A stretch of 64,000 bases of DNA from an uncultured Chloroflexus sp. (GTDB taxonomy: Bacteria; Chloroflexota; Chloroflexia; Chloroflexales; Chloroflexaceae). The translations under genes and the position numbers were made by a program. The notes beneath the pieces were generated by a model. It was given only the letters and a program-made list of their open reading frames with translations. It ran no database searches and had not been told where the DNA came from. The stretch lies in assembly GCF_937129525.1 (NCBI RefSeq), contig NZ_CAKZNK010000037.1, positions 1 to 64,000 on the forward strand. The letters are read 5' to 3'. Positions 1 to 64,000 of the stretch are shown one piece after another; within the stretch, counting starts at the first letter, position 1; each line of letters opens with the position of its first letter.

Positions 1-60
1 CCCCGGCGCCGGCAGTGGCTCCTACCCCGGCGCCGGCAGTGGCTCCTACCCCGGCGCCGG
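1..60 (+). repeat. 24-bp tandem repeat in E2 linker
   Basis: Copies at 1-24 and 25-48 and a half copy from 49 are identical at the DNA level and encode an Ala-Pro-Thr-Val octapeptide. This is the flexible interdomain linker of E2. DNA identity implies recent slippage, so copy number may vary between strains. Confidence 0.85.
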
Positions 61-800
61 CTCCGGCGCCTGTCACTGCCTCCACACCGGCGCCCACTCC
101 CGCGCCCAAACTGGCCGGCGCCGAACCGATGAGCCGCATGCGCAAAGCTATCGCTCGCGCAATGACCGACAGCAAGCCCGGTGTGCCGCATATCTACCTC
201 ACCATCGAAGTTGCTGCCGACGCTCTCGTGGATTTGCGCGAACAGATCGTCGCCGGTGGTACGCGCGTATCGGTCAATGACCTGATTGTTAAGGCTGCTG
301 CCAAAGCACTGGCTAAAGTGCCGGCAGTGAATGTTAGCTTCAGTCAGACCGCTGATGGACAGCCCGGCATCGTTCGCCATACCCAGATCAACATTGGCGT
401 TGCCGTTGCCCTTGATGATGGCCTGGTCGCTCCGGTAGTGCGCGATGCTGACAAGAAGAGCATCAGTGTCATTAGCGCCGAGATCCGCGATATGGCCTTG
501 CGAGCGCGCGAAGGCAAGATCAAACAGAACGAACTCGAAGGGGCGACGTTCCAGGTTACCAATCTTGGGATGTTTGGTATCGTCGAGTTCGGTTCGATCA
601 TCTCGGTGCCACAGGCCGCCTCGCTTGCCGTCGGCGCGATCCGTAAAGTGCCGGTAGTGCGTGATGATCAGGTTGTGATCGGTCAGGTGATGAATCTCAC
701 GCTGAGCGCCGATCACCGGGTCGTCGATGGCGCGGTCGGCGCGCAGTACCTGCAAGAGCTGCGTAAACTGCTCGAAGCGCCAATGAATATCATTGTCTAG
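1..800 (+). CDS. 2-oxoacid dehydrogenase E2 (dihydrolipoamide acyltransferase), 3' part
   Basis: Partial gene whose start lies before the window. The visible part opens with an Ala/Pro linker built from 24-bp repeats and continues into the E2 catalytic domain, which transfers acyl groups from lipoamide to CoA in a pyruvate- or branched-chain-type dehydrogenase complex. The catalytic signature DHRVVDGA is near the C terminus, with a typical C-terminal stretch LLEAPMNIIV ending in TAG at 798-800. The N-terminal lipoyl domain(s) and probably the peripheral-subunit-binding domain must lie upstream, because the linker runs directly into the catalytic core (around MSRMRKAIARAM). Substrate specificity cannot be told from this part; E1 genes are presumably upstream outside the window. 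Confidence 0.9.
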   Translation, partial: PAPAVAPTPAPAVAPTPAPAPAPVTASTPAPTPAPKLAGAEPMSRMRKAIARAMTDSKPGVPHIYLTIEVAADALVDLREQIVAGGTRVSVNDLIVKAAAKALAKVPAVNVSFSQTADGQPGIVRHTQINIGVAVALDDGLVAPVVRDADKKSISVISAEIRDMALRAREGKIKQNELEGATFQVTNLGMFGIVEFGSIISVPQAASLAVGAIRKVPVVRDDQVVIGQVMNLTLSADHRVVDGAVGAQYLQELRKLLEAPMNIIV

Positions 801-818
801 ACGGGTGGTCTGATCAAC

Positions 819-889
819 GTAACGACGCAACAATGTTATGATACGGTGTCAACTATGTACACACCTCTTGCCCATTGTTGCGTCGTTAC
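819..889. promoter_or_regulatory. 17-bp perfect inverted repeat upstream of the rhodanese gene
   Basis: GTAACGACGCAACAATG at 819-835 is exactly complementary to the arm at 873-889, separated by 37 bp. It fills most of the gap between the E2 stop and the rhodanese start and ends 10 bp before the AAGGAG ribosome site. No T-run follows the right arm, so a simple intrinsic terminator is not obvious. It could be a two-site operator or an mRNA stem that exposes or hides the ribosome site. Confidence 0.6.
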
Positions 890-908
890 CTCTTAAGGAG
901 CATATGCC

Positions 909-1784
909 ATGACCATCGATCTTCCCCCCGGCCCACTGGTCGAAACCGAGTGGCTGGCCGCCCATCTTGGTCATCCGCGCCTGCGTATCGTTGATATGCG
1001 TGGCACCGTTTTACCGCCTACTGCCCCCAAACCTCATTACTTCCCCCGCTACGAAGATTACGCCGCCGGTCACATTCCCGGCGCGGTCTATATCGACTGG
1101 ACACGCGATATTGTCGATCTGGACGATCCAACGCCGGTTCAGATTGCGCCACCCGACAAGATCGCTTACGAGCTGGGACGGCGCGGGATCGGCGACGATA
1201 CCGTCGTTGTCGCCTATGATGACTGGTATTCGATGTTCGCCGGACGGTTGATGTGGGTGTTGCGCTATTACGGTTTCGAGCAGGTGCGGGTGTTGAATGG
1301 CGGACTGGTCAAGTGGCTGGCTGAGGGTCGTCCGCTGACCAGCGAGGTGCCAGATTACCCACTGGCGAACTTCACCCCGCGACCGCAGCCCCATCTACGC
1401 AAAACTGCCGATCAGGTCTTGCAGGCGCTGGGTGGCGACATGCTCCTGATTGATGCCCGCAACGAGCAGGAATATCGCGGCTTCGAGTCGCGCGCCAGCC
1501 GTGGCGGACACATCCCTGGCGCGCGCAACGTCTTTTATCAGAGTCTGGTGAGCGGGCCACATCAGACCTATCTGCCACCTGATCAGCTCCGCGAGCGCTT
1601 CCTCGCCGCCGGCATCGATCCCGCTGAAACCGCTGACCGTGAAGTGGTTGCATATTGCAACGGCGGCGTTTCCGCCACACCGACCGCCATCGCCTTCGAG
1701 CTGGTCAGTGGCCGCCGGGTGGCAATTTATGACGGTTCCTGGAACGAATGGGGAAATGATCCCGATAAGCCGCTGGAGCGGTAG
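909..1784 (+). CDS. Thiosulfate/3-mercaptopyruvate sulfurtransferase (tandem rhodanese)
   Basis: A 291-residue protein with two rhodanese domains (about 10-140 and 160-290), the usual length for the SseA/TST family. The C-terminal domain carries the catalytic loop cysteine C250 in YCNGGVSAT, which accepts a sulfane sulfur as persulfide; the N-terminal domain has Asp/Tyr in the equivalent loop (YDDWYSMF) and is the inactive structural copy, as is normal. Thiosulfate or mercaptopyruvate as donor cannot be separated by eye. The ATG at 909 follows AAGGAG with 9 bp spacing; the nearby ATG at 904 is out of frame. It is transcribed alone, after a long inverted repeat and before a bidirectional terminator. 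Confidence 0.9.
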   Translation: MTIDLPPGPLVETEWLAAHLGHPRLRIVDMRGTVLPPTAPKPHYFPRYEDYAAGHIPGAVYIDWTRDIVDLDDPTPVQIAPPDKIAYELGRRGIGDDTVVVAYDDWYSMFAGRLMWVLRYYGFEQVRVLNGGLVKWLAEGRPLTSEVPDYPLANFTPRPQPHLRKTADQVLQALGGDMLLIDARNEQEYRGFESRASRGGHIPGARNVFYQSLVSGPHQTYLPPDQLRERFLAAGIDPAETADREVVAYCNGGVSATPTAIAFELVSGRRVAIYDGSWNEWGNDPDKPLER

Positions 1785-1810
1785 TACGCTATACCCTGGA
1801 CACAATCACA

Positions 1811-1840
1811 GTGGGACGGCTTTGCTCAGAGCCGTCCCAC
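1811..1840. terminator. Bidirectional terminator between rhodanese and nuoN
   Basis: Perfect 11-bp stem GTGGGACGGCT / AGCCGTCCCAC with an 8-nt loop, placed between two convergent genes. T-runs are weak on both sides; assignment rests on stem strength and position. Confidence 0.75.
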
Positions 1841-1848
1841 TCACAACC

Positions 1849-3438
1849 TTACACCTTTTCCAGCACACTCAAGATCACGTTCGGGAAGATACCCAACACA
1901 AGCACGCCTACAACCGCAATCGTGAGCGCCGCAGCAATCCCGCGCGGCATCGTCACCGGTGACAAATCGGTCGTTGGCTCAATAAACATCACCTTCAACA
2001 GCCGCAGGTAGTAGTACAAGCTGACGATCGTCATCACCACGGCGATGATCACCAGCCAGGTCGCTCCGCTCTGCCAGCCGGCCATAAAGATGTAGAACTT
2101 GGCGAAAAAGCCTCCCAATGGCGGGATACCGGCCAGCGACAGGATACAAACGGTAAACAATAGCGCCAGTGGCAGATTGCGCCGCGAAAGCCCGCGCAGA
2201 TGGGCGAAATCTTCACCACCTACCTGCTGACCGATGAGCGCCAGGACGCCGAATGCACCCAGGTTGGTCAGACTGTAGATGATCAGATAGTATAACAACG
2301 CGATCAAGCCCTGCTCACGATCAAACGGCTGCGCTGCTGCCCAGGCCAGCATTCCCAACAATACAAAACCGGCGTGCGCGATACTCGAATAGGCCAGCAG
2401 ACGCCGGGCATTGTTCTGCGGCAACGCGGCCAGATTGCCGATCACCACCGTCAGCAACGCCAATACCGCCAGCACTGCTGTCCAACCACCGGCGTCATCG
2501 CCCAACACCGGCGCGCCGGCCATCGCCGGAAAGGTTTCGGTAAGCAGGCGGAAGAGGAGAATAAACCCGGCTGCTTTCGACGCCGTTGAGATGAACGCAG
2601 TCACCGGTGCCGGAGCGCCTTCATACACATCGGGTGACCAGCCATGGAATGGCACCACTGCCAGTTTGTAACCCATGCCGGCGATGATAAATAGCATCGC
2701 CATGGTGATCAAACTTCCACTCGAAGAGGTGAAGGCTCCGATCCGATTGAAGCGGGTCAGATCGTTCATGTTGGCCGCCCCGCTCACCCCATTGAGCGCC
2801 GCGCCAAACGCCATGCTCATTCCGTAGAGCAAGATTGCCGATGAGATAGCGCCAAACAGAAAGTATTTCAACCCCGCTTCAGCCGAGCGGGCATTGTTGC
2901 GGAAATAACCGGCCAGCAGGTAGAGCGGAATGGATGTCAGCTCGATTGCCAGATAGGCCAGCAACAACTCATTTGCGCCAACCATCAGGCACATCCCGAG
3001 CGTGGCAAAGATGATCAACGCATAAAACTCACCAGGGTGAGCGTCAGGCCGAATATCGAGGCAAAGCAGACTGGTGAGTAGCGCCGCGCCGATTATTAGC
3101 AGACGCGCAATCATCGTCAGGTGATCGACGACAAAAACGCCGGCAATCGCGCCTTCATTGCTGGGACCACCACTCTGCAAGTTGCGGATGATGTTGGTAA
3201 AGAAATTAACCGGCGCCGTCTCGGGCAGTTGATAGATATAACCACTCTGCAACAGCGCCACCGCCAGCACCATCCCCAGGCCGATGGCTGTCAATGAAGC
3301 CGACGACTTCACCCGTTCCAGTTGCGCTGACGGCGAGCGGCCCCAACGTTCAAGAATATCAGATCCCAACACCAGGAGCGCCAATACCAGGAGCAGTATC
3401 TCTGGCAAGAGACGCGGGATGTCGGTCAGTTGAAACAT
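1849..3438 (-). CDS. nuoN: NADH-quinone oxidoreductase subunit N
   Basis: A 529-residue polytopic Mrp-antiporter-like subunit, the last gene of the complex I operon. It contains the conserved antiporter core with the charged helix segments (for example [16 protein letters not shown] with the key Glu, and [20 protein letters not shown] with the conserved Lys and the HGWSPD motif), and a second Lys-containing half ([16 protein letters not shown]). It is longer than E. coli NuoN (about 485). The ATG at 3438 has GAGGAG 3 bp upstream. It lies 48 bp after the preceding nuoM and is followed by a bidirectional terminator, so it closes the operon. Confidence 0.95.
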
Positions 3439-3486
3439 AGGCTCCTCATTGCTCTATTCTGATGCCTTGCGTCTGATTGCGTCAAG

Positions 3487-4998
3487 TTACCGCAATGCCA
3501 CTGCCACTTCACTCAACCGCGCAGCCAGCGGACGAACACCGGTATCGATCAGTTCTGTCATCCAGGCCGGATACAGGCCCAGCCCTACCAGCACCAATGC
3601 CAGCACCAGCGCGCCGGTATACTCTTGCCAGGTCAGCCTGGGTAAATGGAGAAACTCAGGGTTTTTCACTTCGTCGTAGAAGACTGACCATACGGCCCGC
3701 AGGATGTATGCGCCGGTAATAGGAATACTCAACGCCGCAATCACGGCCACCAACGGGTAGCGCTCCCAGACGCCGATAAAGATGTTGAATTCAGCCCAGA
3801 AACCGGCCAATCCCGGCATACCCATCGATGACAGACCGCCGAGAATGAACATCGCGGCGGCAAAGGGCATTACCCGCCCCAACCCACCCAATTCAGGCAA
3901 CTGACGGGTATGGGTGCGGTCGTAGATCATGCGACCAACCACTGCAAAGAAGAGCGCTGTCATGATGCCGTGGGCAAACATCTGCAACACCGCGCCCAGC
4001 AACGCAATCTGTGTGCCAGCCGCCAGCGCCATCACCACCAACCCCATGTGGCTCACCGATGAATAACCGATAATAAACTTGGCATCACGCTGTACCATAG
4101 CGATACTGGCGCCGTAAACTACGTTAAACACGGTGAGCACGACAATGATTGGCAACCACTCGCGCGCGCCTACCGGCATCAGCCACATCGCCGCGCGCAA
4201 ACAACCATACGCACCCAGTTTCATCAAAACGCCGGCGTGCAACATACTGACTGCTGTCGGCGCAGCGACGTGACCGGTTGGACTCCAGGTATGGAAGGGG
4301 AACATACCGGCCAGCACACCAAAACCGACAAACAGCGCCGGGAAGAGCAGCCATTGCAGGTTGCCGGAAATGAAACCCTGTTCAGCCAGTACCAGCATGT
4401 TGAAGGTGCGCAGACCGCTGCCGAAGTAGAGGCCGATCATGCCGATGATCACCAGCGCGCTACCGGCCATCAAAAACAGGGTTAGCTTCATCGCGCCGTA
4501 TTCCTTGCGCGTGCTTCCCCAAATGCCGATCAACAGGTACATGGGCAAGACGGCCAGCTCGTAGAAGACAAAGAAGAGGAAGAGATCAAGCGCGCTGAAA
4601 ACACCGTACACGCCGGTAGTGAGCAGCAATAACCAGACCCAATACTCTTTGGTCCGCTCTTCGATATTCCAGCTCATCAGCGCGCCAGTGAAGATAACGA
4701 TCCCGTTGAGCAGCAACATCGGCAGATTGATCCCATCGACGCCGAGCAAGTAGCTTATGCCGAGCTGCGGGATCCAATCGAGTTGTTCGATAAACTGGAA
4801 GCCGCCGCGTCCCGGATCGTAGGCCAGAAAGACCAGCAGCGACAGGATGAGCGATAGCAACGCGAACCCTGTGCCAACCCAACGCATCAGGTCAGGGTAG
4901 CGGTCAGGAATGACGGCGATGATAATTGCCGGAACCAGCATGCTGAGCCAGATCAGACTCAGCCACGGCACATCGGCGGGAAGCGTTATCAGCCCCAT
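3487..4998 (-). CDS. nuoM: NADH-quinone oxidoreductase subunit M (copy adjacent to nuoN)
   Basis: A 503-residue proton-pumping antiporter-like subunit of complex I. NuoM hallmarks are FHTWSPTGHVAAPTAVSM with a following GVLMKLGAYG, the Glu helix FVFYELAVLPMYLLIGIWG, and the C-terminal half AKFIIGYSSVSHMGLV. I place the start at ATG 4998 (MGLITLPADV) because AAAGGTG sits 5 bp upstream; a TTG six codons earlier is possible. This is the second of two consecutive nuoM genes. It is closer to textbook NuoM length than its neighbour. The two copies differ throughout, so this is an old duplication rather than a recent one. Confidence 0.93.
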   Translation of the reverse strand: MGLITLPADVPWLSLIWLSMLVPAIIIAVIPDRYPDLMRWVGTGFALLSLILSLLVFLAYDPGRGGFQFIEQLDWIPQLGISYLLGVDGINLPMLLLNGIVIFTGALMSWNIEERTKEYWVWLLLLTTGVYGVFSALDLFLFFVFYELAVLPMYLLIGIWGSTRKEYGAMKLTLFLMAGSALVIIGMIGLYFGSGLRTFNMLVLAEQGFISGNLQWLLFPALFVGFGVLAGMFPFHTWSPTGHVAAPTAVSMLHAGVLMKLGAYGCLRAAMWLMPVGAREWLPIIVVLTVFNVVYGASIAMVQRDAKFIIGYSSVSHMGLVVMALAAGTQIALLGAVLQMFAHGIMTALFFAVVGRMIYDRTHTRQLPELGGLGRVMPFAAAMFILGGLSSMGMPGLAGFWAEFNIFIGVWERYPLVAVIAALSIPITGAYILRAVWSVFYDEVKNPEFLHLPRLTWQEYTGALVLALVLVGLGLYPAWMTELIDTGVRPLAARLSEVAVALR

Positions 4999-5097
4999 GC
5001 GATCACCTTTGCGCAATGCATCCGTTGTAATGGATTGTCAGCAGCTTCACTCACGTTATTGACCCCACCGCCACAAGTGGAGTGCCAACTGGCGGTA

Positions 5098-6762
5098 CTA
5101 CAAAACAACTCGGGTAAAAATCGCCACCAATTGCCCGGCAGCCGCATTACCCAATGCCATCAACGGGCCAGGATAGACGCCAATCGCCAGCGACAGCGCC
5201 AGGATCGGCGCCATTGTCCAGAATTCTTGCGGACGCAGATCGGCGATTGCGCGCGGCGAGCCGGCGGCTGGCCCCAGGAAGATGCGCTGAAACATCAGGA
5301 GCAGGGCCAGTGCGGTCACTACCAACCCGATGACCGCCAACGCAGTAAACAGTGGCAACGTGGCCCACGCGCCGCGGAAGATGAAGAACTCGCCGACGAA
5401 ACCGGCCAGTCCCGGCAAGCCAAGGTTGGCAAAGAGCGCGATCCCCATGACGCCAGCAAAGGTCGGCGCACTGGCCCGCAATCCGCCCAGACCGCTCAAT
5501 TCCCAGCGTCCGGTGCGTTCATAGAGCGCGCCGGCCAGATAAAAGAGCGCGCCGGTGCTCAAGCCGTGGGCAACCATCTGCACCAGCGCACCATTGACCG
5601 CGCTAGCCCGGGCCGCGATCCCCGCTTCACCCGCCGCAGCAGCGCCGGCAATTGCCAGGGTGACATAGCCCATATGGTTGATCGAGGTGTAGCCGATCAG
5701 TCGCTTAACATCACCATTCACCTGACTCAACGCGCCGAAAGCGCCCGCCACCACGCTTATCACTGCCAGGGCCGCAAGCGCCGGAGCAAAATACTGCGCC
5801 GCATCTGGCGTAAAGGGCAACAACAACCGCAGCATGCCATAGGCACCCATCTTGCTCATTACCGCGGAGAGCAGAATACTGGCCGCAGTTGGTCCCTCTG
5901 CGTAGGCGTCAGGCAACCAGGTGTGGAATGGCCAGACAGCCAGCTTGATCGCGAAAGCGATAAAGATCGCCCACATTGCGATACTGCTGTACAAAAGCGG
6001 ATACCGCCCCAGGACATTTGTCACGCCGAGTTGCTCGAGGTACGCAAACAGGATGTCGCGCAGCGTCCCGGTAACGCCGACTACTGGCAACCCTTGTCCG
6101 AGCCGTCCCAATGCGATCAGGTCAAAGGTGGGATAGCCCGCCTGACGCATCGCGAGATAGATGAGCTGAAAGAGCAAGAGCATTCCCAGCGAGCCGGCCA
6201 TCGTGTAGACGAAGAACTTGAAGGCAGCGTAGCGGCGCTGCTCGCGACCCCAGCCCTGAATGAGGAAGAAGGCCGGCACCAGGCTGAACTCCCAGAAGAT
6301 GAAGAAGAAGAAGAAATCGAGCGCGACGAAGTAGCCCAGCATCGCCGCCTGCAACAGGAGTAACAGCGCCAGATGCGCCCGCACTCGATCGCGCGCACCC
6401 CAACTGGCAATCACGGCAACCGGTGTCATCACTGCCGTGAGCAAAATCAGCGGCATACTCAGGCCGTCTACACCGAGAAAGTAATCAACCCGTACCGCTT
6501 GAATCCACGGCACGCGCTCGACCAACTGCACTGCGCCTTGCCCGCTCGTTACCGCATCTGGGTCAAACCGGGCCCAGATCAGACCGGATAGCAACAACGG
6601 CACCCCTGTCCAGGCCAGCACCCCCGTCTTAATCGTCCGCTCATCGAGCCTGATCAGCCATGCCAACCCGATTAAAGCGATGCCAACCAGTGGCGACAAT
6701 ACCAGAAGCGTCAGCCACGGCACGCCATCGGGAGCAGGAACAAGATACTCCGGCAGATTCAT
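5098..6762 (-). CDS. nuoM: NadH-quinone oxidoreductase subunit M (extra copy adjacent to nuoL)
   Basis: A 554-residue NuoM-family subunit. It has the family motifs FHTWLPDAYAEGPTAASILL followed by SAVMSKMGAYGMLRLLL, the Glu helix FIFWEFSLVPAFFLIQGWG, and the second-half VKRLIGYTSINHMGYV. It resembles NuoM rather than NuoL because it lacks the long C-terminal lateral helix. The start is ATG 6762, 4 bp after the nuoL stop; a TTG five codons upstream overlaps nuoL. Together with the next gene it makes a complex I operon with two NuoM subunits, which predicts an extra pumping module in the membrane arm if both copies sit in the same complex. Confidence 0.92.
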   Translation of the reverse strand: MNLPEYLVPAPDGVPWLTLLVLSPLVGIALIGLAWLIRLDERTIKTGVLAWTGVPLLLSGLIWARFDPDAVTSGQGAVQLVERVPWIQAVRVDYFLGVDGLSMPLILLTAVMTPVAVIASWGARDRVRAHLALLLLLQAAMLGYFVALDFFFFFIFWEFSLVPAFFLIQGWGREQRRYAAFKFFVYTMAGSLGMLLLFQLIYLAMRQAGYPTFDLIALGRLGQGLPVVGVTGTLRDILFAYLEQLGVTNVLGRYPLLYSSIAMWAIFIAFAIKLAVWPFHTWLPDAYAEGPTAASILLSAVMSKMGAYGMLRLLLPFTPDAAQYFAPALAALAVISVVAGAFGALSQVNGDVKRLIGYTSINHMGYVTLAIAGAAAAGEAGIAARASAVNGALVQMVAHGLSTGALFYLAGALYERTGRWELSGLGGLRASAPTFAGVMGIALFANLGLPGLAGFVGEFFIFRGAWATLPLFTALAVIGLVVTALALLLMFQRIFLGPAAGSPRAIADLRPQEFWTMAPILALSLAIGVYPGPLMALGNAAAGQLVAIFTRVVL

Positions 6763-6766
6763 AACG

Positions 6767-8977
6767 CTATCGCCCAATCACATACAGCCAGAACACAGCC
6801 AGCCCCAGCAAGCCGCCAAACACGTAGATCAGATAATCCTGCGCCTTTCCGGTCTGCAAGCGGCGCGCCTGTCGCCCAGAGCCTTGCGTGCCGCTTGCCA
6901 GACCATCCGGGCCATCGTTGAGCAGGGTATCATCAATGATGAAGTTGACCTTGCCTAACCCGAAGGTGAAGCGGCCCATGCCATCAACTAGCCGATCGAT
7001 TACAGCCCGGTCGATCAACGTCCATGCTACGGCCAGACTGTCAGTCAGCCGCCCCAATGTCGCTGCATACAGCTCATCGATACGATATTTGGCATTGAGA
7101 ACAGCAAAGAGGCCAGGCGCGCGCGCCGCCAGCGGATCAGTTGCCGTTGCCGTTGCAAAGGCATTGCGATAGCCATACCAGCCGACCGCAATCCCGGCGA
7201 GCGCAATCAACAACGAGACACCTGCCACCACCGGATCGAGCTTCGCCGCCTCTTGCCCCCACAGACTTGCCAGCCAGTGACCAAATGGGCCGTCGAACGG
7301 TAAATTGAAAGCGCCGGCAGTCACGGCAAAGCTGGCCAGCACCACCAGCGCCGCTATCATCCTTGGATCTTCGTGCCAGTGCTCACCGTGATCGTCATGC
7401 GTATCTGCCGCATGACCGTGGTGGTCATCGGTATGATCGTGCCCGGCATGGCCGGTTGGCGTATCGGGATTTTCAAACACCACCGGATGCGCGCCACGAT
7501 AGTCGCCGAAGAAGACCAGCCACCACTGCCGGGTCATGTAGACGGCGGTCAAAAAGGCGGCGAGACTGAGAGTCACATATACGGCCAGATTATGCTTGAA
7601 AGCGTCGAGCAGAATCTCATCTTTGCTCCAGAAACCGGCAAACGGCACAATCCCGGCCAGTGCCAGATAACCGGCAGTGTATGTCCAGAACGTCCAGGGC
7701 AAACGGGTGCGCAACCCACCCATATTGCGAATATCCTGCGCTGTCTGCTGAGCGGCATACTCATCGTGGTGATGGATGCGTCGAATCGCCGGCTGCGCTT
7801 CCATCGCGTGAATGATCGATCCCGATCCCAGGAAGAGCAGCGCCTTGAAGAAGGCATGGGTGATCAGGTGGAACATAGCCGCTACCCAACCACCTACCCC
7901 CAATGCCGCTACCATAAAGCCCAACTGCGAGAGAGTGCTATAGGCCAGAATGCGCTTGATGTCGAATTGGGCCACTGCAATCGTCGCCGCGAAGAGGGCA
8001 GTGAACGCGCCGATAAAGGCGACTACTCCCAGTGAAGTCGGATCGACGGCAAAGATGGGGAAGGTGCGCGCTACCAGGAAGACACCGGCAGCCACCATTG
8101 TCGCCGCGTGAATGAGCGCCGAGACCGGGGTTGGGCCTTCCATCGCGTCAGGCAACCAGACGTGGAGCGGGAACTGAGCCGATTTACCAACCGTGCCTCC
8201 GAAGATCAGCAGGGCAATTCCGGCAGCGTGGCTCAAGCCCAATGCGCCGGTCTCGGTTGCCAGCCGTTCGAGCAATGGTGGGAAGAAGATACCGCCTTCG
8301 TCATTGCCGAACGAGATTCCACCAGCCTGGGCATACAGGTAGACAATCCCCAGCAATAGCAGCACATCGCCGACGCGCGTCGTAATAAACGCCTTCACCG
8401 CAGCGCGGGCCGCGCTTGGTCGCTCGTAGAGAAACCCGATCAGCAGATACGAGCAGAGACCCATCACCTCCCACGCCATAAAGAAGAGCAGCAGGTTATC
8501 GGCCATGCTCATCAGCAACATTGCCGCCGTGAACAGAGCAATGAAGCTGAAGAAGCGGCTTTGGCGTGGATGCGCAGCCATATACCCGATTGAGAAGAGA
8601 TGAATGCAGGTAGAGGTGATTGTCACCATCGCCAGCATCGCCGCCGCCGCGCCATCGATGTAGATGCCCATCTGCAACGCGGTATCACCGGTCGGCGCCC
8701 AGACGAAACGCTGCACAACGTTCGGCTCGGGGAAGGCAAAGGCATCGTGCTCACCATGATGAGCGGCAAGCTTGACCAGTTCACCGTCATGCAGCGCCCA
8801 ACCACCCGCTACCGCCGCCAGCAATCCGAGCGCCAGAACTGTCGCAACCATCATCAGACCGGTCGCCAGCCAGGCGCTTGCCATCGCCTGACGCCGAATC
8901 GGCGTCAACGTAATGATGGCGCTGGCCAGCAACGGTAACAGCGGAATCAACCAGGCATTTTGCAAGAAAAACGCCAT
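6767..8977 (-). CDS. nuoL: NADH-quinone oxidoreductase subunit L, enlarged
   Basis: Distal antiporter-like subunit of complex I, 736 residues against about 610 in E. coli. The core motifs are present (SAQFPLHVWLPDAMEGPTPV, SALIHAATMVAAGVFL, FDIKRILAYSTLSQLGFM). Two insertions explain the extra length: a His/Asp-rich loop at roughly residues 507-534 (GHDHTDDHHGHAADTHDD), and a lateral-helix region (about residues 629-716) that is longer than usual between DELYAATLGRL and QTGKAQDYL. The start is ATG 8977 (MAFFLQNAWLI) with GGAG 5 bp upstream; the reading frame is open 23 codons further upstream but with no conserved residues. The 150-bp gap before nuoK holds nothing I recognise. Confidence 0.93.
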   Translation of the reverse strand: MAFFLQNAWLIPLLPLLASAIITLTPIRRQAMASAWLATGLMMVATVLALGLLAAVAGGWALHDGELVKLAAHHGEHDAFAFPEPNVVQRFVWAPTGDTALQMGIYIDGAAAAMLAMVTITSTCIHLFSIGYMAAHPRQSRFFSFIALFTAAMLLMSMADNLLLFFMAWEVMGLCSYLLIGFLYERPSAARAAVKAFITTRVGDVLLLLGIVYLYAQAGGISFGNDEGGIFFPPLLERLATETGALGLSHAAGIALLIFGGTVGKSAQFPLHVWLPDAMEGPTPVSALIHAATMVAAGVFLVARTFPIFAVDPTSLGVVAFIGAFTALFAATIAVAQFDIKRILAYSTLSQLGFMVAALGVGGWVAAMFHLITHAFFKALLFLGSGSIIHAMEAQPAIRRIHHHDEYAAQQTAQDIRNMGGLRTRLPWTFWTYTAGYLALAGIVPFAGFWSKDEILLDAFKHNLAVYVTLSLAAFLTAVYMTRQWWLVFFGDYRGAHPVVFENPDTPTGHAGHDHTDDHHGHAADTHDDHGEHWHEDPRMIAALVVLASFAVTAGAFNLPFDGPFGHWLASLWGQEAAKLDPVVAGVSLLIALAGIAVGWYGYRNAFATATATDPLAARAPGLFAVLNAKYRIDELYAATLGRLTDSLAVAWTLIDRAVIDRLVDGMGRFTFGLGKVNFIIDDTLLNDGPDGLASGTQGSGRQARRLQTGKAQDYLIYVFGGLLGLAVFWLYVIGR

Positions 8978-9127
8978 ATGCGCTCCAATGTCAATCCCTA
9001 TCACGAAACCTGCTGGACATGCGTCGTTCCCACCGCCATCGCTCATTCACAACCAGAACCGGATCAACCTCCTGCCCGCACCCAATTGTCGTTTCCGCAC
9101 ACCATTACCGTCAACCGTGACCGGCGA

Positions 9128-9445
9128 TCAACCGCGTAACCGATCAACTTCGTCGGCATTCACCGACACATAGTGTCGATAGACTGCGATCACCATCGCC
9201 AGGCCGACCGCTGCCTCGGCGGCAGCCACGGCGATGATAAAAATGGCGAAGGTCTGGCCGGTGATATAGCGCGGCTCGAAATAGCGCCAGAAGGCGATCA
9301 GATTAATATTGACTGCATTGAGCATTAACTCAACACCCATCAACACACCGATCAGATTGCGACGCGAGAGCGCGCCGAACAACCCGATACAAAAGAGCGC
9401 GGCGGCCAATGTCAACACCGCCGGCAACGGCACTGCATTCAGCAT
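9128..9445 (-). CDS. nuoK: NADH-quinone oxidoreductase subunit K
   Basis: A 105-residue, three-helix membrane subunit of the proton channel, the normal length for the family. The conserved Glu residues are in MGVELMLNAVNINLI and in AVAAAEAAVGLAM. The ATG at 9445 has GAGAGGTGA just upstream. It follows nuoJ after 3 bp, so the two are translationally close. Confidence 0.95.
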   Translation of the reverse strand: MLNAVPLPAVLTLAAALFCIGLFGALSRRNLIGVLMGVELMLNAVNINLIAFWRYFEPRYITGQTFAIFIIAVAAAEAAVGLAMVIAVYRHYVSVNADEVDRLRG

Positions 9446-9448
9446 CGC

Positions 9449-10102
9449 TCACCTCTCACTGGCAGGGCGCGTCTCTCGCACCACCGGCTCGGCCTCCACT
9501 GGTTCTGGTGTAGTTGCTTCAGTCTCACGCGCGCGCAACCGCTTCAATTCCAGCTCTTCGGCCAGGGTTAGTACCTTGCGACGTCGCGCTCGCTCCTCGA
9601 ACGCGATCACGATTGCGCCGATGAGCGCCACCGTTAACAGCACCCCAACCACTTGAAACTGGATCAGAAACTCGTTGACAAAACCCCGCCCCAGCTCAGC
9701 CGGCCCGGCCAGCGGTTCAGGCGTGCCCAATGGCGGCGCCGGCGGCACATTCCACTGCTGATTGATCAATGTCGGCGCCATGACGGTCGCAAAGAGCAAC
9801 GCTGCAATTGCCAGCACCACTGGCCAGCGTGAATTCAACTGACGCTCGCCTTCACCGCTGATCTGGCGCGTCAGCATGATCGCAAACAGGATGAGCACTG
9901 ACACCGCGCCGACATAGACCAAAACCTGCACGACCGCCAGAAATTCGGCTTCGAGCAGCAAGTAGAGCGCGCCGACGCCGAAGAAACAGGTAATGAGCCA
10001 CAGCGCCGAATGAATCACGTTGCGCACCGTGACGACCATCGTCGCCGCAACCAGGATCAACAGAGCGATCAGTCCGAAGACAATCTGCACCACGACTTCC
10101 AT
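9449..10102 (-). CDS. nuoJ: NADH-quinone oxidoreductase subunit J
   Basis: A 217-residue membrane subunit of complex I with five predicted helices in the first 165 residues. The conserved helix 3 region is YLLLEAEFLAVVQVLVYVGAVSVL, containing the pi-bulge-type segment near VYVGAVSVLILFAIM. A charged, non-membrane tail of about 50 residues (rich in Arg, Glu and Pro) follows the last helix; many NuoJ proteins end sooner. The ATG at 10102 is preceded by a GTG codon that could also serve. It lies 71 bp after nuoH. Confidence 0.93.
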   Translation of the reverse strand: MEVVVQIVFGLIALLILVAATMVVTVRNVIHSALWLITCFFGVGALYLLLEAEFLAVVQVLVYVGAVSVLILFAIMLTRQISGEGERQLNSRWPVVLAIAALLFATVMAPTLINQQWNVPPAPPLGTPEPLAGPAELGRGFVNEFLIQFQVVGVLLTVALIGAIVIAFEERARRRKVLTLAEELELKRLRARETEATTPEPVEAEPVVRETRPASER

Positions 10103-10173
10103 CACTCGTTCCCGCTGTCGTTATTGAATTGCGCAGAGCTGCGCAACAATAGTGCTACCTTCCGCTGCCTCAG

Positions 10174-11496
10174 CTAAACCGTCGCGCTCAACTCTTCCAG
10201 CTCAGCTCGTCGCCGTTCGGCCTGCGACGCGGCATAAACGCGCGTTAACCACAGATACACGCCGAGATTGATGGCCAGGGTCACGACAAATGCTGCCAGC
10301 CACCGCAATACCGGCGACCACCCAACGGTAATCAACATCCCTTCGGCTGGCCCCCAGCGGATGAAGGCAACCCAAAGCGCAGCGCTAAACAGATTGGCCA
10401 GCGTCAGTGGAATGAGAAACTTCCAGCCGAAATCCATCAATTGATCGATACGCAGACGGGGAAAAGCGCCGCGCAGCCAGACCATCACGAAGAAGAAGAA
10501 GTAGGTCTTGAGCAGGAAATAGAAGACCCCCAACACACCGGCCAACACGTTGAATAACCCGTTGCCGGTAGGATTGGCCGGAGTAATTCCCTGTTCGTAG
10601 AGCCAGTTGACTCCTGGCCCCTGCCAGCCACCAAAGAAGAGGATCGCCGTGATCGCGCAGAGCAAAAAGTTCAGCACATACTGGGCAAGATAGAATAGGC
10701 CAAACTTCATGCCGCTATATTCGGTCATATAACCGGCAACAATCTCCGAGTCGGCCTCCGGAATATCAAACGGTGTGCGCTCGCCTTCAGCCAGCGCGGC
10801 GATGAAGAAAGCGATAAATGCGACAAACCCCACCGGCGTAAAGACGAACCACCCCAAACCCAAATCGGGAATGCCAGCCAGATCGCGGTTACTGATCAGC
10901 AGGCCGCTCTGATAGGCAATAATCTCGTTGAGCGAGAGCGAGCCGACGATCATTACGATGGCAATCAGCGACAGCACTGCCGGAATTTCGTATGAGACCA
11001 TCTGCGCCACAGCTCGCATCGCTCCCAGCAATGAAAACTTGTTGTTGCTCGCCCATCCCGCCATCATCAAGCCAACCGCGCTGATCGACGAGATGGCGAA
11101 GAAGAAGAGCATGCCGGTCGGTAGATCGACCGGGGTCATTCCCGGCCCCCACGGCACCACGGCAAACATCAGCACGGTCGGGGCAACGACGACGCAAGGG
11201 GCCAGAAAATGGACAATCCGGTCTGCCGCCTGCGGCACGATGTCCTCTTTGGTGAACATTTTGACGCCATCGGCAATCGGTTGCCAGATACCTTCAGGCC
11301 CAACCCGGTTAGGGCCGATTCGATCCTGCATGCGCGCAATGACCCGACGCTCGTAGTAGGTAAGAAAGAGCATTTGCAGCGGCGCAACGACCAGCACAAT
11401 GGTTACAATCAGGATGTAGCTAAGCAGGTGAAGCGCCCACTCTGGCCAACTCCAGCCCAAAGTGCCATTGATAAGGGCAGCGAGCATGTCGTACAT
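10174..11496 (-). CDS. nuoH: NADH-quinone oxidoreductase subunit H
   Basis: A 440-residue membrane subunit that forms the quinone-binding chamber with NuoB and NuoD. Family signatures are ERRVIARMQDRIGPNRVGP near the N terminus, and the acidic loop EGERTPFDIPEADSEIVAGY. It is longer than E. coli NuoH (about 325), with extra hydrophobic and charged sequence at the C terminus ending in an Arg/Glu-rich tail. The start is ATG 11496 (MYDMLAALING) with GGAG 7 bp upstream; an in-frame TTG/GTG extension upstream is basic and looks non-coding. A 164-bp gap separates it from nuoI. Confidence 0.94.
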   Translation of the reverse strand: MYDMLAALINGTLGWSWPEWALHLLSYILIVTIVLVVAPLQMLFLTYYERRVIARMQDRIGPNRVGPEGIWQPIADGVKMFTKEDIVPQAADRIVHFLAPCVVVAPTVLMFAVVPWGPGMTPVDLPTGMLFFFAISSISAVGLMMAGWASNNKFSLLGAMRAVAQMVSYEIPAVLSLIAIVMIVGSLSLNEIIAYQSGLLISNRDLAGIPDLGLGWFVFTPVGFVAFIAFFIAALAEGERTPFDIPEADSEIVAGYMTEYSGMKFGLFYLAQYVLNFLLCAITAILFFGGWQGPGVNWLYEQGITPANPTGNGLFNVLAGVLGVFYFLLKTYFFFFVMVWLRGAFPRLRIDQLMDFGWKFLIPLTLANLFSAALWVAFIRWGPAEGMLITVGWSPVLRWLAAFVVTLAINLGVYLWLTRVYAASQAERRRAELEELSATV

Positions 11497-11660
11497 GGAT
11501 TTCTCCGTCTTAACCCTTCGTGTCTTGCGACCTGTGCGAGCTGCTATACCCACAGGTCATTGCCATTTTAAGCGCGACGTATCTTCTGCCGCTGATTGTT
11601 GTCCGGCATCGACCAGGACGATAGTAGTTCGCTGCTGCGCGCCGTCGGTACGCGGCCAGT

Positions 11661-12015
11661 CTACGAATCATCGCCTGATTGCTGTTTTTTCGCCGCGTTG
11701 GCCGCGCGGATGGCGGCCAGGCGGGCCGCTTTGTCTCCCGCCGGCGCCGCTGGCGGGGCCGAATCGGCTGTGGCGTCACCCGGCGAAGCGGCTGCCGGCG
11801 GCTCACCCTCTGCTGCTTTTTTCGCCGCGTTAGCCGCGCGGATGGCGGCCAGGCGGGCCGCTTTGTCTCCCGCTGGCGCCGCTGGCGAGGCCGAATCGGC
11901 TGTGGCGTCACCCGGCGAAGCGGCTGCTGGCGGCTCGCCCTCTGCCGTCTTTTTTGCTGCGTTGGCGGCGCGGATGGCGGCCAGACGGGCCGCTTTGTCT
12001 CCCGCCGGCGCGGCG
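11661..12015. repeat. 132-bp tandem repeats in the nuoI tail
   Basis: The same segment beginning GCCGCGCGGATGGCGGCC (plus strand) appears at 11701 and 11833, with a slightly diverged copy at 11965, a period of exactly 132 bp. A fourth, more degenerate module lies near 12095-12130. The period is a multiple of three, so copy-number change keeps the frame. Confidence 0.85.
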
Positions 12016-12902
12016 GCAGGAGTGGATGGTTCGGCAGATGGTGGCGTGGTTTCGGCTGCCGGCGCAGCACTCTCACCGGATTGGGCTGCTTTTGCGGCGC
12101 GGATCGCCGCCAGTTTTGCGGCTTTCTCTTCCGGCGTTAATTTGCGACCTTCAGCCGGAGCCGGTTGCGCCGATGGGGTTGCTTCAACGGCTGGAGCCGA
12201 TTGCGCTGTCTGAGCCGCCTGAGCTGCCAGTTCGGCCCGACGCGCCGCAATTCGCTCGGTGAGGTGTGGCGCCAGGCCGATCACATCAGGCCGACGGCGA
12301 ATATTCCCCTGCAACTTCTTCAAAGCACTCTCGCGCACTTCAGCCCACATTGTGGGCGCAATTTGCGCATAGTAGCTGATTGGACGGTTCAATCGCTCTT
12401 TATTGACTGTCAGCGCAGCATGATCATCGGTTGAAAGCTCAAACTCGTGATCCATCTTGATTGCGTCGAAGGGGCACACCTCGGCGCAAAAACCGCAGCT
12501 CATGCAGGCGTCGTACTCGATGATAAATTCGGCCACAGCAGGCACCGGCTTGCCGGTAGCCGGATCTTTGGCCTGCGTCATATGAATCACCTGCGGCGGG
12601 CAGATCCGTTCACATTGAAAACACGACGTGCATAGCTCGTGACCGGTCTCATCGTCGTAAAGCAGGATCGGCATATTGCGGTACGCTTCCGGGATGCGCG
12701 GCTTCTCCTCTGGGTATTGGATCGTGAAGGTACCATGGATCTGGCTATAGCTACGATTGAGCTTAAACGACTCTTTCCAGTGTTTCCAGATCACTGCCAT
12801 ACCGCGCAGCAGACCCATACCACGGCGCACGCGAGTATCGTCGCGCTCAACTTCGATCACCCGCCCACGCGAAATCTCTATTTCAAACGGTGAGGTTGTC
12901 AT
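11661..12902 (-). CDS. nuoI: NADH-quinone oxidoreductase subunit I with long repeat tail
   Basis: The 413-residue product is about twice the usual NuoI length. Residues 1-185 form the ferredoxin-like core with two [4Fe-4S] sites: C91, C94, C97, C101 and C133, C136, C139, C143. These clusters pass electrons toward NuoB. From about residue 215 the sequence becomes Ala/Pro/Lys-rich and repeats: helix-like modules [16 protein letters not shown] begin at residues 260, 303, 347 and 391, joined by Pro/Ala/Glu linkers. The last three modules are 44 residues (132 bp) apart and nearly identical in DNA. The start ATG overlaps the nuoD stop (ATGA). The tail would project from the peripheral arm into the cytoplasm; its role is unknown. 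Confidence 0.92.
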
Positions 12903-14008
12903 CGATCTACCTCTCCCATGACGATATCGATGCTACCCAGGATGACCACAATATCGGCCACCTTATAACCGCGACACATATCGGCCAGTGGCGTGAGATT
13001 GATAAATGAGGGCGCGCGCACCTTGTAGCGATAGGGTTTGGCGCTCCCATCGCTCACCAGGTAGAAGCCCAATTCACCCTTGGGCGACTCGATCCGCGCA
13101 TACGCATCCCCCACCGGTGGCCGCACATTCTGGCGCGCTTTGGGGTTAATGTGCCCTCCCTTCGCGTCAGGCAACTGCTCAAGCACCTGCTCGATGATGC
13201 GCTTGCTCTGTCGCATCTCTTCGATCCGCACCAGAAAGCGATCATAAACATCGCCGACCTTGCCGACCGGAATATCGAAATCGAACCGGTCGTACACGCT
13301 GTACGGCTCTGCCTTGCGCACATCGTAAGGAATACCCGAGCCGCGCAAGACCGGGCCACTCACTCCATACGAGAGGGCAACTTCCGGCGGTAAAATACCA
13401 ATCCCTACTGCCCGTTGCAGCAAAATCTCGTTGTCGCGCAATAGCCGCTCAAGCTCATCGATATAGGCGGGCAAGGCGCGTAGCAGCTCGCGCAGATTGG
13501 GAATAAACTCTGGCGGCAGATCGCGCGCGACTCCGCCAAAACGGAAGTAGTTACACATCAGGCGCGCGCCGCTGGCCATTTCAAATAGATCGAGAATCTT
13601 TTCGCGTTCGCGCATCCCGAACGCCAGCGGCGTTTGCCATGCACCCATATCGTTGATCATGAAGCCAACTGCGCTAGCGTGGTTCAGGATGCGGGTCAGC
13701 TCGACCATCAACACGCGAATATATTCAGCCCGTTCCGGCACTTCGATCCCGGCCAAACGCTCGACGGCCATGGCGTAGGCGTGATTGTTGGCCATCGAGT
13801 TGAAATAGTCGAGCCGGTCGGTATAGGGCATATTCTGTAAATAGGTATTTGCCTCGGCAAGCTGCTCGTGATTTCGATGCAGATAGCCGAAGACCGGCTT
13901 AAGATCGACAACCGTTTCCCCATCAACCGTCACCAGCATCCGAAAGACGCCGTGCGTTGACGGATGTTGCGGACCAATATTGACTTGCAGCTCTTGGGTT
14001 TGGAGCAT
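12899..14008 (-). CDS. nuoD: NADH-quinone oxidoreductase subunit D (49-kDa type)
   Basis: A 369-residue peripheral-arm subunit related to the hydrogenase large subunit; it binds the quinone head group together with NuoB. It starts with the conserved [16 protein letters not shown], contains [25 protein letters not shown], and ends with the characteristic [16 protein letters not shown]. The ATG at 14008 follows nuoC by 33 bp, and its stop overlaps the nuoI start by 4 bp. NuoC and NuoD are separate proteins here, not fused as in E. coli. Confidence 0.96.
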
Positions 14009-14041
14009 GGCAACACCGGTTTCTCTCTGATTAGCGCCTCA

Positions 14042-14566
14042 CTAGCCTTCATCTCCACCAAGATACTTATCACCCTGGCGGGGAAAATCCTTCCGCATCG
14101 GAAAGCCTTCAAACTCGTCCCACATATAAATGCGGCGCAGGTGGGGATGACCGGTAAACTCTATTCCAAACAGATCGAACGCCTCGCGTTCGTGGAAATT
14201 CGCCGCCGGCCAGTGTGGCGTCAATGACGGCAACACCGGATGATCGCGCGGCACCCGCACCCGCAATACCAGACTTGACCCGCCGGCAGGATGGTAGAAG
14301 CGATAGACCAGCTCGAAACAGCCGGCGTAGAGATAATCGACTACCGCAATGTCTGAAAGATAGGCATAGCCGAGCGTATCGCGCATAAAGAGGGCCGCCG
14401 CGACCAGATGATCCGGCTTGACAAGGGGATCAGACGGCTGAAACAAACCAGGTTGCGGGCCATGGGATGGCGGCGGCGTTATCGCCAGTGGTTCTGGCTC
14501 AAGCAGCGCCATTGGCATCACCTCGGCAAGACGAGCGCGCAGCTCGGCAGGAGTCAGCTCAGGCAT
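14042..14566 (-). CDS. nuoC: NADH-quinone oxidoreductase subunit C (30-kDa type)
   Basis: A 174-residue soluble peripheral-arm subunit. The family signature is in the C-terminal half: [20 protein letters not shown] followed by [15 protein letters not shown]. The first 60 residues are Pro-rich and weakly conserved. The start at ATG 14566 overlaps the end of nuoB by 8 bp; a GTG one codon earlier is an alternative. The overlap suggests translational coupling with nuoB. Confidence 0.94.
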
Positions 14567-15353
14567 CACTCACCCCACTCCGCTTCAAATCATCGGCGGC
14601 TATCTCAGGCGCGATCCCTCGCGCCTTGAGCGCATGCTCCAGCTCTACTTCCGGATCCATAATCGGGAACTGGCGCGCTACTTCCGGATGCTCAATCTGC
14701 CCCGAACGGTGTTCGCCGTGAGCCGGAGAGGTATAAGGACTGAGTAGCGGCAAGCCACCAACCGGATCGATTAATTTCCCGTCGATCTCAAGCCCTTTTG
14801 CGCCAAACGTTGGCACGGGAAAATCGGTCGTTTGAGGTTTATCGCCACTGCCATACCAGCGCACGCGGCCCAATTTCTGGCGATCGATCTGCTCTTGCAG
14901 GGTCATCAAGGCATGGAGCAACGCTTCGGGACGGGGTGGACAACCGGGAACATAGACATCAACCGGGATCAACAGGTCAATCCCGCGCAAGACATTGTAC
15001 CCATCGCGGAACGGGCCACCAGATGTGGCGCAAGCCCCCATCGAAATCACATAGCGCGGCTCGGCCATCTGATTGTAAAGCCGCACTACCTGCGGCGCCA
15101 TCTTTTTAGTCACCGTGCCGGCAACGATCATCAAGTCAGCCTGACGCGGCGAGGCGCGAAACAGCTCAGCGCCAAATCGGGCCACATCATAGCGGCTGAG
15201 ACCAAACGCCATCATTTCGATTGCGCAGCAGGCCAGACCAAAGGCCATCGGCCAGATGGACGAACGACGGCCCCAATTGTAAAACCGGTTCACGGTTGTT
15301 AACAATATACCCTGTCGTTCGAGTTCGAGCTGGGTAGGATCAACATCAGCCAT
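14559..15353 (-). CDS. nuoB: NADH-quinone oxidoreductase subunit B
   Basis: A 264-residue subunit carrying iron-sulfur cluster N2, the last electron carrier before quinone. The four ligand cysteines are visible as the adjacent pair C42-C43, then C108 ([12 protein letters not shown]) and C138 ([12 protein letters not shown]). The core ends near residue 165; about 95 further residues form a polar C-terminal extension (with a His/Pro-rich [14 protein letters not shown]) not found in short NuoB proteins. It lies 3 bp after nuoA. Confidence 0.95.
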
Positions 15354-15356
15354 ACA

Positions 15357-15713
15357 TCACACCCACTCTAGAGCGCCTTTGCGCCATTCGTAGAGCAAGC
15401 CGGCAAACAGCATCAGCAGAAAGATCGTTGCCGCGATTAAGCCATAGAGTCCGACTGCATTAAATGCTACTGCCCACGGATACAAAAAGATCACCTCAAT
15501 ATCGAAAATGACGAAAGCGAGCGCGTAGAGGTAATACTGCACCTTAAACTGCACGTGGACATCACCAAGCGCCTCAAGCCCGCACTCGTAGGTGCTGGTC
15601 TTCAGCGGAGTCGGACGTTTCGGGCGAAGAAAGAAGGCGAGCGCAAGCGGAATCAGCGGAAAGCTGACCGCAGCAACAAAAAAAATGCCTATCAAAGCAT
15701 AGTTGGCGAGCAT
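15357..15713 (-). CDS. nuoA: NADH-quinone oxidoreductase subunit A
   Basis: A 118-residue, three-helix subunit at the membrane/peripheral interface, the first gene of the complex I operon. The conserved loop is [21 protein letters not shown] and the following helix [20 protein letters not shown] lies 7 bp before the ATG at 15713. An extended -10 element sits about 45 bp upstream. Confidence 0.95.
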
Positions 15714-15756
15714 CGCCTATCCTCCGTGACGGGTGTGAGAAGTAAAGACGATGAGA

Positions 15757-15765
15757 AGTATATCA
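15757..15765 (-). promoter_or_regulatory. Extended -10 promoter element for the nuo operon
   Basis: On the minus strand the sequence reads TGATATACT (TGn plus TATACT), 44 bp before the nuoA start. No good -35 hexamer is found at 16-18 bp. It is the only promoter-like site I see in the 133-bp gap between the FHA gene and nuoA. Confidence 0.45.
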
Positions 15766-15846
15766 CAAATTCACGCCGACTGATGCAAAGTTGAGCCAGC
15801 AGCTAAAGAAAAGCGATGGAGAAGGTATCTGGGGGCAGACAGCAGG

Positions 15847-16305
15847 TCAGACTGACGACTCGAGCCGCAACTCGACCCGTCCGACGCGGATGACATCGCC
15901 AGGATTCACGTCAGTTGGCGCAGTCACTTCAAACCCGTTGAGGAAGGTACCGTTGGTGCTATTGAGGTCTTCGAGTATCCACACCCCGCCACGTTGTTCA
16001 AGGCGGGCATGCTCGCTGGAAAGAAACGAATCGTTGAGCACAATATCGCAGTACGGACTGCGCCCGATCACATTCACCGGCCCCAATGGAAAGGTTTTGC
16101 CCACCACCACCCCACTTTGACCAGCACTGACAACTACAAGCTGCCCGTAGGGACTGAGCGCTGCCGGCGTAGTGGACGGGCGACTCAAATCGCGGCGGAT
16201 CACCTGCACCACCTGCCAGAGAAAAAAGTAGAGGAGAAAGACAACTGCCACCCGTAGCAAGAGCAGAATGACGCCAATCGAGATGCTGGCGATATCGAAA
16301 AACAC
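15847..16305 (-). CDS. Membrane-anchored FHA-domain protein
   Basis: A 152-residue protein with one N-terminal membrane helix (about residues 8-35) and a cytoplasmic forkhead-associated domain in the C-terminal half. Phosphothreonine-binding residues are visible in IGRSPYCDIVLNDSFLSSEHA and in the following LNSTNGTFLNG. It resembles FhaB/FipA-type proteins that dock phosphorylated partners near the division or wall machinery, but no kinase, FtsW or PBP gene is nearby here. It starts with GTG at 16305, 2 bp after the larger FHA gene, so they are co-transcribed. Confidence 0.85.
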   Translation of the reverse strand: MFFDIASISIGVILLLLRVAVVFLLYFFLWQVVQVIRRDLSRPSTTPAALSPYGQLVVVSAGQSGVVVGKTFPLGPVNVIGRSPYCDIVLNDSFLSSEHARLEQRGGVWILEDLNSTNGTFLNGFEVTAPTDVNPGDVIRVGRVELRLESSV

Positions 16306-16307
16306 AG

Positions 16308-17027
16308 CTAACCCTCGCGAAAAATCAATTCCAACCCGCCAAGCGACACTCGATCACCATCACGCAACGCTCGCTCGGCAATCCGCTCGTCATTCACGAA
16401 CGTGCCATTCGTACTGCCGAGATCGGTCAACCAAAAGCGACGCTGCCGATAGCGCAACTGGGCATGTTTCCGCGACACGCGCGTATCTTCGAGAATAATA
16501 TCGTTATCAAGGCCACGCCCAATTGTCACAATTGTTGTCTCAATCGGCAACGCCTGCGGTTCAGGCCCGGTCTGCAACAGGAAGAATGCGCCGGTAGAAC
16601 GGACAGACGCGCGGTCGGCCTGCATAATCATCGTCATTTGTGCCGGTTCAGACTGGCCGCTACTCATTTCGGCAACAACCTGGATCGCGCGCTGAGGCAC
16701 CGCCGGATCTTCCGCTAGGGCCACCCGCGGACGGTCGAGCAAGGTAAAGTTACGCTCGGCAGCCAGCTCACTCAGATAGGTAGCCATCTCTTGTTCGAGT
16801 TGCTGACGCACCGGTTGGAAGACGGCAAAATCTTGCGGATGCAGATAAGCGCGGTAGAAACTCGGCACAATGACCTGCTTGTTGACGCCAATCTTCTGGT
16901 TACCCTCCATCGCCTTTTCAAGGCGACGCGCAATCTCAACCGGATGGATCGAGCTGCGGAACATGCGCGCTACCGAACCTTCAACAATCTGCTCCATCAG
17001 TTGTTCAAAGCGGCGCAGGGCAGACAT
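16308..17027 (-). CDS. FhaA-like protein (DUF3662 + FHA)
   Basis: A 239-residue protein. Residues 1-120 match the FhaA N-terminal domain (DUF3662), starting with the typical LRRFEQLMEQIVEGSVARMF. Residues about 150-238 are an FHA domain with IGRGLDNDIILEDTRVSRKHA and DLGSTNGTFVNDE, which reads phosphothreonine on partner proteins. The long low-conservation linker seen in actinobacterial FhaA is almost absent. GAGGAGGAAG precedes the ATG. It sits 21 bp after tsaB and 2 bp before the second FHA gene; this linkage of t6A synthesis with FHA genes may only reflect shared growth-related expression. Confidence 0.85.
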   Translation of the reverse strand: MSALRRFEQLMEQIVEGSVARMFRSSIHPVEIARRLEKAMEGNQKIGVNKQVIVPSFYRAYLHPQDFAVFQPVRQQLEQEMATYLSELAAERNFTLLDRPRVALAEDPAVPQRAIQVVAEMSSGQSEPAQMTMIMQADRASVRSTGAFFLLQTGPEPQALPIETTIVTIGRGLDNDIILEDTRVSRKHAQLRYRQRRFWLTDLGSTNGTFVNDERIAERALRDGDRVSLGGLELIFREG

Positions 17028-17048
17028 CGCTTCCTCCTCGAGAGCATA

Positions 17049-17735
17049 TCATTGCGACGAAGCGCCGGTAACCGGCGCGCGCACCGGTTCACCCAGATAG
17101 ATCGGTTCGAGCGTCGCCAGATCGTCGTAACGCTGTTCGAGATGGCGCTGCCATGCCAGTTCGGCGAGAAAAGCGGGGCGGCGCAGACGGGCCGCCGGCA
17201 GCGGAAACACCGCTCGCTCACCCAGCCCACGCTGTAACGCTGCCATCGTGGCGGGATCAAGATCACCACAGAAGAGAGCACGCCCGCTGATCTCTGCGCA
17301 CAACTCACCCAGGGTTAGATTGCGATCAGGCGCCAGCCGTTCGAGCCGTTGACGGAGGATAAACGGCGCGGTCGCATATCGTTCGCGACCTAGCCTGATC
17401 AAAGGGTAAACCGGCAGCGCAGTCGGCAGATACTGATAGGCCAGCGCATCGAGGGTTGGAATCCCGATCAGGGGTAAATCACCGGCCAGCGCCATACCCT
17501 TGGCCAGGCTCAATCCTACCCGCAGCCCACTCCAGCTTCCCGGCCCTAAACTCACCGCGAGCGCAGTCAGATCAGCCGGCGTTGCGCCAACATAGCGCAA
17601 CAACGTATCGATCTGCGGCAACAGTTGCGCAGTATGATTGCGACCTGACTCCCAGACACACTCAGCCAGCGGGCCGCGTGGGCTGTACAGAGCAAGACCG
17701 GTAAAGGCAGTAGCCGTATCGATTGCGAGCAACAT
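17049..17735 (-). CDS. tsaB: tRNA t6A synthesis protein TsaB
   Basis: A 228-residue ASKHA-fold protein that partners TsaD and TsaE in making N6-threonylcarbamoyladenosine at position 37 of ANN-decoding tRNAs. Diagnostic segments are LLAIDTATAFTGLAL, the NHTAQLLPQID motif, and the ligand-cleft segment LGPGSWSGLRVGLSLAKG. The start ATG at 17735 shares its A with the tsaE stop codon (TGATG), so translation is coupled. TsaD, TsaC and RimI genes are not in the window. Confidence 0.93.
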   Translation of the reverse strand: MLLAIDTATAFTGLALYSPRGPLAECVWESGRNHTAQLLPQIDTLLRYVGATPADLTALAVSLGPGSWSGLRVGLSLAKGMALAGDLPLIGIPTLDALAYQYLPTALPVYPLIRLGRERYATAPFILRQRLERLAPDRNLTLGELCAEISGRALFCGDLDPATMAALQRGLGERAVFPLPAARLRRPAFLAELAWQRHLEQRYDDLATLEPIYLGEPVRAPVTGASSQ

Positions 17736-18256
17736 CAACCGAACGTCGCCTCCTTAAAGGTTGCCAGCAAATCGCGATAGCGGGAACCGTGTGGCATCAA
17801 GCGCACTTGCCGTTTGGTCTCGCTGATATAGCTGAGAGCAACCTGTAGATATTCCGACGGCAATGCCGCAGCCGCCCGTTCCGGCCATTCGATCAGACAA
17901 ATGCCATCTGTCAACCAGAGTTCATCAAGCCCGATGGTAGCCAGTTCGGTCACATCGTTCACCCGGTAGAGATCGACGTGATAAATCGGCAATCGGCCCC
18001 GCGCGGCATCAGCGCGGTATTCATTGATCAGCACAAAGGTAGGGCTGGTCACCGGGCCATCGTAGCCAAGGCCACGCGCAACCCCCTTGATGAAGTGGGT
18101 CTTGCCGGCGCCAAGCGGTCCTGATAACAACACCAGATCGCCGGCGCGCAGCAACTGACCGAGCCGGATGCCGATCCGCTCAGTTTGCGCCGGGCTATGG
18201 CTGATAAAATCAAGATCGTGCGGCGTTTGCACCGCCGGTAACAATGGTTCAGTCAT
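17735..18256 (-). CDS. tsaE: tRNA t6A synthesis ATPase TsaE
   Basis: A 173-residue P-loop ATPase of the t6A machinery. The Walker A motif is GPLGAGKTHFIKG, followed by the family segment VTSPTFVLINEY and the acidic IYHVDLYRV. I place the start at ATG 18256 (MTEPLLPAV). The sequence just upstream reads TGGTACAAT, six bases, then ATG, which fits a leaderless transcript starting at the initiation codon. The frame stays open another 18 codons upstream, but that stretch would run across the -10 element and carries no conserved residues. Confidence 0.93.
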   Translation of the reverse strand: MTEPLLPAVQTPHDLDFISHSPAQTERIGIRLGQLLRAGDLVLLSGPLGAGKTHFIKGVARGLGYDGPVTSPTFVLINEYRADAARGRLPIYHVDLYRVNDVTELATIGLDELWLTDGICLIEWPERAAAALPSEYLQVALSYISETKRQVRLMPHGSRYRDLLATFKEATFG

Positions 18257-18271
18257 GGCTTTATTGTACCA
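18254..18271 (-). promoter_or_regulatory. tsaE extended -10, leaderless arrangement
   Basis: The minus strand shows TGGTACAAT, the -10 hexamer at 18268-18263, followed by six bases (AAAGCC) and the ATG at 18256. Transcription normally starts 6-8 bases after the -10, which puts the 5' end at the start codon. There is no Shine-Dalgarno site. Confidence 0.5.
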
Positions 18272-18310
18272 TAGTCGCCTGGCATTCACAGCCAGGGCAG
18301 GGGTAGTCAC

Positions 18311-18792
18311 GGCGCGATGTAAGGCAGCGAAGCGCGCAACAGAGTAGTCGATCCGGTCTGCAGGTGAAGATCTACAGTCAGTCTGCGTGACAATGGTATG
18401 TGCAACAAAAAACTATGAAATCGTTATATTTTTCAATAAAATAAACAGTATCGATTTTAATGAAAACTTATGTCAATCAATCTTGACTGTTCGATAGCTA
18501 TGCATTTTTTCGCTATCAGTGTTCGATAAATTCAACAACACTACGCTACCATTCGGATCAAACTTCCGATGGGTGGTACCAGCAACCATGACAAACATGG
18601 TAGCAGGTGGATACCTGTCACCATCTCCTGAAGGCAAGGAAATAGTTCGGAGCAGGGTAAGATCGAGAGATGGTGTGCGCTGATGAGCGCACTGAGTTTT
18701 GCCGGCGACCAACCACTCTGCAACGACCGGTATCAGAGTACCGCAGTTATGCGGCTGACCGCCGGGCACATCGAGCGCACTTGCGCGCCCGA
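18311..18792. other. AT-rich, gene-poor stretch
   Basis: Between tsaE and the Mrr-like gene no conserved gene is visible. Positions about 18400-18500 are strikingly AT-rich compared with the rest of the window. The minus-strand frame at 18473-18769 (98 codons) is open and ends inside the AT-rich patch, but shows no known motif, has no clear ribosome site and has competing frames. It may be a decayed or foreign fragment. Confidence 0.4.
18473..18769 (-). other. Uncertain 98-codon open frame
   Basis: The frame has a plausible C-terminal half (TMFVMVAGTTHRKFDPNGSV) with ordinary composition, but its N-terminal half looks like random translation and there is no recognised domain. It may be the 3' remnant of a gene whose 5' part is lost, or chance. 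I would not annotate it as a gene without homologues. Confidence 0.2.
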
Positions 18793-19158
18793 CTAACCAA
18801 TATTTGTGATTGGATTCAGGCTCGCCTGAGCCAGTCCATTAGCGGGGGGCAACTCAGTCGTTAGCGTCATTGAGGTATAGCGCAGCTCTTGAGCCGCGCG
18901 TCGGGCCTCGTTGCTAAAACCGCCATCAACGGCGATAAGCAAGCCACGATGAAGTCGTCGGAGAAACAACATTTCGGCAAAATCCTGCACATCGGCGGCA
19001 TTGATCAGAGAACGTCGCTGCACCATCACGCCAAACGGTTGCCCTGCCGGTGCGGCAAGCACAAGCAGACAGCGGGTCGCGCGCAACTGTTCAGCAGCAA
19101 TCACCTGGTAGCCAAGCCGACGAGCGTGGGCGGCAGCTTCCTGCACAGATACTTCCAT
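18793..19158 (-). CDS. Small restriction-endonuclease-fold (Mrr-like) protein, possibly inactive
   Basis: A 121-residue soluble protein. Its order of elements resembles an Mrr-type PD-(D/E)xK domain: a strand ending CLLVLAA, a strand GVMVQRR where active Mrr proteins have Q-x-K, a helix DVQDFAEMLFLRR, a strand HRGLLIAVDGGFS and EARRAAQEL, like the GVFVTTSGFTKEA region of Mrr. The conserved lysine of QxK appears to be Arg, and the first acidic residue is not evident, so nuclease activity is doubtful. The ATG at 19158 has GGAGGAGG upstream, so it is well expressed in principle. No modification or restriction partner lies nearby. The Mrr assignment is by eye only. Confidence 0.5.
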   Translation of the reverse strand: MEVSVQEAAAHARRLGYQVIAAEQLRATRCLLVLAAPAGQPFGVMVQRRSLINAADVQDFAEMLFLRRLHRGLLIAVDGGFSNEARRAAQELRYTSMTLTTELPPANGLAQASLNPITNIG

Positions 19159-19319
19159 TCTTATCCTCCTCCAGTGAGGACTCGGGCCTCGCGCGCGAGC
19201 GACGGGGCATCTACGCTGTTGGGGGGATTTGCATGTACCTTTATATTACCACGTTTTGCTCATATTTGCACAAGCCATATTTGACTAAATGGTTGTCGCA
19301 TCCATCCCACAGCCATCAC

Positions 19320-20807
19320 TTAATAGGCATTTTCTTGCCGCCCGGTAATAAAATTCACAATTGTGCGAAGAATAATCTTTATATCAAACAGTAGCGACCA
19401 GTTTTCGATGTAGTAAAGGTCATAGCGGGTACGCTCTTCGATACTGGTATCGCCACGCAACCCATTCACCTGCGCCCAGCCGGTAAGACCGGCTTTTTCT
19501 TTATGCCGACGCATGTAGCGCGGGATCTGCTGTCGGAACTGTTCCACCCAGCGCGCCTGTTCGGGACGGGGACCAACAATCGACATCTCACCGATTAACA
19601 CATTGATCAATTGTGGCAGCTCATCGAGACTGGTGCGGCGCAACCAGCGCCCCACGCGGGTCACCCGCGAATCGTTCTGCACCGTCCAGGTACCAAATTG
19701 CTCGGCATCAGGCCGCATCGTGCGAAACTTAATCATCCAGAACGGCTGCCCATCGAGACCAACCCGCTCTTGCAGGAAGAAGACCGGCCCGCGCGATTCA
19801 AGTCGAATTGCCAGCGCAATCAAGAGCATGATCGGCGCGGCGAAGAGCAACACCAGCGCGGCAACAATCAAATCGAGACCGCGCTTGAGGGCCCGATTCC
19901 ACGGGTTATCGAGCGCCGCATTTTTAACACTGACCAGGGGCAAATCACGCAGATCGCCGATTGAGACTTCATTGTTGGTAATGAGCTGAAAAGTATCGGG
20001 ATAGACTTTAATCTCCACCGACTCATCTTCGGCCAGAGCGATCACCTCAACCAGATCTTGCGACGAGCGACCGGAGAGGGCAATAATCACTTCATCGGCG
20101 CGGGTTGCACGGATGACGCGCCGAATATGTTCGGCGCGACCCAACACCGGCAAACCATCGACAATCTCACCAATCGGCACCGTATCAGAGAGAAACCCCT
20201 GAACGCGATAGCCCAATTCTGGACGGCGGCGGATGGTATTCCAGACCAGTCGGCCAGGATCGCGCGCGCCGACGATTAATACCCGTCGGGTATCGATATC
20301 GAAGTAGCGGCGCAAGATGTAGACCAGTAACCGGTGACCGAAACGACCAGACAACGTCACAACGACGGCCAGTAACCATCCCTGAAAGAGAATCTCGCGC
20401 ATCCAGGGCAGCTCTTCGCCGCCGAACTCGCCGATCAATGCGTTGATGAAGATGACCAGCACCATCGTCAGCGAGACGGCGGTCACCACTTTGACCGCTT
20501 CATCGAGCCGTGAGGCGCCACGTTTCATCTCGTAGAGACCGTGGCTGGCAAACACAAACAAGGCTGTCAGCGTGCCGAGCACACTCAAACGTATGGCCGT
20601 TAGCGGATCGGCAGGCATACGAAAACCGGCGGCGACAAGCGACTCGGCGCCAAGCGCATACGCTGCCTGCGCGGCCAGATTCAATGCCGCCATATCGAAT
20701 GCAACTAATAGTAACCGTAATAGCGCGCGCCAGGCGCGCGGACGCAGCAGCGACCGCGTTCTAACCGACGCGACGCGCGTTGGGTGGGAGGATGAGATTG
20801 CGGCCAA
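19320..20807 (-). CDS. Polyprenyl-phosphate sugar-1-phosphate transferase (WcaJ/PssY type)
   Basis: Up to 495 residues. The N-terminal half has four to five membrane helices and a Rossmann-like CoA-binding-3 region (VLIVGARDPGRLVWNTI). The C-terminal half is the bacterial sugar transferase domain: KRGLDLIVAALVLLFAAPIM, FFLQERVGLDGQPFWMIKFR, SLDELPQLINVLIGEMSIVG, and GLTGWAQVNGLRGDTS. It starts exopolysaccharide or glycan assembly by placing a sugar phosphate on undecaprenyl phosphate. The long form begins at TTG 20807, overlapping the upstream glycosyltransferase by 47 bp; an ATG at 20693 would cut into the first helix region. The neighbouring GT2 gene is probably in the same pathway and operon. 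Confidence 0.9.
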   Translation of the reverse strand: MAAISSSHPTRVASVRTRSLLRPRAWRALLRLLLVAFDMAALNLAAQAAYALGAESLVAAGFRMPADPLTAIRLSVLGTLTALFVFASHGLYEMKRGASRLDEAVKVVTAVSLTMVLVIFINALIGEFGGEELPWMREILFQGWLLAVVVTLSGRFGHRLLVYILRRYFDIDTRRVLIVGARDPGRLVWNTIRRRPELGYRVQGFLSDTVPIGEIVDGLPVLGRAEHIRRVIRATRADEVIIALSGRSSQDLVEVIALAEDESVEIKVYPDTFQLITNNEVSIGDLRDLPLVSVKNAALDNPWNRALKRGLDLIVAALVLLFAAPIMLLIALAIRLESRGPVFFLQERVGLDGQPFWMIKFRTMRPDAEQFGTWTVQNDSRVTRVGRWLRRTSLDELPQLINVLIGEMSIVGPRPEQARWVEQFRQQIPRYMRRHKEKAGLTGWAQVNGLRGDTSIEERTRYDLYYIENWSLLFDIKIILRTIVNFITGRQENAY

Positions 20808-21660
20808 GCGCCCACAGCTCCTTTACAGTAATGCCAAACTCGATCAGGCAATTGAGCGGCGCCGGCGTCGTCGCCGCGTAATGCTTGCGATGGAAGAGTC
20901 GCATCGCATCGTAGAAGGCGCGGATCGACGGGATCGGACGCCGACTGGAAGCAGCCCGCTTGTGATGATAGACGATCACAGCAGGATAGTAAACGATCTT
21001 CCAGCCATACTGTTTGATCCGGTAAGCCCAATCGAGATCTTCACCATACATGAAAAAGGATTCGTCGAGCAAGCCAACTTCGCGAACAACTGTCGCGCGC
21101 ACCATCATGCAGGCCCCAACGACCGAGTCTACCTCTGTTTCGACATCAGGGTCAAGATAGGTCATATTGTAGGCCGCGAAGCGCCGGCTACGCGGAAACA
21201 GACGCGACAAACCGAATAGACGATAGAACGCGATGGCCGGGGTCGGAAAACTGCGCCGGCAGGCAAGATCGAGCGATCCGTCGGGCAAGAGCAGCTTTGG
21301 ACCCACCGCGCCTACCGCCGGATGTTGATCGAGGTAATCGACCATGCCATCGAGCGCGCCAGGCGGCACCACGGTATCGTTATTCAATAGCAGAATGTAG
21401 TCTGGCGGATTGGGTAAGGCCAGGATGTGACGCAAAGCCAGATTATTGCCGGCTGAAAAACCGCCATTGACCGGACTTTCAATCAGATTGACCCAGGGAA
21501 AGCGCTCACGCACCATTGCAGCGCTGCCATCGGTCGAAGCGTTATCAACGACCCAGACCTCGAGTCGACAACGAGTCGGCGCCGCTGCGATAGAGGTCAG
21601 ACAATCGGCCAGCAGATCGGCCCGGTTGTAGTTGAGGATAACGACGGCAAGACTGGACAT
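20761..21660 (-). CDS. Family 2 glycosyltransferase
   Basis: A 299-residue GT2 enzyme of the rhamnosyltransferase-like group. Seen motifs: [18 protein letters not shown] at the N terminus, the first nucleotide-binding Asp in [12 protein letters not shown], the DxD-like [12 protein letters not shown], and the catalytic-loop [19 protein letters not shown]. It transfers a sugar from a nucleotide donor, probably onto the polyprenyl-linked glycan started by the overlapping downstream gene. It is transcribed divergently from pufL; an extended -10 (TGGTATACT on the minus strand, hexamer 21703-21698) lies about 40 bp upstream. Confidence 0.9.
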
Positions 21661-21814
21661 CGCGCGCCTGTTCGATCAAGATTGCGTTAACGCCAGTTCA
21701 GTATACCACAGGTCATTCTTGTTTTATATGCAAGAGATGAACAGACACTGTTCAAGCGACAGGCAATACGGTTTGAGGCTTTATAATGCAAAATTAAATA
21801 TCAACACCTGTAGC

Positions 21815-21843
21815 TTGACAATGTCTATCAGGCGTATTATACT
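21815..21843 (+). promoter_or_regulatory. pufLM sigma-70-type promoter
   Basis: TTGACA at 21815-21820, a 17-bp spacer, then TATACT at 21838-21843: a perfect -35 and a five-of-six -10. The pufL start is 115 bp further on, leaving a leader of about 108 nt. A second TATAAT at 21782-21787 lacks a good -35. Confidence 0.8.
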
Positions 21844-21957
21844 GGCCGAAAAGGGCGCGAGATTTTGCTTATCATTACACGCTACCATTGTCAGGGCAGC
21901 GTGCAGGCGCGAACAAGCATCCGGTCGCCGCGCCAGCCGTCAGCAGAGGGAGTCGCT

Positions 21958-22893
21958 ATGAGCAGAGCAAAAGCGAAAGACCCCCGCTTTCCCGACTTTT
22001 CGTTCACCGTTGTTGAAGGTGCGCGAGCCACACGGGTACCGGGAGGGCGCACGATCGAAGAAATCGAGCCGGAGTACAGAATCAAAGGGCGCACAACCTT
22101 TAGCGCTCTCTTCCGCTACGATCCCTTCGATTTCTGGGTAGGTCCGTTCTACGTCGGCTTCTGGGGCTTCGTCTCGGTTATCGGCATCATCTTCGGCTCA
22201 TACTTCTATATCAATGAAACCATTCTGAAAGGGCCGTATTCGTTCCCCCAGAACTTCTTCGCCGGTCGGATCGATCCACCACCAGCAGAACTTGGGTTAG
22301 GCTTCGCCGCCCCAGGTGAACCAGGATTCGCCTGGCAGATGACGGTGCTCTTCGCTACTATCGCCTTCTTCGGCTGGATGATGCGGCAGGTTGACATCAG
22401 CATGAAGCTCGATATGGGCTATCACGTGCCCATCGCGTTCGGTGTCGCCGTTTCAGCCTGGACGGTGTTGCAGATCATCCGGCCTATTGCGCTTGGTATG
22501 TGGCACGAGGGCTTTGTGCTGGGCGTGATGCCCCACCTCGACTGGGTATCGAACTTCGGCTACCGCTACAATAACTTTTTCTACAACCCATTCCACGCCA
22601 TTGGCATTACCGGTCTGTTTGCTTCAACCTGGCTGCTGGCCTGCCATGGTTCGCTGATTTTGAGCGCGGCGCAATATCGCGGCCCTGAAGGCGGCGACAT
22701 TGAAAACGTCTTCTTCCGTGACGTGCAATACTACTCGGTCGGCGAAGCCGGCGTCCATCGCCTCGGCTACATCTTCGCTATCGGCGGCATTCTCTCGGCT
22801 GACCTGTGCATCCTGCTGTCGGGCTGGCCGGTACAGGATTGGGTAAGCTTCTGGAACTTCTGGAATAATTTCCCCTTCTGGAGCGGCGTCTAG
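21958..22893 (+). CDS. pufL: Photosynthetic reaction centre L subunit
   Basis: A 311-residue, five-helix subunit of the type II reaction centre. Ligands visible by comparison with purple bacteria: H193 (PHLDW, accessory bacteriochlorophyll), H213 (NPFHAIGI, special pair), H230 (LACHGS) and H267 (GVHRLGY), the last two for the non-heme metal. The start is ATG 21958, 9 bp after GAGGGAG; the frame extends upstream to an earlier ATG but only through the leader. The N terminus is hydrophilic and about 30 residues longer than in purple bacteria. pufM follows after 16 bp. Confidence 0.98.
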   Translation: MSRAKAKDPRFPDFSFTVVEGARATRVPGGRTIEEIEPEYRIKGRTTFSALFRYDPFDFWVGPFYVGFWGFVSVIGIIFGSYFYINETILKGPYSFPQNFFAGRIDPPPAELGLGFAAPGEPGFAWQMTVLFATIAFFGWMMRQVDISMKLDMGYHVPIAFGVAVSAWTVLQIIRPIALGMWHEGFVLGVMPHLDWVSNFGYRYNNFFYNPFHAIGITGLFASTWLLACHGSLILSAAQYRGPEGGDIENVFFRDVQYYSVGEAGVHRLGYIFAIGGILSADLCILLSGWPVQDWVSFWNFWNNFPFWSGV

Positions 22894-22909
22894 AGAGGAG
22901 CGCAGCAGT

Positions 22910-23824
22910 ATGGCAACAGTAGATATGACGCCGGGCGATCTGGAACTAGGCCGCGATCGCGGTCGGATTGGCAAGCCAATCGAGATCCCGTTACTGGAAA
23001 ACTTTGGCTTCGATAGTCAGCTCGGCCCGTTTTACCTCGGCTTGTGGAATGCAGTGGCATATGTCGCGGGCGGTATCTTCACCTTTATCTGGCTGATGGT
23101 GATGTTCGCCCAGGTCAATTTTAACCCAGTAGCCTTCGTCAAGTATTTTGTCGTGCTCCAGATTGATCCGCCGTCATCGCGCTACGGGCTGAGTTTTCCG
23201 CCGCTCAACGAAGGCGGCTGGTGGCTCATTGCTACGTTCTTCCTCACGCTGTCAATCTTCGCCTGGTATATGCATATCTATACCCGGGCTAAGGCGCTTG
23301 GCATCAAGCCTTACCTCGCCTATGGCTTCACCGGCGCGATCGCGCTCTACCTGGTGATCTATATTATTCGACCGATATGGATGGGTGATTGGTCGGAAGC
23401 GCCGGCCCATGGTATCAAGGCGCTGCTCGACTGGACGAATAATGTGAGCGTGCGTTACGGCAATTTCTACTACAATCCGTTCCACATGCTCTCGATCTTC
23501 TTCCTGCTCGGCTCGACACTCTTGCTGGCTATGCACGCTGGCACGATCTGGGCGCTGGAAAAGTACGCTGCCCACGAAGAGTGGAATGAGATTCAAGCTC
23601 CTGGCACTGGCACTGAGCGCGCTCAGCTCTTCTGGCGCTGGTGCATGGGCTTCAATGCCAATGCCTATTCGATCCACCTGTGGGCGTTTTGGTTTGCCTG
23701 GTTGTGCGGTATCACCGGCGCGCTCGGCGTCTTCTTCTCAATGCCCGATTTCGTTAATAACTGGTTCCAGTGGGGTATTGAGGCCGGTATCGCCTATCCA
23801 CAAGGGCCGACACCGATGCCCTAA
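22910..23824 (+). CDS. pufM: Photosynthetic reaction centre M subunit
   Basis: A 304-residue partner of PufL. H192 (NPFHML) is the special-pair ligand, and H209 (AMHAG) and H256 (SIHLW) are metal ligands. Where L has PHLDW, M has ALLDW, with L172 in place of His; this fits the known Chloroflexus reaction centre, which holds three bacteriopheophytins and three bacteriochlorophylls. AGAGGAG precedes the ATG. The gene is separate from pufL, unlike the fused form in Roseiflexus. No pufC or antenna genes follow; a terminator closes the operon. Confidence 0.98.
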   Translation: MATVDMTPGDLELGRDRGRIGKPIEIPLLENFGFDSQLGPFYLGLWNAVAYVAGGIFTFIWLMVMFAQVNFNPVAFVKYFVVLQIDPPSSRYGLSFPPLNEGGWWLIATFFLTLSIFAWYMHIYTRAKALGIKPYLAYGFTGAIALYLVIYIIRPIWMGDWSEAPAHGIKALLDWTNNVSVRYGNFYYNPFHMLSIFFLLGSTLLLAMHAGTIWALEKYAAHEEWNEIQAPGTGTERAQLFWRWCMGFNANAYSIHLWAFWFAWLCGITGALGVFFSMPDFVNNWFQWGIEAGIAYPQGPTPMP

Positions 23825-23853
23825 GCCTGTTTGAATCTTCCACCTTCCTCCCG

Positions 23854-23883
23854 ACCCTCACCCGTCGTATGGCGGGTGAGGGT
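23854..23883 (+). terminator. pufLM terminator
   Basis: An 11-bp stem (ACCCTCACCCG pairing with 23873-23883) with an 8-nt loop, followed by a short TTT. It lies 30 bp after the pufM stop. Confidence 0.8.
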
Positions 23884-23905
23884 TTCCTGCCTCTGATCAG
23901 CGCCG

Positions 23906-23991
23906 ACCATTCACCCACCGCATCGCCTGACCCTTCAGTGAGGGGTTCCCGCCGCTGATCTCGGCGCTAACCATTCACCCACCGCATCGCC
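23906..23991. repeat. Two-copy direct repeat after pufM
   Basis: A 22-bp sequence is repeated exactly at 23906-23927 and 23970-23991 (period 64 bp), with similar flanks on both sides. It lies in the gap between pufM and the convergent membrane-protein gene. No coding potential is seen. Confidence 0.7.
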
Positions 23992-24032
23992 CAGCCCTTT
24001 CAAAGCAGCGCCACCCGCCCCCTGACCCGACT

Positions 24033-24650
24033 TCAGTTTTTGCGCATCTCGACAACCCGTTCGACCGGCAGACTCGTGGCCAGCGCCATTGCATTCACCA
24101 GCGGTTGTAACGCCGCCGGTACCGCCGCGCTGTCGATGATCCAGACTTCATCGCCAACCAGCATTTCGAGCGCTAATACCGGTTGCAGACGGCGGATCAG
24201 CCCACCGGTGATGATACGATATGGGCGAAGGCGCAATCCGCTGATCGCCGACCGATCGATACGCTGCGCGCGCGGACGCCCGACCCGACTGGTCTGGTGG
24301 ATGGTGAAGCTACTGGCATCGAGTACTATCTCGTTGGTGGTGGTAGCAATGGCATAGCCGCCAACCAGGCGCTGGATGGCCAGGCCACCGAATAGCCCGC
24401 CGACAGCAGCGCTCAGGCCGGCTGGAGCGAAGCCGAATCCCTGCAACGATGCCAACACACCGGCGAACAATGCGGCCAGCGCAATCACAATTAATACACC
24501 GCCGCCGATAAATAATGGAATGGCAGCATGGCGATTAGCCTGTGGGTAGGATTGCAGGCGTAGCTGGTCTGGTTCGGCAATGATCACCTGATAGTACGGT
24601 GTTGGACCGAGACGGCGCCCCAGTCGTTGACGGAATGGTGAAGTTGTCAT
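24033..24650 (-). CDS. Membrane protein of unknown function
   Basis: A 205-residue protein with two hydrophobic helices (about residues 44-70 and 76-98, the second Gly/Ala-rich) and a C-terminal soluble region of about 100 residues that alternates short strands (EIVLDASSFTIHQTS, LALEMLVGDEVWIIDS). The layout, two helices then a small beta-rich domain, resembles bacterial PH-type (YdbS-like) proteins, but I cannot confirm the family. Start ATG 24650 has no clear ribosome site. It is transcribed alone, facing pufM. Confidence 0.7.
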   Translation of the reverse strand: MTTSPFRQRLGRRLGPTPYYQVIIAEPDQLRLQSYPQANRHAAIPLFIGGGVLIVIALAALFAGVLASLQGFGFAPAGLSAAVGGLFGGLAIQRLVGGYAIATTTNEIVLDASSFTIHQTSRVGRPRAQRIDRSAISGLRLRPYRIITGGLIRRLQPVLALEMLVGDEVWIIDSAAVPAALQPLVNAMALATSLPVERVVEMRKN

Positions 24651-24805
24651 GGCATTTCACACAAGCGGTATGACAAAGAGTAAGTATCCTGATCAAACAC
24701 GGTGGCAACGTAACCAGGATCGACAGCTCATACTGGCGCTGACGACAAGTCTGTTACGGCCATTATACGCCTGACCGGGGCCAGGCTACGCCGTCTCAGC
24801 CACAC

Positions 24806-24834
24806 TTGCACGAATTGGTGAGTCGTGCTATAAT
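24806..24834 (+). promoter_or_regulatory. tRNA-Gly promoter
   Basis: TTGCAC at 24806-24811, 17 bp, TATAAT at 24829-24834. The tRNA begins 12 bp later. Confidence 0.8.
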
Positions 24835-24845
24835 CCTTGAGTGAT

Positions 24846-24921
24846 GCGGGAGTGGCTCAGCTGGTAGAGCGACACCTTGCCAAGGTGTAGGTCGCGGGTT
24901 CGAATCCCGTCTCCCGCTCCA
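24846..24921 (+). tRNA. tRNA-Gly (anticodon GCC)
   Basis: A 76-nt cloverleaf: acceptor GCGGGAG/CTCCCGC, D arm around GGCTCAGCTGGTAGAGC, anticodon stem ACACC/GGTGT with loop TTGCCAA, T arm GCGGG-TTCGAAT-CCCGT, and an encoded CCA. The anticodon GCC reads GGC and GGU. It has its own promoter and terminator and is not flanked by an integrated element. Confidence 0.97.
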
Positions 24922-24926
24922 GTTAT

Positions 24927-24948
24927 GACCAGCGCTATGGCGCTGGTC
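24927..24948 (+). terminator. tRNA-Gly terminator
   Basis: Nine-bp stem GACCAGCGC / GCGCTGGTC with loop TATG, followed by TTTCGTTT, five bases after the CCA end. Confidence 0.9.
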
Positions 24949-25264
24949 TTTCGTTTGAAAAAGGAATGAAGTGTCAGCGGTAAAGAGTCAGGATCACTCT
25001 TTCGCGCGCGGTCACTCTCTGTCAAAATACGCATTCCGCCTGTTATACACTAACTCTGGCCGGAGCAATACAAGGTAGCGACTCTACCAGGCGGTAATAT
25101 TCCATCGCTCAACGGCCAGTTTCGCATCCTGCGGCGCACACACTTGCGCAGGGTATTTGACAGCAAAACGGTTTGCGCTGATCATATGTAGTGATAACTT
25201 CTAAGCAGACAAACAGCGGCAGATTCCGATACGATAACCGCGCTGCCAACCCCCAACCAGCACC
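24949..25264. other. Non-coding gap before the ABC-F gene
   Basis: No gene seen. It contains an extended -10-like TGTTATACA (hexamer 25044-25049) with a poor -35, about 215 bp before the ABC-F start. A nearly repeated CACTCTTTCGCG / CACTCTCT pair lies near 25000. Confidence 0.4.
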
Positions 25265-27163
25265 ATGACGCTACTCAACGCAACAAACCTCAGTAAATAC
25301 TATGGCGCCGAACTTATCTTTCAGGAGGTGAGCTTTCAGATCGGGCGCGGCGAAAAGGTGGCGATTGTCGGGATGAATGGGGCCGGCAAAAGCACGCTTC
25401 TGCGGATTATCGCCGGCCTGGAAAAGCCCGACAGCGGCAGCATCAGCCTCGCGCGCGGCACACGCATGGCCTATCTGGCCCAGGAGGCTCGCTTCAGCGG
25501 CGAGCGCACCCTCTGGCAAGAGATGGAGGCGGCACTGGCCGAGATCAATCAATGGCGCAGCGAGCTGATTGAACTCGAAGCGCGGCTGGCCGATACTGCA
25601 GCCCAAGACTGGGAAGCCGTGATGGAGCGTTATGGCGAACTCAGCGCCCGCTTCGAGCATGCCGGTGGCTATGAGATCGAGCATCGCATCGAACGCACGC
25701 TGCATGGTCTTGGCTTCCAAGTTGATCAGTTTCATCAGCGGATGAGTCTGTTCTCTGGTGGGCAGAAGACCCGGGCTGCACTGGCTGCGGCGCTGCTAAG
25801 TGACCCCGATTTGCTGCTCCTCGATGAGCCAACCAACCATCTCGATATGGAGGCACTCGAATGGTTGGAACAATTTTTGCGCGGCTGGGATGGCACGTTG
25901 ATCGTTGTTTCACACGATCGCTATTTTCTCGAGCGGGTGACCAAACGCACCCTTGAGATCAGCTTCAATCGGTTGGAAGACTATCCCGGTAGTTATGAAA
26001 AATATCTGACACTGAAAGCCGAACGGATTGAGCGCCGGTTGAAGGAGTATCAGGCGCAACAGGCATTCATTGCCCGCACCGAAGAGTTTATTCGGCGCTA
26101 CAAGGCAGGCCAGCGCGCTCGAGAAGCTAAAGGGCGCGAGAAACGGTTAGAACGCCTGAAGCGTGAGCAGATGATCGAGCGTCCTAAAGAAGCCGCTAAA
26201 CTGCGCCTCGCGCTCGATAGTCAGTTGCGGTCGGGCGAGCTGGTATTAAGGCTCGATGGTCTGGTAGTCGGCTTCCGTGGCCCAAATGGCGAAGGGCGAA
26301 CGTTGTTGCGCGCTGATGATCTGACTATCAGACGCGGCGAGCGGGTCGGCTTGCTAGGGCCAAATGGCTCTGGCAAGACAACGTTGCTGCGCGCGCTGAT
26401 CGGTCAATTGACGCCATTGCAGGGTATTGTTCGTCTCGGTCATGAAGTGCGGGTCGGCTATTATGCCCAGGGTCACGATGTGCTGGTATGGAACAATACC
26501 GTGCTGGAAGAGGTATTGCGCGTTGCGCCGAGTCTCGGTGAAGGCGCAGCGCGCAATTTGCTGGCGCGCTTTCTCTTTACCGGTGATGATGTGTTCAAGC
26601 GGATTGCAGACCTCAGTGGTGGCGAACGCTCGCGAGTGGCGCTGGCTCAACTGACGCTACTTCCCGGTAACTTACTTTTGCTCGATGAACCAACCAACCA
26701 TCTCGATATCGATGCGCGCGAGGCGCTGGAAGCGGTATTGAAAGAGTACACCGGTTCAATCCTGTTTGTTTCCCACGACCGCTACTTCATTGATGCGCTG
26801 GCTGACAAACTCTGGATCGTTGAGCAAGGGCGCATCAAGCAGTTTATCGGCAACTACAGCGAGTATATGGCAGCGCAAAGCGCCGCGCCACCGGTCGCCA
26901 CGCCGCAGACTTCAGCAGTCAAATCGACACCCGCAAAGCAGATCCACGCCAATGATACTGAACGGGCCAGGCAACGTCGGCTGGCGGCGCTGGAGGCGGA
27001 AGTAACCGCGCTCGAACAAGATCTGGCCCGGTTGAGCCAGGAACTTGATGCGGCCAGCCAGGCCCGCGACGTGGCCCGGCTGATAGCACTCGGCGCTCAG
27101 TATGCCGAACTCGAGCAGTTGCTGGCAGATAAGTATGCCCAATGGGAACAACTGGCTGCCTGA
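25265..27163 (+). CDS. ABC-F family ATPase (translation factor type)
   Basis: A 632-residue soluble protein with two ABC domains and no membrane segment. Walker A motifs are GMNGAGKSTLL and GPNGSGKTTLL; signatures are FSGGQKTR and LSGGERSR; both Walker B regions read LLLDEPTNHLD. A highly charged linker of about 80 residues between the domains, and a C-terminal coiled coil (ERARQRRLAALEAEVTALEQ), are typical of the Uup/YdiF-like ABC-F branch, which acts on the ribosome rather than in transport. The subgroup (resistance or housekeeping) cannot be told by eye. The ATG at 25265 lacks a clear Shine-Dalgarno site. A 10-bp stem overlaps the stop codon. Confidence 0.92.
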   Translation: MTLLNATNLSKYYGAELIFQEVSFQIGRGEKVAIVGMNGAGKSTLLRIIAGLEKPDSGSISLARGTRMAYLAQEARFSGERTLWQEMEAALAEINQWRSELIELEARLADTAAQDWEAVMERYGELSARFEHAGGYEIEHRIERTLHGLGFQVDQFHQRMSLFSGGQKTRAALAAALLSDPDLLLLDEPTNHLDMEALEWLEQFLRGWDGTLIVVSHDRYFLERVTKRTLEISFNRLEDYPGSYEKYLTLKAERIERRLKEYQAQQAFIARTEEFIRRYKAGQRAREAKGREKRLERLKREQMIERPKEAAKLRLALDSQLRSGELVLRLDGLVVGFRGPNGEGRTLLRADDLTIRRGERVGLLGPNGSGKTTLLRALIGQLTPLQGIVRLGHEVRVGYYAQGHDVLVWNNTVLEEVLRVAPSLGEGAARNLLARFLFTGDDVFKRIADLSGGERSRVALAQLTLLPGNLLLLDEPTNHLDIDAREALEAVLKEYTGSILFVSHDRYFIDALADKLWIVEQGRIKQFIGNYSEYMAAQSAAPPVATPQTSAVKSTPAKQIHANDTERARQRRLAALEAEVTALEQDLARLSQELDAASQARDVARLIALGAQYAELEQLLADKYAQWEQLAA

Positions 27164-27182
27164 CACTGGTCTGTGTCAGGCA
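27157..27182 (+). terminator. Hairpin overlapping the ABC-F stop codon
   Basis: TGCCTGACAC / GTGTCAGGCA, 10-bp perfect stem with 6-nt loop. There is no T-run, so it may act as an mRNA end-stabiliser rather than an intrinsic terminator. Confidence 0.55.
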
Positions 27183-27329
27183 ACTCGTCGTTGCAGCGGA
27201 TGACGGGTCAAGCGGCAATATCCTCCTGCCGGGGAACAACCGGCAATCACAGCAAACTGCCATCTCAGGTAATGCGTTCACATCTCTTCTGGTTGAGAGC
27301 AATCAGACAGAAGGATTGACGACAGTCTG

Positions 27330-28178
27330 ATGGCGCAACAGGTTTCAATATCCGGGCAGGTACTGTCAATGATGGATAGCGGGATGCAATCTCGATCCGA
27401 TACGCCGCCGATGAGCGACTTGACCTACCAGGCCTACGCCCCGATCTACCATGCGGCAGGACAGGCAACCTTTGGCGCAAATCTGGCGCGGTTGATCCTG
27501 GCTCGCCAACCACAACCACCACGATGGGTACTTGACCTGGCATGTGGCACCGGCGCTGCGGCGCTTGTCTTTGCGGCTGCCGGCGCCAACGTTGTTGGTG
27601 TCGATCGCTCGCCAGCGATGCTGACCATTGCCGGCGAACAGGCAGCCCAGCGCGGACTGGCAATAACGTGGATCACCGCAGACATCCGATCGCTACCATC
27701 TACTCCCCTCTTGCAACCAGGGCGTTTTGATCTCTGCACCTGCCTGTTCGACAGTCTCAATCAGCTTACCAGTGATCATGACCTCGCCGCCGTCTGTCAA
27801 ACCGTCGGCAAATTACTACGTCCTGGCGGCCAGTTCATCTTCGACCTCAATACACTGGCCGGCTTCACCGCATGGCACGAGTACGATCAGGTAATCTTTG
27901 ACGGACGCGACCTGTTGGTAGTCAATCGGCTGCATTTTGATCACAGCCGCCAGCGCGCCTACGGCAGATTTGTATGGTTTCAACGCCAGGGCAACCGCTG
28001 GTGGCGCGGTGAAGAGACGCATTGCGAACGGCCCTGGAGCGAGGAGGAGATTGCGGCAGCACTGACAGCTAACCGACTACGGTTGATTGCCCGACTCACG
28101 CCGGAGGGGGAAGCGGCGGCATCTGACGCACCCCGGATCGTGTATGTAGCCGAACGTTCCGCTGATGATGAGGAATAG
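27330..28178 (+). CDS. Class I SAM-dependent methyltransferase
   Basis: Up to 282 residues. Rossmann motif I is VLDLACGTGAAALVFAAAG, with the ribose-binding acid in NVVGVDRSPAML and motif IV FDLCTCLFDSLNQL. The C-terminal part (QRAYGRFVWFQRQGNRWWRG) is like small-molecule or tRNA-wobble-type methyltransferases of the Methyltransf_25 family; the substrate is not known. The first ATG is at 27330; an in-frame ATG at 27411 (MSDLTYQAYAPIY) is a better match to where such proteins usually begin. Neither has a strong ribosome site. It faces the PHP gene across a 147-bp gap. Confidence 0.85.
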   Translation: MAQQVSISGQVLSMMDSGMQSRSDTPPMSDLTYQAYAPIYHAAGQATFGANLARLILARQPQPPRWVLDLACGTGAAALVFAAAGANVVGVDRSPAMLTIAGEQAAQRGLAITWITADIRSLPSTPLLQPGRFDLCTCLFDSLNQLTSDHDLAAVCQTVGKLLRPGGQFIFDLNTLAGFTAWHEYDQVIFDGRDLLVVNRLHFDHSRQRAYGRFVWFQRQGNRWWRGEETHCERPWSEEEIAAALTANRLRLIARLTPEGEAAASDAPRIVYVAERSADDEE

Positions 28179-28285
28179 ACTATTCACCTCTGCGCCACAG
28201 CCCTAGGGTGGTCAGGCGGCCACAAAAGACTTTTATTGCCAGCCACCCGGTCAGCGTTGGCGGCAGTGAGAAGTGAGAAAGGCCA

Positions 28286-28313
28286 CCGGCAGGCAGATCA
28301 CCCGACCTGCCGG
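28286..28313. terminator. Hairpin between convergent genes
   Basis: CCGGCAGG / CCTGCCGG, 8-bp stem with a 12-nt loop, located between the methyltransferase and the PHP gene ends. No clear T-run. Confidence 0.45.
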
Positions 28314-28325
28314 CAGCACAACCGG

Positions 28326-30629
28326 CTACTCACCGAACAGTTGCAGCAATTCGCGCCACTCGCCGGTTAGCTCGTCACGGCGCGCAGCGTAATAGATGTG
28401 GGTCACACCCTGTTCATCAATGTAGACCAGATCGACCTGTGAGCGCATCGGACGGAGATAGCCGATATTTCCCCACCAGCGCACCTTATCCTGATCGAAC
28501 GGCATATCCTGATGGAACATCCGGGCCGCGTACTCGCGCACTGTGCCCGGCTCAATATCTTGCAGCCGCCACGGGGCGCTGCTCACATCGCCGGTGCGCA
28601 GATTGCGGAAGATGTAGAGCCAATCACCCTCTTCGTTACGGGTCGCACTCACCACCTCGATACCGGTGCGGGGGCGCGGCACCCGAATCAGGGCCAGCCA
28701 GGCCTCTGAGAGCTTGTCACGCGGGACACCATTATATTCCTGCACAACGCCCGTTTCTTTATCTTTCATGACCAGGTCGAAGCGAGGCTGGCCATCACTA
28801 TCAACGAAAATACGCACCAGACCACCGCGACCGCGCCAGCGGATGCGACGTTCGGCCCACGTATCAGGCTCAGGGGAAGGCGGCACACTCACCTCTTCCT
28901 GATCGAAATCGCCGGTATCGGTCTCGATACGAGCGCCGGCTTCACTCAGCAGGCTCGTCCAGGCTTCCCCCAACCCCCAATCGCTCACACCGTAGAAGAC
29001 ATGATCAACCACACCATTCTGATCGCGATGCACCAGATCGTACTTCACGCGCGACCCCTGACGATAGGCGCGCCAGAGGCCCAATCGGCCACGCCAGCGC
29101 ACCTGACTCTGGAGATCGATCCGACTCTCACGCAAATCTTCGTGGCGACTGATGGCGTAAGCCCACAATCCCCGAGCGCGATCGCGCGTCACCCCTGCGG
29201 TCGTGCGCAAATCACGCACCTCGTAGACCCAGGTACCGCTACGGCGCTGACTGCTAACGATTTCAACCCCAGAGCGAGGCAGCTCGAGCGTCTCGCCGTT
29301 GTCGAGCGGGGATGGCTCACCGGCAGCAATGGCCTGTCGGCAGAGCTGAATGATCTCGCTGCGGTTAGCGACAATCGTTTCACTGTCGCGGCGGAGATAG
29401 ACCACGCCATTGCTGCCAACGTAGGGAGGCGGATCATTTGCCTTCACCTCGACCCGGATCACATCGCGGCCTTCGTAATGCATCAACTCAAATGACAGGT
29501 AGGGTGCCGGGATGACATGTTCAGCCACACTCTGGCGCAACGTATCGGTTACCTGATCAGGCCGTTCAATACCGACCACCTTCCCACCGGGATCACAACC
29601 AATGATCAAGACCCCGCCACCGATATTCGCCAGCGCTGCCACATCGGGCCAGAGCGTCACCGCTTGATTAGGCTCGGCCAAGGCGCGCAATACCTGGCGA
29701 TCCGTACTACCGCTGAAACGAGCGACATCGAGTGACCACTGCTTTTGATCGCGCTTCGGCACGCGCACGCGGTCAAAATCCTGGCTGGAGAAGAGCGCTT
29801 TCAGCGCTTCAAAGCTGCGGTCAGGCAGCAACGCCTCGAAGTAGCGATCACCGATCCCGTGGCGGTGAGTGGCCTGGGCATCGCCTTCTGGCAACCGGCG
29901 AAGGCGATGAGCATCGCTGCCCTGGATGCAAAACATCCGCCGCTCGTAGTGTTCGGTCTTGCCATTGTAGAAGCCAGGTGAAGTAAACTTCTCGTGGTCA
30001 GTGTAGAAATTGATAAACTCGAGCGCGTGCAGATAGGGGCTTTGAGTAACAGCCACCCGCGCCTGGCCACTCGTACCCATGCGCAACGTTTCGGTAATGA
30101 CACCGTTAGGACCGTTGGCATGAGCAGCAATGACAATCCCACCGGCACGATGAATAATCTCGTAGGCTTCAGTCACGTGACGGGTATTCGCCACGCTACA
30201 TACACCACCTTTAAGCGACTCGGCGGGAATACCGAGCTGAAGCAAGGTTGCTTCGATCAGGCTGAGCGGACGATTAGGCGGAAAGATGCCGAGAATATGA
30301 GCGCCAAAATGCGAAGTGAACTCAAAGCCGGGCAAGACGGTTATTTTCTCAAGCAGGCGACGATACTCGGCCAAACGGGCCTCTTCTTCACTCGTCAGCC
30401 GTCCGGCCTTTTCCAGCGCAACCAGAAACTCGATCTCCCGCTGAAACTGCTCATAACCGGCAACGGTATTGTGGTCAGTAAAAGCGATGATTTCAAGGCC
30501 GCGCCGCTCAGCTTCCTGAAGAATGTCAAGGTAAGAAACGTTTGGTTCGGCGTAATCCTCAGAGGCAGGCGTGTGTAAGTGCAAATCAATCCGGATCCAG
30601 CGCATCGCGTTTCGCGCTTCTGTATTCAT
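28326..30629 (-). CDS. PHP-domain + AlbA/Schlafen-like + repeated RWRG-module protein
   Basis: A 767-residue soluble protein with an unusual order of parts. Residues 11-270 are a PHP phosphoesterase domain with metal ligands H17, H19 (DLHLHT), D52, H53 (TDHN), E103, H170 and D239, H241 (GSDAH), so the active site looks intact. Residues about 315-432 resemble the AlbA_2/Schlafen ATP-binding domain (ANIGGGVLIIGCDPGGKVVG, then YLRRDSETIVANRSEI). The C-terminal third is repeated: the module around RWRG recurs at 510-561, 596-648 and 716-762, and EIVSS...DLRT recurs at 456-476 and 658-679. These modules match nothing I know. It may hydrolyse a phosphoester or nucleic-acid substrate. ATG 30629 is preceded by a leader with a hairpin; an ATG at 30605 is possible. 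Confidence 0.8.
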   Translation of the reverse strand: MNTEARNAMRWIRIDLHLHTPASEDYAEPNVSYLDILQEAERRGLEIIAFTDHNTVAGYEQFQREIEFLVALEKAGRLTSEEEARLAEYRRLLEKITVLPGFEFTSHFGAHILGIFPPNRPLSLIEATLLQLGIPAESLKGGVCSVANTRHVTEAYEIIHRAGGIVIAAHANGPNGVITETLRMGTSGQARVAVTQSPYLHALEFINFYTDHEKFTSPGFYNGKTEHYERRMFCIQGSDAHRLRRLPEGDAQATHRHGIGDRYFEALLPDRSFEALKALFSSQDFDRVRVPKRDQKQWSLDVARFSGSTDRQVLRALAEPNQAVTLWPDVAALANIGGGVLIIGCDPGGKVVGIERPDQVTDTLRQSVAEHVIPAPYLSFELMHYEGRDVIRVEVKANDPPPYVGSNGVVYLRRDSETIVANRSEIIQLCRQAIAAGEPSPLDNGETLELPRSGVEIVSSQRRSGTWVYEVRDLRTTAGVTRDRARGLWAYAISRHEDLRESRIDLQSQVRWRGRLGLWRAYRQGSRVKYDLVHRDQNGVVDHVFYGVSDWGLGEAWTSLLSEAGARIETDTGDFDQEEVSVPPSPEPDTWAERRIRWRGRGGLVRIFVDSDGQPRFDLVMKDKETGVVQEYNGVPRDKLSEAWLALIRVPRPRTGIEVVSATRNEEGDWLYIFRNLRTGDVSSAPWRLQDIEPGTVREYAARMFHQDMPFDQDKVRWWGNIGYLRPMRSQVDLVYIDEQGVTHIYYAARRDELTGEWRELLQLFGE

Positions 30630-30743
30630 ACCGTAAAAACCTTAGATATTCAGAACTTTTTTCGCCACACTTTTGAGTATTTTTTGTTTTTCATCGTCTC
30701 TTCTGGTGATAAAACGGAGAAAACCGCCTCCTTTCTCGCTATC

Positions 30744-30765
30744 GAAAAACCCTGACGAGCAGGGT
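30744..30765 (-). terminator. Terminator-like hairpin in the PHP gene leader
   Basis: On the minus strand: ACCCTG-CTCGT-CAGGGT directly followed by TTTTT. It lies between the candidate promoter (-10 at 30799-30794) and the PHP start at 30629. No minus-strand gene lies upstream for it to terminate, so it may act as an attenuator. Confidence 0.6.
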
Positions 30766-30793
30766 CAGAGCGTAAATGCTATCCTGTACAGAT

Positions 30794-30802
30794 AGTATAC
30801 CA
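30794..30802 (-). promoter_or_regulatory. Extended -10 promoter element for the PHP gene
   Basis: Minus strand TGG-TATACT, 165 bp before the PHP start codon. The -35 region at 17 bp (TGATCA) is poor, as is common for extended -10 promoters. Confidence 0.5.
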
Positions 30803-31231
30803 GATTCGAGTAGGGATGATCACAGTGCGCGCAGGTTAGCGGCGCGACTGCTTGTTACAGGGGTAACAGCCGATCACGGCAGGGAGAAATTTGCCTGAAG
30901 GCAACCTTGCGACAGTGTCCCGGTCAGATAATCCCAACAATTTGATGCTGTAATTTGCATCTGACTTGACCAGCCAAAATCGGTTAGCAGCGATTTGAGT
31001 TGAAGCCAAAAAAGTTCATTTTTAGAACTAGCATGAGGTCAAAGTATTTGCTATAATGCAAGCAGCGCTCAACCCAATGCCGGCGTAACTCCATTCCTGC
31101 CCAACAGCGCAGTGAAGCAGATGCAATGCCTCTGCGATCAAGTATCGACTGTCAGTATCGGCTGGCACGTATTCGGTAAGGTAGCGCAGGGTAGGGAAGG
31201 CAGCCACCGCGGCAGGAGAGAGGAGAGTCCT

Positions 31232-32185
31232 ATGTCAGAGGCGAGCGGATACAGCCTGCAGCATGCGCGGACAATCATCAGCGAATTAGAACACTTCCTG
31301 ATCGATCTCAGGCAAGAAGATGGTTTAAGCGAGAACACCATTACCTCTTATCGCTGCGATCTACGCACAGCGGGAGCCGTGTTAAACCAGGATCTCACCA
31401 CAATCACGACTGAAGACATCCAGCAATTTCTTGCCAGCCGGCGGGAGCAACCGGGCACCACAAACCGACGAATTGCCAGTTTGGGACGTTTTTTCCGCTG
31501 GGCGATGGCGCGTGGCTACATTACCCACAACCCGCTCGATCGAATCAATGGCCGCTTCCCCACCGAACACCGACCACAACCGATTGCCAGCGAAACGGAA
31601 CTGCGCGCGCTCGATCAGGCGATTGCCGCTGCGCCACAGCCATATCGGCTGATCTTCACGCTGTTGCGCGAGATCGGGATTCGCACCGATGAAGTCTTGA
31701 ACCTGAATTTAGGCGACGTGATCCTTGAGCCAGGACGCGAGATGCTGCTGGTGCGCGACAGCAAGAGCGGGAGTAAGCGGATGATTGCCCTCACTCCTGA
31801 CGCTATGCCGCGCTCGCTCCGCGGGTTGCGCAGTTGGGTGCGGGAAATGGAGCATTGCCCCCCGGAAACGCCACTCTTCCGTTCATCGCGTGGCACGCGG
31901 GTGTCATACGACACGCTCCATCGGCGCTGGGTAGCGGTATGTAAAGCGGCTCGTTTGATGGATACGGTTGAAGGCCGCGCGCAACCGCGCTACACCCTAC
32001 ACCATTTGCGCCACACCGCTGCCGCCGAATTGATTACCTTTTACCCAGAGCAGGTGGTGCGCCGCATTCTCGGTCATCGCGATCCGCGTTCAACTCGCCG
32101 CTACACCGAACTGGTACGCAATCGAACCCACGCCTCCGAACGACCGGCCAGCCTCCATACACCGCCCCGACGCGAGGCTATGTAG
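31232..32185 (+). CDS. Tyrosine recombinase (XerC/D-like integrase)
   Basis: A 317-residue protein with an N-terminal SAM-like DNA-binding domain (LEHFLIDLRQEDGLSENTI) and a C-terminal catalytic domain. Catalytic residues visible: Arg in REIGIRTDEVLNL, Lys in DSKSGSKRMIAL, HxxR in HHLRHTAAAEL, His in ILGHRDPRST, and Tyr in RRYTEL. Start ATG 31232 has GAGAGGAGAG upstream; the frame runs open to 31112 without conserved residues. No attachment site, excisionase or other mobile genes are nearby, so this could be a chromosome-dimer resolvase-type protein or the remainder of a lost element. Confidence 0.9.
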   Translation: MSEASGYSLQHARTIISELEHFLIDLRQEDGLSENTITSYRCDLRTAGAVLNQDLTTITTEDIQQFLASRREQPGTTNRRIASLGRFFRWAMARGYITHNPLDRINGRFPTEHRPQPIASETELRALDQAIAAAPQPYRLIFTLLREIGIRTDEVLNLNLGDVILEPGREMLLVRDSKSGSKRMIALTPDAMPRSLRGLRSWVREMEHCPPETPLFRSSRGTRVSYDTLHRRWVAVCKAARLMDTVEGRAQPRYTLHHLRHTAAAELITFYPEQVVRRILGHRDPRSTRRYTELVRNRTHASERPASLHTPPRREAM

Positions 32186-32220
32186 CGCCCCGTCCGCGCC
32201 CGGTGAGTTCGGATTGATCT

Positions 32221-32247
32221 GGCGGCGTTTGCGCGCCGCCTTTTGTT
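32221..32247 (+). terminator. Recombinase terminator
   Basis: GGCGGCG-TTTGCG-CGCCGCC followed by TTTTGTT, 35 bp after the stop codon. Confidence 0.85.
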
Positions 32248-32281
32248 GCCCCTATAAGCTACCGTAGCCGCCGATTACCGG

Positions 32282-33100
32282 CTAGAGAAACGCGCGCAAT
32301 GCCTGATAGGTTGGCTCGTAGCCCGGCCCGCGAAGCATGTTGTGATTCGTGCCGGGAATGAGCTGCATCCGCATCAGCTCTGGCGACGCCATTGCCCGCA
32401 ATTCCGCCTGAACAGCCGGCGAGACGATGGTGTATTCCGGTTCGGCCAGCAAGATGAGCAGCGGCACTTGCACCCGCGCAATGCGCGGCGCTAACGTCCA
32501 ATCGTATGGCAAGAGGAAGAGACCGGCAACCTGCTCATAACGGCATTCGGCCAGCGCCTGGGCTTTCCAGTAATAGTCGCACGGATGCCAGTCAGGATTG
32601 GTTTCGCGCAGCATCGGCAACGTTTCAGCAGGAGACTGCCCAACTCCCCGGCTAAACTGGGGCAGCAACGAGGGTGCAATCGCTGTTTCCTGCTTGATCA
32701 GGGGATCGAGTAACACTGCCTGCCGGACGGTATGACGCGCCGGGTGATCGCCACTGAGTAACGCCAGTGTAGTTGCGCCACCCCACGAATGACCGATCAT
32801 GACCAGTTCAGGCAGACCCAGAGCCTGGATGACATCGCCGACAATGTTGGCGACAGTATCAATGTCATAGGCCGGACTCAGATCACTCTGGCCGTGACCG
32901 GGTAGATCAAGCGCAATGACGCGCCACCCCTCAGCCGCCAGATCGCTGCCGAGGCGCCAAAGGGTGGCGGCGCTGCTGGTAATGCCGTGGCAGAGCAAGA
33001 CAGTGCGGCCAGCGGCGGGCCACTCTAACAAGCTGACTCGTCCGTGTGCCAGTTGCACAAAATCGCGGCGAGCGGTGATCTGGCATGGATCGTTCATCAT
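32282..33100 (-). CDS. Alpha/beta-fold hydrolase
   Basis: A 272-residue single-domain hydrolase. The oxyanion segment is LLCHGITSSAATLWRLG, the nucleophile Ser is in MIGHSWGGATTLALL, an Asp likely follows in LLAEPEYTIVSP or nearby, and the catalytic His is in IPGTNHNML. The substrate is unknown; the family covers esterases, haloperoxidase-like and ring-cleavage hydrolases. AGGAGGAG precedes a GTG-ATG-ATG run, of which the first ATG (33100) is taken as start. It is monocistronic. Confidence 0.88.
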   Translation of the reverse strand: MMNDPCQITARRDFVQLAHGRVSLLEWPAAGRTVLLCHGITSSAATLWRLGSDLAAEGWRVIALDLPGHGQSDLSPAYDIDTVANIVGDVIQALGLPELVMIGHSWGGATTLALLSGDHPARHTVRQAVLLDPLIKQETAIAPSLLPQFSRGVGQSPAETLPMLRETNPDWHPCDYYWKAQALAECRYEQVAGLFLLPYDWTLAPRIARVQVPLLILLAEPEYTIVSPAVQAELRAMASPELMRMQLIPGTNHNMLRGPGYEPTYQALRAFL

Positions 33101-33115
33101 CACTCCTCCTGAGAT

Positions 33116-33286
33116 TAGCGATTACCTGCAAGCGTATCCATTGCGTCAGAATGACCCGGACGGACAGTTACACCCACCCGCCGGTAGCCATTACCTGCGT
33201 GCTGCTACTCGGCATATGTGGCTGGCGCGCGCGAGACAGGCGAGTACACGCACCCGCCAGTAGCCATTATCTGCGCGCTGCTACCC
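33116..33286. repeat. Imperfect direct repeats in a non-coding gap
   Basis: A 36-nt unit at 33175-33210 recurs at 33251-33286 (period 76, a few mismatches); its middle part (TAGCnATTACCTGC) also occurs at 33116-33129. The spacer between the two full copies is 40 nt. The copies lie in the 300-bp gap between the divergent hydrolase and membrane-protein genes. Confidence 0.7.
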
Positions 33287-33346
33287 TCTGCTCTGACAAC
33301 AGGCGCCAAACTGCGACCGGCAATCGCAAAGGTGGGCCTGTACTCT

Positions 33347-33365
33347 GTACCGTATGCGGTACAAT
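33347..33365 (+). promoter_or_regulatory. Palindrome overlapping a TACAAT -10
   Basis: GTACCG-TATG-CGGTAC at 33347-33362 overlaps TACAAT at 33360-33365, 35 bp before the start of the membrane-protein gene. It could be a repressor site over the promoter. Confidence 0.35.
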
Positions 33366-33399
33366 ATGACGTAACGGCCCACCAATTGGTCGCTCAACA

Positions 33400-34596
33400 A
33401 TGAATGCCAGCCTCTGCGAAGACATGCGATCGCCGGCCAAAACAAAACTTCTCCTCGCCACCTTCACCACAGGATGGTTGATGATCGGCATCGCGATCAT
33501 CAGCTTCGGCTGGGAACTCACCTGGAAGGTATTGCACATCCCAACCCTATCGCCAGTGTTCGCCGATATGCGCACCATTCAGGGCGCATTGCTGAGCGTC
33601 GAACAGGGATACAATCCCCAACAAGCCAATCCCGGCGATCCCTGGCAACGAGCGATGAATTATCCGTCTCTCTGGCTCGTCATTGCCCGACATCTTCAGT
33701 TCGACAACGAAGTTCACTTCCTGATCTTTGTGTTTTCCACAATTGTGGCCTATCTAACAGCGTGTATCTTCTTGCTCAAAACGTTTCCACGCTTCCTCAT
33801 GATCGCGGCACTCTTCTCTGGCGCATCATTACTGGCAGTCGAGCGCGGCAATAACGATATTATCGTTTTTGCCCTGTTAAGCGTTGGGTTGACCCTGCCG
33901 GCGGTTTTGGTGCGATCAGGTGTGCTGCTGATAAGCACCGTTCTGAAACTCTACCCCATGTTTGCCTTTCTGAGCCTGATCAAACACCCACGCCAGCTTC
34001 TGGGCGGAATGACCATTGCAGTGGTCTATTTCATCGGCATCCAGCCTGAATTGCAGTTCATCTGGCGCGGCAACACTGCCGAAGGCGTTCTTTCCTATGG
34101 GATCGCCAATCTGTTCAGATGGATAACGGCTCAGGTCGGCAATGAACTAGAGCCAATCGCTGTCGGTCTTGGACTGATTGCATCTTTGCCAGTCTGTTTG
34201 CTTTTCACGCGCAACACGCACATTCAACCGTCACCACAACGCGAGCAGAAGACAACTCTCTTCCTGGCCGGGGGAGCAATCTTTGCGGGCACATATCTAA
34301 CCACGTTAAACTGGGATTATCGCCTCATTTTTTTGATTTTTTGTCTTCCGTATATTCTGGACATTCAACAACCTTTACCGCGATACTCATTGGTAACCTG
34401 CCTGTTGATAGCCAGCAATATCGGCATTCTCAGATGGCATCTCCCGGTAGGTTTGGTTGAAATAATCAGCATTCTCTGCAAGCATTATGTGTTTTTAGCG
34501 ATTATCGGTTGTCTTGGCAAAGAGTTTTACCTGCACATGCGCGCAACACGTACCCCGGCATTGCATCGGCTGCCACACAACGCCGGGGAAGGGTAG
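33400..34596 (+). CDS. Polytopic membrane protein, GT87/GT-C glycosyltransferase-like
   Basis: A 398-residue protein with about ten membrane helices. The first periplasmic loop contains an acidic FADMRTIQGAL and an NPQQANPGDPW segment; a later one has SLLAVERGNNDIIVFALL, a sequence typical of the DUF2029/GT87 group, which uses polyprenyl-phosphate-mannose-type donors at the outer membrane face. The catalytic Asp in the first loop is plausible. The protein ends with a basic cytoplasmic tail. The donor and acceptor are unknown. It ends 12 bp from the end of the convergent peptidase gene. Confidence 0.65.
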   Translation: MNASLCEDMRSPAKTKLLLATFTTGWLMIGIAIISFGWELTWKVLHIPTLSPVFADMRTIQGALLSVEQGYNPQQANPGDPWQRAMNYPSLWLVIARHLQFDNEVHFLIFVFSTIVAYLTACIFLLKTFPRFLMIAALFSGASLLAVERGNNDIIVFALLSVGLTLPAVLVRSGVLLISTVLKLYPMFAFLSLIKHPRQLLGGMTIAVVYFIGIQPELQFIWRGNTAEGVLSYGIANLFRWITAQVGNELEPIAVGLGLIASLPVCLLFTRNTHIQPSPQREQKTTLFLAGGAIFAGTYLTTLNWDYRLIFLIFCLPYILDIQQPLPRYSLVTCLLIASNIGILRWHLPVGLVEIISILCKHYVFLAIIGCLGKEFYLHMRATRTPALHRLPHNAGEG

Positions 34597-34608
34597 CGCC
34601 AGACAATC

Positions 34609-36081
34609 TCACTCCCTGCTCTCAGCAAGCACAAAATCAGCCAGAACTGACTTAAGCGCAGCCAGCGACGGTTCGTGAATGTACATCATATGGCCGGCTG
34701 GATAGAAGCTTTCACCGATCTGAGCGCGAAGCGCCGGATCAAGGGCGAGATGATTAAGCGTATAGCGAGTGGCGAAGTAGGGAGTCGCCAGATCGTAATA
34801 CCCACTGGCAACATGGACGCGCAATCCAGGATTGCGGTGCATTGCCCGCCGCAATGTTTCGGCAACATCGACGTACCGGTTCTGATGGTCGTTGAAACTC
34901 CACGGCCACACCCGTTCGGTAAGAATTTCGTAGGGCAGATCGCTGCAAAAGCCCAACTGCTCGCGCGCGTAATGATTGAGCGCAGCCGTGTACGGGCCGG
35001 TAATCGCAGCCAGGCTCGGATCGAATTCAACCACTTCTCCCACTGCATCGCGGTCACTGCCGGTAAAGCGACTGTCCAGGCGGCCAACGGTACGCTGCTG
35101 GTCACGCAGCAATTCCTTTACGAACCGGTCATCGCGAATACGCAACCGCGATCGCGTAACATAGTCGCGGCTAAGACCGGTGTAGCGCGCCAGTTGGGTT
35201 GCAATGTAGTCAAACGTAGCCGGATCAAGCTGGTCACCTTGCAGCAACGCCAGCGCATAATCACCAAGCGCGAACGACTCGACAGCGCGCAAGGTGGCAT
35301 TCAGGTCGCGTTGCAGTTCTGGTTCGAGTCGCCGATGATAGAATGCGGTCGCCGTGTACGATGGTAAAAAGAGCATGTACGGCAGATCATTGCCGTGATC
35401 GAAGGAGAGAGTCTGAAAATGCAGCACTGCCGAAATGAGCATGAGACCATTGAGGTACAGGCCGTGCCGCTCCTGGAGGTAGCCGGCCAGACCGGCAGCG
35501 CGCGTAGTGCCGTAGCTTTCACCGGCCAGGTACTTTGGTGATAGCCAGCGCCCATACCGGCTGGTGTAGAGCCGGATAAAATCTCCGACTGACTCAATAT
35601 CCTTACGAAAGTCGTGAAACTGTTTGGGTGACTCGCCGGCAACGGCGCGGCTGTAGCCAGTGCTTACCGGATCGATGAAGACCAGATCGCTCACATCGAG
35701 CAGTGAATACTGGTTTGGCACGATCCGACCGGGTGGCGACAACGGCCACCCCTCTACAGTCATCAACACACGCTGCGGACCGAACAGGCCGAGATGCAAC
35801 CAGACCGACGATGAACCAGGGCCACCGTTGAAGGCGAACGTAATTGGACGCCGACTGAGGTCGGTCACGTCATCGCGGGTATAGGCGACGAAGAAGATCC
35901 CGGCTCGCGCCTGCTCGCCAGCGCTAACCCCATCCTTCTCGGCCTCTTCCTTCATGATAATCACGCCAGCAGTTGCGGTATATCTGATCTCGGCCCCGTT
36001 GATCATCACCGTGTGCTGAGACTGCACGATCTGATCGACCGGCGGCGCTGGCGGATTAGAGGGAGGGTTTGTTGTTGTCAT
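34609..36081 (-). CDS. Serine carboxypeptidase (peptidase S10 family)
   Basis: A 490-residue S10-family protein. The substrate-binding segment [15 protein letters not shown] and nucleophile S189 in [12 protein letters not shown] are clear; the catalytic Asp is likely in [14 protein letters not shown] and the His in PAGHMMYIH. Bacterial members with this length are usually cytoplasmic or exported acyl-amino-acid carboxypeptidases. No signal peptide is seen: the N terminus is Thr/Pro-rich and hydrophilic. Its start overlaps the obgE stop by 4 bp (ATGA), so it is co-transcribed and probably coupled to obgE. Confidence 0.92.
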
Positions 36082-37397
36082 GCAATGTATCTTCCGCTAT
36101 CATCCCACACCAATTCGGCGCGGCCAATCCGCACCGTATCGCCATCCTGAACACCGGCAGCGATCAAGGCTTCGTTAATCCCGCTAGCCTCAAGGACACG
36201 CTGAATGCGATCGAGCGCTTCATCTTGTTCGAGATTGCTCATCGCGATCAAGCGTTCGATCTTGACGCCACGCACCCGGAACGCATCGCCTTCGCGCTCG
36301 ATGGTAAAGGCATTCTCATCAACTGGCGGCAACGGCCATTCAAGTGGTGGCTCATCGGGATCGACCGGCTCGCGCTGCGGCGGTGGATCGGCGCGCAACA
36401 GCTCGGCCACCCGCTGCAGGAGCGGTTCGATACCGGCGCGGGTCGCGGCAGAGATGACAAACAGGTCTTCTGGCGCGACCGGTAAGCGCTTGAGCAACAC
36501 CGGCAGACGCTCCTGAGCAGCGGGCAGATCGGCTTTATTGAGCGCCACCACCTGTTTGCGCTGGGCCAGTTCGGGCTGGTAGAGGCGCAGCTCAGTATTG
36601 ATCTGCTCGTAATCATCGAGCGGGTTGCGACCATCAACCCCGGCAGCATCGATGATGTGAATCAGCAAACGGGTGCGCTCTACATGACGCAAAAAACCGT
36701 GACCAAGGCCGACGCCAGCGTGAGCGCCTTCGATCAGACCGGGAATATCGGCGACCACAAACCGCTGCAACCCAACTTCGACGATACCGAGATTGGGGGT
36801 CAGCGTGGTAAACGGATACGCAGCAATCTTAGGTCGAGCAGCGCTGATCACGGAGAGCAGGGTCGATTTACCGGCGTTGGGAAACCCAACCAGCCCCACA
36901 TCGGCCAGCAACTTCAATTCCAGTTCAAGAGTCAATTCCTGACCGGGTTCACCCAATTCAGCCAGGCGAGGAGCCTGACGAGTTGGCGTAGCGAAATGGA
37001 TATTGCCCAATCCACCACGACCGCCGCGCACTGCCAGCAAACGTTGACCGGGACGGGCAAGATCGACGCTGTAGGTCACGCCGTTAATCGTTGCGCGCAC
37101 GACTGTGCCGGGTGGCACCGGCACATAAATATCGGCGCCATTGCGACCATGCATCGCATTTTTGCCACCGTGACCGCCGTTTTCGGCCACAAACTTACGC
37201 TGATAGCGAAAATGGAGCAGGGTGTTGTACTCAGGATCGGCGACAATGTAGACGTGGCCGCCGCGCCCACCATCGCCACCATTTGGTCCACCGCGGGGCA
37301 CATACTTCTCGCGGCGAAAGGTGGCGGCGCCGTTGCCACCGGTGCCAGAGCGCACCACAATCGTTGCCTGATCGTAGAAATCGGTTTCGGTTGCCAT
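36078..37397 (-). CDS. obgE: Obg GTPase
   Basis: A 439-residue ribosome-associated GTPase. Residues 1-160 are the Gly-rich Obg fold ([32 protein letters not shown]); the G domain has [24 protein letters not shown] and NKADLP; the last 75 residues form the OCT domain ([20 protein letters not shown]). It acts in 50S maturation and growth control. There is no rplU-rpmA pair upstream, which is its usual neighbour; here it heads an operon with the S10 peptidase. Confidence 0.97.
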
Positions 37398-37676
37398 AGC
37401 AAACAGCAGAGGGGCGCATCATCACACGCCCCCGTCCCTTTCCCAAAATATGTTGTGAATCGGCGATAGAGTGCTATTGCATCTCAGATACGGTTGAACG
37501 CTCAGAATCCAGGACAGGCGACAACAACGACCACCGTATTAGCGAATCTGAAACCTGCCTGCTGGCGCCTGCGCGAACAGAGTCGGCGTCACGCATGCAT
37601 CCAACCGATCAGGTGTAATCATTGCTATCGATCGGTCAACATTGCGTCATGACGCCTGAGGATGAATAATGCAGAA

Positions 37677-37862
37677 CTACGCTTTCGTCTCACCCTCAGT
37701 CTTTGTATCGTTGCGCGACTCGTCATCACCACGAACTGCCTTGCGGAATTCGCGAATGCTGCTACCGAGCGCGCCGCCCAGACCGGCCAGCTTGCCGGCG
37801 CCGAAGATGGCAATCACGATGACGAGAATGACGAGCAGCTCACCCCAACCAAGACCCATCAT
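37677..37862 (-). CDS. tatA: Sec-independent translocase protein TatA/E
   Basis: A 61-residue protein: short N-terminal membrane helix ([18 protein letters not shown]), hinge GLGGALG, then an amphipathic helix ([13 protein letters not shown]) and an acidic tail, the full TatA plan. The family FG motif is IFGAGKL. It forms the pore-like component for export of folded twin-arginine proteins. Start ATG 37862 has AAAAAGGAG 7 bp upstream. No tatB or tatC is adjacent. It has its own perfect-consensus promoter. Confidence 0.93.
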
Positions 37863-37918
37863 ACCGATACTCCTTTTTCGCGCAACTGACGCGCACCAGC
37901 GATGCGCATTCCCTGTTC

Positions 37919-37946
37919 ATTATACCCCAGTGTAGGGGTGTGTCAA
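37919..37946 (-). promoter_or_regulatory. tatA promoter with inverted repeat in spacer
   Basis: On the minus strand TTGACA (37946-37941), 16 bp, TATAAT (37924-37919): both hexamers match the consensus. The spacer contains ACCCC-TACACT-GGGGT (37939-37924), an inverted repeat reaching into the -10. The promoter overlaps the end of the upstream GT4 gene by a few bases. Confidence 0.75.
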
Positions 37947-39082
37947 CGCCGGGCGCCACCAACTGCCTGATAAGCCTCCAGCGTCCGGGCGGCTGTGTCA
38001 GCCCAGGAGAACTGACGGGCGCGCGCCAGACCGCGCTGGCGCAGATCGGCGCGCAGGTCGGCATCGGTCAACACGCGATAGATAGCTTCGGCCAGCGCTT
38101 GCTGATCGGCGGGTGAGACCATCAAACCGGCATCGCCAACCACTTCTGGCAGGCTCGAGGTATTTGAGGTAATGACCGGCGTGCCGCAGGCCATTGCTTC
38201 TAGCGGCGGCATCCCGAAACCTTCGTAAATCGACGGAAAGACAAAGACGGTAGCAGCCGCGTACCACAGGGGCAATTCCTCTTCGTCGATATAACCGACA
38301 AACTTCACCCGATCACGCAAATTCAACTGATCGAGGCGGGCAAAGATGGGCTGATACATCCATCCCTTACCGCCACCGATCAGCAATGGCACATCCGGGA
38401 CACGAGCGCTGACCAGCGCAAATGCTTCGAGCAGGGTAGTCAAATTCTTGCGCGGTTCGAGAGTGCCAACGTAGAGGAGGAACTGCTCGGGCAGGCCATG
38501 ACGGGCGCGCAACTGCGCAATTGCGGTTGACGCAGGAGGACGGAAGTGATGACGAGCCGCATTCGGGGTCACCACAACCCGTTCAGTCGGCACGCCGAGC
38601 AAACCCACAACCTCGCGTTTGGTATGCTCAGAAACGACCAAAATCCGGTCAGCGCGGCGCGCGCTGAGACGGGTAGCCAGATCGAGATAGATGCGGTTGT
38701 AAGCGCGAAAGGTCTGAGGAAAGCGAATAAAGGCGAGATCGTGAATAGTGATAACCGTCGGCACCGGGCTAAGCAACGGCGCCACGTTGAGACAGCCATG
38801 GTAGAGATCGGCCTTGCCGCGCAGAAGCAGAGGGGCAATACCCTGTTCCCAGGGAATGCGGATGCGCGGATTGATTGTTGGCAAGCGCGACGGCTTGACC
38901 ACAAAATTGGCCGGCAGACCGAGCGCAGACTGATCGAGACCGCGTGTAGTGTAGATCGTGTAATGATTGCGATGATCGATCTGGGCCAGGTGAATCAAGA
39001 CTTGTTCGATATAATGCGACACCCCGGCTCGGCGGAACGACCGGGTATGAGCGAGGAGATGGGCGTTGATAGCAATGCGCAT
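37943..39082 (-). CDS. Family 4 glycosyltransferase
   Basis: A 379-residue GT-B enzyme. The N-terminal domain begins [20 protein letters not shown]; the C-terminal domain has the donor-binding sequences [39 protein letters not shown] and the E-x7-E motif in [20 protein letters not shown]. It uses a nucleotide sugar with retention; it is like mannosyl- or rhamnosyl-transferases in cell-surface glycan synthesis. It lies 15 bp after lepB on the same strand. Confidence 0.92.
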
Positions 39083-39097
39083 AACACTAACAATTCT

Positions 39098-39808
39098 TCA
39101 AGGCTGGGCAGCGGTGACTGTATCATAGTCATGGTGCGGCACCAACCCCCAATCGCTCAGCGGAAAATAGATTAGCCAGGCCTGCCCGACCACCCGATCG
39201 AGCGGCAGCGCATCCCACTCGCGCGAATCGGAGCTGTTACCGCGGTTATCACCCATGACGAAGATCGAACCGGGCGGCACTGTTACCGGCCCCTGCGCGC
39301 ACGGATAGCCGCTCAGACAGTAAGTGAACGAACCACGCAGGTAGGGTTCGTCAAGCAACTCATCGTTGACATACACCTTGCCTTCGCGAATCTCGATCAC
39401 ATCGCCCGGTAAACCGATCACGCGCTTGATATAATCCTTACGAACATCGCGCGGATATTCGAAGACAATAATGTCACCACGTTGCGGAGGGCGAAAGGGA
39501 TAGACCACGCGCGGCGGTAGATCAGACTGGCCGGGGAGCAAGCGTAACGGCGCGTTCAGATCGAAATGAAAATAGATCAGCTTATTGACCAGAATGTACT
39601 GACCGGTATGGAGCGTTGGCTCCATGCTAGAGCCTTCAATTTTGAAATTTTGCACTACACCGCGCACAATCAAGAACACAAGCAGAATGAAAATGGCTGT
39701 TTCCAGCAATTCACGCACAACATAGCGTAGCGGAGCGCGCGGCTGCCGCAACCGCTCTGATGTCGATGGGATGGTCGTCTGATCTGACGGTAGAGGACTA
39801 TCGTTCAT
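39098..39808 (-). CDS. lepB: Signal peptidase I
   Basis: A 236-residue protein with one N-terminal membrane helix (about 36-54) and an outer catalytic domain. The Ser/Lys dyad is S61 (EGSSMEPTL) and K128 (DYIKRVIGLPGD), with box D/E GDNRGNSSDSREWD. It removes signal peptides from secreted proteins. The first 30 residues are a Pro/Ser-rich cytoplasmic tail. It heads a two-gene unit with the GT4 gene and is divergent from the AmrS-like gene. Confidence 0.96.
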   Translation of the reverse strand: MNDSPLPSDQTTIPSTSERLRQPRAPLRYVVRELLETAIFILLVFLIVRGVVQNFKIEGSSMEPTLHTGQYILVNKLIYFHFDLNAPLRLLPGQSDLPPRVVYPFRPPQRGDIIVFEYPRDVRKDYIKRVIGLPGDVIEIREGKVYVNDELLDEPYLRGSFTYCLSGYPCAQGPVTVPPGSIFVMGDNRGNSSDSREWDALPLDRVVGQAWLIYFPLSDWGLVPHHDYDTVTAAQP

Positions 39809-39868
39809 AGCACAATCTAGCCCGCTCTATGCTACACTACAGGGTAGAATATGTCACAAGAATGGCGC

Positions 39869-39891
39869 GCGGAGGGAAGGTTTCCCTCCGC
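39869..39891. promoter_or_regulatory. Strong palindrome in the lepB / AmrS-like divergent gap
   Basis: GCGGAGGGAA-GGT-TTCCCTCCGC, a 10-bp perfect stem with a 3-nt loop. It lies just upstream of a TATACT at 39904-39909, which could be the -10 for the plus-strand cassette. It may be an operator or a hairpin on the lepB side. Confidence 0.5.
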
Positions 39892-39958
39892 AACCAATGG
39901 CATTATACTCGAACGAATCGCAAATTGCCAGCCTGTTGAGATGAAGGAATATTGAGAT

Positions 39959-40960
39959 ATGTCATCGCTGGCCACCCTCGTACAGTCACTTGCCGATGGC
40001 AAGTTTCAGTGTATGGCATGTCAGTGGCACTGCACACTTGCTGCGGGTGAAGTTGGGCGCTGCCAGATGCGCGTTGGACGTGCCGATGGGATCGAGCTAC
40101 TCAATCACGGAATGATCAGCGGCGCGGCGATCGGCCCTATCGAAGATCACCGGCTCTGGCACTTTTTTCCCGATACCACTGTGCTGGCCATCGGTGGTTG
40201 GGGCTATGCGCTGCCGGTCGATCAGCAACGGGGGCCTTACGGCGCGTTGCCGACCGATCCGGCTAAGCAACGCCGCCTTGATCCGCAGCGTGCCGCCGAC
40301 TTTGCCCTCGAACGGCTCTGCCGCGGGGTGGTATGGGCGTTCGGCGAACCGGCTGTTAACTTTGAATATTTACTGGCCCTGTTCCAGCTTAGCCGGGCTG
40401 CCAGCCGGTATACGGCTATCATTACCAGCGGAATGCTCAGCAGCGAAGCGCTTAACGAAATCGGCCCCTATCTCAATGGTGTCAGTCTTGATCTGCGCGG
40501 ATTTTCCGATAACGCCTACCAGCGATTGGGTGGGATCGGTAACTGGCACCAGATTCTACACTTTGCCGAAGAGGTGAAACATCGCTGGAAATGCCATATT
40601 GAGGTTACTACCCGCATTCATCATGGCGTCAACGATCATCCCGAAGAACTGCGCGAACTGGTGAACTGGCTCAAGACGACCCTGGGAGAGGAGACACCCT
40701 GGCACGTATTGCCCGGCGATGCTGGTAGCGAGACGGCAGCGTCAACGATGCGAGCGCGCCGGCTTGGGCACGAGAACGGCTTGCAGTTTATCTATGGCGC
40801 AGAACCAAACCAGTCAACCCGTTGTCCGACTTGCCAGGCGACCCTGATCAGTCGCCAACACGGTATGAGCCGGCGAGTCGGGCTTGATGGCAATCGCTGC
40901 ACGAATTGCGGGAGTAAGGTGAATTTATACCTGTCGATTTTCAAGATGCATCGCGAATGA
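39959..40960 (+). CDS. AmrS-like protein without radical-SAM cysteines
   Basis: A 333-residue full-length relative of the AmmeMemoRadiSam radical-SAM protein AmrS. The N-terminal Cys pattern (FQCMACQWHCTLAAGEVGRC), the segment GPIEDHRLWHFFPDTTVLAI, and the C-terminal zinc-ribbon-like pairs (CPTCQ and CTNCG) are all kept. Where AmrS has the cluster-binding CxxxCxxC just after the FLPG...SIG strand, this protein reads GGWGYALPVDQQRGPYGALP with no cysteine. It therefore cannot bind the usual [4Fe-4S]-SAM cluster at that site. The rest of the barrel looks intact, so it is not simply decayed. GAAGGAA lies 10 bp before the ATG. It is first of three close plus-strand genes. Confidence 0.75.
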   Translation: MSSLATLVQSLADGKFQCMACQWHCTLAAGEVGRCQMRVGRADGIELLNHGMISGAAIGPIEDHRLWHFFPDTTVLAIGGWGYALPVDQQRGPYGALPTDPAKQRRLDPQRAADFALERLCRGVVWAFGEPAVNFEYLLALFQLSRAASRYTAIITSGMLSSEALNEIGPYLNGVSLDLRGFSDNAYQRLGGIGNWHQILHFAEEVKHRWKCHIEVTTRIHHGVNDHPEELRELVNWLKTTLGEETPWHVLPGDAGSETAASTMRARRLGHENGLQFIYGAEPNQSTRCPTCQATLISRQHGMSRRVGLDGNRCTNCGSKVNLYLSIFKMHRE

Positions 40961-41018
40961 TAGCTGTCGCATATTTGCGGCATTAATGATTCAGACCTAG
41001 ACCGGACAAACACCGAAC

Positions 41019-43520
41019 ATGCGTAAACCTGAAATTATGAGTCCAGCCGGCTATTGGCCGCAACTCCATGCCGCCATTGAAGCTGGCGCTGACGCAGTCT
41101 ACTTTGGCCTGACACACTTCACCGCTCGCGCCAAGGTTGGTTTTACCCTCGCTGAGTTGCCTGAGGTGATGAAGACGTTGCACCGCCGTGGCGTGAAGGG
41201 ATATGTCACCTTCAACACGCTGGTGTTCGATCACGAATTGCGCGCGGCAGCGACGGCACTCGCCGAGATTGCCGCTGCCGGGGCTGACGCCATTATCGTG
41301 CAGGATCTGGGTGTGGCAGCTCTGGCTCACCGCATTGCGCCCGATTTGCCGATCCACGGCAGCACGCAGATGAGTATTACCAGCGCCGAAGGAGTTGCGC
41401 TGGCCGCCCGTTATGGCGTATCGCGCGTGGTGCTGGCGCGCGAATTGTCGCTGGCCGAAGTCGCCGCAATCCGCGCTCGCAGCCCAATCGAACTGGAGAT
41501 TTTCGTCCACGGCGCCCTCTGCGTCTCTTATTCAGGACAGTGTTTCTCGTCCGAGGCATGGGGCGGGCGCAGCGCTAACCGCGGTCAGTGCGCACAAGCC
41601 TGTCGGTTGCCTTACGACTTGATTGTTGATGGACGCCACCATCCGCTTGGCGCGGCTCGTTACCTGCTCTCGCCTGGCGATCTGGCCGCCATCGATGACT
41701 TGACCCAAATTGCCCATCTTGGGGTGAGTGCGCTAAAGATTGAAGGTCGCTACAAAGATGCCGAATATGTCGCCATTGCGACCAACGCCTATCGGCGCGC
41801 GCTTGATGCCGCCTGGGCCGGTTTGCCGCCTGATTTGACAGTCGCCGACCGGTTGCATCTCGAACAGGTCTATTCACGCGGGCTAGGGCCGCACTTCTTG
41901 CGCGGTACCAATCATCAGACGGTGGTTGAAGGGCGCGCGCCGCGTCATCGCGGCCTGCTGATGGGTCGGGTTGTCCGGGTGCTGCCCCATGCGATTGTGA
42001 TTGCGCCGGAACCGGGCCGGGAAGCGGCGCCGCTGAAGCCCGGCGATGGCGTGGTGTTTGATGCCGCCGACTGGCGTAGTCCGGAAGAACCGGAAGAGGG
42101 TGGTCGGATCTTCACCGTTGAACCGGCAGGTAATGGCTTGCTGGTGATGACCTTTGCCCGCGGTGTGATCAACCCGCGGCGGATTCGCGTTGGCGATCTC
42201 CTCTGGCGCACCAGCGACCCACAAACTGAACGGATTGCGCGCCCATTTGTGCAACCGGCGGCGCCGGTCAGGCGTCAGTCGGTGCGGGTAGAGGCAATTG
42301 CTCGCGCCGGTTTGCCGTTGCAATTGCGCTGGACACTGATCGACCGGCCCGACGTGACAATCACGGTGTATAGCCCGGAACCGTTGACCACAGCCCAAAA
42401 TCGCCCGCTCGATGAAGCAACGTTGCGCGACCAGTTGGGACGGCTTGGTGACACTCCTTACCGGTTAGATGAATTGACCGCAGTGATCGAAGGCAACCCA
42501 TTTGTGCCGGTCTCGCTGCTCAATCAGTTGCGCCGCCAGGCAACATCGGCTCTGGCCGAAAAACAGGGACAACCGCCGCCGGGTACGATCCACGATCCGG
42601 CGCACGTACTCGCCGATATGCTCGCTGCTGTGGCGCCACCGACGCCATCGACCATCACGGCGTTACATCTGCTGATCCGCTCGCCTGACCAGCTCGAGGC
42701 GGCGATTGCGTTGCGCCCTGATAGTATCACACTCGACTATCTTGACCTCGAAGGGTTAAAGCCGGCGCTGGCTCAGGTTCAAGCTGCCGGTATCGCTGTC
42801 CGGATCGCCGCTCCAAGAGTTCTCAAACCAGAAGACGAGCGGGTCGCGCGCTTCCTACGCAAACTCAATGCCCCGCTGCTGGTACGCTCAACCGGCCTGC
42901 TCGAACGATTGCGTGACGATCCAGACGTTGAACTGACCGGCGATTTCAGTCTCAACGCAGCCAATCTGCTTACCGCCGATCTTTTGCTAAAGCTTGGTTT
43001 GCGTCGGTTGACATTGACCCACGATCTCAATGCCGACCAGATCGCGCATCTCGCCGAACGCATTGGCGGCAGTCGGTTAGAAGCGATCGCCTATCATCAT
43101 CTCCCGGTCTTTCACACCGAACATTGCGTCTTCTGCCGCTTCCTGTCGAAAGGAACCAGCTACAAAGACTGTGGCCGTCCGTGCGAACGCCATCGGGTTG
43201 CCTTGCGCGATGCTCAAGGTCGCGCTCATCCGGTGATCGCCGATGTGGGTTGCCGCAATACGGTGTTTGGCGCTGAAGCGCAAGAGGCCAGCAAATACCT
43301 TGACCGCTGGCGCGCTGCCAGTATCACCCATTTCCGGCTCGAATTCGTTCACGAATCTGGAGCGCAGATCACAGCAGTGACGGAAGCATTCCGCGCCTAT
43401 CTGCACAACCAGATCGACGCCACAGAGTTAGGACGACGCTGGCGCCAAAGCGCACCGCAAGGCGTGACAGAGGGCAGCTTTTTCGTGCCGCCAAATTACC
43501 AGTACATTCCGTTGATGTAA
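41019..43520 (+). CDS. U32-family protein with DUF3656 region (RlhA-like)
   Basis: An 833-residue protein. Residues 1-300 are the U32 domain: MSPAGYWPQLHAAIEAGADA, the strand motif HGSTQMSI, and the four-cysteine set in HGALCVSYSGQCFSS and NRGQCAQACRLPYDL. Residues about 390-520 resemble DUF3656, and a further barrel-like half ends with another Cys set (HTEHCVFCRFL, DCGRPCERH). E. coli RlhA, a shorter member (about 650), hydroxylates C2501 of 23S rRNA; other U32 proteins do tRNA or quinone hydroxylation with prephenate. The longer three-part form here is seen in several phyla. RNA hydroxylation is likely but the target is inferred. It lies 58 bp after the AmrS-like gene. Confidence 0.85.
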   Translation: MRKPEIMSPAGYWPQLHAAIEAGADAVYFGLTHFTARAKVGFTLAELPEVMKTLHRRGVKGYVTFNTLVFDHELRAAATALAEIAAAGADAIIVQDLGVAALAHRIAPDLPIHGSTQMSITSAEGVALAARYGVSRVVLARELSLAEVAAIRARSPIELEIFVHGALCVSYSGQCFSSEAWGGRSANRGQCAQACRLPYDLIVDGRHHPLGAARYLLSPGDLAAIDDLTQIAHLGVSALKIEGRYKDAEYVAIATNAYRRALDAAWAGLPPDLTVADRLHLEQVYSRGLGPHFLRGTNHQTVVEGRAPRHRGLLMGRVVRVLPHAIVIAPEPGREAAPLKPGDGVVFDAADWRSPEEPEEGGRIFTVEPAGNGLLVMTFARGVINPRRIRVGDLLWRTSDPQTERIARPFVQPAAPVRRQSVRVEAIARAGLPLQLRWTLIDRPDVTITVYSPEPLTTAQNRPLDEATLRDQLGRLGDTPYRLDELTAVIEGNPFVPVSLLNQLRRQATSALAEKQGQPPPGTIHDPAHVLADMLAAVAPPTPSTITALHLLIRSPDQLEAAIALRPDSITLDYLDLEGLKPALAQVQAAGIAVRIAAPRVLKPEDERVARFLRKLNAPLLVRSTGLLERLRDDPDVELTGDFSLNAANLLTADLLLKLGLRRLTLTHDLNADQIAHLAERIGGSRLEAIAYHHLPVFHTEHCVFCRFLSKGTSYKDCGRPCERHRVALRDAQGRAHPVIADVGCRNTVFGAEAQEASKYLDRWRAASITHFRLEFVHESGAQITAVTEAFRAYLHNQIDATELGRRWRQSAPQGVTEGSFFVPPNYQYIPLM

Positions 43521-43551
43521 CGATACTGGTCGGTTAACAGGAGATGGATCT

Positions 43552-44628
43552 ATGGCCGAGAGTCTGTGGGATCAACTGGCAACGCGGCTGGTTGATGCGC
43601 TCGGCGCGCAACGCGGTGAACTGATCGAAGTGCGCGACGAGGCGGGTAATCAACGGTTGCTTCACGCTGTTTTGCTGGCTTTAGAGAGCATCGGCGCTGA
43701 ACCGCTTGCGCATATTTTGCCCGCTCCGCATGTCGAACGGCTCCTGGCAACGACCACGCCAGAACTGCTAGCCGAGCGTGACCGTCGGCGTGAAGTGTGG
43801 TTGCAACAGGTTGATCGTTCGCTAACCCTGATCGGGGCGCAACCAGACCTGAGTCGAGTCGCGCCTGAAGCATTGCAAACCTTTGCTGCTGCCTGCAACC
43901 GCCTTGCCGCGTTGCGTGAAGAGCGTCGCATTCCCCAGGCGATTGCGGCCATTCCCACGATTGGCAAAGCGGCCCAATTGGGCATCAGTCACGAAGAACT
44001 GGAACTGCGCGTGATGCCGGCATTGCTCGCCAAACCTGCGCAACTCGTTACCAAATGTGAGCGTGTGATAGCGGCACTGAGCAACGCTCGCGCGCTCACC
44101 ATCACCAGCGGACCCGGCTACGAACTGCGCGCGCAACTCCACGCGCAGCCATGGGTGCGCGATGTGGGTCGAATTGAGGGAACGGCAGATCACAATGGCG
44201 CCATCGTGACCAACCTGCCGGCAGGATCACTGTACACGACCATTAGCGCAGAGAGTGTCGAAGGCGATCTCTTTCTACCGGTAGCCGGCCCTGCCCGCGC
44301 CGCTCACTTCCACTTTCGCAATGGTCGAGTGACGCAGATTGAAGCCGCCAGCGGTGGCGAACAACTCGCTGCCCTGCTCGATCAACAGAGCGGTGAACCA
44401 CGCCGGATCGGTGTGATTGGGATCGGTCTCAATCCGTATCTGCGCCAGTCAATCGGCTGGACAATGGTTGACAAACACGTCCAGGGCGCACTCTTTATCG
44501 GGATGGGAGAACGCCGGTATCCCGGTGGCGCCATTGCTCATCCTCTCACTATCGACTTCACTACCACAGCGGCCAGCCTGCGGGCCGATGAACAAGTGAT
44601 TTTAGAACACGGACAGCTTGTAGTGTAA
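43552..44628 (+). CDS. M29-aminopeptidase-like protein, likely lacking metal ligands
   Basis: A 358-residue protein. The second half follows the plan of M29 (AmpS/AmpT) aminopeptidases: TNLPAGSLYTTISAESVEGD, a GVIGIGLNPYLRQSIGWTMV strand, then GALFIGMGERRYPGGAIAHP. In active members the first segment has a Glu after Gly (here Ser), the second a Glu before the GxG (here Val), and the third a His in GTVHIALG (here Phe/Leu). So most dimetal ligands seem absent. The first half is helical and charged, without motif. AGGAG precedes the ATG; it follows the U32 gene by 31 bp and is the last of that unit. The ligand comparison is from memory of the family. Confidence 0.6.
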   Translation: MAESLWDQLATRLVDALGAQRGELIEVRDEAGNQRLLHAVLLALESIGAEPLAHILPAPHVERLLATTTPELLAERDRRREVWLQQVDRSLTLIGAQPDLSRVAPEALQTFAAACNRLAALREERRIPQAIAAIPTIGKAAQLGISHEELELRVMPALLAKPAQLVTKCERVIAALSNARALTITSGPGYELRAQLHAQPWVRDVGRIEGTADHNGAIVTNLPAGSLYTTISAESVEGDLFLPVAGPARAAHFHFRNGRVTQIEAASGGEQLAALLDQQSGEPRRIGVIGIGLNPYLRQSIGWTMVDKHVQGALFIGMGERRYPGGAIAHPLTIDFTTTAASLRADEQVILEHGQLVV

Positions 44629-44709
44629 AGAATATAGACGTACAGAGACCATTAGCCGCCGGGATGCGGGATGTAACGGTCGGCAATTGGCCCACATAGA
44701 TGCCGGCAC

Positions 44710-44738
44710 TCAGGGGCAACGAAGTTCGTTGCCCCTGA
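44710..44738. terminator. Bidirectional terminator between the M29-like gene and hutH
   Basis: TCAGGGGCAACG-AAGTT-CGTTGCCCCTGA, a 12-bp perfect stem between two convergent genes. Confidence 0.85.
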
Positions 44739-44772
44739 TCGTTGTAGCGCGAGATATTGCGACAGGCCAATG

Positions 44773-46368
44773 TTATGATGACCCGGCGACACTACCTGTC
44801 TGCGCCGCAGCGGCAATCCGGCCTTGCGCAACCAGTTCACTAATTACGGTGATGTAGGGGTGGAGCATCGTATCTTCGGCGATAAACGGCACGTGCTGCC
44901 GGATCAGGTCGTACACCGGCCCGGTACCACGTCCAAGCCTGGCCTGCGCACCCAGGGTTTGTCGGCGAAAATCGATACCCTGCGCCGCAGCAAAAAGCTC
45001 GAGCGCTAGAATCTGGCTGACATTGTCGAGAATGCTCCGCAATTTTAAGCCGGCAGTCATTCCCATGCTGACGTGATCTTCGACATTGGCCGAAGTCGGA
45101 ATATTATCAACGCTGGCCGGATGGGCCAGCACTTTATTTTCGGTTGCCAGCGCAGCAGCGGTGTACTGCACGATCATGAACCCCGAATTGAGGCCACCGG
45201 CTCTGGTGAGAAAGGCCGGCAAAACATGCGTGTTTGAAGCTTCGTCGGTCAAGCGCATCAATCGTCGCTCGGCGATGTTGCCCAGCTCGGTCACTGCCAG
45301 CCCGAGGTAATCGAGCGCGATGGCGAGCGGCTCACCGTGAAAATTACCGCCAGAGAGCACTTCGACATTGCCGTCATCGTCGATGAAGATGAGCGGATTG
45401 TCGGTCACCGCATTCAATTCGATCTCAAACACCCACCTTGCATAGGCAATTGCATCGCGCGCGGCTCCATGCACTTGCGGAATGCAGCGCAAGGTGTAGG
45501 CATCTTGCACGTGACGCGGATCGTTGTTGCGGACAAACTCGCTCCCGGCCAGCAAACTGCGCAAATGTGCCGCGCATTCGATCTGGCGGGGGAAGGGCCG
45601 CAGTTCGTGCAGACGCGGATCGAAAGCTGCCGGTGTGCCGTAGAGCGCTTCGAGACTCAAACAGCCGGCAATATCGGCGGTAGCGCTGAGCATTTCGGCC
45701 CGCGCGGTTTCGAGCACGCCGAGTGCGCACATCACTGCCGTGCCGTTGGTCAGCGCCAAACCCTCCTTGGCGGCCAGTTCCAGCGGTTGCCAGCCGAGCT
45801 TTGTCAAGGCAGTCGCCGCCGGCATCACCTCACCCAGCCATTCCACTTCACCCAATCCGATGAGTGGCAATGCCATATGAGCAAGTGGCGCCAGATCGCC
45901 ACTCGCCCCCAACGATCCTTTGCTGGGGATGCGCGGATGGACGCCGGCGTTGAGCATCTCGATCAAGCGATCAAGGGTTTCCAGCCGAACCCCCGAATGA
46001 CCGCGGGCCAGCGTATTGGCCCGAATCAACATAATGGCCCGCGTCGTGGGTCGATCGAAGACGGGTCCAACACCAACTGCATGGCTGACCAGGATGTTAT
46101 ATTGCAACCGTTCAACTTGTTCAGGCACAATGACGCGATCCTTAAATGCGCCGAAGCCGGTGGTGATGCCGTAAGCCACCACCCCGCGCGCCAACAAGTC
46201 TTGCACTGCCTGTGCCGCTCGCGCCACCCGCGCCCGCGCTACCGGCGCCAGGCGCACCTGCGGCGCGCCGGGTTGACCGTAAGCAACCGCCAGTACCTGT
46301 TCGATAGTCAGGCTCGCGCCGTCAAGAACGATTTCGGTCATTTCAGCGAAGTTATTGTGATTACCCAT
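44773..46368 (-). CDS. hutH: Histidine ammonia-lyase
   Basis: A 531-residue enzyme that removes ammonia from histidine to give urocanate. The MIO cofactor forms from A155-S156-G157 in SKGSLGASGDLAPLAHM. Other family segments are YGITTGFGAFKD, NGTAVMCALGVLE and ENKVLAHPASVDNIPTSANV. It is last of the hutU-hutI-hutH set, 76 bp after hutI. The ATG at 46368 has TAGGG about 9 bp upstream; an in-frame ATG at 46338 or so (MTEIVLDGASL) is also possible. Confidence 0.97.
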   Translation of the reverse strand: MGNHNNFAEMTEIVLDGASLTIEQVLAVAYGQPGAPQVRLAPVARARVARAAQAVQDLLARGVVAYGITTGFGAFKDRVIVPEQVERLQYNILVSHAVGVGPVFDRPTTRAIMLIRANTLARGHSGVRLETLDRLIEMLNAGVHPRIPSKGSLGASGDLAPLAHMALPLIGLGEVEWLGEVMPAATALTKLGWQPLELAAKEGLALTNGTAVMCALGVLETARAEMLSATADIAGCLSLEALYGTPAAFDPRLHELRPFPRQIECAAHLRSLLAGSEFVRNNDPRHVQDAYTLRCIPQVHGAARDAIAYARWVFEIELNAVTDNPLIFIDDDGNVEVLSGGNFHGEPLAIALDYLGLAVTELGNIAERRLMRLTDEASNTHVLPAFLTRAGGLNSGFMIVQYTAAALATENKVLAHPASVDNIPTSANVEDHVSMGMTAGLKLRSILDNVSQILALELFAAAQGIDFRRQTLGAQARLGRGTGPVYDLIRQHVPFIAEDTMLHPYITVISELVAQGRIAAAAQTGSVAGSS

Positions 46369-46444
46369 CACAAAGCCCTACCTCTTGATCTATTCGCCAC
46401 CCACAAAGACAGGGTATGACCACCATGCGGTTATCTCGCTGGCA

Positions 46445-47734
46445 TTATCCATTTGGCTTATCCCAAACCACGCGCCCACGCTTGATCACTTGCTCAACCG
46501 GCATACCACCCAACTCGTACATTAACCAGCGATAATCGCCGGTCGTCAACACCAGCAGATCGGCCTGCATACCCGGCATCAAAGATCCCACTCGCCCGCC
46601 CAAGCCGATAGCATGCGCAGCATTCACCGTTGTAGCAATCAGTGCTTCAGCCGGTAACATACCCATGTAACGGCAGGCAATCGCCATCGTCAGCGGCAGC
46701 GATACAGAGGGAGCCGAACCAGGATTGGCATCAGTACTGAGCGCGACCGCGACGCCAGCATCGATCATCTGACGCGCGGCAGCAAAGTGGATGAGTCCCA
46801 GATTGAGCGAAACGAGCGGCAGCAAGACGGCGATGGTTGAGCTGTTAGCCAGCGTCGCGAACGCCGGAGCAGCAGTCACATCAAGATGATCGACCGAGGT
46901 GGCCCCCAGCTCAAGCGCCATCTCCAATCCACCCAACGCCACAAACTCGTCAACGTGGGCTTTGCGCGGTAGGCCGAAATCGCGCGCTGCGGTCAGCACC
47001 CGCCGACTCTGGGCAACATCGAACGCGCCGCGTTCGCAAAAGACATCTACAAACAGCGGAATGTCACGAGCGGCAAACGAGGATTTCCGATACCACTCAT
47101 GGGCAAGCGGGAGCATTTCTGTCACGACCAGATCGATGTATTCACTAGCGCGACCGCTGAATTCCGGCGGCACGGCATGGGCCGGCAAAAAGGTCGGCAC
47201 CAGTTCAATCGGTTGAGCGCCGCTCAGCAAAGCGATTGCCGCGAGCTGACGTAGCTCGGCATCGCGTTCGAGACCGTAACCGGTTTTAACCTCGGCGGTT
47301 GTGGTACCGAGTTGGAGCATCTGACGCAACCGCGGCAACGTTTCCGCTACCAGCTTCATGGTCGTAGCCGATCTGGTCAACTGCATTGTGCGCAGGATTC
47401 CGCCGCCGGCAGCCATAATCTCCTGATACGTTGCGCCGGCACACCGCTGTTCAAATTCCGCCACCCGGTCACCGGCATAGACGATATGGGTATGGCAATC
47501 GATGAGGCCGGGGCAAAGAGCGCGCCCGCGAGCATCAATCTCATGTATCGGATGAAAACGACGACGCAACTCATCGCTTGCGCCAACGGCAATGATGGTT
47601 GTATCACGGATGGCAACCGCGCCATTGGTGATCATAGCCAGCTCGCGCAGCGCAGCGCCACGGCGCGGGCCGGGAGGGCCGGCGCAGGTCACCACCTGCG
47701 CGGCAGAATGGATAAGCAGATCGCACGGCTCCAT
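46445..47734 (-). CDS. hutI: Imidazolonepropionase
   Basis: A 429-residue amidohydrolase that opens the imidazolone ring to N-formimino-glutamate, step three of histidine breakdown. Metal-binding HxH is in CPGLIDCHTHIVYAG, with later ligands in PRKAHVDEFVA and SVDHLD, and ALSTDANPGSAPS. The start at ATG 47734 has AGGAG 7 bp upstream; an ATG two codons earlier is too close to that site. A formiminoglutamate hydrolase gene (hutF/hutG) is not present in the window. Confidence 0.96.
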   Translation of the reverse strand: MEPCDLLIHSAAQVVTCAGPPGPRRGAALRELAMITNGAVAIRDTTIIAVGASDELRRRFHPIHEIDARGRALCPGLIDCHTHIVYAGDRVAEFEQRCAGATYQEIMAAGGGILRTMQLTRSATTMKLVAETLPRLRQMLQLGTTTAEVKTGYGLERDAELRQLAAIALLSGAQPIELVPTFLPAHAVPPEFSGRASEYIDLVVTEMLPLAHEWYRKSSFAARDIPLFVDVFCERGAFDVAQSRRVLTAARDFGLPRKAHVDEFVALGGLEMALELGATSVDHLDVTAAPAFATLANSSTIAVLLPLVSLNLGLIHFAAARQMIDAGVAVALSTDANPGSAPSVSLPLTMAIACRYMGMLPAEALIATTVNAAHAIGLGGRVGSLMPGMQADLLVLTTGDYRWLMYELGGMPVEQVIKRGRVVWDKPNG

Positions 47735-47854
47735 AAGCATGCTCCTGTGTGGAAACGCCGGGCTATCACAGGACAAAGCGATTGGTTCTCTCTGGGCAGA
47801 GACACAAGATTGGTCGCCGGAAACAACGATCCGTTAGCCGGGTCTCAAGCAATC

Positions 47855-49507
<1,653 letters not shown>

Positions 49508-49772
49508 TGTGTACCTCCTTGTACGATGATGGCATCCACAGCCAGTGCGCACCAATGCGTTGTCGTCGTTATGGTAGCCTGAAACGGCTATCAAGACAAG
49601 AGTGAGGGAGATCGGTGATAGCGACTTGCGCCCACTGAGCGGGAACCCGGTTCATTACCACTAGCAACCTATCTGTGCAGAGCGGCGGTCGAGCCAGCAA
49701 CCACCGGCAACAGAAGCATGCAGAACTTTCGTCCGCGTCCCTTCCGTTTACCACAAAGCTCAGACACCCTGC

Positions 49773-50498
49773 TCAACTCGCATTCATCGATATGTAGCGA
49801 TGAAACGTTGCCGCAGCAGTCTCGGTCAACGACTGACCGTGACCAAAACACAGTGTGGTAAAGGTATAGCGATCAAGACGCTGGAGACTGGCAGCAGCTA
49901 CTGCTTCTTCTTCAAGAATAATTGGCGCTTGCAAGCTTTTGCCTCTATGCATCACGGCATCGGCGACAAAGAGTGTTTGTTGAGCCGGCCAGTAGAGGCC
50001 AATCTGACCGGCACTATGACCGGGAATGTGTATGACCTTGAAACCGCCGGCGATCGGGATCACGTCGTTATCTGTTACCTGACGGTCGATAGCGGTTGGC
50101 GTGATGGTAGTCGGCATGAGCCATTTGGCGACACCAAACGCTAACTGGTTAAACCAGCCTTGCGCGCTATGGGCAGTTGGTCGCAGCGCCTGCCCCCGCG
50201 CCACCTGTTCAGCGTCAAGCGGATGCATCCAGACCTGGGCGTCGCTCTGCGCTTGCAGTGTCGCCACATTGCCGGCGTGATCAACGTGGTGATGGGTAAC
50301 AATGATATGCCGCACATCGGTAATCGCGCGCCCTAACGCATGTAAACCGGCAAGGACACCCCGACCACGATCGGGATAGCCGGTGTCGATCAGCGTGACC
50401 CCGCCAGCGGTTAGAATGAAAAAGACATTCACCGTTCCTAACGGGATCGGCAGCTCGAGTTCGTACAAACCGGGTACGATCAAGCGGGGGACAGGCAT
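49773..50498 (-). CDS. Metallo-beta-lactamase-fold hydrolase
   Basis: A 241-residue MBL-fold protein. The dimetal motif is THHHVDHAGN, with further ligands in HIPGHSAGQIGLYW, VADAVMH and the last His in LCFGHGQSL. It is like glyoxalase-II-type or general thioesterase members; the substrate is not known. AAAGG lies 8 bp before the ATG and a TACAAT -10 (50517-50512, minus strand) about 14 bp before it. It lies 38 bp after the lipoprotein gene on the same strand but seems to have its own promoter. Confidence 0.88.
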   Translation of the reverse strand: MPVPRLIVPGLYELELPIPLGTVNVFFILTAGGVTLIDTGYPDRGRGVLAGLHALGRAITDVRHIIVTHHHVDHAGNVATLQAQSDAQVWMHPLDAEQVARGQALRPTAHSAQGWFNQLAFGVAKWLMPTTITPTAIDRQVTDNDVIPIAGGFKVIHIPGHSAGQIGLYWPAQQTLFVADAVMHRGKSLQAPIILEEEAVAAASLQRLDRYTFTTLCFGHGQSLTETAAATFHRYISMNAS

Positions 50499-50536
50499 AG
50501 GGTTTACCTTTATTGTAGAATGCTCACTTTAGAGCA

Positions 50537-51787
50537 CTAATAATTCTCTTTCAACCACTGTCGCCAGCCGGCATCGAACTCTTCGTAGGTCATGCCAAAC
50601 GCTTTTTGTAACGCTTTATCGTAAAACTCGATCCCGGTGCCCGGCGTATCACGCACCGCAGCAGCAAAACGCCAAAAACCATCGAGACCACCCTGCGTTT
50701 CTACGATATACGCCACCAGCGAATAGGCAAAACCATACGCCAGGCCACGATCAACCTCTAGCGTCGTCATGTGATCCATGTCTTGCGGGCGCACGCCGCC
50801 ATTGGGATCGACCAGCGGGATAATCCGCCCCATCCGCACAGCGGCGCTCACCGCACCACGGCGTGGATTGTTCGAGACATACTCGGCCAGCCCCTCACTC
50901 ATCCAATCGGTAATGCGATACTCTTGGGCAAAGGCGCGCGTATAGGCCCAGTGAGTCAATTCGTGGACGATTGTGCTGTAGAGTTCGCCTTCCCACCCAA
51001 CATTCGGATCGTAGCTACCGAAGGCATACGAGAAGGGGGCAAAGATGTCGACCCGATCGTTGCGCGGGCGCGAGCCGGCGGAATACCAGGCCAGCGAGTT
51101 GGGATTAACCGGTGGGGTGATGCCAAAGATAGGGCGCAAGTAGACGTTGAACTTGTTGTCGGGTGTTCGTCCCAAGACATCAATCACCTGCTGACGGGCG
51201 CGAATCACCATATCTTCGATCACATCGTTGACTTCTGCCGCCCACTCATACGTGTTCAGCGTAAAATACTCGTTGTCGATCTTGATCTTCTCGCCGAGCT
51301 GCTCTTCCGTCGGTTCACTCATCACCCATCGCCCATCACCGGCCTGGATGAAGAGAATGTCGCGATGGAAACCGCCATCATTGATGGTTGCCTGCCAGAA
51401 CCCGTGCGGACGGGCTTTAACCTCGAGCACCCGCATCGCGCTAAACTGCATTCCGCCAAACGATGAAGATTGAAACGTATTGAACCGCTCTTCGACCAGG
51501 CGACGGAAGGGGGCATTTGTCTGGTCAACCACCGAGCGGAGTAGTTCAACATTGTTGCTATTGTACGCTTCGATATACGTATCCAGTGCCTGTTGGATAC
51601 CGGCAGCAACGACAGCCGGAGTCAGTTCGGCAGCCATTGGCGTTGGCTCAACCGGCGCAGGCGCGCTGGTAGTCGGCGCCACCGTCGGGTCTGGCACAAC
51701 TGTAGTGGCGCCAGGCGATTGAGCGGGCTGACTGACACAAGCCGTCAAGACGAAGATGAAGAGCAGGATGAGACTAACCCTATGCAT
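50537..51787 (-). CDS. Secreted lipoprotein with gluzincin peptidase domain
   Basis: A 416-residue lipoprotein: signal helix and lipobox LTAC with the lipidated Cys at 17, then a Pro/Thr/Ala-rich spacer of about 40 residues. A middle NTF2-like-looking region (YIEAYNSNNVELLRSVVDQT) precedes a zinc-protease domain with HEXXH (TIVHELTHWAYTRAF) and the third ligand likely in MSEGLAEYVSN, as in peptidase MA-like/gluzincin families. It probably acts outside the cell membrane. GGGAGG lies 7 bp before ATG 51787; TACAAT (51829-51824, minus) is a likely -10. Confidence 0.85.
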   Translation of the reverse strand: MHRVSLILLFIFVLTACVSQPAQSPGATTVVPDPTVAPTTSAPAPVEPTPMAAELTPAVVAAGIQQALDTYIEAYNSNNVELLRSVVDQTNAPFRRLVEERFNTFQSSSFGGMQFSAMRVLEVKARPHGFWQATINDGGFHRDILFIQAGDGRWVMSEPTEEQLGEKIKIDNEYFTLNTYEWAAEVNDVIEDMVIRARQQVIDVLGRTPDNKFNVYLRPIFGITPPVNPNSLAWYSAGSRPRNDRVDIFAPFSYAFGSYDPNVGWEGELYSTIVHELTHWAYTRAFAQEYRITDWMSEGLAEYVSNNPRRGAVSAAVRMGRIIPLVDPNGGVRPQDMDHMTTLEVDRGLAYGFAYSLVAYIVETQGGLDGFWRFAAAVRDTPGTGIEFYDKALQKAFGMTYEEFDAGWRQWLKENY

Positions 51788-51968
51788 GTGGAAACCTCCC
51801 ACTGAGACCTTTGATCAACCACTATTGTACCGCGTTTACCCTTGATTTGGGATATACTACGCAGCGCGAGACAATACCTTGCGTAGCAACCAGCCAGTTC
51901 ATTCAGCGACGCCATGCGCGCCGATAGTCCCTGGCGGATAGCGATCAGTTACAGTTAGCAGAGATGTT

Positions 51969-53189
51969 ATGGATCCCGGGCTTATTCACTGGCTCCGTTC
52001 AGCGGAAGGAACAGCGATCCTGAGCGAACTGGCCGGACGTGAATTGCGCGACACCGATATTCTGATCGAAATCACCCGGTTACGTCGCCACTTACCCGCC
52101 GAACGCGCACGCGCAGCCGTTGAGCAGACCCTGCTCCGACGCAAGGCTGCCGCCAAATTTCCGCGCGCCGACAGGATGTTCTTTACCCGCGATGCGCTTG
52201 AGCAGGCATCAGCGGCGTCAGTCGCAGCTCACCGCGCGCGCAGGCTGGCCCCAACCGGCCTGGTTGCCGATCTCGGTTGTGGCATTGGCGGCGATACGAT
52301 TGCGCTGGCGAGTGCTGGCGCACAGGTTATTGCCGTCGATCGCGACCCGGTACGACTGGCGCTAGCCCAGGCCAACGTCGAGGCGCTCGGCCTCGCGGAA
52401 CGGGTAACCTTCAGCGAACGCGACCTCCTGCGTGAACCACCGCCACCAGCCCAGGCTCTCTTCTGCGACCCGGCCCGCCGCATTGGCGACCGGCGAATAT
52501 TCGATCCAAATGCCTACCAGCCGCCGTTGTCCCACGTCTTGAGCTGGCGACGACAGACGCCGGCGCTGGCGGTGAAACTGGCGCCTGGTATCGATCGGGC
52601 TGAATTACCGGTAGAGGCTGAAGTTGAATTTGTGTCACTTGATGGTGAACTAAAAGAAGCGGTGCTCTGGTGCGAGCCATTGGCGACGGCAAGCCAGCGC
52701 GCGACCGTGCTGCGCAGCGATAACACGATGGCAACTATAACCAACCACTCACCGCCATTGCCACCGCTGAGTCTGCCGCTTGCTGTCCTTTACGAACCCG
52801 ACCCGGCAGTAATTCGGGCCGGACTGGTGGCCGAGCTAGCGGCAGCCATTGGCGCGGCGCAACTCTCGCCCGATATTGCCTACCTCACCGCTCCGACGCA
52901 CAACCCAACACCATTTGCCCGCGCCTGGTCAATCGTGACGTGGTTGCCATTCAATCTCAAACGCCTGCGCGCTCTGCTGCGCGAGCTTGATGCCGGCCCG
53001 GTAACGGTCAAGAAACGTGGTTCGCCACTCGACACCGATACTCTGGCCCGCCAGTTGCGCGGCAAAGGTGAGCGCGCACTGATAGTTGTGCTGACCCAGA
53101 TTCCCGCCGGGCCGGTTGCGCTGATTTGTGAAGAGCAAACAACCGATCAGCACAAGAGCTACACCGGTTGGAATCCAACTAACGATTGA
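51969..53189 (+). CDS. SAM-dependent methyltransferase with THUMP-like C-terminal domain
   Basis: A 406-residue protein. An N-terminal helical region (residues 1-90) leads to the SAM motif VADLGCGIGGDTIALA (98-113), acid in VIAVDRDP, and a motif IV-like FCDPARR (165-171). The C-terminal part (ARAWSIVTWLPFNLKRLRAL, VTVKKRGSPLDTDTLARQL) matches the THUMP-like domain found behind such methyltransferases, suggesting an RNA substrate. The exact target is not known. It starts an operon-like run with the MFS gene 67 bp downstream. Confidence 0.85.
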   Translation: MDPGLIHWLRSAEGTAILSELAGRELRDTDILIEITRLRRHLPAERARAAVEQTLLRRKAAAKFPRADRMFFTRDALEQASAASVAAHRARRLAPTGLVADLGCGIGGDTIALASAGAQVIAVDRDPVRLALAQANVEALGLAERVTFSERDLLREPPPPAQALFCDPARRIGDRRIFDPNAYQPPLSHVLSWRRQTPALAVKLAPGIDRAELPVEAEVEFVSLDGELKEAVLWCEPLATASQRATVLRSDNTMATITNHSPPLPPLSLPLAVLYEPDPAVIRAGLVAELAAAIGAAQLSPDIAYLTAPTHNPTPFARAWSIVTWLPFNLKRLRALLRELDAGPVTVKKRGSPLDTDTLARQLRGKGERALIVVLTQIPAGPVALICEEQTTDQHKSYTGWNPTND

Positions 53190-53256
53190 TAACAGAACAA
53201 GGTCAACTATGATACCGTAGGAGCAAAATGGTTGACTGATCAGAAAGTTTCCCAAC

Positions 53257-54474
53257 ATGACGCTAACGCGCGCGACTCGTTACCGAGGGTTGATCATCCT
53301 CATTGTCATCAATTTCATGATGTACGCCGGATTTTTCATGGTCATTCCCCTGGTGTCGGTGCATTATGTCCAGACCATGGGCTTCGCTGCCGTGACGGTT
53401 GGCATGGCGCTGGCGCTACGGCAACTCGTGCAGCAGGGAGTGAGCGTCGGTGGCGGCGTGCTGGCAGATCGATTTGGCGGGCGAGGGCTGATTACTGCGG
53501 GTGTGCTGGTGCGCGCCGCCGGCTTCGCCAGTCTTGCCTTTGCCAGCAACCCACCGTTACTCTTTCTAGCCATGCTGCTTTCGGCGCTAGGTGGAGCCTT
53601 GTTTGAAGCGCCGAGCCGGGCAGGCATTGCCGCGCTCACCACGGTAGACGAGCGCGCACGGGCATTCTCGATTAACGGTGTTGGCGGCGGACTCGGCATG
53701 GTTATCGGGCCATTTCTCGGCGCAATGCTGCTCGACTTTGGTTTCAGCACAGTAGCGCTGGCGGCAGCCACCTGTTTTGCCCTGATCGGCGCAATCAGCC
53801 TGCTCTTGCCACCGATTGAAACCGCCAGCGACCGCGCGCAGCTCGGCTTCGGCCTGGGATTGGCGCTGCGCGATCGGCCATTCCTCATCTTTACAATTCT
53901 GCTAACCGGCTTCTGGTTCATGTGGGTGCAATTGACGATCAGCCTGCCACTGGTAGGCGAACGACTGGCCAACGCCGCCGATGCCGTGCGCTGGATCTAC
54001 GGCATCAACGCGGGCATGACGGTCGTGTTGCAATTGCCGCTAATTGGGCTGGCCGAACGCTGGTTGCGGCCATTTACGATCCTCAGTCTTGGGATTATGC
54101 TGATGGCGTTCGGTTTGGGGATGGTAGCTGTCGCCAATTCGTTCACGATCCTCATCGGCTGCGTTATCATCTTCACCATCGGCACGCTGCTGGCCACACC
54201 GTCACAACAGAGCGTCACGGCAGCGCTGGCCGATCCGCGCGCACTCGGTTCCTACTTCGGGGTCAATGCGCTGGCGCTAGCCTTTGGTGGTAGCCTGGGC
54301 AACCTGAGCGGCGGCTGGCTGATTGACCTGGCTGAAGCGCTGCAAGCGCCAGCGCTACCCTGGATCACCTTCGCAGCTATCGGGCTGACCAGCGCGATCG
54401 GTATGATCATTCTCGGACAGACCCTGCATCAACGCCGCGCTGTGACACATCTGGCCGAGGCACAATCACGGTAG
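53257..54474 (+). CDS. MFS transporter
   Basis: A 405-residue carrier with twelve predicted helices. The loop 2-3 motif is GGVLADRFGGRGLIT, and the helix 5 antiporter-like motif is NGVGGGLGMVIGPFLGAML. It resembles the DHA1 drug-efflux branch (MdtH/YajR-like). The substrate cannot be inferred. The gene lies 67 bp after the methyltransferase gene. Confidence 0.9.
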   Translation: MTLTRATRYRGLIILIVINFMMYAGFFMVIPLVSVHYVQTMGFAAVTVGMALALRQLVQQGVSVGGGVLADRFGGRGLITAGVLVRAAGFASLAFASNPPLLFLAMLLSALGGALFEAPSRAGIAALTTVDERARAFSINGVGGGLGMVIGPFLGAMLLDFGFSTVALAAATCFALIGAISLLLPPIETASDRAQLGFGLGLALRDRPFLIFTILLTGFWFMWVQLTISLPLVGERLANAADAVRWIYGINAGMTVVLQLPLIGLAERWLRPFTILSLGIMLMAFGLGMVAVANSFTILIGCVIIFTIGTLLATPSQQSVTAALADPRALGSYFGVNALALAFGGSLGNLSGGWLIDLAEALQAPALPWITFAAIGLTSAIGMIILGQTLHQRRAVTHLAEAQSR

Positions 54475-54595
54475 TGAAACGAACCGGCTGACAGGAACGC
54501 CGCAATCGCGCGCTGCATACCACGCTCACGGGCCGAAAAAACATACTTTACAATAGACGCACCTCCTCAATCTTAGCCAGGAAAGGATATTCGCT

Positions 54596-55519
54596 GTGCC
54601 TAACAACCGTTTCGCTTTTTTCAACGGAGAGATCGTACCCATCGAGCAGGCGACGGTCAGCGTCATGACCAATGCGCTCAACTACGGTACCGGTTGCTTC
54701 GAAGGCATCCGCGGTTACTGGAATCCGGATCATCAGCAGCTCTACGTGTTCTGTTTGCGTGAACACATGGAACGGCTGCGCCGCTCGGCGCGCATCTTGC
54801 TGATGAAACTGCCCTATAGCGTTGATGAACTCTGCCAGATCACGATTGACCTGTTGCGACGCGAAGAGTTCCGCGAAGACGTGTACATCCGTCCATTGCT
54901 CTACAAGAGTGATCCGGCGATTGCAGTGCAGATGCATAATCTGACCGATAGCTTCACTATGTTCGCAGTCGGCTTCGGCCAATATCTGGCCGGTTCAACG
55001 ATCAGAGCCTGTATCTCTTCGTGGCGACGGATCGATGACAATATCATCCCCTCGCGGGCGAAAGCATGTGGTTCGTATCTCAATTCAGCGCTTGCCAAAA
55101 GCGAGGCATTGCTGAATGGCTATGACGAAGCGATCGTTCTGAGCAACGACGGTCATGTGGCCGAAGCTTCGGCAGCCAATCTCTTCATCGTCCGTAACGG
55201 TGTGTTAATTACGCCACCAACCAGTGGCGACATCCTTGAAGGAATCACCCGACAGGTGGTTATGGAGCTGGCACGCAACCAGTTGGGTATTCCCGTGCGC
55301 GAAGCCTCCATCGACCGCACCGAACTCTACGTAGCCGATGAAGCCTTTTTCTGTGGCACGGGGGCAGAGATCAAGCCAATTGTCGAGATCGACCGTCGGC
55401 CAATTGGCGACGGCACGATTGGGCCAATCGGCACGATGCTGGTCAATCTATACGCTGACGTAGTGCGTGGCCGCATCGGCGCATATCGCCATTGGTGTAC
55501 ACCGGTGTACACAGATTGA
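54596..55519 (+). CDS. ilvE: Branched-chain amino acid aminotransferase
   Basis: A 307-residue fold-type IV PLP enzyme, the usual IlvE length. K156 (PSRAKACGSYLNS) binds PLP; other family segments are YGTGCFEGIRGYW, EASAANLFIVRNGVL and EAFFCGTGAEIKPI. It makes Leu, Ile and Val from their keto acids with glutamate. It starts with GTG at 54596 after AGGAAAGGA. A TACAAT at 54549-54554 may be its -10. The last codons contain an 18-bp perfect palindrome. Confidence 0.95.
   Translation: MPNNRFAFFNGEIVPIEQATVSVMTNALNYGTGCFEGIRGYWNPDHQQLYVFCLREHMERLRRSARILLMKLPYSVDELCQITIDLLRREEFREDVYIRPLLYKSDPAIAVQMHNLTDSFTMFAVGFGQYLAGSTIRACISSWRRIDDNIIPSRAKACGSYLNSALAKSEALLNGYDEAIVLSNDGHVAEASAANLFIVRNGVLITPPTSGDILEGITRQVVMELARNQLGIPVREASIDRTELYVADEAFFCGTGAEIKPIVEIDRRPIGDGTIGPIGTMLVNLYADVVRGRIGAYRHWCTPVYTD
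55495..55512. repeat. 18-bp perfect palindrome at the ilvE 3' end
   Basis: GTGTACACCGGTGTACAC reads the same on both strands, inside the last codons of ilvE (encoding Cys-Thr-Pro-Val-Tyr-Thr region). It could form a hairpin or a dyad protein site. Confidence 0.8.
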
Positions 55520-55545
55520 GCAGGTAAACCGGTTAGAACATCATT

Positions 55546-55590
55546 GCCGGCAGAGCGGATGCACAACGCTTATGCTCTTGCTCTGCCGGC
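55546..55590 (+). terminator. Inverted repeat after ilvE
   Basis: GCCGGCAGAGC (55546-55556) pairs exactly with 55580-55590 across a 23-nt loop, 27 bp after the ilvE stop. There is no T-run. Confidence 0.5.
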
Positions 55591-55859
55591 TAACTGATGG
55601 CAATCGGCGAAAAGATGTCGGCAACCCTGTGGATGAACCGCTGGCGCGGGCAACACGGCAGAAGCGGCTGCGTTTACCGGCACAGCCGCAGGTCAGAGCA
55701 GACCTCCCTCGCTCATCTGCCCTCTGCTGTTCCCGACGACAACTTGTTTAACCACAAGACAACAATTCTTTCCCTCGACGCAGCCAGAGGCGCATGGTAT
55801 AATTTCACACAACTTGTGACAAAGCTGTCAAACGAACGGCCCGACAAAGGAGTTTGGCC
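55591..55859. other. Non-coding gap with CBM48-gene promoter
   Basis: No gene seen; overlapping short frames have no motifs. An extended -10, TGG-TATAAT (hexamer 55798-55803), with a four-of-six -35 (TCGACG, 55775-55780) at 17 bp, lies 57 bp before the CBM48 gene. Confidence 0.6.
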
Positions 55860-56255
55860 ATGATCACGAAGCGACCCGGCTCTGCCGGCAAAGTCCGTGT
55901 CACCTTCTCGTTGCCTGCTGCCCTGTGGGCCGACACGATCTATCTTGTCGGCGACTTTAACGGCTGGAATCCCCGCGCCACACCTTTGCGCGCCACCGAA
56001 CACGGCTGGATGACTACCCTCGAACTTGAGGCCGGTCGCACCTACCAGTACCGTTACCTGGTCAATCACAACGAATGGCACAACGACTGGAACGCCGACG
56101 GCTACGCGCCAAATCCATATGGTGGCGACAACTCGGTGGTTGACACCACCATCTTTGCCTCTACGCCAGACACCCGGGACACCGCGGCGTCAGAGCCGCA
56201 GCGACCGATCGTCACCCCTCTTCAACCCCGCCTGCGTCTTGTTTCAACCGGTTAG
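55860..56255 (+). CDS. Stand-alone CBM48/AMPK-type glycogen-binding protein
   Basis: A 131-residue protein made almost only of one beta-sandwich CBM48 domain (residues about 8-98), with the signature YLVGDFNGWNPRATPL and the carbohydrate-side YQYRYLVNHNEWHNDWNADG. The last 33 residues are a polar tail. In other proteins this domain sits in front of glycogen-branching or AMPK subunits; here there is no catalytic domain. It may target a partner to glycogen or act as a small regulatory subunit. AAAGGAG lies 7 bp before ATG 55860. No glycogen gene is adjacent. Confidence 0.88.
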   Translation: MITKRPGSAGKVRVTFSLPAALWADTIYLVGDFNGWNPRATPLRATEHGWMTTLELEAGRTYQYRYLVNHNEWHNDWNADGYAPNPYGGDNSVVDTTIFASTPDTRDTAASEPQRPIVTPLQPRLRLVSTG

Positions 56256-56265
56256 CGGTAAAGTT

Positions 56266-56274
56266 TGTTATAAT
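56266..56274 (+). promoter_or_regulatory. guaA extended -10
   Basis: TGT-TATAAT (hexamer 56269-56274) just after the CBM48 stop. No good -35. The predicted guaA leader is about 145 nt. Confidence 0.55.
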
Positions 56275-56293
56275 GCCGATAGCGATGCGATGG

Positions 56294-56315
56294 GGCGCAG
56301 ATCGCTGCGCCTTTT
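56294..56315 (+). terminator. Terminator-like hairpin in guaA leader
   Basis: GGCGCAG-ATCG-CTGCGCC followed by TTTT. It lies between the guaA -10 and the start codon, so it either ends CBM48 transcripts or attenuates guaA. A second pair, GGCAGAT (56338-56344) and ATCTGCC (56383-56389), is further on. Confidence 0.6.
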
Positions 56316-56424
56316 CGCATATTGTGCAGATAATCAGGGCAGATCGAAGCTTGCTCTCGCTTATAACCTGTCTAGCGCGAACATCTGCCAGACTAATCGT
56401 TCTTGACACCTGACAAGGCCAATC

Positions 56425-57966
56425 ATGACCACTCATAGCATACCGGTGCTCGATTTTGGATCGCAAACGGCGCAGTTGATCGCGCGTCGATTGCGCGAAC
56501 TGGGGTATTACAGCGAATTATTGCCACACGACGCGCCAGAAGCGCAAGTACGGGCACTATCGCCGGTCGGAGTCATCCTGAGCGGCGGCCCGGCCAGCGT
56601 TTACGAACCAGGAGCGCCCACGCTGCCGGACTGGTTGCCAGACAGTCACCTGCCGGTGCTCGGTATCTGCTACGGCATGCAGTTAATCAGCCATGCGCTC
56701 GGCGGCATCGTCAACCGACCTGCCGGGCGGGAATACGGTCCGGCTATCATCAACCTTACCCAGCCGCATCCGCTCTTCGCCGACACCCCTACCGAGCAAC
56801 CGGTCTGGATGAGCCACGGCGACCGGATCGAACAACTGCCTGCTGGCTTTACAGCGATTGCCGCCAGCCCGGCCACCCCCTTCGCCGCTATCGCCGACGA
56901 CCAACGGCGCTGGTACGGTGTCCAGTTTCACCCGGAAGTGGTGCATACCGTCTATGGACGGACGCTGCTGGCCAATTTCGCCCGGCTGTGCGGCGCACAG
57001 CCAGAATGGCAACCGGGCAGCTTTGTTGCTGAAGCAGTAGAACGGGTGCGCGCCCAGGTTGGATCGGATGGGCGCGTGATCTGCGCACTCTCGGGTGGGG
57101 TCGACTCGGCGGTGGCAGCGCTGATCATTCACCGGGCTATCGGCGACCGCCTGACCTGCGTCTTTGTTGATAATGGCCTGTTGCGCGCCGGGGAAGCGGA
57201 ACAGGTCATTAACACTTTCCGTGAACATTTTCACGTGCCACTCATTGCGGTTGATGCCCGCGAAGAGTTTCTGGCGGCGCTGGAAGGTGTTGTCGATCCC
57301 GAACAGAAACGAAAAATCATCGGCGAGAAGTTCATTCGCATCTTCGAGCGCGAAGCGCGCGCGCTAAGCGGGGTTGAGTTCCTGGCGCAGGGAACCCTCT
57401 ACCCGGACGTGATCGAGTCCACTGCGCCTGACCGGCCAAAGGCAGCCAAGATCAAAACGCATCACAATGTCGGCGGGTTGCCGGCTGATATGCAGTTGAA
57501 ACTGGTCGAGCCACTGCGCTATCTGTTCAAAGATGAAGTGCGCGCCGCCGGTTTACAGCTCGGTCTACCGGAAGAGTGGGTCTGGCGGCATCCCTTTCCC
57601 GGCCCAGGCCTGGCCGTGCGGATCATTGGCGCAGTCACGTGGGAACGGCTTGAAACGCTGCGGCAGGCCGACAAAATCTTTCTGGAAGAGCTGCGCGCCA
57701 GCGGTTACTACCGCGCAACGCAGCAAGCCTTCGCCGTGCTACTACCGGTGCAGAGCGTCGGCGTAATGGGCGATGGCCGCACCTACGGCTACACCATTGC
57801 CTTGCGCGCAATTACGACCGAAGATTATATGACCGCCGATTGGGCGCGCTTGCCTTACGAATTGTTAGCCCTCGTCAGCAGCCGGATTGTCAATGAAGTT
57901 GAAGGCGTCAATCGAGTCGTCTACGACATCTCATCAAAACCACCGGCTACCATCGAATGGGAGTAG
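56425..57966 (+). CDS. guaA: GMP synthase (glutamine-hydrolysing)
   Basis: A 513-residue enzyme converting XMP to GMP. The glutaminase domain (1-190) has the nucleophile Cys in [17 protein letters not shown] and the His/Glu in [11 protein letters not shown]; the ATP pyrophosphatase domain begins with [14 protein letters not shown]; the C-terminal dimerisation domain has [12 protein letters not shown] and ends [12 protein letters not shown]. Full length and intact. AAGG is 8 bp before the ATG. cmk follows after 32 bp. Confidence 0.98.
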
Positions 57967-57984
57967 TCACACCCGCTGCTGCAT

Positions 57985-58001
57985 GTTACAATGAGGCCAT
58001 G
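57985..58001 (+). promoter_or_regulatory. cmk extended -10, leaderless arrangement
   Basis: TGT-TACAAT (hexamer 57987-57992), six bases (GAGGCC), then ATG at 57999. This is the same layout as tsaE. GAGG is too close to the ATG to serve as a ribosome site. Confidence 0.45.
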
Positions 58002-58700
58002 CGCGTACCACGAACTATCGCAATCGACGGCCCATCAGCCGCAGGTAAAAGCACTCTCGGCGCATTGTTGGCCGGCGCATTAGGATACCTGTACTTCGAT
58101 ACCGGTGTGATGTATCGCGCGCTGGCGCTGGCCGCATTACGCGCCGGGATCGATCCTGATGATGAAGCAGCGTTGACCGAACTGGCTCACCGATTGGTGA
58201 TCGATGTAACACCGCCAACGGTGGCTGATGGACGACAGTATACCGTGCTGGTTGATGGCGAGGATGTAACCTGGGCAATTCGCGCGCCAGAAGTGGAACG
58301 GATCGTCTCGCGAGCGGCTCGCTTTCCGGCAGTGCGACGTGAGATGGTGCGCCAGCAACAGGTTATCGGTCGGCGCGGGCAGGTTGTGATGGTAGGGCGC
58401 GACATCGGCACGGTGGTCATGCCCGATGCCGATCTCAAGATCTATTTGCAAGCGTCGCTTGATGAACGAGCGCGCCGTCGCGCTGCCGATCTGCGCCGAC
58501 GCAACATTGATATGCCACTCGAACAGATTGCCGCAGCGCTGGCCGAACGCGATGCGCTTGACGCGCATGTTTCGCAACCGGCTGCCGATGCGATTGTGCT
58601 GGTCAATGACGGGTTAACACCTGATGAAGAAGTGGCATGGGTGCTGCGTCAGTTTATTTCTGACGAACATGCACTCGAAAGTGGTCACGAACATGGATGA
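57999..58700 (+). CDS. cmk: Cytidylate kinase
   Basis: A 233-residue NMP kinase phosphorylating CMP/dCMP. P-loop GPSAAGKSTLGALLA, then YLYFDTGVMYRALALAAL and VVMVGRDIGTVVMPDADLKI. The start at ATG 57999 (MRVPRTIAIDG) fits the family; the frame is open upstream across the guaA stop but without conservation. Its stop region overlaps an in-frame-for-next-gene ATG (ATGA). Confidence 0.97.
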   Translation: MRVPRTIAIDGPSAAGKSTLGALLAGALGYLYFDTGVMYRALALAALRAGIDPDDEAALTELAHRLVIDVTPPTVADGRQYTVLVDGEDVTWAIRAPEVERIVSRAARFPAVRREMVRQQQVIGRRGQVVMVGRDIGTVVMPDADLKIYLQASLDERARRRAADLRRRNIDMPLEQIAAALAERDALDAHVSQPAADAIVLVNDGLTPDEEVAWVLRQFISDEHALESGHEHG

Positions 58701-58753
58701 ACCAACCCGACCATCTGCTTGATTGCGCGGCTATCCACCAGCGAGGAGGAAGC

Positions 58754-60793
58754 GTGAAACAAGGCAGTATCCTCGACCGTTTGCTATACGAAGATGCTGA
58801 CGCTGCGCTTGATCTTGCGCCAAACGAGGAGATTCTCTACGTTACTGGGCGACACTGGATCATTCTCCTTGCGCGCCTGATCGTGCCGCTGATCGGCATT
58901 TGCTTCTTCGGAGGCATTGCCCTGTACCGCGCGATTGGCGGCGGCTTTCTGGTGACAGATACCGGTGAACCAACCGGCTTTGATCTCTTCAATATTGTGC
59001 TGGTGTTGATCGAAGCCGTGTTGATGCTGTTTTGGGTAGCGTTGTGGGTGCGCGGCGGCAAAGATCCAAATCCGGGTCGCGTTTTGCTGGCGGCAAATCT
59101 GGCTCTGCTGGCGTTGATCTATTTTCGTTACAACGGCGGGCGCATTTTCTACATCGATCCCGGTCGTTTTTTCGGCCAGGCATTTGATCCGCTGAACTTA
59201 CTGCTTATCGGCTTCGCAATAGTCAGTCTCTTCTCGATCTTCTTTGTGGTCTACGACTGGCTCAATGATGAGCTAATCCTCACCAACCGTCGGGTTGTAT
59301 ACGATAACGATCAGGTCTTCATTCCCCGCCTGCTGGAACAGCGCGTCCAACAACAGATTTTCATTGAAGAAGTTCAGGATGTGAACGCTGCGACCAAAAC
59401 ATATCTGCAACACTGGTTCAAGTACGGCACAATCATCATCAAATCGGCTCGAATCGGCGGCAATATCGAGTTTCGGGGCGCGCGCGATCCGAAAGAGATG
59501 CAGCGCCGGATTATGGCGCAGGTGAATGAAAACCGACGCCAGCGCAACGAAACCGATTTAGCGAAGATGGTTGAAAGCCGGGTTTATAACGAGCCATCAC
59601 AGAAGTTGAAGCGTCAGTTGCCGGCCACGGCGCCCCGCTGGCAATGGCTAAGCTGGCTCTTGCCCCCTAACCCTGAAGTTCAGGCCGAAAAAGAGACGAT
59701 CATCTGGCGAAAGCACTGGCTGTTTATGCTGCAAGGTCTCTTTCCACCCTTTGCAATGCTGCTGGTAGGATGGATTGTGATCGTCATGGTGGGCAGTTGG
59801 GGGCTGTTATCGTCACTCTGGCTCATGGTCTTGAGCATCGCGCTCGTGATCGCTTTTCTGGCCTGGGCCGCGTGGGAAGTGGAAGATTATCGCAACGACA
59901 TGTATATTCTCACTCCCACCAATATTATCGACGTGGAAAAGAAGCCATTCGGCCCGGAAGATCGACGCGCGGCCAGCCTTGGCGCGGTCACCAACGTTTC
60001 GTTTGAGACAACGTTTATTAGCAACCTGCTCGGTTACGGCGATGTAGTGGTAGAAACGGCGGGCAGTGGCGGTAAATTCACCTTTACCCATGTGCCTAAT
60101 CCACGCGATGTTGTCAGCATGATCAATGATTATTACGTCTTGTTTAAACGGGCTGATAAGGAGCGCTCACTCAATGATATGCTCGAACTGTTGCGCCACT
60201 ATCACCTCGCTCAACAACGACACAACGAGTTGCTCAGCTCAGTAAACAATGGCGCAACCATCCCACTCAACGCCGAGCAATCAGTTAACACGCCGGCATT
60301 GCCTCCGGGGTCAGAGAATCCTGCTCCGACTGCGCCCGCCACTTCCCAACCCGACCAAAGCTCAGCGTCAGGATCGACGCCAGCGAGTCCTGCTCCGACT
60401 GTGCCCGCCACTTCTCAACCCGACCAAAGCTCAGCGTCAGGATCGGCGCCAGCGAGACTTACTCCTGCTACGGTTATCACCCAATCTGACAGCACAACTG
60501 CGCCCGCCACTTCCCAACCCGACCAAAGCTCAGCGTCAGGATCGACGCCAGCGAGTCCTGCTCCGACTGTGCCCGCCACTTCTCAACCCGACCAAAGCTC
60601 AGCGTCAGGATCGGCGCCAGCGAGACTTACTCCTGCTACGGTTATCACCCAATCTGACAGCACAGCGGAAATACCGCCAACCCTGGCAAGGATCGCGCCC
60701 GCTTCCCAACCCGGCCAGTCGATGAACGGCTCGCCTGCTTCCCGGCAACCGGAGCCACCAGACAGCAAGCAGAACTACAATCTGCCCGCTTAA
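58754..60793 (+). CDS. Membrane protein with two bacterial PH domains and repetitive tail
   Basis: A 679-residue protein. Two similar halves each have a pair of membrane helices followed by a bacterial PH domain: the first includes LTNRRVVYDNDQVFIPRLLE and VQDVNAATKTYLQHWFKYG; the second LTPTNIIDVEKKPFGPEDRR and VTNVSFETTFISNLLGYGDV. After about residue 500 comes a polar Ser/Pro/Thr/Ala tail of some 170 residues with perfect repeats. The start is GTG 58754, since GAGGAGGAAGC is immediately upstream; an ATG at 58697 overlaps cmk. Function is unknown; PH domains of this type often serve membrane or complex binding. The tail would be cytoplasmic if the PH domains are. Confidence 0.8.
   Translation: MKQGSILDRLLYEDADAALDLAPNEEILYVTGRHWIILLARLIVPLIGICFFGGIALYRAIGGGFLVTDTGEPTGFDLFNIVLVLIEAVLMLFWVALWVRGGKDPNPGRVLLAANLALLALIYFRYNGGRIFYIDPGRFFGQAFDPLNLLLIGFAIVSLFSIFFVVYDWLNDELILTNRRVVYDNDQVFIPRLLEQRVQQQIFIEEVQDVNAATKTYLQHWFKYGTIIIKSARIGGNIEFRGARDPKEMQRRIMAQVNENRRQRNETDLAKMVESRVYNEPSQKLKRQLPATAPRWQWLSWLLPPNPEVQAEKETIIWRKHWLFMLQGLFPPFAMLLVGWIVIVMVGSWGLLSSLWLMVLSIALVIAFLAWAAWEVEDYRNDMYILTPTNIIDVEKKPFGPEDRRAASLGAVTNVSFETTFISNLLGYGDVVVETAGSGGKFTFTHVPNPRDVVSMINDYYVLFKRADKERSLNDMLELLRHYHLAQQRHNELLSSVNNGATIPLNAEQSVNTPALPPGSENPAPTAPATSQPDQSSASGSTPASPAPTVPATSQPDQSSASGSAPARLTPATVITQSDSTTAPATSQPDQSSASGSTPASPAPTVPATSQPDQSSASGSAPARLTPATVITQSDSTAEIPPTLARIAPASQPGQSMNGSPASRQPEPPDSKQNYNLPA
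60329..60665 (+). repeat. 168-bp tandem duplication in the bPH gene tail
   Basis: Two copies of a 168-bp unit (60329-60496 and 60497-60664) are identical base for base. Each 56-residue unit itself contains two copies of ATSQPDQSSASGS. The identity shows very recent duplication. Confidence 0.92.
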
Positions 60794-60808
60794 GGAGCTA
60801 TAGCTCGC

Positions 60809-62683
60809 ATGATCCCTCGTATTTTGCTTATCGGTTTACTGTCTCTGCTGCTAGTGTCGTCAACCGTCGCGGCGCAGCAACCGTCGCCGATTACCATCTC
60901 TGTGCGAGTCGGCCTGGACGGTGAGCGATCCATTCGCCCCAATTACTGGTTTCCGGTGCAGGTTACTTTGACCAACGATGGCCCCGACCGCGAAATCGTG
61001 TTTGAATGGCGCGATGCAGACGCGGAAAGGCTGACTCAACGCTACCGCATCGATCTACCCGGCGGCGCGCGCAAACAGATCATCCTGCCCGCGATCCAGA
61101 CCGGGCGCGCAGCGCTCGCAATTGCCACATCTGATGGCGTGGAGATATGGCGTGAACGGATCAGTCTCAACCAGATCGATGCCGGATTGCTGGCGATTGG
61201 CCTGCTGAGCGACGACCCGGCTGTGTTGAGCAGTCTGACGACTGCGGATTTCATGGATAACAGACGCGCAACGCTGCTCAACCTTGAACCTGCCCTGCTA
61301 GCCGACGATCCATTTCTGCTCACGGCGTTTGATGCCATCGCCATCCGTGAATTAACTGCCGATCTACGACCAACCCAACGCGATGCGCTGCTGACGTGGG
61401 TGCAGCAAGGCGGCACCCTCCTGATTGGTGGTGGCACAACCGGCGAGACGGCGATTCGCGCTTTTGCCGATGTGCTGCCGGTCACCGTTGGGCCATTGCG
61501 TCGCGATACTCCAATCAACGAGCTGGAACGGTTAAGCGGTTTGAGCGGATTAAGCAATTTTGTGCCGACCTTGACCGCGAATACCGTCACTATGCGCCCC
61601 AATGGACAGCCGATCACCCGTGATGGCCTGATCAGTCAGGTCAGCATGGGCGCCGGGAAGATCGTCTTTGCCGCTTTCGATCTGGCTGCGCTCCGAGCCT
61701 GGCCAGGAGAGAGCAATGTGTGGAAGGCCGCGCTTGATCTGCAACCGCGCATTGAACCGGGGTCAACCTTTCGCTTTAGCTTCAACAACATCCTGCAAGG
61801 CAGCTTGACACAATCGCTCTTCAGCATCCCTTCAACAATGACATTGCTGGGGCTCATTGGCGCCTACATCATTGTTATCGGTCCCCTCCAGTTCTTGTTG
61901 CTACGCCGCTTGCGTCGGCTCGAATGGGCATGGCTGAGTACGCCACTCCTGATTGTCATCTTCCTCGGCATGACATACGGGATGAGCTTTGTTGTTCGTG
62001 GCGGGCAGGTCCAGGTTGTGCAACTGACAATCGCGCAGAGCGCGGCTGATGGCGATCAGGCCATGACGACCACCTTTACCGGCATCTTTGCCCCGCAACG
62101 GCAAAGTTACCGGTTGAATTTTCCAGAGGCAGCCATGGTCACGCCACTTGATCAAGATACTCCAATCGCGACAGAATACGATGGGAGCAGTGTCACTATC
62201 CCTGACCTTTTGTTTGACGCCGCGGCCTTTCGCACACTCATCATTGAGCAGGTAACGCCAAATCCACTCGACATCACACATCAAATTGAGCAACGCGGAA
62301 ACCGCTGGGAAGGCACGCTTGGCAATGCGAGCGCCATTCGTCTGAGCGACGTAACGGTGGTAACCGGCAACGATGCGCAATGGCTGGGAACGCTTGAGCC
62401 AGGTCAGGAAGTCATCATCGACTTATCAACCGACCGCGACAACTTCATAAATACTATCCAAATGGCCGGAGGTAGTTTGCTGAGGCGCACCTCCATCCTG
62501 GAAAACCTCTTTTGGTACGGTATCTTCAATTCCCGGTTCAATCCTGCGCTTGCAGAAGCCGAGTTTCCCGGCGACGGTCTTTACCTGATTGGCTGGAGCG
62601 ATCAGACTACACCGGTAATTCAGATCAACGGCGAGCCAGGCCAGACCCGTGGCGAGACGTTGTATATCATTGCCCTGCGCTGA
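60809..62683 (+). CDS. Large membrane-anchored exported protein of unknown function
   Basis: A 624-residue protein. Signal peptide at 1-22 (LLIGLLSLLLVSSTVAAQ) leads into a beta-rich domain (about 25-120), then an alpha/beta domain with LTWVQQGGTLLIGGGTTGET, like GATase-1-type segments in membrane proteins linked to ABC exporters. Two membrane helices follow at about 349-371 and 388-408, and a C-terminal outer beta-rich part of about 210 residues. TAAGGAGCT lies upstream. It follows the bPH gene by 15 bp and precedes an ABC ATPase by 105 bp, so all three may be one unit. Confidence 0.7.
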   Translation: MIPRILLIGLLSLLLVSSTVAAQQPSPITISVRVGLDGERSIRPNYWFPVQVTLTNDGPDREIVFEWRDADAERLTQRYRIDLPGGARKQIILPAIQTGRAALAIATSDGVEIWRERISLNQIDAGLLAIGLLSDDPAVLSSLTTADFMDNRRATLLNLEPALLADDPFLLTAFDAIAIRELTADLRPTQRDALLTWVQQGGTLLIGGGTTGETAIRAFADVLPVTVGPLRRDTPINELERLSGLSGLSNFVPTLTANTVTMRPNGQPITRDGLISQVSMGAGKIVFAAFDLAALRAWPGESNVWKAALDLQPRIEPGSTFRFSFNNILQGSLTQSLFSIPSTMTLLGLIGAYIIVIGPLQFLLLRRLRRLEWAWLSTPLLIVIFLGMTYGMSFVVRGGQVQVVQLTIAQSAADGDQAMTTTFTGIFAPQRQSYRLNFPEAAMVTPLDQDTPIATEYDGSSVTIPDLLFDAAAFRTLIIEQVTPNPLDITHQIEQRGNRWEGTLGNASAIRLSDVTVVTGNDAQWLGTLEPGQEVIIDLSTDRDNFINTIQMAGGSLLRRTSILENLFWYGIFNSRFNPALAEAEFPGDGLYLIGWSDQTTPVIQINGEPGQTRGETLYIIALR

Positions 62684-62788
62684 TTGGATCGACCGGCGAC
62701 GAGTCAGCGGGCGCAGAGAGAAGGATTGCCTGCATTCACCGCCTGGCCTGTCATCGCTGCCGACGCAGAGTCATCACACGGATAAAGT

Positions 62789-63736
62789 ATGACCGCTATC
62801 GTTGAAACTAAAAATCTGACTCGCTATTACGGCGAACATTTAGCTCTCAACCATCTCAACCTGCACATCCCGACGGGCGCGGTATACGGGTTTATCGGCC
62901 CTAACGGCGCCGGGAAAACCACGACCATGCGGATTCTTACCACGCTGCTACGACCATCGGGTGGCGAGGCACGGATAGCCGGATTTTCGGTTACGAACCA
63001 GCGGGCTGAAGTGCGCCGCGTCGTCGGATTTATGCCCGACTCGTTTGGCTTTTACAACAACATGACCGCCGCCGAATATCTCGAATTTTTCGCTGCTGCC
63101 TACCATATACCATCGGCGCGTCGGTCGGCGCTGATCGATGATCTGCTGACGCTGGTTGATCTGGGTCACAAACGCGATAGCGATGTAATGTCACTCTCGC
63201 GTGGCATGAAACAACGACTGAGCCTGGCCCGCACCCTGATCCATGATCCACAACTGTTGATCCTGGATGAACCGGCCAGCGGTCTCGATCCGCGGGCACG
63301 GGTTGAGCTGCGTGAACTGTTGCGCGAGCTGCGCCGGTTAGGCAAAACAATCATGATCAGCTCGCACATCCTGACCGAGCTGGCGGAAATGTGTACTCAT
63401 ATCGGTATTATTGAACGTGGCACCCTGCTCGCTTCCGGCGATGTCGCAACGATCATGCGATCGTTGCAGCCGCATCGCACCTTTGTCGCGCATGTCATCA
63501 GTGATGTTCAAACTGCGGTCACAATTGCCACTGCCGCTGAACATGTGCTGGCGGCGCGCGCGATCACAGATGATGGCCCGGCCCGGATTGAAATTGACAT
63601 CGACGGCGATGATCACGCAGTCAGCGCACTGCTCACCCGCCTGGTAAACAACGGGGTGGAGATTATTCACTTCGCCGCGCAAACCAGCAACCTCGAAGAA
63701 ATCTTCCTCAAAGTGACCGCAGGGGTGGTAGGATAG
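62789..63736 (+). CDS. ABC transporter ATP-binding protein
   Basis: A 315-residue ATPase of the ABC-2 exporter type. Walker A GPNGAGKTTTMRIL, Q-loop region VVGFMPDSFGFYNNMTA, signature LSRGMKQRLSLARTL (Arg in place of the second Gly of LSGG, common in this branch), Walker B LLILDEPASGLDP, and H-loop ISSHILTEL. A C-terminal domain of about 90 residues follows. The membrane permease is not seen and probably lies after the window end. With the preceding membrane proteins it suggests an exporter or gliding/surface-related complex. Confidence 0.92.
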   Translation: MTAIVETKNLTRYYGEHLALNHLNLHIPTGAVYGFIGPNGAGKTTTMRILTTLLRPSGGEARIAGFSVTNQRAEVRRVVGFMPDSFGFYNNMTAAEYLEFFAAAYHIPSARRSALIDDLLTLVDLGHKRDSDVMSLSRGMKQRLSLARTLIHDPQLLILDEPASGLDPRARVELRELLRELRRLGKTIMISSHILTELAEMCTHIGIIERGTLLASGDVATIMRSLQPHRTFVAHVISDVQTAVTIATAAEHVLAARAITDDGPARIEIDIDGDDHAVSALLTRLVNNGVEIIHFAAQTSNLEEIFLKVTAGVVG

Positions 63737-64000
63737 CGAAGAGCGCGCGGCAGAGAGTTGCGGATCGCACTGCTTGCACTGTACTCCAGACCAGCGAATT
63801 CTGGCCACCATGCCAGTGGATCGAGGCTATCTTAGGCGTGGGTCAGATGAGTGCGCCGGCAAGGGTGAAACATCGGTCGCGAATTGCCGCAGGCCATAGA
63901 TGATAGCGCACCTTACAGGCAATGCCACAAACACGCGGCACAGCACAGAATACAGAACACAAATCGTCTGGCGAGAGGCGCATGACCTGAAAATACAGGC
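63737..64000. other. Window end, no gene seen
   Basis: About 260 bp after the ABC ATPase stop; no start codon with a ribosome site and no long open frame. A permease gene might begin just beyond. Confidence 0.4.

Follow-up and report, generated by a model that had tools for sequence, protein, structure and literature searches.

The gene at 28326–30629 (minus strand) of the window, the whole 64,000-nucleotide stretch of Chloroflexus DNA analysed here, encodes a protein of 767 amino acids in which a PHP phosphoesterase domain is joined to an SLFN_AlbA_2 domain and a tail of repeated modules, in the order PHP-AlbA_2-(A-B-B-A-B). The open reading frame starts with ATG, and its limits were taken from the ORF list and from aligned orthologues. 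The gene represents a widespread and apparently important family of the Chloroflexota that none of the searched libraries or papers describes and that carries a domain family absent from Pfam. We give about an even chance to the explanation that fits best, namely that this chromosomal gene of the Chloroflexota has a housekeeping role and encodes a metal-dependent nucleic-acid phosphodiesterase, linked to stress, whose tail recognises a substrate or partner. In such an enzyme the PHP domain would cut or trim DNA or RNA, the AlbA_2 domain would hold the nucleic acid, and the A-B tail would dock the protein on a particular substrate or partner, with the enzyme acting in proteotoxic stress or quality control. 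The original prediction had called the combination of PHP, AlbA and tail unrecognised, in agreement with our searches: no description of this architecture as one whole was found in Pfam, NCBIfam, PADLOC or the PDB, and the literature search returned no paper in which PHP was paired with AlbA_2/Schlafen or with Chloroflexus.

The PHP domain (residues 8–292; 29754–30608, minus strand) was delimited by profiles and by a structural match to endonuclease Q (EndoQ). The Pfam PHP model matched the start of the domain only, with 26.3 bits, just below the cut-off of 26.4; by its fold and nine metal ligands, the domain belongs to the PHP phosphoesterase superfamily. The metal site had been described as intact, and all ligand positions are indeed present (H17, H19, D52, H53, E103, H111, H170, D239, and H241), together with D15 and an SDAH motif. 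The 13 metal-site positions checked were identical in 90 of 97 aligned sequences. As modelled, the site is shown to be complete and of the trinuclear type, with a fold nearest to that of EndoQ. EndoQ was the best match among solved structures (Z 16.6, rmsd 3.4 over 224 residues), closely trailed by other PHP proteins (Z 14.6); in the AlphaFold model of the domain, pLDDT falls below 50 at residues 172–190, 207–226, and 240–258.

This structural match, and the fact that many Chloroflexus-like hosts are thermophilic and deamination is fast at heat, would suit a DNA-repair endonuclease like EndoQ, whose hallmark is incision 5' of deaminated bases; such an enzyme would nick beside deaminated or damaged bases while the AlbA_2 and A-B parts hold or scan the DNA. 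The key residues of EndoQ (D-L-H.H, E, H, H, and SDAH; PMC4357722) have counterparts in the Chloroflexus protein, which has in common with PfuEndoQ (PDB 5zb8/7k30) both the PHP fold and the metal-site motifs, including SDAH. We nevertheless regard this function as unlikely: identity to EndoQ is only about 14–15%, the other PHP proteins lie near in structure, and the tail was found grafted onto an RNase-type domain in one genome (G472, see below). In addition, the AlbA_2 domain and the A-B tail take the place of the C-terminal four-cysteine zinc finger of EndoQ (CPXCG; PMC4357722), and the search for a finger of this type in the Chloroflexus protein yielded only four scattered cysteines (C144, C234, C345, and C430).

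Comparisons with NCBIfam and PADLOC profiles revealed that the N-terminal PHP domains of TrlF (NF045780; 2.9e-28, NCBIfam) and of the anti-phage protein Ppl (NF042955, PDLC02208; 2.2e-18) are related to that of the Chloroflexus protein. The similarity is restricted to residues 9–254 and stays well under the family cut-offs (99 of 350 bits and 65.6 of 1000, respectively), and the AAA ATPase part of these proteins is absent. Membership in the TrlF/Ppl families was rejected on both grounds, that is, no full-length match over the family cut-off and no ATPase part. RNase AM, a PHP 5'-3' exonuclease, has the fold in common (Z 11.9 and 11.7), and its NCBIfam model RNaseRnm matches residues 14–67 only (25.5 of 375 bits). 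Other PHP domains, such as those of histidinol phosphatase and CpsB, dephosphorylate small molecules or proteins, and the PHP site alone cannot separate a nuclease from a phosphatase of this sort.

The region that follows (residues 293–440; 29310–29753, minus strand) contains an SLFN_AlbA_2 domain (PF04326), which was detected by Pfam at residues 326–419 with 52.4 bits against a cut-off of 25.3 (E 9.5e-14), and its fold matched those of DIP2311 (Z 12.1), SLFN13 (Z 10.3), and SAMD9 (Z 10.1). The AlbA_2-like region named in the original prediction is therefore present, although nucleic-acid binding fits it better than the nucleotide binding then proposed. The protein shares domain and fold with the SLFN_AlbA_2 family (Z 10–12), but it has other partner domains and the Schlafen catalytic glutamate pair is replaced, as judged by eye in the sequence alignment. 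In rSLFN13, the catalytic Glu-Glu-Asp triad is formed by E205, E210, and D248, and the glutamates are needed for cleavage (PMC5862951). Since this pair is replaced here, yet kept in the ordinary AlbA_2 proteins of relatives (as GESDHLELK or GETLDVEFK), the domain probably binds rather than cuts nucleic acid. In another genome (locus L175, genome G037), a protein of 264 amino acids combines an AlbA_2 domain resembling this one with a hydrophobic C-terminus, and is a possible paralogue of the AlbA part.

The tail units were delimited by aligning 97 relatives and by profile-profile comparison, which gave the order A1-B1-(linker)-B2-A2-B3, all on the minus strand. The first unit, supported by profile-profile comparison and AlphaFold, consists of A1 (residues 452–508; 29106–29276) and B1 (residues 509–564; 28938–29105), the latter with an RWRG motif. 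It is followed by an acidic linker of low confidence (residues 565–595; 28845–28937), recognised by its charge of about -6 and by a pLDDT below 50 at residues 571–589. The modules B2 (residues 596–648; 28686–28844; RWRG), A2 (residues 655–713; 28491–28667), and B3 (residues 714–767; 28329–28490; RWWG) were delimited by profile comparison, the unit-1 profile and AlphaFold. Of the three RWRG and two EIVSS...DLRT modules proposed beforehand, the repeats hold but the third RWRG does not, as it reads RWWG. The two A units are similar to each other (E 6e-10), as are B1 and B2 (2e-13), B1 and B3 (7e-13) and, more weakly, B2 and B3 (8e-5), while the two A-B pairs matched at 2e-19. Within the same protein, the unit-1 profile recovered the second A-B unit (E 4e-14) and the lone B (6e-7). 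Comparison of A against B profiles gave no signal, and a single fold for both was rejected at the sequence level. AlphaFold predicted beta-beta-beta-alpha for A and four strands plus a helix for B, with a tail pLDDT of 86. The whole protein is acidic (pI 5.8), and A1-B1 is its only clearly basic part.

The profile search and structure prediction, which had been suggested as checks on the module, revealed no known Pfam family or PDB sequence for A-B. Among 31 members no Pfam family was found, the best stray match having an E-value of 0.016 in two of them; PDB sequences gave nothing at E 10, and comparison of the tail fold with the PDB gave nothing above Z 3.9. The highest of these fold matches were to a polo-box (Z 3.9), a chromodomain (Z 3.5), and PUR-alpha (Z 2.4), and the chromo-, Tudor-, PUR-, and polo-box-like matches of the modelled tail may serve as weak leads. 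Scattered matches with TM-scores near 0.1 were obtained among viral structures. The unit-1 profile detected the A-B module in 63 of 400 genomes of the phylum, and none of the complete genes checked had A-B without PHP and AlbA, except the one for the NYN protein of G472. Apparent stand-alone copies were rejected: those in G613, G706, G642, and G522 are short ORFs cut off by contig ends, and the gene in G527 is broken by a stop codon. The A-B module is an undescribed domain family, which the sampled genomes carry almost exclusively in PHP-AlbA proteins. It may sense a ligand or nucleic acid, as originally suggested, and a recognition function of the tail, if confirmed, would represent a new way of targeting PHP enzymes.

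The window is a Chloroflexus contig, and the nearest named relatives are Chloroflexus islandicus and other Chloroflexus. Among good genomes, the gene was present in all 45 of the order Chloroflexales, in 74 of 93 of the class and in 44 of 217 of the phylum sample, and a second class, searched with one of its own members, had the PHP-AlbA-A-B gene in 141 of 210. Phyla beyond the Chloroflexota were searched with six exact peptide patterns only, which reach close relatives. Nearly all genomes with the gene have a single copy of it; the gene tree agrees with families and taxonomy, and inheritance is vertical. In comparison, the restriction domain HSDR_N, used as a control, occurred in 30 of the 45 genomes of the order, with 0 to 7 copies each, and in three of the eight of the genus. 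GenBank phages and viral contigs contained no copy of the gene, and plasmids yielded only a distant Ppl PHP domain; a PHROG helicase match (E 0.0018) spans the AlbA part only.

The original prediction had implied a defence system, and the presence in 45 of 45 genomes of the order, the vertical inheritance, the absence from phages and the patchy restriction control all speak against it. Enrichment of defence genes near homologues, which would have accompanied such a system, was likewise absent when the neighbours of 44 loci (127 proteins) were scanned with PADLOC. The neighbours are housekeeping genes, and the main PADLOC matches (BrxL, IetA, and PD-T4-6) look like generic cross-matches of Lon, AAA, and kinase proteins. 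An anti-phage protein of the Ppl/TrlF kind would be in line with the related PHP domains and with the link to defence of bacterial Schlafen proteins that have other partners (cited in PMC12839542). It is nonetheless very improbable, given that the gene is core, single copy and vertical where these same genomes carry the restriction family only patchily, that the AAA/STAND ATPase part is absent, that phages carry no copy and plasmids carry Ppl only, and that the neighbours are housekeeping genes with apparently generic PADLOC matches. With one copy in nearly all close relatives, the gene looks more like that of a housekeeping enzyme, perhaps involved in stress, than like a phage-defence system.

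Outside the Chloroflexales, the protein has the form PHP-AlbA-linker-A-B, with a linker ranging from short to about 300 amino acids; judged from the aligned and modelled modules, the Chloroflexales are shown to have expanded this tail by B-A-B to A-B-B-A-B. In one genus (g21 of family f4; loci L127, L128, and L129) the PHP metal ligands were lost, while AlbA and the repeat tail were retained. Catalysis would hence not be the whole function, and the loss points to a putative role independent of it. In genome G472, a 510-amino acid NYN protein (locus L192, 5789–7315, plus strand; NYN E 4.6e-32) ends in A-B (97 bits). No PHP-AlbA relative was found in this genome, which is 97% complete, and other members of its family carry the ordinary PHP-AlbA form. 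The swap is suggestive, as it comes from one genome only. It attaches the A-B module to an NYN-type RNase domain where the PHP-AlbA gene is missing, and for this one reason the target is more likely to be RNA or a ribonucleoprotein than DNA.

Genomic context analyses revealed a recurrent association with Lon protease: in 12 of 31 non-Chloroflexales loci (nine families), the Lon gene precedes the PHP-AlbA gene on the same strand, in most cases immediately. Lon was also found within 2 kb upstream in six of 18 loci fetched afterwards, one of which has two intervening ORFs and a split Lon frame; these six are only partly independent, because most come from families already represented. The linkage is absent from the Chloroflexales and from families f11, f13, f14, and f35, and in f11, f13, and f14 a divergent CvpA-like gene lies upstream. 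In L117, L122, L125, and L189, a gene for a single receiver-domain protein stands between Lon and the PHP-AlbA gene, immediately before the latter; in L123, Lon itself follows an HSP20 gene. Both kinds of neighbour were confirmed with Pfam. Being linked to genes for Lon, HSP20, and receiver domains, the PHP-AlbA gene may act in stress or quality control, and the Lon linkage and the NYN swap provide concrete leads to the substrate. More tentatively, and with low confidence, A-B could be a new domain for recognising RNA or ribonucleoproteins, by which two unrelated nucleases, PHP-AlbA and, in one lineage, NYN, would be directed to one target, in a Lon-linked stress RNA quality-control pathway peculiar to the Chloroflexota.

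The receiver-domain genes that adjoin the PHP-AlbA gene in these four loci would also accord with a regulator, in which PHP senses a small nucleotide or phosphate signal and AlbA_2 and the tail control transcription; AlbA_2 domains are often found in proteins annotated as regulators, and the genus that lost the PHP ligands kept the rest of the protein. Pfam revealed no recognisable HTH or sensory domain, and a full PHP site that is so well conserved speaks for catalysis, so that a regulator appears quite unlikely and the phosphodiesterase is preferred.

In Chloroflexus, the gene is flanked by a convergent methyltransferase and a divergent Xer-like tyrosine recombinase (31112/31234–32185, plus strand), located about 480–600 bp away; the original prediction had given 600 bp. 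A functional link between the two genes was rejected, given that the recombinase is missing in about half of the relatives searched; in two congeners, it lies about 417 kb (G003) and 253 kb (G006) from the gene, and the adjacency is accidental synteny. Each Chloroflexus genome searched had one strong copy of this recombinase, not always beside the PHP-AlbA gene, and it has the appearance of a long-established chromosomal gene, not of a newly arrived mobile element.
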